Source: Prostheceraeus crozeri (taxonomy: Eukaryota > Platyhelminthes > Polycladida > Euryleptidae). From it: DNA of 64,000 nt. The first letter of the stretch is position 1, and each line of letters begins with the position of its first letter. Location of the stretch: contig CAJQUW010007764.1 of the NCBI GenBank assembly GCA_907163375.1, forward strand, positions 62,001 through 126,000. Reading direction: 5' to 3'. A program made the translations under genes and the position numbers. This document shows, one piece after another, positions 1 to 64,000 of this stretch. The notes under the pieces were generated by a model. It was not told the DNA's origin. It made no database searches and saw only the letters and a list, made by a program, of their open reading frames with translations.

Positions 1-171
1 ATCCATAATCATATCATTGTAGAACTGGTTTTTCAGTATCCTGAACATTGACATTATGGTGTTGGTACTTCCTCATTTGTTCATTCATTTGTACATTCCT
101 CGTATACTGTACCACCGGGTATTTCATAACGAAATAAAACCCTTGAATTTTGAATTTTGAGAGAGAGAGAG
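1..171 (+). repeat. 3' end of a non-LTR retrotransposon (LINE)
   Basis: AT-rich sequence ending in an AATAAA-like hexamer, two TTGAATTT-type units and a short (GA)n run. The same tail recurs at 1290-1331. Non-LTR elements of the CR1/L2 group commonly end in short tandem units of this kind, so this is read as the 3' tail of a truncated copy. No coding is visible. The family is inferred from the tail only. Confidence 0.5.
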
Positions 172-175
172 ATAA

Positions 176-481
176 ATCTGTAGCGTCATCAAATTAAGAA
201 CTGGTAATCACACTCTTGCAGCAGAAGTTGGAACATATCAAAATCGTAGTATTTATAAAGACTGTATTTGTAAATTCTGTGACTTGAATAAGATTGAAGA
301 TATCTTCCATTTCATTGTTGAATGTCCATGCTATAACGATGAAAGAGATGCACTGATTCCAGACTTGAGAGACATAACACGATCAGATTTCTATGTCTAC
401 ATGGATGCATTAACAATAGGAAAAATCAGACCAGTAGACGAATATATTGACAGAGCAATGGACATCAGAAATCATAGATAG
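176..481 (+). pseudogene. Non-LTR reverse transcriptase, C-terminal fragment
   Basis: Frame open from an in-frame stop at 173 to the stop at 479-481. It encodes a KLRTGNH-type segment, then a Cys/His cluster (CICKFC, FHFIVECP) and Y-N-D-E-R-D. This arrangement is typical of the zinc-binding tail that follows the reverse transcriptase domain in many non-LTR retrotransposons. The polymerase motifs themselves are absent, so it is a 5'-truncated relic. It starts a few bases after the tail of the preceding LINE end, which suggests two truncated copies head to tail. No host function is expected. A match to the C-terminus of LINE ORF2 proteins would confirm it. Confidence 0.7.
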
Positions 482-1331
482 CGGAGTGTAAAATAATTGA
501 CATCTACAAATGGACTATCATCTTAATGTCTGAAACAATAGCAACGAAAAGATGGCAATATAATTGTATAGATATCTGTGCTGATTCAAACCAAGAGTAG
601 ACCAAATAAATCAATTACTTAGTGATCAGAAAAGGAACAGATATCAGAAATCTGCTATAGATAAAAGCATTGAAAAGCTGCATTATCACAAAATGTTGAG
701 AAATATTCACTGACCCAATCAAAAGGATGGAAGGCATGCATTACCTTTCACTCGCTAAAATCTCATATCGGAGGACGGACGTTACAAGTGGTTGATTATA
801 TAGCTGAATTATATTTCAAATCGTTTCAGGTATGTACTAACTATTGTTGATTGGAATCACTGTTTCAAATTATGTTAATTTGTAATTAATCAGTTCCTCC
901 GATCAAATAATAGGAATTATTAATCTGCTGCGAAGTGTGATGTGCAAATAAAATCATTAAGATAAATACGATGGAAGCTAAAATGCGATGTGAACATAAT
1001 TAATAATAACATGTAATCATGCATGCTTCGTCTCCTCTCCTCCACATATGTGCCACATTCGTACCACCCATGCAGTTTTTTTCGTCATTGTGCTCTACAA
1101 CATTGTGCTCAGTCATTTCAGACATTCATCTCATCGATCTCATCGAAGACAGTCATCATGGTGCAGTGTGATTTTATCTATCATTCATTCTCATCCCTTG
1201 TCATCTTTTCATTCATCCGTACGCCGCTTAATATGTACATATTTACCTTATGTAAACTCAGCCATGTTTGACCCACAAGATGGGCAATAAACCATTTTGA
1301 ATTTTGAATTTTGAGAGAGAGAGAGGATCTG
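482..1331 (+). repeat. LINE 3' untranslated region and tail
   Basis: Noncoding stretch following the reverse transcriptase fragment. It ends at 1290-1331 with the same TTGAATTTTGAATTTTGA plus (GA)n tail seen at 140-171. I read 176-1331 as one truncated LINE copy, with the 3' untranslated region reaching this tail. It is also possible that 1023-1331 is a separate third copy. Short open frames here look like chance. Confidence 0.45.
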
Positions 1332-2017
1332 CAGAATATCCGCAAGGACAAGAATATGCAGATATTGCCCTATTGTAGCCCTATGATAAAATTTGATAAT
1401 TCACTGACTACAAGCGTCATAGAAGTACATAGACATTAATAATTTGAAAACAATACTGTAGCGATCGTCTCAGCAATTAAGAAACCAGAATAAGAAGATT
1501 TCAAATGCGTGTTGGAGAGATAGCAACTAGCGAGGAATTTGATTCAGGCATTCTTTTGTACCGCTAGGGGTTGGTAATGACATCATATTATTCATAGACA
1601 TCCCTGCTTAGATGCATTTATGCGCTAAGTACCTACATAAGCTATGATTTAATAAGACACAAAATAGTTTTTCGACACTTACCTATAATCACGTATATTG
1701 TTACGCATTATACACGCATTATATTTACCACACTTGAAGTATTGTCATGTTCATCATTCAAGAAGTAACATAGAGGTGGCTTCAAAAGCATGCACGAATT
1801 CATAGCATGAAAAACGTAGATTTTTAGAAGTCGTTGGCTGCATGGTTGCTGAATAGTCATGAAAATAACTTAAAACATTACCAGAAAATAAAGTCTGAAT
1901 TTCAAATATACCATGAATCATTCCAGTGCAAACTTTGAAAATCACCATGTAAATCATGACAAAGCACTGAAAATTGCCAAAGTTAATGTACATGGTAAAT
2001 TCCAGAAGTTCAATAAA
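1332..2017. other. No gene seen
   Basis: AT-rich sequence. I see no coding frame, RNA gene or recognisable repeat; the open frame at 1754-1993 on the minus strand has no recognisable motif. Confidence 0.5.
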
Positions 2018-2023
2018 TAATTA

Positions 2024-2695
2024 TTTTTTAAATTCTTCTTCAATAATTTTTCTGATTTCCGCAAAAGTAAGCAAACACAATGTGCGATGAACGAAGGCTC
2101 AAAACAAGACAATTAGCAATGGCATGTCTTTTGTGTTGTGTCTTCATTGTTTGTGTACTTTTGCGGAAATGCGAAATATATTGAAGAAGTTTGAAAAAGA
2201 ACTATTGAATTTCTATGAATACAACTTGCATATTCGTGCTCCTCACATCGCAAGGATTCAGAGGATACCAAACATGAACAATGTTGATGAAAAAGTGAGA
2301 GCATAACATTCTCAAGCAAAAAGGTCATGATTTTGTGATAACTTCACGATATCACTAGTTTCTTCCTAGTTCACCGATTGTGATTTCAAGAATATCAAAA
2401 GAAAGCTCAGAAAATGCTTGATCTCCCTATGCCTGAATAGTTATCATACTCACATGCCTTCTTATTGAAAAATTGCGATTTGCAAATTGAACGAATTTCA
2501 TAATTCGACAACTGCTCAACAAATTGAATGTCGGATACAAGTCTATCATAGTTCATTTTAAAGCTGAGAACAAAGCTCTCGAACGATGTCTGGTACGTTA
2601 TTGTGCGACAGTTTTGGAAGAAATGAGAATTGATTGAATTTCAGCGAAATTTAGTTGGTCTGTTTTTCATGGGCAGCTCTATGTTGAAGCTGCAA
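2024..2695 (+). repeat. Interspersed repeat R3, copy A
   Basis: About 670 bp that recurs with clear divergence at 27480-28110, in the same order: a GAAGAAGTTTGAAAAAGAAC block, an ATCGCAAGGATTC block, a TCACCGAT block and an AAGCTGAGAA block. The left 180 bp is itself an inverted repeat (2018-2070 against 2150-2200, sharing TTTTGCGGAAAT). No long frame is conserved between the copies, so it is probably a non-autonomous element. Family unknown. Confidence 0.65.
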
Positions 2696-3276
2696 GTGAG
2701 ACCTAGATGATCTATTATGAATTCTTATATCCATGAAATTTGTCAACATCAACTAAATATTCCTAAGCGGCATCAGGATAATCATCTTTACCCAAAGAAT
2801 GTCAAAAGCAAAATATGCCTATGCAGGCATTTTTCTAAATTCCAATCTATTTGATTGATGTTAAACATGAATCATTGTGGTAGAAATGCTCGTGAATAAA
2901 ATGAACTATGATGTCTCATCAGCAGGTAGGTCAAATGCACTGTAAGAAGGAAATTTATAAAAAACGTCGCTCATGCAATTATAAATTTGCCCAGCTGTCT
3001 CACAATTTAATCTTATATTTGCACTTACAGGTAAAGCTATCCTTAAGAATTCAAACAGTTCAATGTGACCAGGGAATGAATTCAATTGCGAATGACGAAT
3101 ATAATTGCTTGATGACAGGACGTGACTGATTCTTCAGCTTTCATCACTGCTAAACCGCATTGATGGTGATATGTGTAGATTTTTGAGTAGTTTATGAGTA
3201 GTACATTGGATCTTCGGAATAGGACTACTAATGAATAACAAGTGGTGGAAACATTGCACATTGTAATAGCAAGTTG
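2696..3276. other. No gene seen
   Basis: AT-rich sequence between repeat R3 and a LINE fragment. It may include decayed upstream LINE sequence, but no frame could be followed. Confidence 0.4.
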
Positions 3277-3432
3277 GTTCCCAGAATTCGTCGACCGACC
3301 TTGGGAGGTCGATCTTTTATCGTTGCTGCAGTACGCGCCTGGAATGGTCTCCCTAATCTCAGGCAAATTGACAGTCTTTGTGAGTTCAAGAAACAGGTTA
3401 AGAATCACTTTTATGAACTTTCATTCTTTTAG
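3277..3432 (+). pseudogene. Non-LTR reverse transcriptase, extreme C-terminus
   Basis: Reading the frame from 3277 gives VPRIRRPTLGGRSF, then AAVRAWNGLP, a Ser/Leu linker, FKKQVKNHF and a stop at 3430-3432. The block G-x-R-S-F...A-A...W-N-x-L-P...F-K...L/H-x-F is the characteristic last segment of many CR1/Jockey-like and related non-LTR reverse transcriptases. Only about 50 residues remain. Other frames over the same bases are longer but carry no motif. It is a dead fragment with no inferred role. Confidence 0.75.
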
Positions 3433-4360
3433 TCTATGCTTTTATTATCATTGTGAAGTGGTCTTGCAGTCATGTAACTAAATGCCACTGAAATATAAAA
3501 AAAAAGTATTTTGTCACTTTATTCACAAAATACCATTTTGGCAAATTTTGAATGTGCAAATAATTAAGCAATTCCGAAGAACATCAATAAGTTTTTCTGT
3601 TATCGAAACTTGCTCGGTACGTTTACCGGGGTTTCACTGCCACACGAAAGTCCAACATGCCCAAAATGGCACTTGAATAATTTTTAACAACTTTCGAAGT
3701 GTTTTTATTGAAGTCAGAGAGCGTAAACAATCAGTTTTGGAAAGTATCAATGACATACTACCATTAATTTCTTAAACCGGGTTTTCCCGGGTTAGCGCAA
3801 GATAAATGTTACAATAGATTTTCGTGTTATACATGTACATTCGTGTTTGAAGGTAGGCTGTTTGAACTTCGTGTTCGCGTTTCGGCTGAAGAACTCCGTG
3901 CTGGTTTGAGGGTAAATTTTCAATGACTGCTGACCTCTAGTAAAATCCATTAACGGTCAGATGAGACATTTTGACTCAGTGTATTTAATAAGGTATCATT
4001 TTCTATTGATTCGTGATCAGATGCCGCACATCACTGCGATCAAAGAGAGAGGACATCATCATGGTCTACAGCATCATCAATTTTTGCTTATGCATGTTTT
4101 GGACGTATGTTAATCAGATGATCAGTCGACGAGAGATTATTTCAGGTTCTTTTTCAAATCGAATTAAGGAAGACTCCCAGAAGTTAGGTCGAAATTTGCA
4201 ATTTTAGAGTAAAAACATGCACTTTAGACGGACCTCCGTCGTCCTGTGCCTTCCATCGGTTGATGGTAATCATTCTACACATAAAAATTAAGAGGACTTG
4301 ACCTTCCATCGGTTGGCGGGACAGACAACAACGTAGGCCCTCAGTGTGTAGCCAGCAGTT
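3433..4360. other. No gene seen; short direct repeat
   Basis: No coding frame is supported. CCTTCCATCGGTTG occurs twice, at 4249-4262 and 4302-4315, about 53 bp apart. Nothing else is recognisable. Confidence 0.4.
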
Positions 4361-4434
4361 TTTCTCTCTCTCTTCTCTTTCTTTCTCTCTCTCTTCAGAT
4401 TCGTGTTGCTCCTTGATTCTTCGGCAGGTGTGCG
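4361..4434 (+). other. Pyrimidine tract with splice-like borders
   Basis: A roughly 38-base, almost pure pyrimidine tract ends in TTCAG at about 4395-4399. It is followed 29 bases later by CAG-GTGTGC, a fair 5' splice-site match. This could bracket a microexon, but the tract may equally be a (CT)n microsatellite and no adjoining coding exon is seen. Confidence 0.2.
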
Positions 4435-4701
4435 TGCAACCTTCTTGAGCCTCTACTGAGTAGCCGCGTCTGTTTTCTCTCCCTCTTATCTCTGAATACT
4501 TGATCATTGCTGATTTTCGGATACACAATGCAATTTGAATTATTAGGCTCTTTCAGGTTTCAAATTCCCATTCTATTCTTCAACTCGAGGATGTACTCAA
4601 ATTTAATATTCTATTTACAGAAGATGATCCTATTTGTCCATACATGTATGTATTACAGCAAAAATAGGAATTGTATCTGATTTGGCTATGTTAAAAGGCT
4701 C

Positions 4702-4707
4702 TTTATT
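4702..4707 (-). promoter_or_regulatory. Candidate poly(A) signal for the Crypton
   Basis: An AATAAA hexamer on the minus strand, about 200 bases past the stop of the recombinase frame. Position is reasonable, but the hexamer is common in such AT-rich DNA. Confidence 0.25.
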
Positions 4708-4902
4708 ATGAAATTCAAGTAATAGAAATCTATGAAATACTATGTATCTACCTATATCCCTTTCGAAACTGGGCTGAAATATATTTCTGCCCAGTTGTAA
4801 AACTTTCTGCCCGATAATGAAAACCAGGTAGGTTAACAATTATATAATTAATATACGCAGTAAGCATATGAAAGATCAAATAAATCAAACATCATAAAAA
4901 CA

Positions 4903-6303
4903 TCACAAGTCAATTTCAAGTAAACCCCACGAAGTATGTAGTCGCGCTTTTTTCTGATGAGTGCCGGTACGGGAATCTTCAGGAATTTGGCTTTGAACTG
5001 TTTCATTTACAGTTAGAGACATGTTGCACTCGTTTGATATATGAAATATTTTCTTTTCATTTGTGCAGTCATTGACAGTTTCTGAAAGTTTGGCTGACAA
5101 ATTTCTAAAATCTGAATCACGCCTTTTTCGATCGTATCTTTCAACAGATGAAGTATTTTTGTGCCCGGTTACCAACATAATGTCCTTAACAGGGAAATTC
5201 TTCTCTCTCATGATTGTCACCACTGTGACTCGTATGCAATGATTGGTATAAATTTTACTCAAATTCAACTTTTTTGAGAGATTTTTCATGAAATCTGAGA
5301 GAATCGTTTTTCCTACTGGAAATTTTGACAGACCATTTTTTGTACATTTCAGAAAAAGAGGCGTATTTTCGTCTGCGTCACTAGGAAAACTATCTTTATA
5401 CAGTTTAAGAGCTTCTACAGGGCAACATGATTTATCTGATTTCTCGTACATTCGAGCTTGTTTAAAGTCCGTATGTTCTTTCGAATTGAGCGAGGCTTTG
5501 ACATTTTTTGAGGCCATTGGGACATCTATCACTGCATATTGAGCTCCAGAGCTGTCAGATTTTATTACAATGGTGGAGCATTTCATATTCCGCAGATTCT
5601 CTCTACCACGTAATCCAAAATAATAAATTGTGTTGAATAGAACTTCATCCTGCAACACTTGTGTGGAAGTTCTAGTAAAATAATTGAGAACCTTTTGGAA
5701 ATCATCTTCATTGATTGCATCATATTCTTTTCCTTTTTGTTGACTGCTATTGAGGAATTTGCCGACCATGGATCTCAAAACTCCATTAGCACGCTTGAAG
5801 TCATCACCACGAATTATATTGATAGTTCTGTTCACGTCTGGCGACGTCAAATGTCTCTGTATTGAAGCACGTATACAAATTAAGCTGCTGGGACTGTAGA
5901 ATGTTCCGGTTTTTGTTTTCAGAGAAGAGTAAAATAAACGAAGATAGTCATTTAAAGTCTCATTTGGCAGGTTTTCGAAATTTGCTGTCAGCTTCTGTGT
6001 TTCTAAGAAGCCTCGAAATTTTGCAATGTGGTTCTTAGTCTGAGTCACTGTTCCTGTCGGGATGCTACACTTCTCCAAATCGCTTAAAAATTGTAACTGG
6101 TCTGAATTTAATTCAACTGCATCTTCCTCGGAGTCTTCGTCATAAAAAGTTATGCGCATCGATTTGTAGGCAACTTGTTCAAATTGTTCTGTTGATAGTC
6201 CAGAGACAATTCCTCCAGGGACATTATCAAAATTAATAAGATTGATAGGAGCTTTTTCACTCATAATGTCTATGTGTAATTCAAGAATGGCAGAGTATTG
6301 CAT
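4903..6303 (-). CDS. Crypton-like tyrosine recombinase (intact frame)
   Basis: A 466-residue protein that is open throughout; the methionine at residue 14 (MSEKAPINL) is an alternative start. Residues about 75-190 are helical and would be the core-binding domain. The catalytic domain follows with the tyrosine-recombinase set in order: Arg in YYFGLRGREN (R232 or R234), H355-x-x-R358 in TNHCIRVT, H381 in VTGHKN, and the nucleophile Y390 in VERYDRK. The spacing and the CCPVEALKLY block resemble the DUF3504/Crypton-type recombinases, whose domesticated relatives include KCTD1- and ZMYM-type proteins in animals. Cryptons move as DNA circles cut and joined by this enzyme, without a transposase or inverted repeats. 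Element ends were not found. The tail from 400 to 466 is polar and lacks recognised domains. A retroelement (DIRS) recombinase is less likely because no reverse transcriptase lies nearby. Confidence 0.8.
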   Translation of the reverse strand: MQYSAILELHIDIMSEKAPINLINFDNVPGGIVSGLSTEQFEQVAYKSMRITFYDEDSEEDAVELNSDQLQFLSDLEKCSIPTGTVTQTKNHIAKFRGFLETQKLTANFENLPNETLNDYLRLFYSSLKTKTGTFYSPSSLICIRASIQRHLTSPDVNRTINIIRGDDFKRANGVLRSMVGKFLNSSQQKGKEYDAINEDDFQKVLNYFTRTSTQVLQDEVLFNTIYYFGLRGRENLRNMKCSTIVIKSDSSGAQYAVIDVPMASKNVKASLNSKEHTDFKQARMYEKSDKSCCPVEALKLYKDSFPSDADENTPLFLKCTKNGLSKFPVGKTILSDFMKNLSKKLNLSKIYTNHCIRVTVVTIMREKNFPVKDIMLVTGHKNTSSVERYDRKRRDSDFRNLSAKLSETVNDCTNEKKIFHISNECNMSLTVNETVQSQIPEDSRTGTHQKKARLHTSWGLLEIDL

Positions 6304-6400
6304 ACATAGAAATTAACAATACCAAAGAAAGTCCTAGAATGGAAATTGTATGAAAATTATGGCACACGCCGGGGGAACTTAGTTGAGGCAAAAAGCAAAT
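6303..6400 (+). repeat. Left-end fragment of a CATAGAAAT hAT-type MITE
   Basis: Begins CATAGAAAT and contains CTAGAATGGAAATT, GGCAC and CCGGGGGAACTTAGTTG in the same order as the elements at 50749-51010 and 51554-51811. The right end was not found. It abuts the start of the recombinase frame, so the Crypton may have landed in or beside this copy. Confidence 0.5.
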
Positions 6401-7316
6401 TTTGCGGACTGGCTTTCTTGTTTTCTTCTTGGCATTTTCAATTATCAAGTCAATTTGTGATTTAGATTGTTGCCCCATGTCCAAAGATCATGTACACAAA
6501 AGCAATAGTGAATTTACAAAAAAGTGCAGCGACAGGATGACAGAGAAGGAAATCTTTTATAACGTTCTGTACGTTCATCATTTTGAAATATCAGTCCTAT
6601 AATCAATCAAGAGTATAATCAGACACATATGCAACTTGTAATGTCGATTTACAGAGCATGCATTGCTCCATCTTAAAATCAGAGGCCAAGAAATCTTACA
6701 GTATTCATTTTACTTTGAAGGGTTCCCCTGTTCATAATATTTGAACAATTTTCAAAACCTTTGCATGTTTCGAATATGAGCCTTCAAAATATCATCACAC
6801 TATATCAAATGTGTCATTTAATGATTAATTGAAAAGTTCCAACGACATTTCATTTATCTGATAAATGACTGTCGCTAACTTTCGATGTGCTTATTCTAGA
6901 GGAGCGCTAGGTTTCTTGACCGTTAGAAGGAAAAATTATCCAATAATTAGAATTTTTATCTTTGAATTCTTGAAATATTCTTACAACCAATACAGCGACT
7001 ACTTTCGATTATGACTCTGTGAACCAAATTTCAATTCGTATTCCAGTGTTGAAAAATTGCAGAATAGTTGTTGATGACTGGTACAAATAGACACACTATA
7101 TTAATCCATGTAATAGTAGGCTATTTCACATAAAACAATGCCACTATCTCACTTAAAATTCTCTTCATGAAAATCCTGTAATTTGGTGTCAACAACTTCC
7201 ACAACCAACTTGGCAAATAGTTTGACTATGATATAATGTTTTAGATCGAATCTGATCTGCAGACCATAGATTTTTCCATGTGCCATCATTGCACATAGGC
7301 AAGATATCAAACTTCC
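6401..7316. other. No gene seen
   Basis: AT-rich sequence with no supported coding frame or repeat. Confidence 0.4.
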
Positions 7317-7451
7317 ATTCTAGTGTATTATTATCTACTTCTATGATTGCATACAATATCGTAATTTTCTTTGAAATTCAAACTTGCCTAGATGCTATGA
7401 ATTACATTATGGATCTTAATCATAGAAGTAGATGATAATACACTATAGAAT
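7317..7451. repeat. Inverted repeat, 34-bp arms
   Basis: Arms at 7317-7350 and 7418-7451 are near-perfect complements (TATTATTATCTACTTCTATG on the left), with a loop of about 67 bp. It looks like the ends of a short MITE; no target duplication was identified. Confidence 0.6.
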
Positions 7452-7525
7452 GGTTTACTCCAATTTAGATTTCCATGATAGATGCTATCAAAGATCTAGA
7501 TATTGACCATAGGGCAGATACAATG

Positions 7526-7629
7526 GCATTATTAGCTGTGTTAGTCGGGCAGAAATATCATGGACCCTCGGCCGCTTACGCGGCCTCGTCTCCATGATAT
7601 TTCTGCCCTCGTAACACAGCTAATAATGC
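7526..7629. repeat. 104-bp palindrome with GC-rich tip
   Basis: Arms of about 47 bp pair across a centre of alternating GC and CG steps (GGCCGCTTACGCGGCC). The outer arms read GCATTATTAGCTGTGTTA and its complement; a few mismatches lie near GGACCCTC versus GAGACGAG. The RNA or single DNA strand would form a stable cruciform or hairpin. It could be a MITE of minimal size or a regulatory hairpin. No flanking duplication is evident. Confidence 0.7.
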
Positions 7630-10190
7630 TATATTCCAAGCATACAATAATATCAAATCAAAATAAACATGTTTTAAAACGATATCTTTCTTGACATGGT
7701 TTCGTGTTGAAATTCATCGAATGCCCTTACATTCTACATCGTTCAATATCACTGAGATAATCTCATTTCTATGTAACAATTCTTCTCTAAAATGAAGATG
7801 TCTATTTACAAGATTTCAGGTTATAGAAATATTTACGACAGCGCAGAATATTGTAACATTCAGACAATTATCCATAGCAAAAATAGTTTAAATCCAGTTG
7901 ATATTCCTTGTTACAAAGTAACAGAAGAAACAGATGTGGAAAGTAACGAGATACAATAAACGACATTTCTCGTCAAAAACTTGTACAAGATCTTTAGCGT
8001 TTCCTCTCACTGAAATCATGAAGTTCTACAGCTAAGAATAATGCGAATGCTGTGTTTTGAAATTCTTGCCAAACTACAGCTCAAGACGAGAATGAACTAT
8101 ACATTTAATGACGAAGTGAATCAAAACTCGATGCTTGAAGTTGTTGTTAGGCTCCCATCAGGATTCAGATTATTTAGAGATTTAGAGATTATTTAGAGAC
8201 GATTCTCCGGAAAGATGGGTTCGCAAAGCCCATGGAGTGGATCCGAATAGCGAGGACACAAATTTCAAAGCTAAATGATTTTGGGTGTAGTAAACAATAA
8301 AGACCACCATAGAAGTCAGACTTTCTGCTTTTCTTTTTAAGTTTGTGGGACATTGCAATAGTTGTAGGTGTTGAAAATGTCATTGAGGTGATAACTATGG
8401 TTCACAATTTGGACTCGTAGATATCTCAAGCTTTATATATTTCACTGTTCTGAGCTGCATGGGCTATGTAGAGATAATCATAGATTTGAGTGTCTTACAG
8501 ATCAAAATTTTGGAATTTTTATGTCATAGATTTTATGTTCAGTAAAAATGCATTTATTTTACTTTTCAAATGATATAGGCTGTCATTCGATTTAGGCTGT
8601 CATTTGAAAGATAATATATCTTCATTCTAGTACCGCCAGCTTAAACAAAAGCGAAAAGGCAGACTTCTTTGGTATTTGCCGAGGAAATTCGACTTTCACA
8701 TTTTTTACAATAAAACAGCTGAAAGAATTGCTTTTATCATTACTTTAAAAGTATTTATGATTATGCGGTAGTCCATTCTTCTTTGGCATTCTAGCATTTT
8801 TGGAACTATAATTTTCCAGCTCGCATGATTCTCAGATGCCTTCTGTCAAGGTAGTGCATAAAAAGACATGAGTCTCCTTTAAATTTTTAGCTTCGGAGTT
8901 GTTTAGAAAAGCGGTGTCACAATTTTGTTCTTGTGCCATCACGTCGCGCTGCTAATTAGTGCACTATACAGCATTAGAGAGTTCACATTCTCAGTTTTCA
9001 AATGTGCTATTTACCCTGTATTCTGGAAACTGGCTAGAATATACAAAAACTGCTACATTTTAGAAGTCGCAATATTCGACAAGGAAACACGTGAATGCAA
9101 TAATGAATCAGCCACGTGAAGGAGGAGGATTTTTTGATTAGTCTTTTGATGTGTCGAAATGAGTAGACAAGAAGAGAAACTCTGATTTCGCTAATTTAAA
9201 GCATTTTGTCATCGATTATTTTATATGAAAACTGAACATTCTTAGGTAAAAACTAATGAAAGCACCTGCAGCAACCACTTCTGGGGAACCTAGGAGAATC
9301 GACTAGACAATTTGCTGCCTATGATGTTCACAAGGTCAAAAAGATGTTCTTCTTGTTCCTGACACAATCACGAATTATGGATTGCTGAATGGGAATCATG
9401 CCCATCATCAAAATACCTACGCCGCACGACTGTCACCGCATGTACACTAGGTGACATTGACACGCGTAATTACGGAGCACCCCAAACAACCGTGGTTAGG
9501 AGCAGTTTGTAATTCTACGCGCGTACACACGTGATGCACTAAGAGTCAGCAATCACTTGATCTGATGCTGTCAAAACATGTGGAATGTCATGAATACGAG
9601 CGGGCGAGCGTTTATAGTTAAAGCGTCGTTTACGGCTGTCTGCGCTGCCGCTTGAACCACGGATGACCCGCTTGGCATATTCTGTCTTCCGAGCATTAAA
9701 TTGAGGTCCTATCACATTGTTTAGCCCCTGATACATGCAGACACATGAGACGCAAAGTCTATATAACAGAACTGCCGACATATGTTGCAGTGACGTAACG
9801 CGTAACCACAGATGTTTAGGGTCATGTGCAATTACGCGTAACTGGGCGTGGCATGTCACCGCAAGCAGCGATGGCTTTCTGACACAATCATGATTCTAGC
9901 GCTTTGTCAGTCTTGGTGGTAGTCGTGCTGCATGACATGCGAATCTCGATCATAGGTCTATCAGCCAATAGGCTTGGCATTAATTGGATCACTGTGTGAC
10001 AAGAATCGCCGCTCTGTTCAACACGTCATGTATTTTGAAAGAAATAGAATTAATTGAATTGTAATTGTGACACGCTTTCGGTCGTCTACTTTATGAACAA
10101 CTCTTAAACCCACAGTTTCACATTTTGACCAGAATGACATTTGTATGAAATTTACATCAATTACGCGAAATGATAGAAAAATCGAATGAA
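7630..10190. other. No assured gene; two weak items
   Basis: Mostly AT-rich and featureless. At 9320-9410 a weakly matching relative of the 17950-18000 block (CACAAGGTCAAAAAGAT) occurs. Around 9450-9900 GC and CpG content rise, ACGCGTAA-type motifs occur in both orientations, and a 106-residue minus-strand frame (9539-9859) rich in Arg and Ser is open. It has no recognised domain, so it is not called a gene, though an exon is possible. Confidence 0.4.
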
Positions 10191-11656
10191 TTATTCTGTC
10201 AGCAGAGGTTCATTAACTTCTGTTTCTTTCTGTTCATTGGTAGACTCCATATTTGGTTTATTAGGAGAATCGTTCATAGTCACATGAGAACACTCAATGT
10301 TGCCAACTGAATTATCTGAATCTTCGTCCAGCGTCTCGGGAGGTTCCAACAGATTAAAGGTTTCATCATCGTCTTTAGAAGAGTCCTCATCGCTGGAAGA
10401 TTTGCTGACAGTCTGAGGAGTTTCTGTCTGTTTCAGACATACTACTCTCTGTCCAGAATCTGGCACTAAAGTAACATGCAAGGAGGAAATATCCTGAGGT
10501 AACTTTAATGACGCTGTCTCTATTTTCTGCCTCCACGGACGATGACTTGGTGAAGAACCCATTTTATTATTGAAATGAGGATTTACAAAGAATGATGGGT
10601 CCGTGTTATCAACGGTATGATCACTAGCTGCCCCTCTCAGTTTCACTCTTGGATTTCGTATCACGTGATCTCTCGCACTAGCCGCCAATGCATTTGCACC
10701 TAATCTTTGAGGATCGATGTCTGCTTGTCTGTCCATCCTACCTAGTGATAGCCATGTCTCTTTGGAGCCGTGTCCAACTGTCTCCTCACAATGGTTTTCA
10801 ACCACTGCAGAACATTGCATTTTTTGATACTTTGTTGTAGCACTGACGCGATAGGCTGGGAGTCTTCGTTGTTCAAATGACAGCTCTCCCCTTTCTACGT
10901 CATTGTTGACGTCACTGGAATTAGAAGCATGTGCTTTGGAAGCATTTTGATATCGCAGAAGATCACGATAAAGAAAGTTCAGATCGTGGCGTCCAGTTGT
11001 CAATGCAATCAATTCAAGACCGCGTGGGTCTCTGAGAAGCCGAGGATCCAATGGAATCGATGCGTTCTCTCGTCGACGCCGATTGGACGAATCGTCTTCG
11101 TTGTCGTCATCATCGTCATCATCATCATCATCGTCATAATCATCATCAGAATTCTCATCAAATAAGTCATCTGGATTCATATTCACACTGGTTTCCCCGT
11201 ACATGTCACCGTTTTTACTACCAGCACCGAAGATAAACACTGTATTCTTCTTCTTGCAGAAGACAAGGATTGCAGCAGTGATAGACATGGTAATAAAAAG
11301 GAAGATTGAACCAATGACGATCGCTCCTGTGATTGGACGATCAAGACCTTTCTCCGAATTCCGTTCTCCTGATCCCCCGTTCCCCTGCGGAGGGGAGATA
11401 TGATGCGGCGCTCCAATCATCGCATTACCACTCCGTTTCGCACTTTGACGATTGTAACCGGTGGAATGCATGGGGTGATGAAGGCGAGGAGTTCGAATAG
11501 TGTTGCCGGCAGATTTTGGAGTTGGATTTTGAATTAGATTTGGCTTGATGGACGTGATGGGAGCCATGGTCGTCTTGGATGAAAGGTTTTGATGATCCAT
11601 CAAAGTTGCTGCCAAATATGTTAATAAGGTTGCGTTTTCCATCTTCAAATATTCAT
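10191..11656 (-). CDS. Unrecognised single-pass membrane protein, terminal exon
   Basis: About 483-488 residues are open, from a 3' splice site at 11657 (or from the ATG at 11642-11640, MENATLLTYL) to a TAA at 10191. Composition and balanced codon use differ from the AT-rich flanks, as expected for coding. Counting from the longest open frame (Met at 11687): residues 16-118 are Ser/Thr/Pro/Asn-rich with NAT and NLS N-glycosylation sites; 119-144 form one hydrophobic segment (AIVIGSIFLFITMSITAAIL) stopped by CKKK; 173-199 are an Asp tract encoded by a GAY triplet repeat. The remaining 300 residues are polar, with a second acidic stretch (SSSDEDSSKDDDE), and end in NEPLLTE. This suggests a type I or III plasma-membrane protein with a long acidic cytoplasmic tail. 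No signal peptide is seen, so upstream exons probably supply it. No family is recognised, and no poly(A) signal is seen downstream. Confidence 0.7.
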
Positions 11657-11676
11657 CTGGAAAGAAAGGAGAACAG
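11657..11676 (-). promoter_or_regulatory. 3' splice site of the membrane-protein exon
   Basis: On the minus strand, CTGTTCTCCTTTCTTTCCAG lies directly before the in-frame codons leading to MENATLL. A long pyrimidine tract ending in CAG is the standard acceptor. It implies that the gene has exons to the right, beyond 11676, which I could not identify. Confidence 0.6.
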
Positions 11677-11796
11677 CTTTGAAACAAGGATGGAGGGAAA
11701 AATAAACACCAATGAAATTATTTTGAATGAATAATTCCTACAAGACGCCCAGTTAAACTTTTTGATACAAAGGTTACCGATTCTTATGCGGGCATA

Positions 11797-11965
11797 GTTC
11801 GGCATCAGAACGAGTTTTTGCAGGGAACGACACAAAATATAAGATTTTCACAGATTGCATTCGCCCTATGACTATCAATGGGCACTCTGCGCTTGTGCCG
11901 AGTTTCTTCTGGTTCCCTTTCTAGTCAGACAGAATCAAGAATATTTGTAATAGTTGCGACACTAA
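11797..11965 (+). repeat. Decayed copy of the AGTCCGGCAGCC MITE family
   Basis: Matches the left arm of the element at 37637-38292 (CAGAACGAGTTTTTGCAGGG, ATTTTCACAGA, GCCGAGTTTCTTCTGGTTCC, GTCAGACAGAATCAA). Only one arm is present, and it lies in the presumed intron or upstream region of the membrane-protein gene. Confidence 0.65.
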
Positions 11966-12028
11966 TTTCTTGTGACATTTTAGCTCCTATCTGTTTCTGA
12001 TTAGTAACCATAATTTTGTAAAATTTGG

Positions 12029-12306
12029 CCCATAGAGTGGGCATATTAGGTAGAGTAGCAACTCAGCACTCATCAAATCCCCAATGTGCATATAGTTTCG
12101 GCGGCTTTATTGAGTGAACTCTAGATGAACACATTTGGGTATTGTTACCAAATGTGATCAAGATATGCAAATTTTTGCAGCTTTTAAGAAGCTGCCACAT
12201 AATTGACTGATCATGGTAGTAGTGTAGAGGGAATGACGATATTTTGCAAATACTCCGTGTCATGACAGCGTTGGATAGACAATGTTTGTTAAATTAGCAA
12301 TTCGAT
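12029..12306 (+). repeat. Interspersed repeat R2, copy i (5' part)
   Basis: Begins CCCATAGAGT, then ATTAGGTAGAGTAGCAACTC and ATCCCCAATGTG. The same order is found at 12763, 45369 and 56145. It stops after the TTAGCAATTCGATG block, so it is truncated. Confidence 0.75.
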
Positions 12307-12762
12307 GTTGTTATTATTTTCATGTACTCGACAATTGTACTTTTGAAAAAATCGAAAAGTATGTTTTTAAAAAATCTACGAATTCCTGAGAGATTCTTTC
12401 GAAATTAAGCATCTAGATCAACTCAAATAACTTAAAGATCATTGGCCAAGTACAAATGAATTTTTATTTATCATGTTCACTCATCCACACGGGTAATTAT
12501 GCAATTGTTATGAAAAGAACAGCAATATACTTCATGCACTACTTATAGAAACTTTAAAAGTAATGCAATCAGTTTTGTGCTACAAATATAGTGGATCCTA
12601 AGTCACAAAAAGGACAGATTATCTAGACTCACAATGTATTTGGTGCATTCATTCATTTGGATGCAGTCTCCACACAATATTCAACTAAGATAGTGGCAGT
12701 ATGTAATTTGCATGTACTTTCAAAAAATCTGCATTTGAGTTGTATTCAGAGCTGCTAAATTA
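12307..12762. other. No gene seen
   Basis: AT-rich spacer between two R2 copies; nothing recognisable. Confidence 0.4.
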
Positions 12763-13590
12763 TCCCATAGAGTAAGTATATTAGGTAGTGTAGCAGCTCA
12801 GTATTAATTAAGTCCCCAATGTGCTTACAGTTTTGGTTTTATTAAATGAACGCGAGGTGAAACACAATACCACATGTGAGATATGCGAATTTTCACATTT
12901 TTGGAAAATCTAGCACGCAATTGACTGATCATGATAGCAATACAAAAGGAATAATAGTATTTTACACATCCCCGTGTCATGACGGCCTTGGAGAGATAAT
13001 GCAGCTTGCCAAACAAGCAACTCGATGGTTTACTCTTAGTTTAAGAGTCATCTTTATTAATAATAGTAATTTCTTAATTAAGCATATTCATATAACAAAA
13101 ATACCTGCCACTGAAAGAGAAAAAATATATCACAATCAAAGACATCATAATTAACTTCCATGTATGTAAATGGTTTGCACTGCTATTTAGATTCAAGAAA
13201 TGGAACATAAATTCAATGAATCATAAAATCCTGCCGATGACAATTGAATTAAAGGCTTGAAATTTCAGCAAGAAGCACAATAAGATCCTAAATTTCCATG
13301 AAGACTTGCATTATAATGTGGTTCATGAAATTTCCCTGATAATCAGCTTAATTTCCGCTTAATTAAGACTTTAATTCATTTTGATATCCAACAAGTTTCG
13401 TACTACTTATATAGTGTCTTCACGTCGGTAGTATGTAAACACATCAACAATTTGCCGTAATTTAGCTTTTTTAAAAACTGCTCAAATAATTTTTTGCCCC
13501 GTAGGAACGTAATCACCGCAGAAAAACTGAACTTTTTCATATAAGAAAATTCACTGCATACCCTTTTTTGTTCGACACTCGAACTACTAT
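12763..13590 (+). repeat. Interspersed repeat R2, copy ii (longest copy)
   Basis: About 830 bp. It runs from CCCATAGAGTAAGTATATTA through ATCCCCAATGTG-like, GATCATGATAGCAAT, CCTGCCACTG, CATGAAGACTTGCATTATAA and TTTCGTACTACTTATATAG to CTGCATACCC. All these blocks recur in order in copies iii and iv and, inverted, in copy v. There is no shared long frame, so the family looks non-autonomous. Class unknown. Confidence 0.8.
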
Positions 13591-14429
13591 ACTTACTCCA
13601 TGAACTATCCCAATGTAGCCAGACATACAGCTCCCGCCAATGGTATACGGACATCAGCCAAATCATAGGCAACTTACCTTCTTGCAAAATACGCATCCTA
13701 ATCTACAAAAATGTAATTTCTCACTGCATTGATAATTCATAGGCAATTCAATCATTTTTGGCAAATGAATCATCGATGTAGTTTGGCTCATGTTCGGATG
13801 CAAGTGGTGGGGCTGCACTCCCAATGCTGCCGTAAGAATTTCATTTCCGGGGGGACAACAAATGTGGCTTAATTAATATAACCCTATACTTAATAATGTC
13901 GTAAATTAGAAGAAGCCCTAACATTCATTCACATCTAATTTCATTATGATCTGATTTTGTCTTTTATTGATCATTCATGACACACGATTAACATAAAATG
14001 ATACAGTATATACAAGTTAATTTATAATATATTCTGATGTAGCCTTTAGATTGATACTGATTACATAAGACATATTACATTAGACTGATACTGACAGTCA
14101 TAAATGGCCTCTACTTGTGGGTGTTGCAGAATCGTGTCATGTCCTTGCTGCAAGCCATATCGAGACGTCCGTGACAGCACAAGTAGCATCGGCGCCTGAC
14201 CGACTACCTGACTTACAGAAATGAACATTTCTCGTGATCGTTGTGCAACAGACGATATGCGAAAATTGACCAAGCGCGCTACTGTAGGATTTCAGATTCT
14301 CACATTAAAAAATTGATAATTCGACATGCTAATATACCCCCGTATAAAACACAAAGAAAACACCGCTCAGATTTCATTTCGGGGGGGGGAGACATGTCTC
14401 CCTTGTCCCCCCTTGGCTGCGCCTCTGGC
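13591..14429. other. No gene seen
   Basis: Spacer with a G-run (GGGGGG) at about 13850 and another at about 14384. No coding frame or RNA gene is supported. Confidence 0.4.
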
Positions 14430-14575
14430 CGTAAGATGTCTTCATGAGATAGCTGATGAAAATGCATTGTTTATCAAAGTTATGTACTATCCATTTCCAT
14501 TTAAAACATCAATATTGTGGAAAAAATGGAATTCAAGCTTTGAATTACTTTCTATACCAACAGGATGATCGGGAT
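14430..14575 (+). repeat. Repeat shared with 18350-18490
   Basis: The blocks GCATTGTTTATCAAAGT, ATAGCTGAT and a GGAAT..AGCTTTGAA segment occur in the same order and spacing at 18350-18490. A diverged interspersed repeat of unknown family. Confidence 0.6.
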
Positions 14576-14724
14576 TGTAAGCTGTCCCCCCGGGTTTCCG
14601 AGCTTAAAATATTCCGGGTAAAATAGAGTTGACATGCACGTAGTTCTGAAAATGCTGGCTTAAAATGTCTGATTAGGCATCAAGCTTTGCCATGCAAAAA
14701 ATCGAACACTGTTAAAGTCCTGTC

Positions 14725-14830
14725 AGTCCGGCAGCCAGAACGAATTTCTGCAGGGAACGAGGCCGAAAGTTAGACTTTCACAGAATGATGTACACCCTCT
14801 GCCTACTACGAATGTGACCGTTTCAATAAG
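14725..14830 (+). repeat. AGTCCGGCAGCC MITE, left-arm copy
   Basis: Starts AGTCCGGCAGCCAGAACGA and continues TTTCTGCAGGGAACGAGGCC and GATGTACACCCT, as in the arm of the element at 37637. The rest of the element is missing. Confidence 0.75.
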
Positions 14831-17244
14831 TCAGCGATTTAAGAGTTGTAAAGCGTTTGTGACGCTTTAATAGATGAAGTCGAACTGCCATCAAAATAGG
14901 ATTCTCTTGTGCATTGATAACTTTCAGACGTCAATAAAATTTACAATAATCATCAGTTTCAATTCTCAAATGTGTACTTAATTCTCAAAACTTGAAGAAA
15001 TTGTTATACAAAGTGCAATAATCTGACAGAATCTTGTCCCCGTTTGAAAATTTCATTTCTACTGTTGAAAGAGAAATGATAAAGTCTAGAATATTCCATC
15101 ATCCATTCAAATTGCCTCATGGCACGAACAAAAGTGTTCCCAACAGATTTATACAAGTCAGAAAATGCTGATGATAGAGTTTTGAAAGACAAAGTCTGAA
15201 TTCTGATACCGGAAATGGAGGAATTTTTGAACATCATAGAAAATCCTTACAGGATTTTTATAGATATTAGTCAAATTGGATCTGATGTAGGTTAGTTATC
15301 CCAGACTTTGCATAATCAGTCCAATGATGCCTGTAACAACACCCTACAAATGGTTAATCTTCTTCTGTAAAACATAGGACGAATATATACCGTGGGCTTT
15401 GTTAACTGAATCTGGTGGATGTGCAATGGATGTGGTTATCACTCATGATTTTGGTAGAACCATTGCTTTGAGTACTAAATTCCATCTTCAATTTTTAATG
15501 TTCTGACCACTCAGTAAAAAGTGGATTGTCGAGCCGACACCGATGGGTTGTCAGAGACAAAGTTTGAAAACTTAAAATGGTTGTCTATTTTCACTAGAAA
15601 TAAAATCTCATGCAAAATTTTCTACGTTTTTTTATTTTTATGCCCAATACATAATTTTTTGTTTGCATCAAAAGGAGAACGAATACCTAGACAGGTAGAG
15701 TGAGACGGCATAATTGTGAGTAAAATCTTCTTGTATTGAGCATAATACAGCATAATACATTGCCCAGGACCTAGTCGGGTAAAAAGATTTGTCTTACATG
15801 TCATTCAAACTTTGACTGCTTCTTCAACTGTTTCCAAGACCTCCCTCTTTTTCACTGTATGTAAGAGGTAAATTCATCTCATTCAACTAACTACTCAACC
15901 TTGGCTGCCAATCATTCTTTGAAGACCCAAATCTGAAACAAAAAGCGCCAATTCTACAATCTCATTACAAGATTAATGAGATGAATTATACTTATGTATC
16001 GCTTGTACGATTATGCAAATTGGTCATGAAGTTCCAAAAGGATTCCATTGCAAAAACTCGGCAGCCCTCCTAATTTACGTTACATTTTAGGATAAATCAC
16101 ATTAGTTTCTATTTTTGGCATTTGCTCAAATCATGCCACCTCCTCATAAAACTGCGATTAAAAATTCTAACTTGAACATTTCCAATGATTTATAGCCTGT
16201 CGGAATGCAGTCTTGATTTCAATCATTTCTAATTTCTTACTTAATTTGTACTTCTCGTCAGACTACCTTCAATTTCTAACGTTTTTCTCAGCGTTTATGA
16301 GCTTTTAATTTCGTAAATTAATTGTTGATAATTAATCAAATTTATCCTTCACTTCTTCATGAAGCATAATTCATCTTCACTTTCATTTTTTCCAAGATAA
16401 ACGACAAGTTTGCGTGAGTTGTATTGTAAGTGAGGATAAAAGAGACTTGTCTGCTTTAGAACATCTCTGATTAACATTTTGCATCGCCTGATTTTCTCAA
16501 GCATTAATCTTCGCGACACAATAGATGAATTGACGCTGTCTGATCGAAAATTCACAACGTTAGAAAGATTCACATGAATTCTTTCATCTTCTGATAACTG
16601 AGAATAACAGAGAATTCGAAAAAAGTGATTTTATGATTCAAATGCGATCTTTATTAAATAATGAGTGTCTGAGGCCTACTAGCTTCTAATTAACAACATA
16701 ATCTCATAATCTGAGGATTTATGGCTACGGGACAGTACTCAGACGGAAAGGGCACCTTTGTCGTATTTTTTACTGAAAGAGCATCTTGTCAGCTAAGTGA
16801 ACAGACTTTCTAAAAATTCACACGCTGCAAAAACGTCTGTGACTGTATTCTACTAGTCATGCTGATTAACACGCCTCGAAGAATGCTCCTGCTCTTTTTG
16901 TGAGCAAAACATATTAATGTAGTTTCCGCTAATATTCGTAATTTTTGAGATATTCCGCAGAATTCTGTTTTAGAGAAATATTTTGATATGTATTTTGACG
17001 AAACTTCATGGCATGTTTAACCCATCAGGAAGACAATTATAGTTTTATTACTTTATGCATCATTTTTGTACTATTAACGTATATACTTAAGGTTTGAAAT
17101 ATGTTTATGATCTTTTTGTCACACGAATCTGTGCTATCGAATGATCAAAGGTGGGTCCCTAGTAAAGGAATATAACTGCAATTTTTCGAATAAACCTTGC
17201 GTTATTGAATTATTAGTTGCAGGAGCCTAGAACTGCAATTTTGT
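14831..17244. other. No assured gene
   Basis: AT-rich. Two minus-strand frames (15004-15237 and 16349-16573, 77 and 74 residues) have fairly even composition but no recognised motif or convincing splice borders, so they are not called. Confidence 0.4.
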
Positions 17245-17690
17245 TGCTTGCACAGATTGACTCAAAAACAAAACAAGTTGACTCAAAAAAATTTTTATAT
17301 GAGAAGATTTATTCTTTTCTGTGGAGGCAACGTTTCTGCTGTCCAAGAAATTATTTGAGCAGTTTTTAAAAATCATGTGTTTATATGCTACCAAGATGAA
17401 GCCATATAATAAGTAGTATAAAACCAATTGGATATCAAGAGGAATGCACATTTGCTAACTAGCATTTTAATTAAGCGGAAATTAAGCTGATTATCAAAGG
17501 AAATTCATGAACTGCATTATAATGCAAGTTTTCATGAAAACGTCGAGATCCCATTGTGCTTTCTTGGCTAAAATTTCAAGTTTTAAATTCCATTTTCATC
17601 GACATGATTTTCTAATTCACTCTAATCTGAATAGCAATGTGGACCCATTTACATCTTTTAAAGTTATGCATGAAAATTGCTGCTTTCCCG
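17245..17690 (-). repeat. Interspersed repeat R2, copy v (inverted)
   Basis: Reverse complement of the 3' half of R2: AATTATTTGAGCAGTTTTT, GGATATCAAGAGGAATG, TTAATTAAGCGGAAATTAAG, TTGTGCTTTCTTGGCTAAAA and GGACCCATTTACATCTTT all match copies ii and iv when complemented. Confidence 0.75.
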
Positions 17691-17949
17691 CACTCAGGAT
17701 TTAGTTGTAGGAATGATTGATAGAGGCTACGTTTCCAGTCACAGATGAAATAAAAAGGACTTCTACAAGACTGAGGTCATAATCATAGCTTCCAAAAGGT
17801 TTCCAAATAACTCCTTTTGGCACAGCAAAGCCGCATGTCAAATCAACTTCCACTATTTGACTCATAATCTAGCGTCAAGATGACATTCAAAAAATGTCGA
17901 TCTGTGAAGAGGAGTAGACTACAATTACGCAATTCAATGCCTCCGGCTT

Positions 17950-18290
17950 TCACAAGGTCAAAAAGATATTTCTATGCGCCCTGCTCCTGGCACCACCATA
18001 AAAATGGCTTGCCGGCTGGGAATCGAACCCAGTCCTCGAACTGCTACTGCGGCAGGAAGATTACCAAGATCAGCGAAGCACACCCTCCATGACCAGCCGC
18101 AGGATGTCATAATGCTCGCTTAGAGGTTGCCTGTTGCTGGCACGATCATGGAGGTGTGTATTTCGCTGGTCTTGGTGATCAGCAGATCGCGTTAGCAGTT
18201 CGAGGACTGGGTTCGATTCCCAGCCGGCAAGTCATTTTTATGATAGTGCCAAGAGAAGGGCGCATAGAAATATCTTTTCGAACTCATGAA
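17950..18290. repeat. Foldback of two tRNA-like SINE arms
   Basis: Two inverted arms (17950-18090 and 18147-18290) each hold a tRNA-like B box: the right arm reads CTGGGTTCGATTCCCAG, a perfect 5-bp T stem with a 7-base loop. Upstream GCTGGTCTTGGTGATC resembles an A box. No matching 5' acceptor stem is found, so it is not a tRNA gene but a tRNA-derived SINE, present twice tail to tail. Each arm also carries outer flank shared with the other (CTATGCGCCC). Confidence 0.65.
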
Positions 18291-18349
18291 AGCAAGAGGC
18301 ACTGAATTGCGTAATCGATTCTCCGAGGTCGCTTGGGCACAGCTGCTAC

Positions 18350-18490
18350 TGATTGTCATAAGACGTTTTCATGCAATAGCTGATCAAAAGGCATTGTTTA
18401 TCAAAGTCCAGCAGATACTCAAGATATCAATTATTTTGAAAAAAGTGGAATCGAAACTTTGAATGGCTATTTATAGCAACAAGATGACCG
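18350..18490 (+). repeat. Repeat shared with 14430-14575
   Basis: Second copy of the block described at 14430-14575; it contains GCATTGTTTATCAAAGTCCA and ends near ACAAGATGACCG. Confidence 0.6.
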
Positions 18491-20719
18491 AGTTTATGCC
18501 AACATTGGAATGAGTATGCGCCAATTGTGTTCAGCAGCTAAGTGTTCTCCTTTTCATTTGATTTTAGTTTTTCTTTGTGTGTGTTTGCAGTCAGACTAGA
18601 GTTATTCCACTGGTAAATTGCAACCCAGTACTACCTGTTTCAATTGTTTTATGTCAGTCAGATCAAAGGTATCAAATTGCTCAAGCTACTGGTACAGCAA
18701 AGTAACCCAGTAATTTCTGTCGCCTCTACCTTTCATTTCTATGTTTATACATTACTATGTTTGTAATTCTTGAGATATTTTGAATTGTGCAGTATAGATT
18801 CACTTGCCTGAAGATGATCGAAATGAAAAGTATGATCGCAAAGTATACAAAAAGAAGAGATTATATTTTGAATATCGAACAAAACTTGGTTCTTCCCAAC
18901 TCAATGTAATTATGTCAAACCAAAGCATCTTCACAACAAATGGCAGTTTTTGCTCATAATGGTAGTTCGCTTACCGTCCACCATTCCGGTGGTTACAAGG
19001 CTTTACATTGTGCTTTTTCTCATAACAAGCCCGAAAAATTTCATGCGGCGACTTTTGATACAGATTAACGACTCCCTATTGGTGCTTGCAATTTAGTGCT
19101 CGCTGCTGATGTTAAATAAGAATCCTTGAGATCTTCAGCATCCCTCGGCTAAGCAGACCGCAAATAAAAATGACAAAGTAGGCCTGAAAATTTTCAATGA
19201 TTCGAATATAAAATCGATTATATTCGCGAATCACGACCTGAATCGATTCGAGATTCGATTTGACTCTGCATTTGACGATTCGATAATATAGAAGTTTGAC
19301 AACAACAAATGTAATAAGTAACAATATATTATGCAATATAGGCTATTATAATAATGTCAACAAATTTGCATAACAAATTTAAATGCAATAAAACATGATG
19401 ATATAATATAATGTATTATAATATATTGTTATATAGTGCAAAATAATATAATTAATGCAATATAATATAATATGATATAATATAGTACAATATTATATGA
19501 TTTTTTATTATAATACACTACAGTATTCCAAATAAATCAGGTGATCCTCGTATCCGGAATGGAAGCGTGATGAAAAAATAACCTTCTGCAGATACTAAAT
19601 TGATTTACTACGATAACCAATATTTCGCCTTGCGGCTTTGTCAAGGTTACAGTAAGTAAAGCAGACAGTGGTAAAAGGTTTATTGAATTTGTTGTTGAAT
19701 CCGTTGCCCCTTCCTGCTGCTAATTTTTGTACTATACAGGCATTCATTCACTGCAGCGTTTTCATATTGATTCAGGCAAGGAAACATTTTTTTTCTTGAA
19801 CGGAGTTCATCCACAGGGCCACGGGGGGTTGACTTTGATTTTGACTACCTTCAAAGGGAATCTAAAGTTTGAACGATTTCTGATGAGAAATTAGCAAATC
19901 TATAAATTGGCTATTGCTGTTCTATTGATTGCAGGCTAGGCACCGTTACCTACGTCTATACATCGATCAATTCAAGTATATATTCGATCAATAGTTCGTC
20001 TATTCAGGAAACTGACTCATCCTTACGCATCAATTATAGCAGATGAAATCCTAAGATCTTATGAAACCTTTAATGAACTCCTGACGAACAACAGTCTGAA
20101 AAGCACGTCTTATAGTAGATACAAGCTCGTCGGCAATAGTTTCAATGTTCTAGTCTATTAATGTGATGTAGTGTCGGATGGAGTTTCGGGGTTGCTGACA
20201 TGGAACCTCAGCTCGTTTTCTAGTGTGTGACCAAAACATGAAGACTCCTTTCAAAGTGTTTTATTGATTCAATTACGTCAAGTTTTCTTCTACTTGAACC
20301 TCTGGTTAAGACTATTCACAGGTGATATCCTTCATGGTTACAATATGAATGAAAGCCAATTTTACTAATTCGATAATTGGAAAAACGTTGATGTTACATT
20401 ATCCGAACTTACACATGAACTTTCTGATCCACACTGTACCGCTGTATCAACACGTTAGGCTGTCGCCGCTCGACAGTCTTATGGGTGAAGAGGTCAGAGA
20501 CAGAAAGAGACAGTGTCGGGTAATCTGTAATGGATATCTCATCTACAAGTTGAAGAAGTCTTTCCATTCCTGATAATTTCGCATATATGACGTCATATGC
20601 TATATGTGTAACGAATAGTCAGAATTGTAATCCGCAGTGCTGTACTCATAAATCCTAGTAGGCTAATCCGCTGACTGACTGAATAGGAGCAGTTTTGTTT
20701 CGCATTCAAAGGCTTTTTA
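18491..20719. other. No gene seen; low-complexity DNA
   Basis: Apart from the AT-rich tract at 19375-19505, nothing is recognisable. At 19200-19275 the motif GATTCGA recurs several times in both orientations. Short frames look like chance. Confidence 0.4.
19375..19505. repeat. Degenerate TATAA low-complexity tract
   Basis: More than 130 bp almost entirely of A and T in irregular ATAATATA units. An unstable DNA or microsatellite-like tract. Confidence 0.8.
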
Positions 20720-20721
20720 TA

Positions 20722-21717
20722 GGCTTGGCAACTAAGTTTTGACCGATGGAAAACTGCCTATTTCTCTTTATTGCTTCATAGTATACATTAGATACTTTAC
20801 GAACTCAATACCGGTATCATAGCGAGCATTACAAGACCTGTTTTAGCATGATGCGATATTTTCTTCCATTTTGAAATGGGTTAATTATTGAAATCACAAA
20901 GTATTGTCAGATATCTAATAAATGTATCATTTCAAACTGAAGGCACATAGAATCTCGCGGCATTCTTCATGTTGTGCTGCCCGTCGGTCAACATGTGACA
21001 TCCACTGTTTATTGTGAGGAACTTGACAGGATGACGGCTGCTGTGTACAAGAAAAAACGTCGTGCTGACCTAAGTGGCTCCTGTTTTTTCCAAGACAATG
21101 CTAGACCTCACACTTCAGCTGAAACGAGGAGAAAGTCAGCCGATCTCGGACTTAGTGTGTTGGATCATCCTCCCTATTCGCCGGACTTGTCTCCATGGGA
21201 CTATTATCTGTTTTCCCCGATGAAGAGTTCATTAAAAGGCATGAATTTTAGGAATGCCGATGAAGTGATGAAGGAAGTGAACCGTTGTTTCGATTCGAAA
21301 GACAGATCGATTTTCGCAAAAGCATTCAATTTACTGCCAAGTAGATGGCAAAGGTGCATCGATGCCGATGGAAATTGTTTCCAACACCTGGCACAAAATG
21401 ATGAGTAAATTACAACGGCTTGCTTTTTTAGATTTTTTTGCTTTCTCTCTGCTAGAAACGTGGGTCTTAATAGAATTGATAAATAAATTAATGAATAAAT
21501 TATTCAACTAAAAAATGTATAAAAATATCATTACTCATAATCATCAACAGATGTAAAAATCTCGATGCGAGGGGGAGGAATGGCCCATCAGATTGAAATG
21601 AGGATTATAGTGTATGCGCTGTGGTAGGTATTGCTTTATTAAAATATGTAATTCATACGATTTGTTGATGAAAAAATATAGTCATTTTTGCATCGGTCAA
21701 AACTTTGTTCCCAACCC
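20722..21717 (+). mobile_element. Mariner element, internally deleted
   Basis: Inverted ends (left from 20722, GGCTTGGCAACTAAGTTTTG; right complement GGGTTGGGAACAAAGTTTTG) enclose 996 bp, with a TA dinucleotide on each side (20720-20721, 21718-21719). Mariner elements duplicate TA and carry inverted repeats of about 30 bp. The usual length is near 1.3 kb, so the 5' part of the transposase gene is missing. Confidence 0.85.
20944..21408 (+). pseudogene. Mariner transposase, C-terminal part
   Basis: Open from HIESRGILHVVLPVGQ to a stop at 21406-21408. It holds the second catalytic Asp in FFQDNARPHTS and the third in YSPDLSPWDYYLF, followed by the usual mariner tail (LPSRWQRCIDADGNCF). The spacing fits the D34D signature of mariner. 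The N-terminal helix-turn-helix and the first Asp are lost with the deletion, so it cannot act. In intact relatives this enzyme cuts and pastes the element at TA sites. Confidence 0.9.
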
Positions 21718-22318
21718 TATATATGCCATGAAATTATTATCATTATGCTATAATGCTTTTATATAATTATGCACATATGTAATTGGATCAGGTTTTCGAT
21801 CAGACCTGCTGAGTAGTCAATCCTGCTAACACGAAGAACAGGTGCACCTCCGTAATAAGTGTGTTGTTACTCAGACACAGGTAGAAGAAGATAGTCTGAT
21901 GGCCTGTTTCAATGGCAAGACCACAGAATTTGATTGTTTAAGCGCATCACTTTGTTAGAAGTGCAAACTGATTGAAAACGATGGCACAAGCAGGAACTTA
22001 CTAAGTGGGCAAAAGGCAATTTCTAATGCCTTGCAGAGATAGGATAGAGATGAGGATAGAATAGTTGTGCGTCGCTTGCGGATTGCTGTGATTGAAATGA
22101 TCCGATCGCCACGATTCCTTCAGATTCGAAGAATTCAGATCATTGCGCAAACGTTTTATCCAACATTATCCGATCGTTATTAAAAAAGTTAGCAGGCGCA
22201 CGAAGAAACGTTCCCAAACTTCTCTGTAGAACTTGACATCGACTGTGTCTCTTGGCTGTGTGATCCGGTTGATAACAGTCACTGAAACTTCGATTAATTT
22301 GGCGTGTTTAATGTTGAA

Positions 22319-23065
22319 AGGAAAAAGAGGTTCAACTTCGACGGATACAATTGTATTAGCAACACAAAACGTTTCGCTCTGAGAGCTTGGTTCTTCTGCT
22401 GGCAAGCAAATTTGTAATAAAAAATGTGTTGTTTATAAAATTACTTGTAAGCTCTGCCATATGGTGTATGTAGGCGAAACCGGTAGATCGGTTCAAACGA
22501 GAATCAAAGAGCACACGTCTCATAGCAGCAATTTTTCTGCTGTTAAGATGCACTTTAAAGATGTACATTATAAGGATACTATTTGTAGTGACAACATTTT
22601 GTGGGACATCTTGCATGAGAATGTTAAAAACTGTGATAAGAGACGTAATCTCGAGTCGTTGTACATAGCCAAAGTTCCTCCATCTGTACTTATGAATCAT
22701 TGTATAGGTAAAAATGTTGTGTACAAGTGAATTTTACCTTTTCTGTACTTCCATGCCTAACTCCATTGTTTACTAACTTTTTTGTAAATAATTTCATTTA
22801 TCTCTCTACTCTCTAGCTTTGTTCTTAGTACTATCTACCTATCATCTTTTTATCTAACAGTTAGTAAACCATAGAAATAGATTGTTTTCTATGTAGTAAA
22901 CAGTCCTCAATGCTGGTCTTGCAATGCTTCTGTGCAAATGTCAAATCACAAGTGACCAAGCTCTCAGAGCGAAACGTCTTGTGTTGCTAATACAATTGTA
23001 TCCGTCGAAGTTGAACCTCTTTTTCCTTTCATTATCAAACCGGATACGTGGATCCCTACCATAAT
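22319..23065 (+). mobile_element. Truncated Penelope-like element with target duplication
   Basis: A 747-bp insertion flanked by the 15-bp direct repeat GTGTTTAATGTTGAA (22304-22318 and 23066-23080), which is MITE sequence. Inside, a 73-bp block at the left (22319-22391) recurs inverted near the right end (22955-23028), and a GIY-YIG endonuclease frame lies between. Penelope-like elements carry a reverse transcriptase plus a C-terminal GIY-YIG domain, are often 5'-truncated, and may carry inverted terminal blocks. The reverse transcriptase is lost here. Confidence 0.85.
22392..22730 (+). pseudogene. GIY-YIG endonuclease domain of a Penelope-like element
   Basis: The frame runs through QICNKKCVVYKITCKLC, a Cys-rich finger, into HMVYVGETGRSVQTRIKEH and a stop at 22730. 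VVY ... VYVG matches the GIY-YIG pair; the Arg and the EH that follow are the usual catalytic-region residues, and LESLYIA holds the Glu expected later in the domain. CxxC preceding the YVG is characteristic of Penelope-like EN domains. The frame is intact, but upstream reverse transcriptase sequence is absent. Confidence 0.85.
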
Positions 23066-23205
23066 GTGTTTAATGTTGAACTGGCTGCTCATTGTTCGAT
23101 TGCTATGGTATCATGTCAGAAGATTGTGCCCTTTCATTAACGTTACATGTTCCAATGTTTCCTTTCTAGTCAAACAGAAGAAGAGACGACCTGTCTAATT
23201 CCGTC

Positions 23206-23740
23206 GGTAGGACAGTTTCTTTGAAGAGTTGCACACGAGAGGCAATTGATCAGTTAGAGATGCGGCATTTCGACATGAGGATTCACTAGGCTAATAAAGG
23301 CAAGAACTCATGACGTTGATACTAAACAACAAAGATTCGTAAAATCATACAAAAAAGAATTTACCGCGCATTTCGAAGACTGGTCAATCTAACAAAAACT
23401 CTTCTGAATTGAAACAATGGATCCACAGCAGAGAACTTTTCCTATGGATTGTGCACACTGTATGTAAGTTGGGGAAAAGGTTGAGTGAAAGAATGTCATC
23501 TCTCAAAACTCTAAAATCTGGAATGTTGCGCATGAGGCTTGCGCGATTCCACAAAATTCTTCGCCGTCATTACGTGATCTCGAAGGGAAAATTGAAATGC
23601 AATTTGACACAAATCTTTACTTAGCATTTCATGACGCAAATATTTTTCCATCTTCAGCTTCTCCCAATAAATCGGAATAATCCTAAGTCTCATCAAATTA
23701 GTGGATCTATTTCCAAAATTATGTTCTAACAAGGTGCCAC
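23206..23740. other. No gene seen
   Basis: Spacer between two MITE copies; a 71-residue frame at 23409-23624 has no recognised motif. Confidence 0.4.
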
Positions 23741-24312
23741 CTCAGAATTAGACCGGTCGTCTATTCTTCTGTTTCACCAGAAAGGAAGCATCGGAACATG
23801 TAACGTTTATGAAATGGCACAATCTACTGACATACTGATTCAAAACGATGGCACATGCAGGAACTCACTAAGTGGGTAAAAAGAAATTTTCAAAGCCTTG
23901 CAGAGATAGAAAAAATTGTCGTGCGTCGCTTGCGGATTTCCGTGAATTCCTTCAAAATGCTCCGATCGCCACGATTCCTTCAGATTTGCAGAATTCAAAT
24001 CATTGCTCAAATGCTTTCTCGATCATGTTGGGTCCTGCGATCATCATTAAAAAAGTTAGCAGGTGCTCGAAGAATTGATCACAAACTTCTCTGTAGAACT
24101 TGACATCGACTGTGTCTCTTTGCTGTGTGATCCGGTTGATAACAGTCACTGAAACTTCGCACAATTTGGCGCGTTTGATGTAGATCTGGTTGCTCATTGT
24201 TCGATTGCTATGATATTATGTCAGCAGATTGTGACCTTTCATTAACGTTTCATGTTCCAATGCTTCCTTTCTATTCAAAAACAGAAGAAGAGACGACCTG
24301 TCTAATTCTGTG
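23741..24312. mobile_element. CACAG hAT-type MITE, copy b, with duplicated inverted right end
   Basis: The body and right end (24197-24312) match copy a. The left about 95 bp, however, is not the family's left end: it is the right end in reverse (CAGAATTAGACCGGTCGTC ... AATCTACTGACATA). This makes a symmetric element with two right ends. No clear 8-bp duplication. Confidence 0.75.
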
Positions 24313-25981
24313 GTGCGAAGTTTTCAATGACATGGTCAGTTCTTGTCCTATATTTTTCCATAGTGTCGGATTTCTATGTTACTAGAATATCGGAGTCGGA
24401 TATAAAGTGATAGGACCCAAGTCTTCGACCTATAGACCCAACATATGAAACAAACAGATAATTCACCTTTTTTATAACTTATCAGTGACTTGATGTCAAA
24501 TCGCGCCTCGATCAGAAAAAAAGAACAACCGTCAGTACAAAGCTTCTAGTCGAGAAATCCGACGTGAAGTGAAAACAAGAAAATATGAGGCATACCGATT
24601 TATCAGATCTCTCCTTGCCTTATACATAATACGTCCCTATTATTCACTTTTCCACGATGCAAGAAAAAATATATCTCTCCCTCAATTTATAGACGATTTT
24701 TTATTTATCAAAAATTTTGATATTCCTGACTGTTTGCTTAGAATATGGCAGGAATACATTGAGGACCGAAAATCTGATTCGCCAAACAAACAAGCTGGTT
24801 TGAAGAATAGCTCTACCTTGCTAGTGTCTAGTTCTAAACAGAAATCTGCCACTTAACAATTCTCAATATTATATCAATAGATCGACCACTTGATTCACCT
24901 CCGATGTCGATTTGATGCCACAATTTTCCTAGTACATGTTGTCTCCCGATAATATCATGATTAAGTTTGAGAGTATCTAACTACCGAAGTAACATGAACA
25001 GCGCATGACAAATTTTGTTTCAATTTTTGGGAATAATTGTTACAATTTAGGAGCAACCTGCGCAACTTAGCAGGTGATCTTCATGACTTTTTAAGTAACA
25101 ACAAATCAAGTTTGGTAGAGAATTGGAATAAATTTCTTGCATGTAATAATGAAATCCTGGCCTCCAGCTCCTCGTCCCATAAGTTCCTAAATTCACATGT
25201 TCCTTCACGTTAACTCTTCACCATGTCTTGAATATATATTCTTGAATCAGAGGAATAAGAAATTGAAATAGATTATCTGACAAAAAATAAAGTAAAATGT
25301 AATTATTTTGCCAAGTTAATTTCAAAATTGCATTGTAATGGAGTGATACTGTTGCGTTTTGTTTCAACTCTTGCATTTTCTGAAACTGATGCTTGAATTT
25401 GATTCAATTGTTTTCACAAGTAACCTGCCAATTGACAAATCTATCAAATCTCAACAGAAGTAGCCACCACGAGACATGGATCGGACTGTTGCACCTCATT
25501 AGTCGTGGGAAGGTTTGAGGCAGCGACGTTGGAGCTACAGGACGTGCAAGCATACCCTCCAGCCACAAGACCACCACACCATCTGTTGAGAGCGTAAATT
25601 AGCCAGAAAGGCACTGTTTTGATGCAGGCACGTGGAGGGCGGATTGTTTTATGCAACGACTTAATTCTGCATCCGATATTGAGTTCCACCTGTTTCAAGC
25701 AGGCGCTACTCATTACATGTTTTCACCCACTCAATAAAGGGTCGGGTGACAATGAGGTTAGAGGGAATGCTTGCAATCTCCTCTAGCTCCAACGTCGCTG
25801 GTTCATGAATTATCCAACCTCGTTCGGTCAACAGGCCGAAACATGTCTCGTAGTGGCTACATCTTTCGGCCTGTTGACCGAAGAAGAGGACACGTACCGA
25901 AATGGATAGCGCGAGGAGAATTTGCGAGGCTTCGTTCAAAGGAAACATCGGACAGCAGCGTGCCTCAACACCGGCAGATGT
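24313..25981. other. No assured gene
   Basis: A 95-residue frame at 24569-24856 (plus) and frames at 25444-26074 (minus) are open, but no domain is recognised. At 25829-25884 TCGGTCAACAGGCCGAAA and its complement form a hairpin of about 16 bp stem. AT-rich otherwise. Confidence 0.4.
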
Positions 25982-25995
25982 GTAAACTGACACTT

Positions 25996-26155
25996 TGAAT
26001 ATGTGGAGAGGAGGATAGCTTTTTTTGGTGATAAGCTGAATATCAAAAAAGTTCAAATTCCAAAAGAGTGCCAAATGAGAGCACTCTTTTGGAATTTGAA
26101 CTTTTTTGGTATTCAGCTTACCACCAAAAAAGCTATCCTCCTCTCTACATATTCA
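25996..26155. repeat. 160-bp near-perfect hairpin
   Basis: Arms of about 75 bp pair almost completely around a loop of about 10 bases (CCAAATGAGA). The 14-mer GTAAACTGACACTT lies directly before the hairpin (25982-25995) and again 30 bp after it (26186-26199), suggesting insertion with a target duplication, or excision of a longer element. Probably a MITE; the fold would also resemble a long dsRNA. Confidence 0.75.
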
Positions 26156-26199
26156 GAATGATCAATAACGGAGAATTTTTTCATCGTAAACTGACACTT

Positions 26200-27045
26200 A
26201 GGAACCGTCTGTCTAATTGCTTCTCTATCATATAGATCAACGTCCACAACAGCTTTTTACTCAGAGTGCGAGAGGCTTTAGAAATAAAGTCACGTGACCC
26301 AGTTTTGCGACGGCAGAAGGATCGTGTATTCGCTTTTCAACATTGTATATGGATCAGTACACAACTGAACGAGAAGCTCCGCAAGCTCTCATGTGACTTT
26401 CTTTTTTTCCAGAAACATACATACATCAACAACTTGCGGTGTTTTTATTTACAAAATCATAAAAGTGAGCAATCCACGATTCGATTGATTCAAAAAGTGT
26501 AATTTAGGTCTGACAGCTGCTGATATCGTGCTACTCATAAATTCAACAATAGTAGTAACCATTGACAATTCAAAAATGCGTCTTGTAGCGTCCTCCTGTG
26601 CAATGGGAACCTGCTTATTTGACACATGTGCCCCGGTGACCATGGTGCGATTACCTCATTATCGTATGCATGTGTATTTGTGATTCTTTTCCGCCCGTCT
26701 CGATTTTCTATTCAACAACAGCTGTTTTTTGAGTATGAGTGCATTTAAAAGTCATATTTCATCCACTTCTGATAATTCATTTCCAGCTGGTGAAAACGTC
26801 TCTCGATGGCTCATCTTTGATATAATTTTTCTAAACATGCAGCAGACAATCAGTCCGATATCAAAATGATGCATGTTATGCAAACAATTATAACTAGATA
26901 ACATTTCATAATTTGGTCACTTGATTATAATTAATTGATTAAAACTTATTATCATAGAAATTGGACATTATAACCGTATTACTAATAGTGGATTCACCAA
27001 CCGACTACAGAGTTGATCATAGAAATAATTTATCTAAATTTACCG
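26200..27045. other. No gene seen
   Basis: AT-rich spacer without a supported frame or repeat. Confidence 0.4.
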
Positions 27046-27049
27046 CTCA

Positions 27050-28110
27050 TAACCCTTTAAGCACACAAACATGCAGTGTAAACAGTCTGCAGAGAACAAA
27101 GACATGCCTTCGCTAAATGTTTTGTTTTGAACTTTCGTTTACCTTGCATGGTATTTGCGCACTTAAACGGTAACGATGATAAATGTTGAAGAAGTTTGAA
27201 AGGGAGCTATTGAACTTATTTGAGTAAAACTTACATCGCAAGGATTCTGAAGATACCGAACATGAACCGAACATTTTGATGAAAGAGCGAGAACATGCTA
27301 TTTTCAGTCAAAAAATCATAATTTCATAATAGCTTCACGAGCTTTTTCATCAAAAATGTTCATGCATGGTATCTTCAGAAGCCTTGTAATTTAAGCAGTG
27401 CGAGCACGCACTTAAGTATTATTCAAGTAAGTTCAATAGTCTTTTTCCAAACTTCTTCAACAATTTTTTTCATTGCGGTTAAGTACACAAACAAGGAAAG
27501 TAAACAATTTGCAGCAGCTGTGACAGAACAAAGACATTCCTTCGCTGATTGTTTTGTTTTGAACCTTCGCTCACCTTACTTCAGCGGTAAAGAGAAAAAC
27601 TATTAAAGAAGTTTGAAAAAGAACTACATGTATTGAACTTAAAGCTTACATATTCACTTTCTTTACATCGCAAGGATTCTGAAGATGCAAGACATGAAGA
27701 TATTTTATGAAAAAGTAAGAATGCAACATTTTCAGTCAAAAGAGTCAGGATATTGTGGATAACTTGACGATGTCACTAATTTCTATTAGCTCACCGATTT
27801 TGATGACCAGCATATCAAAAGAGAGTTCAGGAAATGCTCGTTCTCCCCGTGCCTGATTAATTATCGTACTCACATGCTTTCTTATTGATAAATTGTGATT
27901 TGTAAATTGACCAATTTACATATTTTGAGCTCTGCTCAGTAAATGCAGCAACGGATCCACGTCTACCGTGGCTCATTTGAAAGCTGAGAATACAAGCTCT
28001 CGAATGATATTTGGCACGCTGATGTGCGACGGTGAGACACGTTTGTAAGGCATGAGAATCGATTTAATTCAGGAAAATTTCGGTTGTCCGTCTTTTATGA
28101 TCAGCTGAAC
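27050..28110. repeat. Interspersed repeat R3, rearranged cluster
   Basis: Three pieces of R3: a forward piece at about 27050-27340, an inverted piece at about 27345-27475, and a longer forward piece at about 27480-28110. The last matches copy A (2024-2695) over its full length, for example CTCACATGCTTTCTTATTGA. The first two form an inverted repeat around TTCACGAGC. Confidence 0.65.
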
Positions 28111-28175
28111 AGAAGCGAGAATCGGATTTCTATGGCTCTTTATATTCTCAGCTGCATTTGTTCGAACATGGTTGT

Positions 28176-28220
28176 ATATCCATCCAATGCCTGTTGGTTC
28201 ATAATGCATTGGATGGATAT
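28176..28220. repeat. Small hairpin, 15-bp perfect stem
   Basis: ATATCCATCCAATGC (28176-28190) and its exact complement (28206-28220) around a 15-base loop. Too short for a typical microRNA precursor; function unknown. Confidence 0.55.
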
Positions 28221-28608
28221 GACAAAGTTGCGTTCTTTCACGCCGACATGCTCGCTGAACCAACCGAACTCTGTTGTTTAGAATGCTCCAGCCAGACACT
28301 GAGTGGTTGTGGCAACCGTGCTGCGGTAGAACGAACCAAATAACCGTGATGATGAAGTAAATTTCGAAGTTTTGGTTAGGTTGAACATACTTTAATTAAG
28401 TCATTGCCCTTCAAGTGAACCAGAATCAAGCTATCTTTTCTTCAATCCGGCTAACGCTAACAGCATCTATTTATAGAATGATGTTATTGTTCGATTTCTA
28501 TGGTTCTAACGGCTCTATTAAGAGAACCGGATTATGATGAATGAAATAGATCGTGGTGAACAAAGATGTGGTTGGTTGAAAGAAACCTAATGTGGTTAGA
28601 AGACAACA
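28221..28608. other. No gene seen
   Basis: Spacer. GATTTCTATGGTTCT at 28494-28508 resembles the right end of the CATAGAAAT MITE family, but no left end is found. Confidence 0.4.
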
Positions 28609-28616
28609 GTCGTTAA

Positions 28617-30992
28617 CACAGAATTAGATTGTTTAAGCTTCTCACTTCAAAACGTTTAAGCTGAACTGATTCAAAACGATGGCACATGCAGGAACTTGCT
28701 AAGTGGGCAAAAAGAAATTCTTAATGCCTTGCAGAGATAGAAAAAGAGTGGTGTGTTGCTTGATGATTGCTGTGAATTCCTTCAAAATGCTCCGATCGTC
28801 ACGATTCCTTCAGATTCGAATAACTCAGGTCATTGCGCAAAAGTTTTCTCTATAATGTTGATCCTTCCGATCATTATCAAAAAGGATAGCAGGCGCTCTA
28901 AAAAGCGCTTGCAAACTTCTCTGTAGAGCTTGACATCGGCTGTGCCTCTGCTGTGTGATCGGGTTGATAACAGTCATTGTAAATTCGTGCCATTTGGCGT
29001 GTTTAATGTTGAACTGGCTGCTAATTGTTCGATTGCTATGATATTATGTCAGCAGATTGTGCCATTTCATTAGCGTTACATGTTCCAATGTTTCCTTTCT
29101 AGTCAAACAGCAGAAGAAATGACTGCTTGTCAGTGGCGACGCCAGCCGTCTGTTTTCGGCAGGGCCAAGGCAGAGCCAAATAGATTCGTGGCAGGGCCGC
29201 ATAAATGTATGCCAAGGTCATTCCAAACAATGTTGAAAAGTACATTTTTGGGGTCCCTACAGATATAATGAGAACAGTAAGTCACCAAGAGGCCTGTATT
29301 ATGTAGCCCTATCACTATGCGAAACGGTAGTAGCAAAATTTACTGATGCTTAGCCAATTATGCCAATTCGTGCTTATATTCTGATGACATGAGGCAGATT
29401 TCTACTTCTATAAGCGGCGTCCTATAATTCATATCCCGCAATCCTCACCATCATTTACATATGATAAATACGGAGATAAGCCAACCTCGTATTATGTATA
29501 GGTTCCTTATTTAGAGGATTATTTTTTTCTTTGAGGCAATTATTCATTAAACCATTTGAAGAAAAACAAAAAAGTACAATAAATTCTTTTAATAGCAGTA
29601 TCTTGTGAAAGAAAAAGTCATGAAAATCTGAAACTAATCGCTCCAGATAAACGGGAAAAAAATCACAAAGCGTATGGTAAAACAGCAGGATATATCGTAC
29701 AATCAGATAAAACAAGATTGTGTGTACGCGTATTAAATCTCAAATACCCTAAAAAAACAAAAATGGTAGACCGAATTGGGAGAAAATAATTACCCCCAAA
29801 AAATTGTATACCGGATTGGGAGACAATAACATGAGGTGGGCATCCCTCTGTTTCATGAATATCTTTTGCCTGAGAACTGAAGAGATACACTCATGCAATT
29901 TAATACTCATGACACGTTCATGCTCATTTATAATGATCAGTTTCTGGGGAACTCAACGAGTTTGTTAAGATATGATACACTAAGATGTGCATGAATTCAG
30001 AGGGATGCTTGAGAAATACAAAGAAGGTATAAATCCTCTTTAGCTGCCACGCAAGCAATCAATAATTGCGTCAACTCTACTGTAAATGTCTTTGTAAAAG
30101 ATACTTGTATAAAAAAATTAATGAAGCATAATGCGACAGTTTGGATATAGTGAACCGAATTGGTCAACAACAATGTCAAGATCGATCATTTTCGCTCTCG
30201 ATTTGTGAGCAGCAATAATTATGATGTCGGACAACCTTTCAGTTGACATGGCCTATTATCTTACAACTTAAAAATCTAAAGGATAGACCCTATGCGTCAA
30301 TGATACGACCTTTTAAAAAGGTTGCTCTAACATAATGCGTATTTCGCAATACTATTAACTACTACTGTAAAATTGGAAATACTTCCTTGATTCTGAAATC
30401 TGGTCAATCTGGACGTCCGCATGAAATCCGGACTGTCGGCAGCCCTGTGCCAAAAAATGAAATAAATAAGATTTTGGCCGTATTGGCCCTCCGATAAATA
30501 TAGCGTATTAATTGTCCTAATTTTCCTTAAAATTGTAATTACGAATTCAGTTTATAGTTATAGAGTTTATTTTATTTGCATAAATTAGGTATTGGTGAAT
30601 GATTAGCCTAATAAGAGTGCAAGATGATAAGAGTGTAAAACAATTTGAAAAAAATATCACAGCTGATCGTCAAGGTCATGGACATCCAATTTAGATTGTC
30701 CGTTTTTAAACAAACCGATAAAAATAATTGGTTTGTCAATGGAGAGAGAACAGCCGTCGTTACAACAAATACGTGTCAAATATTTCATCTGTATTCTCTG
30801 CAAAACAACCATACCAAATAAGAATAATACAAAAAAATGAATAAAATATTGCTACACTGTTAATTTACGAAATGTTCAAAATTCTCTCAAAAAGTTGGCA
30901 GGGCCACAGGCAGGGCCAGATGAAATTTGGCAGGGCCGCGGCCCTGCCTGGCCCGCCCCTGCCGTCGCCCCTGCTACTTGTCTAATTCTTTG
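28617..30992 (+). mobile_element. CACAG hAT-type MITE, copy c, split by a larger hAT element
   Basis: Ends CACAGAATTAGATTG and TCTAATTCTTTG are flanked by 8-bp direct repeats with one mismatch: GTCGTTAA (28609-28616) and GTTGTTAA (30993-31000). Removing the insert at 29131-30973 leaves a copy of about 530 bp. The 8-bp duplication is the hallmark of hAT transposition. Confidence 0.85.
29131..30973. mobile_element. Non-autonomous hAT element, 1843 bp
   Basis: Ends CAGTGGCGACG and CGTCGCCCCTG form the CAGNGGCG-type inverted repeat of hAT elements, flanked by CTGCTTGT (29123-29130) and CTACTTGT (30974-30981), an 8-bp duplication with one mismatch. Both subterminal regions are rich in GGCAGGGCC (29158-29200 and 30897-30960), in contrast to the very AT-rich interior; such clusters are usual transposase-binding sites. 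I see no transposase; the internal frames (29455-29890, minus) show no hAT dimerisation motif. Confidence 0.85.
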
Positions 30993-31000
30993 GTTGTTAA

Positions 31001-31765
31001 TTAGATTGTGGCTCTGTTGACCAAAATTTCACATAGTCTGATTTAACGGAACTTTGACTTATTATCTATGCATGTAAAGTATCTTCATTCGGTCTCATGC
31101 CTTCACTGCTTTTCAAATGATTAATTGTCTGTGAAATTTGGAAATTCCATAAGTGTCTTTGAAATGTAAAGTGATGGGGTCTGAAATCATCAGACATTGT
31201 ATTTTTCACGTGGCGTTACTAAAAGCAGTTTAAAAACAAAAATATAGAGGCAAGGTGCATGTCTTTTTCAAACTTTGTCTTGTACAAAACGCAAAATGAC
31301 TCTGATTCCTATATTCTGTTAGAAAACAGATGTGATATACGGCTAATTGACAGGAAAGTGTAGTTGTTAAATACATCCAACCAAGTGATAATGGAGCTCT
31401 GTAGGCTGAACAATTGATTTTTCATGTAGTCTCTGGGAAATCGCTTCTATCCACTCAGGAAAGTACTTAAAGAATTCCCAACTAGCTGACACAGACTGTG
31501 CAAGCATCACCCATGCACAGGAAGTTTACCATTCACCAAAATGTTTGAATTACAGCGCACCATGCCTGTCAGACCGTATTTATTTTTAATGGAACAAATA
31601 TTGGCTATATTTGCCATTCGTTGTAGATACCATGAGAGTTGTGCTCATAATGATGTTTGCATGGAAGTTTATTTGCATACAGTGGTTGACATGAAAGTAT
31701 GGAACGTTCATAAAATTTCTAAAATATTCTAATATAGGGCGCAGCTTTCTCTTATAAAATAGACG
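31001..31765. other. No gene seen
   Basis: AT-rich. It may contain decayed upstream parts of the LINE that begins to be readable at about 31770. Confidence 0.4.
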
Positions 31766-31769
31766 AAGA

Positions 31770-32463
31770 AACGAAATGTACCGAAATGGGCTGATGATGT
31801 AAATTTGTCTGTGAATCGTTTAAAGTCCAAGTGTATTTTTCTCAACAAGTCTGTAAATTGCGAACCTATTCCTTTGCCGCAAATTGAGTTTTTTTTAATT
31901 CACATAAGATTTTGGGAATAACGTGGTCTAGTAACGTAACATGGAGTGAGCATTTTGACAATGTAGCACGTATTTTCATACAGAGAACGTATTGTTTGAG
32001 GGTGCTAAAAACTTGTCTACCTAAGAAATAACTTTTATGTGTGTACAAGAGCTTGCTTAGACCTCTTCTGGAATATTGTGCTCCATTGTTCGTCTGTTTG
32101 CCCATGACATTGACTGCACAAAGACGTGCCCACCGTATCATCTGTGGCAAAGATTGCGGGAAGACTGCCTTGAAATGCTGGATGTTAGACGAAAGAACAT
32201 TGCCTCATCGCTGTTTGAAAAGTCTGAAGACCCATCACATTGTTTGTGCCAGTTCTTACCACGTCAAAGTGACCGCTCTGAGCATCTTATTGTCCCTTAA
32301 ATCAGAACAACTCGACGACAATCTTCTTTCTTTGTTTATATGAACTTTGATCTTCACGATACGTGTTAAATAGCTTGCTTCTATTTGCTTCCATGACTGT
32401 AACTTTGTAAGTGTAACTTGATTTTCATTTGATTTAAATATACTGTACAATTATGAATGAATG
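31770..32463 (+). pseudogene. Non-LTR reverse transcriptase 3' end, frameshifted
   Basis: Readable in pieces: WADDVNLSVNRLKSKCIFLN, then LGITWSSNVTWSEHFDNVAR and LRVLKTCLPKK, then VYKSLLRPLLEYCAPLFV, QRRAHRIICG, and after a frame change CLEMLDVRRKNIASSLFEKS and FLPRQSDRSEHLIVP. This is the thumb and C-terminal region of a CR1/L2/Jockey-like reverse transcriptase. At least two frameshifts or stops break it. The 3' untranslated region ends in ATGAATGAATGAA at about 32450, a typical LINE tail. No activity is possible. Confidence 0.85.
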
Positions 32464-32796
32464 AAATCTTTCGAAATTAGATGAAATATGAATTGTAGTA
32501 CCAAGGATATTATATCATGCTATGAAGTGTGGGTATTGCGGTGAGGTTTATTTAGGGCAAGCAGATATTTTTCGGTCTACACCATTTCCACTTTAATTAC
32601 AGAACTCTGCAGTTATATTCAAGAATCCAGCAGATTTATTTCAGCATTTCAAGTTTATATTTCAGATTGAAGCATTTATATTTTTGACAACAGCATTTTA
32701 ATTTCAGAGAATTTTTGTGCGTGTGTTTAAATCATTTGTATTTGAGAATGCAACACTTATATTTCAGACTTTGTCATTTCTAATTCAGAAATAGAC

Positions 32797-33132
32797 TTTA
32801 TATTTCAGAAATGATCATTTATAGTTCATTTTTAGTCATTTATATTTCAGAATTCCAGAAAAGACGATATATATTTAAGAAAGTGTCATTTATATTTCAG
32901 ATTTGCAGTTTATATTTCAGAAATGATCATTTATAATTCACTTTTAGTCATTTATACTTCAGAATTCCAGAAAAGACGATATATATTTAAGAAAGTGTCA
33001 TTTATATTTCAGATTTGCAGTTTATATTTCAGAAATGATCATTTATAATTCACTTTTAGTCATTTATACTTCAGAATTCCAGAAAAGACGATATATATTT
33101 AAGAAAGTGTCATTTATATTTCAGATTTGCAG
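32797..33132 (+). repeat. Higher-order tandem repeat, 3 x 112 bp
   Basis: Units start at 32797, 32909 and 33021 with TTTATATTTCAGAAATGATC. Units two and three are identical; the first has a few differences. Each 112-bp unit contains about five of the 20-22-bp monomers. Confidence 0.9.
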
Positions 33133-33398
33133 TTTATATTTCAGAACCGGTCATTTCAATTTGAGATATCTGCACCTATAATTCAGACGCTAGAAGTAAT
33201 TCAGAATACGTCATTTATATTTCAGAAATCCCCATTTCACTTTCAGAATTGGTCACTTGCAATCCAGATGTCAAGTTTTAATTTCAGAAACGGTAAAATA
33301 TATTTCAGAATGCATCAATTAAATTTGAGAATGTCGAATTCTTCAGAATTTGTTTCTTTAAATCAGAAGTGGCATTTTCAATAAAATAGAAGCTTCTA

Positions 33399-33635
33399 TC
33401 ACCTTGTGAGATATTCAATATTCTTTAATTTGATTTTGTAAGATAAAAGATGCGTTTTTTCATCCAGAGATTTTAAATTTAACGCATTGACGCTGTTCGT
33501 AATAGGAGCAATGCATTCGCGGTGGAATAAATGCATGCATGGCAGGATTCGTAATAATGTTGCTTTTGACATTGGTCTCAAACAAATTGCACAATTATCG
33601 GACACTTGCATTGTCACCAACAGTAATTTTATCAA
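33399..33635 (-). pseudogene. Partial RING-H2 finger in the foldback loop
   Basis: The frame reads SDNCAICLRPMSK, then LLRILPCMHLFHRECIAP. That gives CxxC, then C-x-H-x-x-H-x-x-C: the first six zinc ligands of a RING-H2 domain with standard spacing. The expected Trp and final CPxC are absent; the sequence changes to NSVNALNLK and runs to a stop. RING-H2 domains are E3 ubiquitin-ligase modules. Because the frame is cut at a place where an exon could end, I infer that a piece of a host ubiquitin-ligase gene was captured between the arms. There is no conventional ATG near the start; the frame opens with non-AUG codons (LIKLLLVTMQV), with ATG only at MQV. Confidence 0.6.
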
Positions 33636-33914
33636 TCATCTGTGTTGGCCAATTTATACCTTAGCCTCCTGCACACTATTCGGATCTTTGCAAGCATTTT
33701 CTGACAACTGAGAAGTGCTTAAATTAAATTGATGCATTCTGAAATATATTTTACCGTTTCTGAAATTAAAACTTGACATCTGGATTGCAAGTGACCAATT
33801 CTGAAAGTGAAATGGGGATTTCTGAAATATAAATGACGTATTCTGAATTACTTCTAGCGTCTGAATTATAGGTGCAGATATCTCAAATTGAAATGACCGG
33901 TTCTGAAATATAAA

Positions 33915-34138
33915 CTGCAAATCTGAAATATAAATGACACTTTCTTAAATATATATCGTCTTTTCTGGAATTCTGAAGTATAAATGACTAAAAGTGAATT
34001 ATAAATGATCATTTCTGAAATATAAACTGCAAATCTGAAATATAAATGACACTTTCTTAAATATATATCGTCTTTTCTGGAATTCTGAAATATAAATGAC
34101 TAAAAATGAACTATAAATGATCATTTCTGAAATATAAA
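33915..34138 (-). repeat. Higher-order tandem repeat, 2 x 112 bp
   Basis: The mirror of the array in the left arm, with one unit fewer (boundaries at 33915, 34027 and 34139). The difference shows that unit number changes independently in each arm. Confidence 0.9.
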
Positions 34139-34358
34139 GTCTATTTCTGAATTAGAAATGACAAAGTCTGAAATATAAGTGTTGCATTCTCAAATACAAA
34201 TGATTTAAACACACGCACAAAAATTCTCTGAAATTAAAATGCTGTTGTCAAAAATATAAATGCTTCAATCTGAAATATAAACTTGAAATGCTGAAATAAA
34301 TCTGCTGGATTCTTGAATATAACTGCAGAGTTCTGTAATTAAAGTGGAAATGGTGTAG

Positions 34359-35223
34359 AGTAAGGGTGCACAGACAACAGATTAGAGAAATGAAATCAAT
34401 GATTCACTATGTCATTAAAAACATCCAAAAGATGAAGATCCCCATTCTGAATATTGCCAATACTAAAATTGCAGAATAGAAGTGATAGAATTACGAGAGA
34501 AGCAAAAGTACAAAATGACCGTTATCCCCAAAATTTATGATGACAATGATGATAATTCTTTATTATGTCTGTTCAGATTATATGGCAGAGGACGGGAGGA
34601 CTGTAGTTCAATACGAATGCAAGACATACTCAATTCTCTCCCTATGCGTTCAATGCCAAGTGATATCACCAGACTTCTTGGGTCCAGATCTTTTGTCAAT
34701 GGCAGAACAATACATGTATGTCATATATGATTGATGTATATATATTGATCATTTGTATGCTTCAGTTCAAATTTTTGTAATATAATTCAGTTGCCCGTGA
34801 GAATCCTGGGACACAGGTGAAACCGTTTTAGGCAGCTAGTTCGTGCTTTTTCTTTGCGACCTCTGTGTAGATTTTATCTATCGCATCACACGACGCATAT
34901 TTAGGCTATTATATAGGCTCGCTTTCAACCTTGCTTTTAGACAGGTATGTACAAGCATGTTTTCAAATAACCTATACTTCCAAGCTATTGTTGAGAATTC
35001 AGAAAGAGATATTGGTTGATTGCAACTCGGATGCTGTTTTCACAGTGAGAACAATTAAATACCAGGGAACAAGTGAATCAGTGATCCTTAGTTGCAGATA
35101 GCAGGCCAAGCTGAAATTCTACTTGCAAATACATGTAGAAGCAAATCTATAGTTTCATGAAGCACCGACCTTTCCAAAAAAATGCTTCCTAAAGTCTGAA
35201 ACGATACTTCGAGTATCTTCATG
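34359..35223. other. No assured gene
   Basis: A frame at 34537-34734 (plus) contains DGRTVVQYECKTYS and LCVQCQ, with a Cys pair, but no domain can be assigned and no splice borders are clear. Otherwise AT-rich. Confidence 0.35.
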
Positions 35224-35225
35224 TA

Positions 35226-35657
35226 CACTGTAAACCGTAGACCGACAATTATCCTACAAAATTACAGACAAAATCAACCGACGATTGTCACCTCCAATAT
35301 CCTGCGATATCCGACGAATTTGTAGGTTCTCCACCGAAATCGAAACAGATGCTTTGTATGCAAATTAACTAAGCAAAAACTGTTGAATATTGATTGATTT
35401 TTTCGATTAGTGATTGCTTGACTTTTGGGCAATCTGTATTATTATGTGGCAGAACCATGATCTATTTTGACAAAATTTAATCAATTGTCTACATTTTTGA
35501 TAACATTTAAGCTGTAATTCATTGCTACTGATTTGAGCGCTTTTTGTCAGATATTGTAGGTGTTCAGTGACAATCATCCTTCAAGAACTAACAATGACCG
35601 ACAAAATAGATTTTGTAGAATAAATGTCTGTCAAAGGTCAGTCGACGGTTTATAATG
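35226..35657. mobile_element. TA-flanked MITE, 432 bp
   Basis: Left end CACTGTAAACCGTAGACCGA; right end complement CATTATAAACCGTCGACTGA. TA lies on each side (35224-35225, 35658-35659). CCGACAA-type motifs recur inside. Likely a mariner-type MITE; no coding. Confidence 0.65.
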
Positions 35658-35929
35658 TATACTTCATGTATGATAGTCGGCAAGTATTATGATAAAAATA
35701 TACAACTTAGCAAACTTGCGAATAACATGCTATCGACATGGCGCTTAATTCCTCATCTAAACAGCTTTTCAGGTTGCAGAAGTATTTAGCAGAATTGAAT
35801 GAAACGGGGTTTTAGTATTGAATGGAAACGATACAAATTTCCGAATTAGACAAAAGCAGAAATAGCAAAGAGCTGATGTTACATTGGTTTTTCCATGTTT
35901 TTTTGACAATGATCGAAGGAATATTTCAG

Positions 35930-36610
35930 GTATTCCCGCACGAAAATTCCTCAGGATTTTTCATTAGATATTTTTACATAAATGTCGCATGAAATTTCAT
36001 GCGGATTTGGAACGTTTTCGCATAAAAATTCTCATTAAATTTCATGAGTTTCTCATAAAAATCTCATTAATAAATTGACAACTTAATGATTATGAATTTA
36101 TTTTTCTGGTATTTAGCCTCGTTGCCACTGAGCATTCCGACACCATTTCCTCAATACCTTTTCAGTAATCACGTTAGTGAACCATTATTGTCATTACAAC
36201 TAAAAAATTGAAATGTGATTGTATACTCGTATATCTCTATTTTTAACATCTAATTGTAAAGTCAAATTATATTTGCATCATTTCGAGAAGGCTGTTGCAG
36301 ATCTCTATGATACATTCTACATTTTTGCTTTTTATCCTTTATAGATTATACTTGGAGATTCTTATCGATTGAACAAGCTTTCTTGTAATTTCTTCCTTTT
36401 ACGGCTAGCATACATAACTTACTACTTATAAACTTATATTCACAAAAACCTCATGATTGCTGATGATTTTCTCATGAACGCATCATGAGACATTATCCTA
36501 ATGAATGTTCTATTGCCACTCATTATATTCTCATCAAAGCATCATTAGCTCTCATAAAAATCTCATGAATCCGCATTAAATTTCATGAGTTCTCATGAGT
36601 TTCGTGAGGG
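35930..36610. repeat. TCATGA-rich repeat element, copy 1
   Basis: Both ends are packed with CTCATGAAATTT, CTCATAAAAATCTCAT and TGCGGATT motifs in both orientations; the middle is AT-rich. The same sequence recurs inverted at 61349-62045 (for example GCATCATGAGA and TTACTACTTATAA in the interior). The motif arrays look like subterminal binding sites of a MITE. Confidence 0.7.
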
Positions 36611-37165
36611 TTGATTACAAAAAAACCATATAAATCCGACAGCCTATAATAGTGGCGGTGTATACGGACATGGACATTGAAAGCACGTGCATCATGGACA
36701 TGCGTTGTCATGACAACGGCTCCTAAATGATGGCGGCTTCCAGTGGGAAGGCAGCTTGTAAAAGCATTTGGTAAAAAAGCTGACAATAAATCTTTAACAT
36801 TGATGCCACAGCAGCAATATTTGACAATGAGTCTTTTACAGATCAAAATCTTGGATTTTTAATGTCACAGACTTTTGGTTCAGTAACAATGCATATAATC
36901 CTTTCAAATGATCAGCATAAATCGTCATTAAGCATAAACCGTGCTGTCATTTTGAAAGGTAGCATATTTTCATTAACAAACCGTCATTGCCCATTCCCGT
37001 CTCAATAACTTAAACAAGGCGGAAGTCGGAATTCTATGTAAAAACCCATTATAACATGAAAACCAATGCTGCCTGCCGCATTATAATTTCTATTTTTCTG
37101 TCGATGGCTACATTAGTAGCTTTGATAGGTTTAAATAAGTCTATAATATCATAATGTATCGAATC
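36611..37165. other. No gene seen
   Basis: Spacer with a slightly GC-richer patch near 36640-36760; the overlapping 87-residue frame has no recognised motif. Parts of 36785-36960 resemble 8470-8600 (AGATCAAAAT, TCATTTGAAAG), suggesting another old repeat. Confidence 0.4.
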
Positions 37166-37173
37166 ATTCCAAC

Positions 37174-38344
37174 CACAGAATTTGCGCATCCCTTTGCTAG
37201 AAGTGCAAACTGATTCAAAGCGATGGCACATGTATGAACTTGCTAAGTGGGCAAGAAGAAATTTTCAATACCTTGCAGAGATATGAAAAATAGTCGTGCG
37301 CCGCTTGTGGATTGCTGTGAATTCCTTCAAAATGCTCCGATCGTCACGATTCTTTCAAATTCAAAGAATTCAGATCATTGCGCAAAAGTTTTCTCGATAA
37401 TGTTGATCCTTCTGATCATCATTAAAGAAAGTAGCAGGCGTACGAAAAAACGTTCACAGACATCTCTGTAGAACGTGACATCATCTGCGTCCCTTTTCTA
37501 TGTGATCCGGTTGATAACAGTCACTGAAACTTTGCACAATTTGGCGTGTTTATTGTTTAACTGGCTGCTCATTGTTCGATTGCTATGGCATTATGTCAGC
37601 AGATTGTGCCATTTCTTCAACGTTACATGTTCCAATTAGTCCGGCAGCCAGAACGAGTTTCTGCAGGGAACGAGGCCGAAAATGAGATTTTCGCAGAGTG
37701 ATGTACACCCTATGCCTGCTACGAAACTGCACGTCTGCCGAGTTCTAGTGAGTTCCTCTTCTTGTCAGACAGGATCAAAGAAAAACACATGTAAATCCAA
37801 TGGGACGCAGATTGCAGTTTTTGGCTGAAATGAAATTTTGTATGTTTTCTTTGATTAAACGAAAATTGCTAAGCCCTGAATCACAGTTTTGGCATGGAAT
37901 GTCTTCAGGTCATTTCCTATAATGTGCGTGTGCTTTTATCATGCATCTAATCGGCAATGTATTTGGGAATGTGGTTGAAAATGGATAATGTTGCTCAAAA
38001 TGTTTTTGTTTGCCGACATTAAGAGGCTCGCAAATCTAAATGTGTTTAGCTTTATAGATAGGGGTGCATGAACATGAAAGGAAATGACCTGAAGACATTC
38101 CATGTCAAAAATTATGACTATGGCATTTGCACTTTTCGTTTAATCAGAGAAAACATGCAAAATTTCATTTTAGCCAAAAACTGCAATCTGCGTCCATTGG
38201 ATTTACATGTGTTTTTTTTTTATCTTCTCTGACAAGAAGAGGAACTCACTAGAACTCGTTCCCTGCATAAACTCGTTCTGGCTGCCGGACTAAATGTTTC
38301 CTTTCTAGACAAACAGAAGAAGAGAAGACCTGTCTAATTATGTG
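37174..38344 (+). mobile_element. CACAG hAT-type MITE, copy d, split by a palindromic MITE
   Basis: Ends CACAGAATTTGCGC and TCTAATTATGTG, with 8-bp flanks ATTCCAAC (37166-37173) and GTTCCAAC (38345-38352), one mismatch. About 515 bp without the insert at 37637-38292. The interior matches copies a, b, c and e. Confidence 0.85.
37637..38292. mobile_element. TAGTCCGG palindromic MITE, 656 bp
   Basis: Nearly the entire element is an inverted repeat: TAGTCCGGCAGCCAGAACGA at the left and its complement at the right, AACTGCAATCTGCGTC-type blocks further in, and CCTGAAGACATTCCATG near the centre. It interrupts copy d, with AAT directly on both sides (37634-37636, 38293-38295). Single-arm relatives lie at 11797, 14725, 39169 and 40051. 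No coding. Confidence 0.85.
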
Positions 38345-38352
38345 GTTCCAAC

Positions 38353-38930
38353 AGTAAGTACCAAGCGCCCTTGCTATTACTGCATTTCTTTCTAGTCACT
38401 GAAAACGACACTTTGAGAAAATATTCTTCAAACGAAAGATTTTAAGTGAATTCGCTTGTTTTTGCTTTTCAATTGAATTTTCCTGTAAATTCAATTCTTT
38501 TCTCTATGAAAACAGGCAGTGATTGTCAACAGCAAGCAAGGAAATGCCCCAAACTGGGTGAAGACGGAATGAATTTGAGGAAATTCTATCTAGAAGACAT
38601 CTCACAATCCAAATCCTGTCAAATACTATGGGATTTGGAGAACTGCGGCTGCAAAGATTAACGAGAAACCAAATTTACTCCCAGGAGACAAATCAACTTT
38701 TCAATCTCGGTTGTAAATGCAGAGAACGAGTGAAATTGAATTAAGGATAAGATGAGTTGACCAAACAGGCCTGTTGAATTTTCTTAATCAATCCTCATGC
38801 ATCTGAGTCTCTCTCCCTTTCCAATCCACGGCTTTGGTGTCATTTACCAAATTATCCTTCACAAATTAATCCACGCAGCAATCAGTTGGACATTGAACAC
38901 AACCATCTTCAGCTCAAGGCAAACAAAATC
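38353..38930. other. No gene seen
   Basis: AT-rich. A 71-residue frame at 38446-38661 ends in CQILWDLENCGCKD but no domain is recognised. Confidence 0.4.
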
Positions 38931-40560
38931 AGTCCTCGTGAGAGGACGTCGCAAAATATTCCCCGGAAATAATCCTCAGCTTTCTTGAAGAAAAGAACAA
39001 GTCGGGAAACTGTCGCTACTTTTGAGAATTTTAGGAGAAGTAGGAGATTTGGAGCCACACGGGGATTTAGACGGCGGCGTCCGATGTTTTTTTTTACATT
39101 TCAATGATGAGTTCATGAATGAATTTGATGGCAAATTGAAGTGTTATTCGGGTATTTCGTTCATCGACAAAATAGTCCGGCAGCCAGCACGAGTTTCTGC
39201 AGGGAAAGAGGCCGAAAATGTTCACACAATGATGAGCGAATCTGCGCGTATGCCGAGTTCTACCCGGTTCCTCTTCCTGTCAGACAGGATGAAAAATCAC
39301 ATGTAAAGGATAGCAGACTGAGGTTTTCGGAAGAAGTGAGATTTTCTGTGTTTTCACTAATTGTGGAATTATAATTTCAGGCATGAAATGTGTTCAGGTC
39401 ATTGCATATCATGTGCATGTTGTTGTTAAATGATCGGTGATGGATGCGAGAATAGGGTCAAATGTGGCTAAAATTGGCCAAAACATTGTTTCCTGATTAG
39501 TCACGGGAGGAAAGTCATTATTCGTGGAAAAGTAGAATCCCTCCCTTTGTTCGACGTAAATTTATTTTTGAAATTGTCAAAAACTCGCCCGACAGGGCTT
39601 TGACAATTTTTAAAAATAAATTAACGTCGAACAAAAGGATCGATTCTACTTTGTCCACTAATAACCAAAACATTGTGTTTATCGACATGAGGAGGCTTGC
39701 AAGTTCTAACTGTATTTGGCTTCATGTATGCAGGTACAGGTACACGACGCCTGAGAGGAAGTGACCTGAAGACATGCAAAAAAGGAGACAGAAGTAGTCC
39801 TCGTGAGAGGCTGTCGCAAAATATTCTCCGTGAATAATCCTCAGTTTTCTTGAAGAAAAGAACAAGACAGAGAAGCAGTCACAATGTTTGGGAAATTTTA
39901 AGGGAAAATGGATGATTTGGAGCCATACGGGGATTTAGACGTGGGGATCATGGCGGCATCCGACGTTTTTTTAATATGTCAATGCATAGTCCATGAATGA
40001 ATTTGATGAAAAATTGAGCTGCTATCCGGGTTTTAAATACATTAACAGAGGAGTCCGGCAGCCAGAGCCAGTTTCTACAGGGAAAGAAGCTGAAAATGAG
40101 ACTTTCACACAAAGATGTACTTATACTACGAATCTGCGCGACTGCCGAGTTCTACCCGGTTCCTCGTCTTGTCAGAGATGATGAAAAATCACATATAAAG
40201 CATAGCAGACTGCGGTTTTCGGAAAAAATGAGATTTTCTGAGTTTATTTTGCTAATTCTGAAGTCTTAAATAAAGTCTTCAAGTCATTCCTTATCATGTT
40301 AATGCTGATAGTAAATGATCGGTGATGTATGTCGTCATAAGTGGGCTTCATAGATACAAGTACAGACATGAAGAAAATTACCTGAAGACAAGCAAAATGG
40401 TAAACAAAATCTGTCCTTATGAGAGGCTGTCGCAAAATATTATCCGGAAATAATCCTCGGCTTTCTTGAAGAAAAGAACAAGTCGGGATCACTGCAGGAA
40501 CTGTCACTGCTGCATTTGATACCAGTAATAATTTGCCCAAAGCATGAAATACTTGCAATT
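38931..40560 (+). repeat. Three-unit direct repeat including TAGTCCGG element arms
   Basis: Blocks beginning near AGTCCTCGTGAGAGG occur at 38931, 39796 and about 40411. Each continues CAAAATATT, AATAATCCTC and CTTGAAGAAAAGAACAAG. Units one and two then carry TTTGGAGCCA, ACGGGGATTTAGACG and a TAGTCCGGCAGCC arm (39169 and 40051). Spacing is 865 and about 616 bp; most of the difference is explained by the hairpin insertion at 39491-39664. Unit three is truncated. This is a local tandem amplification of host flank plus MITE arm. Confidence 0.75.
39491..39664. mobile_element. Hairpin MITE inside tandem unit one
   Basis: 174 bp with inverted arms (AAAGTAGAATC and complement; GTTCGACGTAAATTTATTTT and near-complement), flanked by the 12-mer CCAAAACATTGT (39479-39490, 39665-39676). 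The sequence without it matches the other copies of the family, which fixes the insertion limits. Confidence 0.75.
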
Positions 40561-40843
40561 CTACATCGCTAACAGGAGGTTCCTGTTTTCGAATATTTCA
40601 CAAACTAAATATTCTCGAAAATAAAACTAGACTTCTCATTTTTCATGTATGATGGACGTTAAAATAGAGCAACGAAAAATGATAAAAGAGCTGACGTCAT
40701 TTACATAATAGCCTGCAATACAAGCAGCAAGTGGGTATACAAGTTGGACAAAGTTGCAGAAGTAAACTTTGCAGCTGACAGTCTTTAGCAACCACATTCA
40801 GTTGCACATGTAGATGGATGTTGCCAATGGTAGCCGCATGTGC
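40561..40843. other. No gene seen
   Basis: Spacer before the Penelope-like insertion. Nothing recognisable. Confidence 0.35.
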
Positions 40844-40855
40844 AGTTCACCTAGT

Positions 40856-41619
40856 TCAAAGTATACATACATGTAAGACCAACAAAAATGTTCCCGATGA
40901 AAGTCAAAAGGTGTCAGTAACGTTAGATTATATTAACGACAGTATGTTACGAAAATTAAATAAATTAAATAATAAGTACAATTTACCCGTTAGAATCGTT
41001 TCTAAACCAGGTAATTACCTCATTTCAACAGTAAATAATAATTGCAAAAATAAATTTATTTGTAATTGTGATATCTGTAAAGTTATCGCACCTAAATATA
41101 ATTGCAATGATAAATACTTAATTTATAATTTTTCTTGTAAGCTTTGTAACAAAAGCTATATAGGCCAAACATGTCGACCTTTTCGATATCGTTTCCAGGA
41201 ACATAAAAGAAGTATTTCACACAGTGACTGCAAAAGTGCACTTAGCGATCACAATCGTATAGACCATCCGACTAAAGTGATGAGTATTAATGACTTTAAC
41301 TGCAAAATAATCAATAAACAACGCAATGCGATATCTACTAGGTTGGCTGAAGCTCGCTATATTGCAAAGAACATGCCACAAATGAACAGACGTCATGAAC
41401 AGATGTGAAGAGTTGTCCTACCTTTTACTTCATATATTTAAGCACTCTTGGAGATGTACATAATCAGCCCTTGAGACTGTCCTATCGCGACGAAACCGGT
41501 CGGGTGTATTTTATACAATTTTAAAATAAAATAAAATCCTCGTCATAACCTTGGGAGCGCTAAACCTTTTTTTGATTTTCTAAGCAATGAAAAACCTCCC
41601 GTATCGACACACAAACCAA
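40856..41619 (+). mobile_element. Truncated Penelope-like element with 12-bp duplication
   Basis: 764 bp between direct copies of AGTTCACCTAGT (40844-40855, 41620-41631). It carries a GIY-YIG endonuclease frame and, after it, a 3' region with CGACGAAACCGGTCGG and an AAATAAAATAAAA run. The reverse transcriptase is lost by 5' truncation, as in the other Penelope-like copy at 22319-23065. The two are different subfamilies: their endonucleases are only distantly alike. Confidence 0.85.
40857..41408 (+). pseudogene. GIY-YIG endonuclease end of a Penelope-like protein
   Basis: The frame is open from the insertion edge to a stop at 41406-41408, about 183 residues. It shows a linker (LNKLNNKYNLPVRIVSKPGN), a Cys pair CNCDIC, then YLIYNFSCKLCNKSYIGQTC, where LIY and YIG are the GIY-YIG pair and CKLC sits between them. 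FRYRFQEHKRS supplies the Arg and His, RLAEARYIA the Glu. These match the EN domain of Penelope-like elements, which nicks DNA for insertion. The domain is complete and undamaged, but without its reverse transcriptase it cannot retrotranspose. A frame running 13 codons further upstream consists of flanking DNA. Confidence 0.9.
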
Positions 41620-41631
41620 AGTTCACCTAGT

Positions 41632-43939
41632 AATGAAATAATGTTTACTCACCAGTGTGTATTGCTATGCTCACACGTCTTGCCAACAACTTTTTTAATT
41701 AGGCTGCCACATTTTGAATGACGAATACCTTGAAAAGAAAAATAACACGATTCAGAAGCCAGACTAAAGATAATTGTAGCCATTTTGCATTCAACAGAAG
41801 TCTACACCAATTTGGAAATTCAAATATGCTGATAGTTTTTGCATTAATGTCAATTCACAATTTGCTGTAAGCGACAAATTTCGCCCTGGGCTTAAATTCA
41901 GTTTCCCGCTTTGTTTTGTTTTAATCGCTTTGTGTAGAACCACGTTTTATACAAATGATAAATGCCGATTAGAAGCTCCAAATTTTGTAAATGGTGGATC
42001 ACATGAGTATACAAATCAATGATTGCATTGATAAAAATGAATAAAACATTATGCAACTCAGCCATGAAGTTGAGCTGAAGATTAATCAAGTTACATGCTC
42101 AAGTTTCAGTTTTCTATATACGTCAGATAGAACACGGAAATAGACGTTATTCCATTTTTCTTCTCATGGTTTACATGTGTATATTTAAACTTCAATCGTC
42201 ATGATTATAAGTGCATGTATGATGAAATACAGCGGACGCCAAAAGTTTGGTGTCGATCTACAAAGCAGAAGGGTAGAAGATTTATTTTGTGATTATTGAT
42301 TGGATTAGCCAAGTGGAAGGATGAAGTCCGCGATAAAATCAAAGGGACATTCAAGCAAATACATGTAATGGTTTCCAGCTCACATGTCGCTTTGAAGATG
42401 CAATTTATATCCATGTCACGAAATGTCGTGCATGAGAATCATTAAACATAGACTTTCCCTGGAAGAAATAGCAATTTTGACCCCATTCACTCACCTAATC
42501 CAATTAATGATCAAAGGTTAATGTGATTCCACTGATTAGCCTTGGTATTCCAACCTTTTGGCGGCCCGCTGACTACAGCTCAATCGGCTAAAAAATAAGA
42601 CCCTAAAGAGCAAGGGGCAAGCAATCCGGAACATTTACGAAAAAATCGAATTTTAATCGACAGATAGGTATATTCTTTTGCAAATTATGTGCTAAATTCT
42701 CACAAAAAAGTAACTAAAAAAAACTTAAAAAAAAAAACATTGCTTGAAAAATGTACGTCCGGAAGGTGAGTGTAATGGCACAAACAAAGGTCGAAAATAA
42801 CAAATACAGTCCGTCTTCTGAATTGGCACATAATTGAGGTGCAAAAGAGAAAACGGGTGATGACCTTATAAGTAGTGATATGAGCACATTTTGCAAGTGC
42901 CAAAAATACCTCATTTGAAAAAGGAAATGACAGACAAAATCATCTAAGGCTCATTTTATCATGGATGAAGCACATAGTCATTAAATGATTACTAGAACTA
43001 CAAAAATCTTTAGAAAAAATATAAAATTGCTCTTTTTATTGGTAATTTTAGTTGAAAAATTTTGCAAGGCACTTTATATAAATTGACAAATCTATCAATG
43101 AATTGTAATACAAATTGTTCTTCTCATGAAATAGTACGTGGTGAAGAATTGGCTTAGTATGGTGTGAGATGGTAGTAGATGCTAGGACCGCTTAACTGGC
43201 CCATAACTCTTTAACTCATTTTAGCCTGCAAGTCGATATACAGACCCCTTTAGGTTTTCAAAACAGACCCCATAATAATGCGGGCCCTTGCTAAATACAT
43301 GATCCCTATATAGTGACTATCCGGGCATTCTTGCTTAACACCACTGTATTCGGCTGTAAATCTGCTCTACAAATATTGATTTCTTAACGTTTCAATCTGA
43401 GCACTAAATGTATATTACTTGTACACAATGTACAGTGTACAAGATAGAGTTTCAGAGATTTCTTATTCAACAAATGCTACAAAGATGGCAGTTGCGATTT
43501 GATATTCTCTGTGACACTTGTTATAGTAATCAAACGGCTTAAGTGATAAATAGAATTCATTAGATTGCAAGAAACACCTCTGATCGAGTGTTAGTCATCA
43601 ACCATGGTTGGTGACTCCTATCGTATATTTAGTCATCAACCAACCGTCCACGGCAATGACGCAGGTGCATGGTTTCTGATATGAACAGTACACAGCTGTA
43701 AACGAATGGCCTATCGAATGATTCAATCGTCCATTTACCGGAGATTCCTAGTGACGCTGAATGAAAATGTGACTGTTGAATGCTTAAATGCCATGTAAAT
43801 TGTTCAGAGAAATGCTGATCATAAAATGTAATAACTTGCATTTAACCAAAGATTAATATTTACTATTAATTCCAGTTTACTTACTCAAAGAGAAGTACGT
43901 TGAGGTGGTTATAGTGGACCAAGATAGTGCGCATGAGCT
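41632..43939. other. No gene seen
   Basis: A long AT-rich interval without supported frames. At 43590-43613 GTCATCAACCATGGTTGGTGAC is nearly self-complementary. A short A-run lies at 42720-42740. Confidence 0.4.
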
Positions 43940-43957
43940 CATGTCATAGAGTAGGTA

Positions 43958-45366
43958 CAGTGCGTTCATAAAGTCACTGTGCACCTAATAAATCAATGCA
44001 TGCGCAATACTTTGTCGCTTAGAAATAGATTGTCACGGCACTATAAAAAGTGGAGTTTCTTGTAGAAACTTCGACTTCTGTGTGACCACAAAATATCTAT
44101 TTGCATACTACAAAAACATTTGAAAATGTCCACCTTGTTCACGAATGCAAATGTCAATTCAACGTCTCATATTCTCAAACATTCGGTGAACTTCCTCGTG
44201 CCTGATAGCGTCAATTTGCTGTCGGCTGTTTTCTCTAGACTCCTGTAGATTTCGTGACCTGCTTCCGTAAACCTCCTGCTTCACCGCTAACCAACAGTAA
44301 AAGTCCAAGACATTCAAATACGGGATCTCGGATGCCAAATCCTTCAGAGATAACTCTTGTTTGAAATATTCCACTAAAATATCGAATTGAGGAATTGGCG
44401 GTATGCGCAGTTGCTCCATCTTGCTAGAAATAAGTAGTCAAACTTTCATCGGCACTTAATTCGTCAACGAGTGAAGCAATCATTTTGTCAAATAATTTTT
44501 GCAATAGTAGTTGAATATCGGCCCAAGCATTTGTAGTCTTGACATAAGAGAATGTAATGGCTTCTCAACAAATTCGTGTGGGTTTTCACTAGACCATATG
44601 CGGGAACTCTGACTACTGAAATAGCTTGATAGATGAAACCAAGCAATATCAGAAAAGAAAGTCTTATCGAGCACATTATTTTCATTTAGATTTTCCTTGA
44701 ACCAAACGCAGTACTGAAGACGCTTGTCATGATCGGAATCATTCAATTCATGTTGGCCAGAGATGCGGTACGGATATAGGCCTATGTTCTTTCTTACAGC
44801 AGGATCAGCCGCCCCGAGAGATAGAGCCACTTCTTGGGATAAGTGACGCATCGACTTGTTTGGGCAATGAGTCATAGCTTCAGAAATAACATTTTCAGAA
44901 ATAACTTTTTTTATCACTTAAGATTAGGGTCTTATGGTCGATCTGAGCGTGATGGCTTGTGCACCGAGTCAGCTTTTCTGAACTCACTGATTGGACTCCA
45001 ATCAACATGTCGATGGGGCAAATCAGATGTAGGAAGTCTTTCTAAAAACCCCTTCTTCACCTCATTATTATATTCCCCATTGGCGCGAAAAACATTTACG
45101 ACCAAGAAGTTCTTCTTTCGCATTGACAGCATACCATGCTTAGCTTCGAAATGCAACGTACTGATCTTCACCGAGTTAGTAGCTGACAAATGTGAAGTTA
45201 AATTTAAATTGCAATCATGTTGAATGTCGCAAGCTACTCAATTGCGCTTCCCAAACGAGCCAGTGACTCTGTGCATGTGATAGATATCTACAATTGCAAG
45301 ATTACGACTGTTTTCTTTGGCAAAACAAAGTTAGAAGAGGTGCACAGTGACTTTATGAACGCACTG
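43958..45366 (-). mobile_element. Mariner element with perfect inverted repeats, 1409 bp
   Basis: The 29-bp ends (CAGTGCGTTCATAAAGTCAC and onward) are perfect complements, flanked by TA (43956-43957, 45367-45368). Length is near the usual 1.3 kb of full mariners. It sits inside R2 copy iii and so is younger than that copy. Confidence 0.95.
44108..45189 (-). pseudogene. Mariner transposase, broken by frameshifts and stops
   Basis: Three minus-strand pieces cover the protein. 44932-45189 is the N-terminal DNA-binding part (FRANGEYNNEVKKGFLERLP, FRKADSVHKPSRSDRP). 44480-44917 holds HELNDSDHDKRLQYCVWF and TFFSDIAWFHLSSYFSSQ, with the first catalytic Asp, where the usual Glu after it is Ile, and NPHEFVEKPLHS. 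44159-44419 is the C-terminal part with the third Asp in VLDFYCWL and RNLQESRENSRQQIDAIR. A TGA after ENMRR replaces an expected Arg codon, and the tail continues in frame to a stop at 44108-44110. The second Asp block is not readable. Dead, but close to full length. Confidence 0.9.
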
Positions 45367-46180
45367 TATATTAGGTAGAGTGGTAACTCCGCATTTATTA
45401 AATCCCCAATGTATATACACCTTCGATTTTATTAAATGAACTCAAGGGAGATACAGATGGTATTGTCAACAAATGTGAGATGCAAATTTTTGCAATTTTG
45501 CTGAAATTACAACGGAATTGAGTGATCATGATTGCAATGCAGAAGGAATGATGGTATTTTACAGATTCTCAGTTTCATGACAGCCTTGGAGATTTAATGT
45601 TTGCTAAATTAGCAATTCGATTACGCTCATGCTCAACCTCAAGAGAATCTTCTTTAGCGTGATCATTTATAAGCAACCTGCCACTGGTAGAGCAAAATAA
45701 CAGAATCAAAGACAATGACTTCATTTAGCTTCAAAAAATGCAAATAATGGGTCCACATCACTATTCAGATTCAAGAAATGAAACATGAATTTAGTGAATC
45801 ATGAAATCATGCCGATGAAAATTGAATTAAAAACTTGAAATTTCAGTCAAGAAAGTATGAAGAATATCGCGACTTTTTCATGAAGACTTCATTATAATAT
45901 AATTCATGAAATTCCTTGATAATCAGCTTGATTTCCGCTAAGCTAGAATGCTTATTATCAAATATTCATTCCTTTTGATCTCCAACTTGTTTCGTACTAC
46001 TTATATAGGACAGTCATCTCGGTAGTATATATATATTGGCAAATTTTGACTTTTTTCAAAAATGCTCAAATAATTTTTTGGACCACGGGAACGTAATCTC
46101 TGCAAAAAACTGAATCTTGTGATATAAAAATTTTCACTGTATACAGATACTTTTTTGAGTCGACACTCTACCTATATATC

Positions 46181-46930
46181 CCGTCTCTATGGCTCATGTG
46201 ATTGTATTGGTTACAAACAATGAATGATGCAGCCTAACTGACCATTAATAAGTTCTACATCACTGAAAAATTGTTGATAAATATAATTGTATTTTACTTC
46301 AGAAGCAGAGTGATTCAGTTACATCGATCAAGACTGTACATAATAGAGTTTCAGCGATTTCGCGGAAATTTTCCGTGTTAACATTACCTCGCAGTATCGA
46401 CGGATTAGTTCAAATTCAACGAAATTTGCCTATAACTGAAATTTTCCTCCTTTCAGAGTCAAATAACGATCGTTGAATCGTCCGTGCTCGCTTAATACCA
46501 TGGATAAATAGAATGACTCTGATAGACAATGCCAACATATTACGTCAACATTTCCTACTTGACATCGTGAATTGTATCAAAATATCCCTCAAGAAGACAA
46601 GTCAAGAATGATTGCCTCTTACAACAATACGGTACTTGTTGGAGTAAGTTTGAAAGTCTTTAATCAGTGCTCTCCTTGTTCTGGAAATGTCAGGTTTTGT
46701 TGAAAACTATTCCTAGATATGCGAGTGTCGAACAGCGAAATGATTTTGGCAACATTGGAGGAGAAAGAATGTTAAAGAGTGTTGCATTGTGAGGAGAAGC
46801 CAGACAAAGTGCTGAGCACCGCTAGCTATGTCATAGTTTGTCTTCGCAATCCGATAATCGTTTCCAGAAATCAGTTTTTAGTCACGCTTTTAATATAAGA
46901 GATTGGCTGATGGCGGGGGGACCATAATGA
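46181..46930. other. No gene seen
   Basis: AT-rich spacer without supported frames or repeats. Confidence 0.4.
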
Positions 46931-47123
46931 ATCAATAATGCGAAAAGTATCTGTTTTCTCTCCCGAATAAATTAATGCAGGCAAGTTAAATAATTACGAA
47001 TAAAAATATATCCACTTAGTCGGCAGTGACTGTGTGGATCTATTTTTTATTCGTAATTATTTAACCTGCTGGCATTAAAATTACTCGGGAGAGAAAACAG
47101 ATACTTTTCGCATTGTTGATGCA
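46931..47123. repeat. 193-bp hairpin MITE
   Basis: Arms of about 91 bp: ATCAATAATGCGAAAAGTAT and TAAATAATTACGAATAAAAA at the left pair with their near-complements at the right, around a loop of roughly 11-18 bases (TTAGTCGGCAGTGACTGT). Several bulges near the ATTAATGCAG segment. No clear target duplication. Confidence 0.75.
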
Positions 47124-47360
47124 TCGTTCATAGTATAGCGAATGATGCAGCTGAGCGTGTGATGATAAGCATAGCCTAAATATGAAACAAATGAAATCCA
47201 AATGAAATTATCCGTTGGTTGAATAAATAAAAATGTATTGACTTTGTTCATACTCGGATGCACATTAGGCGAACGCCTCTGTTCCATGTGGACGAATTGT
47301 TGCTTATGCCACTCTCATTCATTCGTGTACAGCGTTTAGCAAAAATGCAGAGTGTACCTA

Positions 47361-47460
47361 CTTTAAAAGTCCATTCACACCGGAAGTGGCGCCTCCTAAC
47401 GCATCTAGAATATTGTATAGCTGCTCACACATATGCGCGCGCTGTGTGAATGGACCTTTA
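47361..47460. repeat. Inverted repeat, 15-bp arms
   Basis: AAAAGTCCATTCACAC at the left pairs with GTGTGAATGGACCTTT at the right, loop about 65 bp with GC-rich patches (GGCGCC, GCGCGC). It lies directly beside a SINE fragment. Confidence 0.5.
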
Positions 47461-47461
47461 G

Positions 47462-47541
47462 GTTTACCACCATCAGGGATTGAACCCACGTCTCCGAAAC
47501 ACAGAGCGAACACTCAAACACGAGGCCGCAGAGTGGTTAAG
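47462..47541 (-). repeat. tRNA-derived SINE head fragment
   Basis: On the minus strand GCGGCCTCGTGTTTGAGTG resembles an A box region, and GTGGGTTCAATCCC is a B box, about 35 bases apart. No acceptor stem pairing is found. Probably the head of a SINE rather than a tRNA gene. Confidence 0.45.
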
Positions 47542-50500
47542 TTCTCATTATGTCAACATATAAAAAAAGAAAGCACCGTTTGACGATCGCTTTCATTCTC
47601 AGATGCCTTTCTACCGATTAACAAGTGCAAAACTCGCAATCTCTCCAAGAATGCTTTATAGTGGACTTCTCTGACGAGGGAGTCAATTTGCGCCGTTAGC
47701 TTCTGATATTCTTGGTGTTCTTGGGTCTGTCATTTATGACTCTTTAAAGGAACGTGAAGTCAGAATTGCGGCGGCTATATCACGCATTAATAAGTCGTTT
47801 TCCAGTTTGCGGATTCAGGTGGAAATTCTTGTGGATAACCACGCTACTATAACAGGCACTCTGACAGTGCAGGATTTAATCTTTATTTTTTTGAGAATTT
47901 AATGACGCTTTATAATCTTCAGTTTGCTAAATTTCTGCATCTATAACTCAATGTGCTGATAGAAAACTTCTTGCCATGTCCTTAACTGTCATCGAACAAC
48001 ACGAAATCCTCTTTTGGAATGTAGAATTTCTCATCTATTCACAAGCTCCCTCACCACTCAAGGCAAGATCTTTATCTTTCTGTTTTTCTCTCATTTAATG
48101 AATTTACTCAACCATTACTTTCATTTTCTTTTCTTCTTACTTCGGTGTCCGTCACACCAATTTTGTGATACTCCTTCACATCCTCAGGCTATCTATTATC
48201 TCTTATCTTTTATCTTTCTAGAATGAATGAAAATCGTAACTAAGTAACGAGCGCCGTGGAAAAAGTTTGGTAGATGGATTGTGAACTTTATTCATTTTTC
48301 TCCCAAGTCTCAAGAGTACGCTTGGAGATCATTCTCTGATGTGCCAGTTTGGCTCCGGATTCGAGTGTTGAGGGGAAAGACAAGCTCACACACTTGATAA
48401 CAAGATAGATGATTGTCTCTCTCTCTAGTCATACATTTCTCTATTCGGTGCGAGGTTGCGAAATGTCAAATTTCAAGTTAGTGGATTCCTGTATTATGGC
48501 ATTGATTTTCATATCTCCTTCATCAATTCTTCTATTGCTTGTTGGAGTTTTATTTCAAGCATATTGTGAAATTTCCCTGTACGTGCATCGGGCTCTGAAG
48601 TGGTTGGAAATTCCGGGAAGAGACTTCCGGTCCATTCTTTAATTTCCAAAACATAGAAAACTTTTCGATTTGTATAATCCTCGCCACATGTAATTCTCGC
48701 TTCCTGCTGATCTCCTAAACCGTTGCACCAATTTTACCATGCCACACATCAATCGAGAGGGCATTGAAACGGATTCAGTATTATTTAATTTCTAAGGTCA
48801 TCTCTGGGTCATCTTTACAAATTTCCATTAGATCACTATTTGAAATGGAAAATGACAACAAAAACCAATAAACCATACACTACTCGAAATATCTGGTCAA
48901 GGTGGCTAATAAAATGATGGCTATTAAGTGCTCTGAGATTACATCATTGTATTAGATGAGGTCAAAGGTTAAATAATTCAAACTTTTAGTTCAACTTAAA
49001 TACCACCAAAAATCGCACATTTCAGTATTTAGTTTCTGCAGGTGAAAAAACAGCCAAATTCGGTGACTTTTAACGAGACTCTGAGGCTAAAAGCAACATA
49101 ATTTTTGCATCATTTTTTCTGTTGATCAGATGCAGAACTAAACGGTACAAAAAGTATTAAAATATCATATTTGAAATTTGAATTTCAAACATGCATACAT
49201 AATAAGCAGATCATTTTAAATTCAAAGATTTTGCATTTGTGAATATATCTATATCAATAGGAAGAATCCTTCAAATATTCTCGGCTTATTTCATTAAGAA
49301 TTGATGCCGCAATGTACGTTAGATGTGAATATATATCGATACCAGCCAATATATTCCAAACATTCAAATTTTGAAATAGCTCTCAGGCCAAACGTATTGC
49401 GCCAAATTTATCATCCTTCTGTCGAAGGTTTCACAATACGTAGAAAGTGAACTATTTGAAGTCTGGTGGTCATAGCTTGCTTGGTTCAATAGATATTCAA
49501 AAAATGTTGACACGGGGGTCGAGAAACGCCCCCAGTATGGCGAGGATTAAGTTAGTGAGACTAGAATGCACAATAGTTATTTGTTGATGGCTACTTCAGC
49601 GACCCTTTTAGGCACCGATCTAGGTCAGTGCTGCTAGATACCCCGAGTGTGGCGCGATCTTGGGTCAATTTCCATTTCTATCAGCTTCAACTAAACAACA
49701 ATCTATTTCCATGTTGCAAAGCATTGCTCCGAATCACATAAAACTCAAATAGAAGATATCTAGGATCTCTGAACTTGGAGGTAAAGATTCATTGGATCTA
49801 ACTCTCTCATCTTGTGTTATGAATAGCAATCCAAATTACATACTGTACATGAAATCATCAAATTTGACAGATTTCTGAACTTCTTAGACATATTACCGAA
49901 CCTTGAAAATCATCTCCTGAATGATTAATTGCCGCCTGCAATGCTTACTTGTGACTACAGAAAGATAATATACTCGGCAGCCATGCGGCCTCGGCTGTGC
50001 GACTCGTTAATGCTTTCAAAATCTAGGCATGATTGATGTATTGCTGCGGTTTCGAGCACGGCGTCAATGAAATAATTAACAAGATAAAGAAATAATTAGA
50101 TCCAACCCTGAATTGGTGAAAAATTTGAAAGTACTCTGAAATTATAGTCAGAAAAGCAGACAGGAGATGTCGATTGGCTTAGCTTTACGAGGTCCAGAGC
50201 GGAATGCGACAAGGGAAACCAAAAATGCGATGTATCAATAATCCTCCTTTCTTTCCATAGCTTGCCAGAGAAGCGAATGCAAAGGCTCATAAAAGGATTT
50301 CAAGAAAGCGACTGGCTGCCAGCCAGCAAAGTGTACGTAGGATGATATAAAACTTAGTAAGCACCTTAGTAAACTTACGAATAAAATTCTGTCGACATTC
50401 ATTCATCAAAGTAGCTCTTGAGGTCATCGACGCATCTAACAGGTTGGCTAATAGAAAGGAAACGATGGAGAATGCTAGGATAAAGACGAGAAAGTCGTGA

Positions 50501-50740
50501 AAACGCTGCAGTCATGAGTATACTCAGTGGAGCCTGGACGATTGGAAACAGGACCGGAATAGGCCTGGGCAGCCGATTTTCAGGCTAATCTTCCTTGGAA
50601 TTTTGCATTTCTTGCACTGCGTTGATGCACAGTCGAGTATAATTTGCTCAGTTTGTGATCCTGTCATAAATATCATTAGACATTTAAGGGTTACACTAAG
50701 AGCGATAACACAAGCCCGATGCGCGAATCTAATCGAGAGT
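47542..50740. other. No gene seen
   Basis: Over 3 kb without supported coding. A 77-residue frame at 48409-48642 has one hydrophobic stretch but no other support. CT-rich short runs near 48020-48220 and 48415-48430. No repeat was recognised. Confidence 0.4.
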
Positions 50741-50748
50741 GGTGTAGC

Positions 50749-51010
50749 CATAGAAATAGATTGTTTAACTGAAGTTGACTAGAATGGAAATTCACTTTGA
50801 CTCAAGGTCGCGGCACCGCCGGTGGAACTAAGTTGGGGCATGAATGACCAATGAAAAGCTTCGATTTACTCATGTGACTGATTCTAACCCAATGATACAG
50901 CCGTTGACAGGTGTATCTAAGTGAAAATGCGTGCAATTTATGTGCCACTATTGTGTATTGCATGAAGCTTAACCTCCGTTCTAGAGGTTTTATTGTTGTC
51001 GATTTCTATG
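50749..51010 (+). mobile_element. CATAGAAAT hAT-type MITE, 262 bp
   Basis: Ends CATAGAAATAGATTGTT and its partial complement GTCGATTTCTATG, flanked by a perfect 8-bp duplication GGTGTAGC (50741-50748, 51011-51018). The 8-bp duplication indicates hAT-type transposition. Interior blocks TTGACTAGAATGGAAATT and AAGTGAAAATGCGTGCA are shared with the copy at 51554. Confidence 0.9.
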
Positions 51011-51018
51011 GGTGTAGC

Positions 51019-51553
51019 CGACTTTTCGCCACAGTTTCATGACAAACTGATATCATTTACTCGATGCATGAGTTGCATGAATCATAGATATCGGACCGCG
51101 TGACCAATGATTTCTGGAAGCGTTTCTCAACTATTGTCAGACAGGATTTCGTTAGCTAATTGGTTTGTCGGTTTGTCACAGGTTCATGACGCTCAGTTTC
51201 TACCCAACTACTTCATGATTAACTTTCAATAGCCATTGTTATGATGGAGACAATGGATTTCTATGACACAAATGAACAATCAAAGTACGCCTTCGATTGT
51301 TACCTCTTTAGACAATCGCATTCGAGAGAATTTTCTGCTTAGATATCAGCAGTTCAGACAGGTCTTCTGATTTTTGAAGTGCTAATCTCACCATAATGCA
51401 TTAGGGAACAAAGTTAAAAACCCATTGTTTGAAACGTATTCATTTTGGATCTTATTTGAATCGCTGAGTGTACATGTAGATTCCAGGCAAAGCTTTAGTA
51501 AATACATAGAAATGAGCTAGGCCTAAAGCCTACTTTACACTGGCAGTCGCTGC
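51019..51553. other. No gene seen
   Basis: Spacer between the two CATAGAAAT copies. Nothing recognisable. Confidence 0.4.
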
Positions 51554-51811
51554 CATAGAAATATATTGTTTATCTGAAGTTGACTAGAATGGAAATTGAC
51601 TCAAGGTCGCGGCACATCCGGGGGAACAAAGCTGGAGCATGAATAACTAATTAAAATCTTAGATTAGCATATGTGACCGATGATAATCTAATGACACAGT
51701 CGTTGGTAGGGGTATATGCATCTAAGTGAAAATGCGTGCATTTATGTGCCACTATTGTATATTGCATGAAGCTTAACTTCTATCCCAAATGTTTAATTGT
51801 CAATTTCTATG
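51554..51811 (+). mobile_element. CATAGAAAT hAT-type MITE, second copy
   Basis: About 258 bp, same blocks in the same order as 50749-51010, including TGCCACTATTGTATATTGCA and GAAGCTTAAC. Flanking 8-mers (GTCGCTGC and CTGGTCTG) do not match, so the duplication has decayed or the copy arose by another route. Confidence 0.85.
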
Positions 51812-52770
51812 CTGGTCTGTGACTTCTTACACCGTTACCGCGTGACTACTGGACGCTACTGTGCGCAGGCATCCTTTTTCTAAAATAATTAGTTTATCAA
51901 TGAATTTAAAAAACGCGTTTTATACAGAACAGGTCATGAAAAACGATTTCTGCGAGAAATGAGATAACTTTCACACAAAATTCAATTGGTGGGATGAGCT
52001 GTTGATGGCAGTTATTTAATCTGTACTGGCACAAGTTGCGGTTTGAAACACACGGCTCCAACTATCAAGTTAGTAATTCGGATATTTACAAATATGCATC
52101 CATACATTTAGAGGGCTTGCAGTCATCAAAAAATGCATTCAGTGGTTATACTAATATTTATTTTATACATAATGACAGCGAAGTCAATAATCGCTTTCTT
52201 TACGGTTGCATTGATAAGATAGAATTCGTCAGACGAAATTCACTCAATCAATGACGACGAGGTATGATGGAACATTCCCTTGAGATAAAGTATTCTCAGT
52301 AAAAAACGAAACTTCACTCGATCAAATCCAACATTCACAGAGCATTCATTGCATTGATTCAAAATTTTCTAAGTCAAAAATGCAAATCTAGTACTTAATG
52401 AGAAATGTTTTTAAATGATTTTGAAAAATCTATTTAAATGAGAAATATTTTTTCTAAACAGCGCACTGCCGGTTAATTGTTGTAAATTCATTTAATTGCT
52501 TGACCTCTCTTACTTACAAAATTTAAGATAAATTAATTCAAGGTGGTGAGGCAAGGTTGGACCTTGGGTAAATGATACAAAATTTGGGTTTTCTAGACAA
52601 AACTTGGGTCTTCTGTTAATGCTGCTTATATACAACTAAAGTTAAAATATTTTTTTAATTTGAATCTTAGGAGAACTACATGATACGAGCATACGGTTCT
52701 GAGTTTTTATCGAAATTCCATTCAATTCACAGAATATTTCAAAAATGAAATGCCTGTGATTATCAGTTAT
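51812..52770. other. No gene seen
   Basis: AT-rich. At 52549-52620 the phrase CTTGGGT occurs repeatedly and recurs, partly inverted, at 53486-53550; the block between may be an old element. Confidence 0.4.
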
Positions 52771-53019
52771 TTGATTTTGGGTTTGACATTACCGTGCATT
52801 GAAAGTTCATACATATCACATTTGCTGTAAGCTTGCATGCATTTTAGTTGCATTTGATTTTGGGTTTGACATTACCGTGCATTGAAAGTTCATACATATC
52901 ACATTTGCTGTAAGCTTGCATGCATTTTAGTTGCATTTGATTTTGGGTTTGACATTACCGTGCATTGAAAGTTCATACATATCACATTTGCTGTAAGCTT
53001 GCATGCATTTTAGTTGCAT
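52771..53019 (+). repeat. Perfect tandem repeat, 3 x 83 bp
   Basis: Units begin at 52771, 52854 and 52937 with TTGATTTTGGGTTTGACATT and end with TTTTAGTTGCAT. By eye all three are identical, so the array is very young or homogenised. Each unit holds AAGCTTGCATGC. Confidence 0.95.
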
Positions 53020-53850
53020 TTGTGCATATTGAATTTTTATATATTTTATATCTTCGCGGTTATTTTCGGCTGTTTGCGATGGCCGACATTTATCCTCAAA
53101 TGATTTTATTCTATTTTCGTATCTTAAATATGTTTAACCGTGCATTCACAACACAGCTATAATATTCATTGAGTCTGTTTATATTTTTGAATGATGAAAG
53201 GGAAAACCATTGCCTTGGTATGAGCAATATGAAATTCAATCACAATTAGATCAAAGACCTTCAATTAGTCAGCATATCACTGTAGGTTAAATTAAAGGAA
53301 AGCTTTGTAACGCAATACATGTATTTAGGCTACTAATACAGTTATTGCAATAAAAAAATATTTCACAGTAATAGCACACTTCTCATGGGCCCAATAGGAA
53401 TTTTGGCCTACGGGAGAATCTAAATGATAGCACAAAATACAAGGAATGCAATTCGTTTACTTGATTCTACTCATTTATTGGAACTTGAGCTTGGGGTTTG
53501 GGTTTTGCTCCAAGTTTTGGCCCAAAACAAGGTCTTCCCAACCTTGGGTAAGGTATAACTCTACAAAATGGTCAAGACGCTCAGAAACGTTCTCATTCTC
53601 GAATATCAAGGTAAATGAGAAAAGCGGTGGAGGAGATAACACTTCGGTGCTATTATTGACAAGGATTAAAGCCAGATATGCCGTGACACTTTCATCTATG
53701 ACCAAATTGACTACCGGTACACTTTGCAAGGCTCATAATTCAAAATCCACACAAAGATGCAACCTTGCAAATGTTTTATGCTGCTGACTCATTCTGAATT
53801 TCTTATAACTGCAAAGGAGGACGAATGGATGTGCACGTAGTCTACTTGTG
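53020..53850. other. No assured gene
   Basis: Overlapping frames at 53446-53787 (plus, 113 residues) and 53475-53729 (minus, 84 residues) show no recognised domain and cover the CTTGGG-rich repeat block. Not called. Confidence 0.35.
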
Positions 53851-54480
53851 GTTATCCCCCACGCTTTCAGATTTGTTTAAAATCCATAAAAGTGAATCAA
53901 TCCTCACAAAACTGTACGTCCACGCAGATGAGGATATTTTCTACTCGCATGTTAAAATGTGAATTAGAATTTTTGAATTAGAGACGATGACTTGAAGTGT
54001 CAGCAATGTCAGTAGCTTGCTTGATCTCACTTGTCACTTACCAGTGACCTAATCGTCTGCGCAGACGACATTAGGTTAATGAAATAATTTCGCCACAATT
54101 CGTGAAGTGATTGATACTGACCAGACCTGATTTTACTTGCACAATGCATTACTTACACTAATATACTTTATTTAAAAAAGTTGTATTGTGACAGTCGCAA
54201 TGGTAGTGGGAAGATTCCAATTTGCAGTGGATGAGACGAAGAGGGAGAGAGAACAATGCACACACGAGTAACAATAATGCGTCGAACAAACTAAGTCAGA
54301 TCAAGCTCTCAACATCGGTACACTTCACATTATCGTCTCTAATTGAAATAGTACTGGACCGATTTGCGCAAACTTTTGTAAATGTGTAGAGTATATTCAA
54401 GCATGTGCACCTGATGCTTTGTGACAATTAATGCTTTTTTGCATATTTTAGACTATTTTGAAAGCGTGGGGAGAGATAAC
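53851..54480. mobile_element. Palindromic MITE, copy 1 of a tandem pair
   Basis: About 630 bp from GTTATCCCCCACGCTTTCA to TGAAAGCGTGGGGAGAGATAAC-type complement at the right. The outer 140-150 bp of each side pair with each other (ATTAGAGACGAT blocks face inward). The interior holds GACGAAGAGGGAGAGAGAAC. No coding. Confidence 0.8.
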
Positions 54481-54493
54481 AAGGTACTTATAG

Positions 54494-55077
54494 CCTATCT
54501 CCCCACCCCACGTTTTCAAATTTGTTTAAAATCGCCGTAGAAATGAATCAATCCTCACAAAACTTTATGTACGTGTCAGTGAGGATATTAACCAAAATAT
54601 GTGCAAATCGGACAAGTACTTTTTGAATTAGGGGCGATAACTTGAAATGCAACGACGTCTGCTGCTTGATTTGACTTCTTCTGTCCTCATCGTCTGAGCA
54701 GAAAGCATTTGAAGTCAACAAAGTAATTTCCCAACAACTCGTGAAGTGATGATGACCAGGCCATATCTCTTAGACTGACATCATAACTTAAAAAATATGT
54801 GACTAGGAAGTGGTCGTGGGATTTCAAACAGCAGTAGATGATACGAAGAGGGAGAGAGAACAATGCACACACGAGTAACAGACGAAGTCAGATCATGCTG
54901 CTGACATCGCTACACTTAACGCTATCGTCTCTTACTGAAAAAGTACCTGTCCGATCTGCGTAAATTTTTGCATGTGAGTAGAAAATATACTTAAGTACGC
55001 CTACCAGAAGTTTGGTGATGATTGAATCACATTTTCAGAATTTAGACAAATTTAAACATCTGGAGTGGAGGTAACTC
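54494..55077. mobile_element. Palindromic MITE, copy 2 of a tandem pair
   Basis: Same family and orientation as copy 1, beginning 14 bp after it ends, about 584 bp. Shared blocks include AATCAATCCTCACAAAACT and GAGGGAGAGAGAACAATGCA. The right end (GGAGTGGAGGTAACTC) is decayed. Adjacent copies suggest tandem duplication or insertion into a preferred site. Confidence 0.8.
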
Positions 55078-55303
55078 ATATGTACCGCACCATGCAAGGT
55101 TGCGAACAACGGATCTCGTCGGCCTAAGAACCTCTAATGACAGCTGTAAAACGCCACAAATTGCAATTGTTTGGCCATGTAACACATCACAAACGCCTTA
55201 CTACGACAATATTGAAAGGAGCAGTTAAAAGCGGTCGCAGGGAAGGAAGACAAGTCTGTCAAACAGCAAGTATTAGGCCAATATGGACATCCCTTCCTTG
55301 TTT
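55078..55303. other. No gene seen
   Basis: Short spacer; frame 55134-55334 has no recognised motif. Confidence 0.35.
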
Positions 55304-55508
55304 GTAATGATGATGATGAATGGTTTAACGTCACTACTCCTCCTTGCTGGGGGCTTGGACGGTGCAGACATAGTCAGACTTTGATCTCGAGCCCTGTGAT
55401 CTTTTAGTCCGAATGCCCTTCCTGACGACTTCCAATGACACTATCGGGGCTCGACCTCTGGACCGAAAGATCGCTAGGCTAAGCACTAAACCACTGTGCC
55501 ATAGAGAC
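55304..55508 (-). repeat. tRNA-derived SINE with (ATC/GAT)n tail
   Basis: On the minus strand TGGCACAGTGG is a perfect A-box match (TRGCNNAGYNGG), and GGTCGAGCCCC about 40 bases later a one-mismatch B box. A conserved-looking middle (GTCGTCAGGAAGGGCATTC) follows, then a tail of CATCATCATCAT. Head, body and simple tail are the standard SINE layout, transcribed by RNA polymerase III and copied by a LINE. About 205 bp. Confidence 0.85.
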
Positions 55509-56144
55509 CACAAGCAAATCAGGAGTAAGTTTTGGAGCTCAATCTGGTGTTGTATATCAAAATTATTCATCCATTATCATAGCATTTCGATGAACAGTCG
55601 ATACAGATCACCACTAGTGACCTTAATGTTTGTCATCATTATCAAATTTTCTAGATTGATGAAAGAAGTCGTATCTTCAGTATCGAAATATCCCAGAGGT
55701 CATTCCTTTCCAATTATTCCTGTCGATTTTTTTCTGAACGCGACATTCGAATCGCCGAACCTATTTCATCCACAAAATTGCCAGGAGACATTTGAAAATC
55801 ATTAAACAGAAACACAGCAACTGTCCAAAGTCATATTTGAAAGCATTTATCATAGGATGACCATTTTCAGTTAACAGCCAACTTTGGATGATACAAACCA
55901 CTTCATTATTAGTGCCAATTTGAATTGAGAGAGAGTATGTGTGTCAGCGTGTGTGAGAGAGATATGACTAGTAACCTATGAGCGATGATCTTTCATTTTA
56001 TTGAAGAACCATTTTTATTGTTTTAACCCAAATTTTTGCTGTATGTTATATCAATAATGATGACACTTATTAGTCACTCGACGTACGCACATTAATAATA
56101 ATATAATTCAAAATATATTCCACCGGTCAGGCCAAAGCGTAAGC
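55509..56144. other. No assured gene
   Basis: A 130-residue frame spans 55413-55805, overlapping the SINE; its latter part (DFFLNATFESPNLFHPQNCQ) has no recognised domain. A GA/GT-rich run lies at 55928-55970. Confidence 0.4.
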
Positions 56145-56800
56145 ATATTAGGTAGAGTAGCAACTCAGCTTTTTTAATCCCCAATGTGTATACAGTTTCG
56201 ATTTTATTAAATGACCTCGAGGTGAATACAGTTGGAATTGTTTCCAAATGTGAGATATGCACATTTATTCAGTTTTGAAGGAATTGCAACGGAATTGAGT
56301 GATCATGATAGTATCATGCAGAAGGAAATGATATCATTTTAAAGATCGTTTGAGTTATGACAGCCTTGGAGAGGTAATGTCTGCTAAATTTGCAACTCGA
56401 TGACTTGCTATTGCTTTCAGACTAAACCTCAAGAGAATCTTCTAAACGTGATCATATCATATGTAAGCAACCTGCCACTGGTAGAGCAAAATAACTTAAT
56501 CAAAGACAATGATTTCAATTAACTTTGAAAGATGTAAATGGGTCCACATCACCATCAAGATTCAAGAAGTAAAACATAAATTTAGTGAATCACAAATTCA
56601 TGCCGATGAAAATTGATTTAAAGACATCAAATTTCAGGCACGACGGCACAATAAGATCGCGACTTTTCCATGAAGACTTCCATTATAATGCCGTTCATTA
56701 GATTTACTATATCATCAGCATAGTTTCCGCTTAGTTAAGATGCTTGATAGCAAATGCTCATTTCTTTTGATATCCAACTTGTTTCGCACTACTTAGTTTC
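56145..56800 (+). repeat. Interspersed repeat R2, copy iv
   Basis: Begins AGCATATTAGGTAGAGTAGC, then AATCCCCAATGTG, ACCTGCCACTGGTAGAGCAA, ATGGGTCCACATCACCAT-like and GATATCCAACTTGTTTCGCA blocks in the order seen in copies ii and iii. Confidence 0.8.
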
Positions 56801-56930
56801 GCACTTGTAGAAAAAAAATCGCAGATATATTAATCGAAATCAAAAGCCAAACTCATCTCCTGGCTTTTTAACTGCTCTACTTTATTATATTGTATTCAGC
56901 AAATTGACATGATTGTGCATGTCCACAAAT

Positions 56931-57586
56931 CGGCCGTCGCAAGGCAAATCCACGTATTTTGAAAATCTATGTTTTGAGAAATAATCGTCTAAACATTGTT
57001 AAATATCTACACCAACACTGTTTCAAAATACGTGCCTTTGGCTTGTTGAAGTCGAACGAAAATTTCTATGTCGTTGGATTGGTTTTGATGAGACGAAAAT
57101 TTCTACATTGTATGTCGATAGCTTTCTTAATGTCGATGCGTGGGAAGAATGATATGAAAACATAGCAATCGGCTCGATATCTTTGCTCAGAGAATTTTTC
57201 AAATTACTATGGTTTTGCTGTCAATTTAGAGAAATCATGAGAATTGCATGCATAGACATTGCCGTGTCTCTTAAATACGTGGTTCTGCCTTGTTGAATTG
57301 ATAGTTTTTAAAATATGTGGATCTGCCTTGTTGCGGATAACGATATTATAGATATCTTTCAAATACGTGGTTTTGGCTTGAGGAATGTATTATAATAATG
57401 TTCTCCAGAGAAAAAGCAAAAATTAGCCCAAGATACTCTTGTATGATCAAGTCTAGAAGATTAACTATTAAAGTATTAGTCATTTCATACCTACAGATCA
57501 AAAATATATATTCCAAACTTCATGTATTTGTTAAATAAGCCAAAACCACGTATTTTAAAATACGTGGATTTGCCTTGTGACGGCCG
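56931..57586. mobile_element. MITE with repeated AATACGTGG subterminal motif
   Basis: Inverted ends of 30 bp with one mismatch (CGGCCGTCGCAAGGCAAATC and onward), 656 bp apart, AAAT directly on both sides. Inside, the motif AAATACGTGGNTNTGSCTTG recurs at about 57026, 57272, 57310 and 57361, and in both orientations at the right end. These are likely transposase-binding sites. A 68-residue frame inside is not coding in any recognised way. Confidence 0.8.
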
Positions 57587-58763
57587 AAATGTCAACATTG
57601 ATGCCTCATTTCATAACCAAGATGAGGAGAAATGAAACAATGATAATCGCATCGGCTTACTTTTCAAAGAAAGAAAGACAAAAAGAAGAGAGAGAACGAG
57701 GAGGGATGATGGAGAGGACAAGGTGTTTTGCTGGAATATCAACAATAATGATTTGAATAACAGAAAAATTGGAATGCAGCAACTTAAATTAGTTTTGACG
57801 ATTATTAGATAGTGTATTTGCTCACTGTTCCCGTTAACGCTATCACGGCCGGGCGATTTTCAGCATTGTAGTAAGGGGGCGGGTGCCCCCTCAATTTTTT
57901 TGATGCTCCGATAGATAAAGAAACCAAGGGTGCCTCATATTTCGAATTTCATCTATCGAATGGTAGTGCCTTTCTTGCATGTTTCGAATACCCTCACACC
58001 AAAAATTTTAATTTAAAAATTGAATTTCCAACCATATACAATTTCTATTACATGTACAATATAACGAGTACACAAAATGAGTACAATATACATGTACTCA
58101 TTTTGGGAGGTAAGATAAATGTATATGTCAACAATCTTGAATTTCGCATGCATAAATATTATGTAAATATAATACAGAAACATTGTATCAATAATAATCA
58201 ATGCTGCTCTAAATGAACACCACAAATTTTCTAAAAAGCACATTTAAAAATGACTTTTAAAACTGACGTTATAGCAAGTCAATTTTGCCCAAATTTTTAC
58301 TGAAATTTCAACATACATACAGACTAAAAGTTACAAAAAATTAAGCTTCTATCTTTTAGGAGATATAAAAAGAAGTTGACATGCGCCCCCTCCGGTTCTG
58401 ATAGGGTGAATGGGAATGTCCTATAACGCGTCTTTAATGAAATGGAACATAAAATTCAGCTTAATAAAAGCATCATTAATTATTTACGTATTATTGAAAT
58501 GATATTTAGATAGGCCTAACCTTCATTCAATATTCATTGAACTGATGTCGTCTAAAGACGCGTCATGTATTTCATCGAAAGTAACTTTTCAGCACACAAT
58601 ATCATTCAGCTGCCGATTTCCTATGATCATGACACATCATGACAGTTTGATTAGGCTATAGTGAAAATTTAAATGATATTCAAACGACACATTACCAAGA
58701 GAATACATTGCCGTCAGTGCTGCAGAGTTGAATTTGAAACTTGCAGGTTGTTTTGATTTCATT
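57587..58763. other. No gene seen
   Basis: Contains a purine-rich run at 57660-57725, a short G/C palindrome GGGGGCGGGTGCCCCC near 57876-57892, and the small inverted pair AAAATGAGTACA / TGTACTCATTTT at 58074-58105. No coding frame is supported. Confidence 0.4.
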
Positions 58764-58797
58764 GTGCTCGCTTATTGAAAAGGGAACAAGTTTTCAA

Positions 58798-59315
58798 CAC
58801 AGAAATAGACAGGTCGTCTCTTCTACTGCTTGACTAGAAAGTAAACATTGGAGCATCTAACGCTAATGAAATGGCACAATCTGCTGACATAATACCATAG
58901 CAATCGAACAATGAGCAGCCAGATCAGCATTAAACACGCCAAATTGTGCAAAGTTTCAGTGACTGTTCAACCGGATTACAGTAGAGAGACAAAGACGATG
59001 TGAAGATCTACCGAGAAGTTTGTGACCGTTTTCTCGTGCGCCTGATATCTTTTTTAACAATGATCGGAAGGACCAACATAATCGAGAAAACTTCTGCGCA
59101 ATGATCTGAATTCTTCGAACCTGAAGGAATCGTGGCGATCGGAGCATTTTGAAAGAATTCACAACAATCCGCAAGCGACGCATGACTATTTTTTCTATCT
59201 CTGTGAGGAATTAAAAATCTGTTTTTTACCACTTAGTAAGTTCCTGCATGTGTCATCGTTTTGAATCAGTTTGCACTTATAGCTAACTGATACGGCTAAA
59301 CAATCTAATTCTGTG
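58798..59315 (-). mobile_element. CACAG hAT-type MITE, copy e (inverted)
   Basis: Reverse orientation, ends CACAGAAATAGACAGG and AATCTAATTCTGTG, about 518 bp, uninterrupted, and so the best template for the family length. It is flanked not by an 8-bp duplication but by 34-bp imperfect direct repeats (GTGCTCGCTTATTGAAAAGG at 58764 and GTGCTCGCTTAATGAAATGG at 59316). Confidence 0.85.
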
Positions 59316-59349
59316 GTGCTCGCTTAATGAAATGGGAGCAAGTTTTGGA

Positions 59350-60529
59350 AAAATTACTAAATAAGATGGTTATATATTTTAACTATATCTATGGCATTAA
59401 TATTTAGAACAAGATATCACGATCTGAAACGCATCGAGAATCCGCACGAATGAGAGAGAGCCGATTCGGAGCTCCTCCTTAGCTTCGAAAGATTACTCTG
59501 AGTAACATCGAATTCACGGTACAACAGATTTCATGTGTGAACGGTGAAGTGGCCGCGTTCTTTTGCTCTACGACCTCGTTCATCTTAACACTAAAAAAAT
59601 TCAAAATTTGACAAATTTGACTGATTTTTGACAATTTCACCGATTTTTGGTCATAAACTTCTTAAAGAGCTGTTATTTACGATGCGGGACTGATTATAAA
59701 TACTGAGAAGTTGGTTATGAGTACAACGAGAGATTGATGACATTGATTCATGTGTCGAATGCAACTGAGACATACACATATGAAACATGAAAGATTTTCC
59801 CTCAATGTGAAACCATCTTCAACCGATTAAAGCAACTTAACCCTCAGAAAACCAAGGGTAACTATCTGAACCACCTCGGTAAAAAATCTGATCAAACGTA
59901 GCATTATGCGGAGAAGTACGTTCTCAAATCACCTGAGTTTTCTTGTTAGTCCACGGTTATTGTTTTTCCGTTATTAGCGTCTTTCTTGCATGACGCAATT
60001 TTTCAAAAAATGAAATCGATTGTGTTGAAATTGACTATTTTGCAGTGCAACTGCCAAAGGCGATTATTTGTATCATCTTCATAAATTGAAAGACTGTTTT
60101 AGACTCTTATTCATTCAAATGGAAAAGCGTCTGAGGGATCTAACTGGCTTGTCAACGCCTACAGTTACTACTATAGCCTACTTTCCTTTGGGAAGGCTGA
60201 CAGAGCAGCACAATCTTTGTAGGCTGGAGCGGGAACAAATCGAAGTCAACAGAATGCGAAATGTATGCAAATGTATGAGAAGCAGGAAGGTTGACTCGAA
60301 ACTGCACTCCAACTTCGAATTTCTGTACCGAATGCAATGAATCTGTTTGTGGAAGGCATAGCAAAATCGACAAGCATAGTGTATTGCAAGAGTATGATGT
60401 ATATTTGGAAAATGAATGAAAATATTCAGGTACAATGTTATCAAATCAGAATAAAGAAAGTCTACATAGAGATACAAAGTCATACAATATTTTCAGCAAT
60501 AAACACAGTAATGAGAGTGACGTTGGTCA
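59350..60529. other. No gene seen; probable LINE 3' region at the right
   Basis: AT-rich. From about 60180 the minus strand probably continues the 3' untranslated region of the LINE fragment that follows. Frames at 60068-60483 lack motifs. Confidence 0.35.
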
Positions 60530-61213
60530 TGACGAGCGATTCGTAAGGACAGATGTGAAAGGAATGAACGAATTCTTGCTCTTCATTGTTCTGCATAGTG
60601 GCATACGAATGTGTTGAGAATAATTGAGTCTCTTAGGGATCAAATAATGCAGAATATGACAACCGTTCTGTTCAGCATTTCGAAATGGTTTGCGACTTGT
60701 ACGTTCGCGCCTGGCTCTTAATGTTGTTTTGTCACATCTACAAACTTTAAGATTTGGTAGATACATAATTCGATGTGCTCGACGCTCATCACCTGTCGAT
60801 TTACCAATAAACAAAGGAGATGCATATTCTAAGATACTCCGAATATACAACTCGCACACTTTGTGAATATCTACAGGAGCAAGACAGATACGTATCCTTC
60901 GGAGAGCACAGAAGCGCTTATTGACCTTTGAGCAGATGCTTTTGATGTGGACTTTCCAGTTGAAACGGCTGCTTATAGTAACACCAGGAACAACAAGCTT
61001 TTGAACTACCTCAACTCATAATTTATCTATAACGGGGTCTTCTTGCTTTAAAATGAACATTGGCTTTGATTTGGACTTTTTGAGTGACAAGAAATTGTTT
61101 TTAGACCAATGCTTAACATTGTTTATTTCCATTTTGCATCGGAGAGAAGAAAAATTGCGTCTCCTACTATTGTTGTATGTAGGCCTACAGTCTACGGCAA
61201 ACATACTTTGCAA
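60530..61213 (-). pseudogene. CR1/L2-like non-LTR reverse transcriptase fragment
   Basis: Minus-strand reading gives MEINNVKHWSKNNFLSLKKS and KSKPMFI, a stop, then LVVPGVTISSRFNWKVHIKS, ICSKVNKRFCALRRIR, ICLAPVDIHKVCELYIRSIL, EYASPLFIG and RRAHRIMYL, and finally CRTMKSKNSFIPFTSVLTN. This is the order of the last third of a CR1/L2-type reverse transcriptase (W..N....K, LG(V)T.....W..H, LRR..., Y...R...EYAS..W/F). One in-frame stop and at least one frameshift near the RRAHR block make it a relic. A different family from the fragment at 31770-32463. Confidence 0.85.
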
Positions 61214-61348
61214 CGGATTGAAGAACTATCTATTAAAATTACATGTATATTCAATGATTGTGTACATTCGGATTGCCATGTCTTCTTGATACCACCATGC
61301 ATCAAAATTATCACATTTGTCAAGGAGATAGGATCTATGTATAGGCCT

Positions 61349-62045
61349 ACCCTCATGAAACTAATGCGGGGAACTCATGAAATTTAATGCGGATTCATGA
61401 GATTTTTATGGGAGCTCATGATATTTTCACAAGAAAATAATATCTAACTCCTGATGTTCTCATGATGCGTTGATCGCGTTCATGAGAAAATCATGAGCAT
61501 TTATGAGGTCTTCGTGAAAATTAGCTTATAAGTAGTAAGTTGTGCATGCCAGCCGCGAAAGGAAATAACCATAAGAAAGCTTATTCAATCGATCAAGATC
61601 TTCAAAGTTAGTGTATAAAAGATAAAAATAAGAATATATAGGATGTATCATGGCGATGTGCAACAGCATTTTCGAAATGATGCATATATAATTTGACTTT
61701 ACAACTATCATTACTATGCAAGATGTTGAAAATAGACATATATACAATCACAGTTAAACGTAAGATCATGATAAATAGTGGCCTATTTTTGCGAATACTG
61801 AAATAGCATTGTAGACATGGCGTGTCAATGCTTTGGGGCAATGTGGCTAGGCCAAGAAAGCTTCAATAACTATATGCGAGATAAATAAATTCAGAAGTAT
61901 GAAAATACAATTGTTTATTTATTAATGAGATTTTCATGAGAAAGCTCATGAAATTTGACGAGACATTTCATGCGAAAACGTTCCAAATCCGCATTAAATT
62001 TCATGAGATATATATGAGCAAAAATCTCATAAAAATCATGTGTTG
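61349..62045. repeat. TCATGA-rich repeat element, copy 2 (inverted)
   Basis: About 700 bp, the reverse complement of 35930-36610, with the same TGCGGATTCATGAGATTTTT and AAACGTTCCAAATCCGCATT blocks. Both ends carry clusters of CATGAAATTT/CTCATGAG motifs. Presence of two full copies supports a mobile origin. Confidence 0.7.
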
Positions 62046-62247
62046 GCAGATTATCAGCATACTTTGTAAATATTCACGGTTGCTATCAATTCTCTTTATA
62101 CATAAACGCTGCATGTTTCAGTTATTTATATTCCTCTCAACATCTAGCAACATTGACGTAGATCGGTGGCTAGACAAGCGGCTAAAACAAGTCCAGTCTC
62201 GCCAGCTTAAAACATAGTGAAACGTCGAATTTCTATTAGGACAGGAG

Positions 62248-62967
62248 CTACTGACACTTTCTTTCTAAACTCGCGCACAAAGGGCCTAATAGCATGGATT
62301 TGTAGATCTTGAAACGCTGAACACGAAAATCAAATTCTTGAGTATCACAGTCAGTCGCTCTCTGTTATAGGTGAGGCTAAAGGATTCCCATTGGAATACA
62401 ATGGTAAAATTCAAGAAATATCTATGGATTGTGAAACACTTGGCAATTTTTGTACATTTTCTGTTGCAGAAAAGAAACTATTTTTCAGAATGCCATGAAA
62501 TTTGAAACATGATTGAGTTCAGAACCTCAACTTCGATATAAAAGCTGAAATGAGTCACATAATTCAGTATTTAATGTCTGAAAGCCTCTACGAAATGAGT
62601 AAAATCACCGAAGCATGAAATTTACTCATCTTGTAGAGGCTCTCAAACATCAAATACTGAATCATGTGAGTCACTTAAAATTTTACATCGAAGTTGATGT
62701 TCTCAACTCAATCATGCTTCAAATGTCATGGCATTCTGATGAATAGTTTCTTTTCTGCAAAAGAAAATGTGCGAAAATTGCCAAGTGTTTCACAATCCAT
62801 GGATATTGTTTAAATTTTACCATCGGATTCCAATTGGAATCTTTTGACCTTACCTGTAACCGAGAGCGACTGGCTGTGGCACTTAAGAATTTTATTTTTG
62901 CATTCAGCGTTTCAAAATCTACAAAGCCCTTTGTGCGCGAATTTAGGAACAAAGTGTCAGTAGTTGC
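62248..62967. repeat. 720-bp palindrome, about 350-bp arms
   Basis: Arms 62248-62606 and 62617-62967 pair along their length (CTACTGACACTTT at the left against AAAGTGTCAGTAG at the right), with moderate divergence. At the centre AGCCTCTACGAAATGAGTAA faces TTACTCATCTTGTAGAGGCT. Both arms can be read as a short frame (GFVDLETLNTKIKFLS versus GFVDFETLNAKIKFLS), but the differences are not mainly silent, so coding is doubtful. Older than the foldback at 32577. Confidence 0.85.
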
Positions 62968-64000
62968 CGGACTATATGGATGCGACACGAACTAACTGAA
63001 ATTTGTGTCTTTCAGAAATTGCTTGAAAACCGCTGAGGAATACTTGCAATTCTTGTCATAGATAATTGAGAAAATGCTAACCTGGGAAGTCGACGCAGTA
63101 AACAAATCGAATCACGTTCTGACAATCTATCCTTCTGAGATGGATCAATGTCTAATGTTGATTCTTCTTTATCAAAGAAAATTCTTTCAGTCAACACAGA
63201 ACGAATAATCGGAGTCACGTGTCATTACGCGTGATTGCAAATTTAATGAAAATTTGAGAGATTTCATTATCTTCCAATCGATTGCATAATTCATGGAGTT
63301 TTCCGATGACTGCATAACAGAACGAAGCGATATCTTCAGTTGCAAACATACAAGGCTTCGCATCGTATCGCATAACTTTAATTTGTATGAGACTTTGCTT
63401 TTCATTCTTCGTTTTTTGGTTACACAATTTCCAAACTTTGTAGTGCATCGCATAACAGGGGTGGATCGCTCCCGAAACGCCTCGCTGATCCGGAGTGCAG
63501 TCTAATAATCATACTTCAGTTATCATAGACATCATATTAGATATTCAAATGCTATGTAAATACTATTTATTTAAAGTGTGGAAATGATGGCACATTTAAG
63601 AAGTCATTTTCGTTCATTTGCCAAGTCATTTGAATTCCTGGCGTGTCTGTAAGTCGCCCTTCCTCGTTATATTGACATTTAAAGGTGTTTAGAACTTGTC
63701 ACTTTAGAGATATGTCGTGTATTTCTACTCAGAGCAATATATCAGTGCATTTTACCACCTTGGCAACGTAAACAGCAACCATTAGGGAGATAAATGTTCA
63801 AAATTGTGAAAGTTTCAAAAATTTCAGGGGCATGTCTAAATCAGCGATTCTAAAAATTGAATTTCTATTACCATTAACCCTCAACCCACTGGGGGGCTCC
63901 TTCCGCCTCCTGGCGATTTCTTTGAATATCTTTTAAACCAAGCAAATTTCAAATACCTCACTTTCTAAATATCATGCAACTTTTGAGAAAAGGATTATGG
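62968..64000. other. No assured gene
   Basis: Two overlapping minus-strand frames at 63187-63453 (88 and 77 residues) have no recognised motif. Otherwise AT-rich, with a short GC-rich patch at 63893-63925. Confidence 0.4.

Follow-up and report, generated by a model that had tools for sequence, protein, structure and literature searches.

A foldback element of Prostheceraeus crozeri as a probable deleted copy of an IS630-Tc1-mariner family with a RING finger-transposase fusion and phased terminal arrays

What kind of mobile element carries foldback arms built from short repeats that resemble splice acceptors, and what could such arms be for? The question is raised by a 64,000-nucleotide stretch of the genome of the polyclad flatworm Prostheceraeus crozeri (hereafter, the window). 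A preliminary description of this DNA reported a foldback element with the architecture of Drosophila FB and sea-urchin TU elements and interpreted its repeat unit as a 3' splice site. We consider it probable, at roughly 80%, that this is an internally deleted, non-autonomous copy of an IS630-Tc1-mariner (ITm) transposon, with arms that are putative transposase-binding arrays.

Structure of the element, its copies and its target site

The inverted-repeat element occupies window positions 32578-34357, the element proper being 32580-34355. The bounds proposed previously (32577..34358) were almost exact, since they start at the C and stop at the G of the CTAG target. Family ends and empty sites (see below) resolve the left boundary, 32577..32579, into the C of the target (C\|TA\|G) and the left copy of the duplicated TA (32578-32579), and the right boundary, 34356..34358, into the second TA (34356-34357) and the G. 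The left arm (32580..33320, plus strand) opens with the tip CACCATTTCC and continues as an array of ~21-bp units with the consensus TCATTTATATTTCAGA. Tandem Repeats Finder detects in it a 112-bp higher-order unit in 3.5 tandem copies (32758..33146, plus strand) and 2.5 copies in the right arm (33901..34177, minus strand). The right arm (33727..34355, minus strand) is the inverted left arm minus one such unit: with one 112-bp copy taken out, the arms, followed to 33320 on the left and from 33727 on the right, are identical over 633 bp with zero mismatches. The arms had indeed been described as alike except for the number of 112-bp units (three versus two). With long inverted repeats and internal tandem repeats, the element belongs by shape to the foldback class, and the architecture proposed at the outset holds. 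Scanning the window for Rfam families and tRNAs gave no matches.

The composition of the arms also agrees with the first description, which counted about twenty TTCAG motifs in the left arm. There are 22 in 803 bp (on average 0.76 and at most 6 in 1,000 shuffles) and 18 in the 642 bp of the right arm (on average 0.67 and at most 6 in 1,000 shuffles), and the reverse complement occurs in neither, i.e. each arm carries the motif in a single orientation. TTTCAGA with up to one mismatch is found 32 times forward and six times reverse in the left arm. Among the 31 spacings between forward matches, 19 are 20-21 bp and six are 41-42 bp, so that 25 of 31 fit an array of a ~21-bp unit, as had been suggested; the six others are 8, 8, 8, 17, 18 and 39 bp.

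The preliminary description had made its reading depend on a second copy with defined ends and had proposed a genome search with a check of flanks for duplications. In the assembly (2.05 Gb, 14,165 contigs), the element yields 144 matching pieces from the best 40 of 413 candidates scored; many of these, apart from the window copy, are near full length and 89-99% identical. Allowing up to two mismatches, the 22-base tip is found 149 times forward and 152 times in reverse, 301 in all, against 0 and 0 for the reversed-pattern control. Viral contigs scanned with a 30-base tip pattern gave no match. The ends were surveyed in loci L001-L060, minus five that repeat other loci, where a script found 102 ends. 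TA adjoins 98 of the 100 readable ends, with C at the next position in 96. Forty-seven complete paired elements, 352-2,764 bp long, were recovered. Two readable flanks are available for 45 of them, and 40 of these have the form CTA...TAG. Thus, many copies share the same ends at different sites. The recurrence of identical ends at different sites, in copies of differing length, rules out an assembly artefact.

For an empty-site test, flanks were joined via one TA and compared with other fetched DNA. Four copies (L013, L024, L025 and L028) are inserted in copies of another interspersed repeat, the insertion-free relatives of which read CTAG (e.g. at window positions 58798, 29123 and 23204 and in L016), and locus L021 contains an empty duplicate of its own site, 99.7% identical over 302 bp. 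Because these empty sites are CTAG, the target is CTAG and the duplication is limited to TA. There are exceptions: the L016 site and its empty relative differ by 2 bp at the junction, the left end of L027 is damaged, and two relatives of the target repeat in the window read AATAG and CCAG, not CTAG. These cases weigh neither for nor against TA duplication. Copies of the interspersed repeat lie at window positions 23831-24315, 28617-29123, 37185-37636 and 58795-59317 and are 83-85% alike; the CTAG targeted by several members of the foldback family lies in relatives of its end.

Within single elements, the first 150 bp of the two arms match perfectly in 24 of 47 cases (gaps counted as differences), and between elements the first 150 bp of left arms do so in 194 of 1,081 pairs (gaps ignored). 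These figures hint at homogenisation of arms within elements, confounded by subfamilies.

Coding copies and the RING-transposase reading frame

The loop of the window copy (33321..33726) consists of two blocks of a longer element, brought together by a single deletion of ~1.1 kb. It maps as two blocks, ~1.1 kb apart, on all four longer copies tried (L055, L044, L048 and L053); the window copy is therefore a simple deletion derivative, which lost ~1.1 kb and kept the RING start on the minus strand. What is left of the RING-H2/transposase frame is its truncated start (33402..33611, minus strand), in which a zf-RING_2 match by Pfam profile covers residues 13-46 of the predicted peptide P0003 (about 33498-33599, minus strand). 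The deletion junction falls within the RING codons (33482..33484, minus strand; loop positions 239/241), and the DDE_3 catalytic domain is lost from this copy.

In several copies, 2.3-2.8 kb long and sharing these arms, the loop contains open reading frames. Pfam searches identified DDE_3 (PF13358, E 5.7e-23) in P0001, from L048, and zf-RING_2 (E 4.9e-9), together with weaker helix-turn-helix (HTH) matches, in P0002, from L044. In L055, a single stop-free frame of 392 residues between two matched ends combines RING, HTH and DDE_3 (PF13358, E 4.8e-24), with a short stretch missing relative to other copies; several further coding copies contain stops or frame breaks. The RING finger, truncated in the window copy, is of the C3H2C3 type by profile and matches the RING of RNF13 (E 9.1e-10) and Arkadia in sequence. 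The HTH region matches HTH_32, HTH_28 and others, nearly all under the curated cut-off of Pfam, and a fragment of the catalytic part matches Sleeping Beauty (E 1.2e-4). The second D and the E are separated by 32 residues in the window family and by 32, 31, 32 and 35 in four relatives; the term "DD32E" is absent from the literature matches listed. The family thus has the DDE_3 domain, the TA duplication and the N-terminal helix-turn-helix region of ITm elements. The 429-aa transposase frame at L052:1105-2391 carries, where its RING finger ends, an in-frame tandem repeat of the eight residues ATCALCRG, four in all. In viral contigs, five stretches matched a transposase peptide pattern and none encodes a relative.

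More distant transposases are abundant in the genome, with at least 131 matches (from the best 129 of 12,076 candidates scored). Those of the sister families are 41-63% identical to the window family. Four of seven relatives have a RING by profile, namely L061 (63% identity), L070 (60%), L062 (46%) and L063 (43%), and profile proof of the finger is limited to these. For L064, L065 and L066 (about 40-42%), the N-terminal stretch showed no RING by profile, and that of L064 matched no Pfam family whatever. The RING-HTH part, used as a query, returned at least 152 matches (from the best 150 of 2,840 candidates scored). Among the matches listed, 75 that do not belong to the window family (35-54% identity) span RING through HTH as judged by eye (query start at or before 25, end at or beyond 161), and seven start only at query positions 63-66, beyond the RING. 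The fusion thus looks widespread in this genome, with RING-less cousins.

RING or RING-like zinc fingers are known from RAG1 and piggyBac-type transposases. In the open-access literature, judged by titles and the beginnings of abstracts, we found no description of a RING fused to a Tc1/mariner, IS630 or DDE transposase. The available portion of the Sailor report mentions neither RING nor CTAG (PMC8533490), and in the accessible part of a Calliphora study RING fingers are mentioned only in retrotransposons (PMC3630058). The finger may act as a ubiquitin ligase or else as a dimerisation or DNA-contact module. Its union with an ITm-type transposase poses a testable question, namely, whether host factors or the transposase itself are ubiquitinated.

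Tips, units and phase of the terminal arrays

For the sister families, the 5' side only was fetched, i.e. one arm and one TA each. Six families share a tip that aligns as CTACACCATTTCCA, with a single change in family C13967. An array lies behind the tip in each of the six, and the first unit core is equidistant from the tip in all six, as judged by eye. In seven of seven arrays, a lag of 21 bp is the best among lags 8-31 and is reached by 0 of 1,000 shuffles in each; the arrays were picked after their repeats had been seen, the shuffles preserve base composition only, and the seven share common ancestry, which is close for C347 and C6258. For C7897, motif matching free of any spacing assumption gives 25 of 28 steps of 20-21 or 40-42 bp. 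A unit finder recovers 39 units there with steps of 20 or 21 bp only, step lengths that are partly imposed because the finder favours multiples of 20.8 bp. Power spectra near 21 bp rise above all 100 shuffles in one array of seven (C7897), which is why the lag test is relied on here. Near 10.5 bp, four of seven spectra (window, C4990, C7897 and C6258) exceed 100 shuffles, with peaks at 10.18-10.32 bp, slightly below the usual helical repeat. A period of 21 bp corresponds to approximately two turns of B-DNA.

In family C4943, the nine units, spaced 20-21 bp apart by the same finder favouring 20.8 bp, have an altered core, TGTAATATAGAA or ...ATATCGAA, so that phase and tip are retained despite a different core array-wide; four of the nine units are without AG. 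The array of this family is short (195 bp) although a RING is present, so the finger and the length of the arms do not go together.

The preliminary description took the unit to be a splice acceptor. Under this reading, the arrays would be decoys offering many intronic 3' splice sites on either strand, leading to harmless splicing-out of the element, to exon trapping or to aid in transposase expression. The core TTTATATTTCAG-A does match the 3' splice-site consensus, the left arm holds its 22 TTCAG copies, and the 5' arrays of sister families lie upstream of the open reading frame in the sense orientation. AG occurs in 21/24, 15/25, 12/23, 5/9, 27/39, 5/5 and 8/8 units of the seven arrays, the window first and the last two being short RING-less arrays in which every unit has CAG. 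By themselves, these two arrays and the largely AG-bearing window array would be compatible with a splice role. However, YAG, at 17/24, 11/25, 8/23, 5/9, 21/39, 5/5 and 8/8 in the same order, is inconstant outside the window (8/23 in C13967, 5/9 in C4943, 21/39 in C7897), and the core of C4943 differs across its entire array. Where the would-be pyrimidine tract departs from T, the substitute is a purine in 120 of 167 cases, which, as a raw count uncorrected for the A-rich base composition, gives no sign of selection for pyrimidines. Nor does the spliceosome require a 21-bp phase. The splice-acceptor reading is therefore unsupported, and we regard decoy function as very improbable.

A second alternative is that the arrays have no function, having expanded as tandem repeats by slippage and stayed alike through recent amplification of the family. 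The unequal number of 112-bp units in the two window arms and the variable length of the copies would suit such an origin. Nevertheless, families with transposases of only 41-63% identity have the tip and the phase in common, and all but C4943 share the unit core too, which makes this explanation highly unlikely as well. Somewhat less remote, though still unlikely, is binding of the arms by a host chromatin or transcription factor favouring mobility or expression, instead of by the transposase. Phased arrays of a single motif fit any DNA-binding protein. Against a host binder stand the fixed distance between the first unit and the cleavage tip, seen in all six cases compared, and the different core in a family whose transposase differs.

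The arms are thus best read as putative helically phased transposase-binding arrays. The family, which inserts at CTAG and duplicates TA, would move by cut and paste, and the arms would be long terminal inverted repeats of putative transposase sites about two helical turns apart. Many transposase molecules could then line up along a single face of the double helix and build the synaptic complex. Each 112-bp unit would comprise several of these sites, multiplied through unequal exchange. Long arms could confer higher affinity, so that deleted copies might compete for transposase provided in trans, and the hairpin would be a by-product of perfect arms. If protein and site co-evolve, an array-wide change of core with constant spacing is to be expected, as in C4943. 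That these elements constitute an undescribed large ITm clade, with a built-in RING-H2 ubiquitin-ligase-like finger, the CTAG target and phased arms co-evolving with the transposase, is a proposition for which we see even odds; within such a clade, the motif would be replaceable array-wide while the two-turn spacing is kept, and foldback derivatives would be arrays grown long.

Relation to known elements and surroundings of the locus

The family resembles ITm elements in its DDE_3 catalytic domain, HTH domains and TA duplication, and differs in the N-terminal RING-H2 finger, the CTAG target, the 32 residues between the second D and the E, and arms of 630-740 bp made of about 21-bp units. Tc4 of Caenorhabditis elegans is likewise a foldback-shaped element of the Tc/mariner kind with a palindromic CT...AG target of which the centre alone is duplicated. 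According to the relevant passages of a published account, Tc4 has a CTNAG target, a TNA duplication and a DDD triad (PMC11071193). By contrast, the present family has CTAG/TA, a DDE triad and a RING finger, and membership in Tc4 is excluded on target and triad.

Similar arms are also known outside ITm. In foldback-like Galileo, tandem repeats of the long arms contain further transposase-binding sites, as stated in portions of two reports (PMC3688188, PMC3573991). Galileo, of the P superfamily, shares the long, internally repetitive inverted arms and the structurally variable copies, but has a P-superfamily transposase with a THAP domain. Its target duplication is different from TA. Sea-urchin TU elements are foldback-shaped and have tandemly repeated sequence in their arms, and the duplications of FB and TU, about 8-9 bp, are longer than TA. 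We know of no ITm transposase in FB, Tetris or TU. The pertinent sections of a third report describe foldback shape and tandem-repeat arms for Drosophila FB and Tetris, with 8-10-bp duplications for Tetris (PMC4079207). The initial comparison with FB and TU stands as to shape but fails as to the duplication and the coding relatives, which have an ITm-type transposase with a RING; membership is rejected because TA alone is duplicated. We regard the family as a new and well-supported branch of a known type of element, of which the window copy is one deleted foldback derivative. The coding relatives of this element belong to a different group, which makes it possible to compare how foldback arms arose, and what they are for, across families that differ in core and share the 21-bp phase.

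The window region is rich in inverted-repeat elements. It includes a near-complete palindrome of ~720 bp (62248-62963, 82% self-complementary) and further self-inverse elements at 37739-38258, 17924-18315, 25996-26155 and 46927-47124. Other mobile-element remains include a 469-aa open frame with a tyrosine-recombinase match (4903-6312, minus strand; Phage_integrase 1.9e-7, DUF3504), which we take to be Crypton-like, a fragment of another DDE_3-type transposase (20941-21408, plus strand; E 1e-5) and a 209-aa frame with a weak GIY-YIG match (40779-41408, plus strand), perhaps from a Penelope-like element. The COX1 gene of the assembly, on contig C6227, has AAA where Asn is expected (two AAA codons only in the stretch examined), ATA for Ile, AGA for Ser and TGA for Trp; this is the echinoderm-flatworm code and fits a flatworm. 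The mean GC content of the window is 36.7% over 32 rows, and an 83-bp unit is present in three exact tandem copies at 52769-53022.
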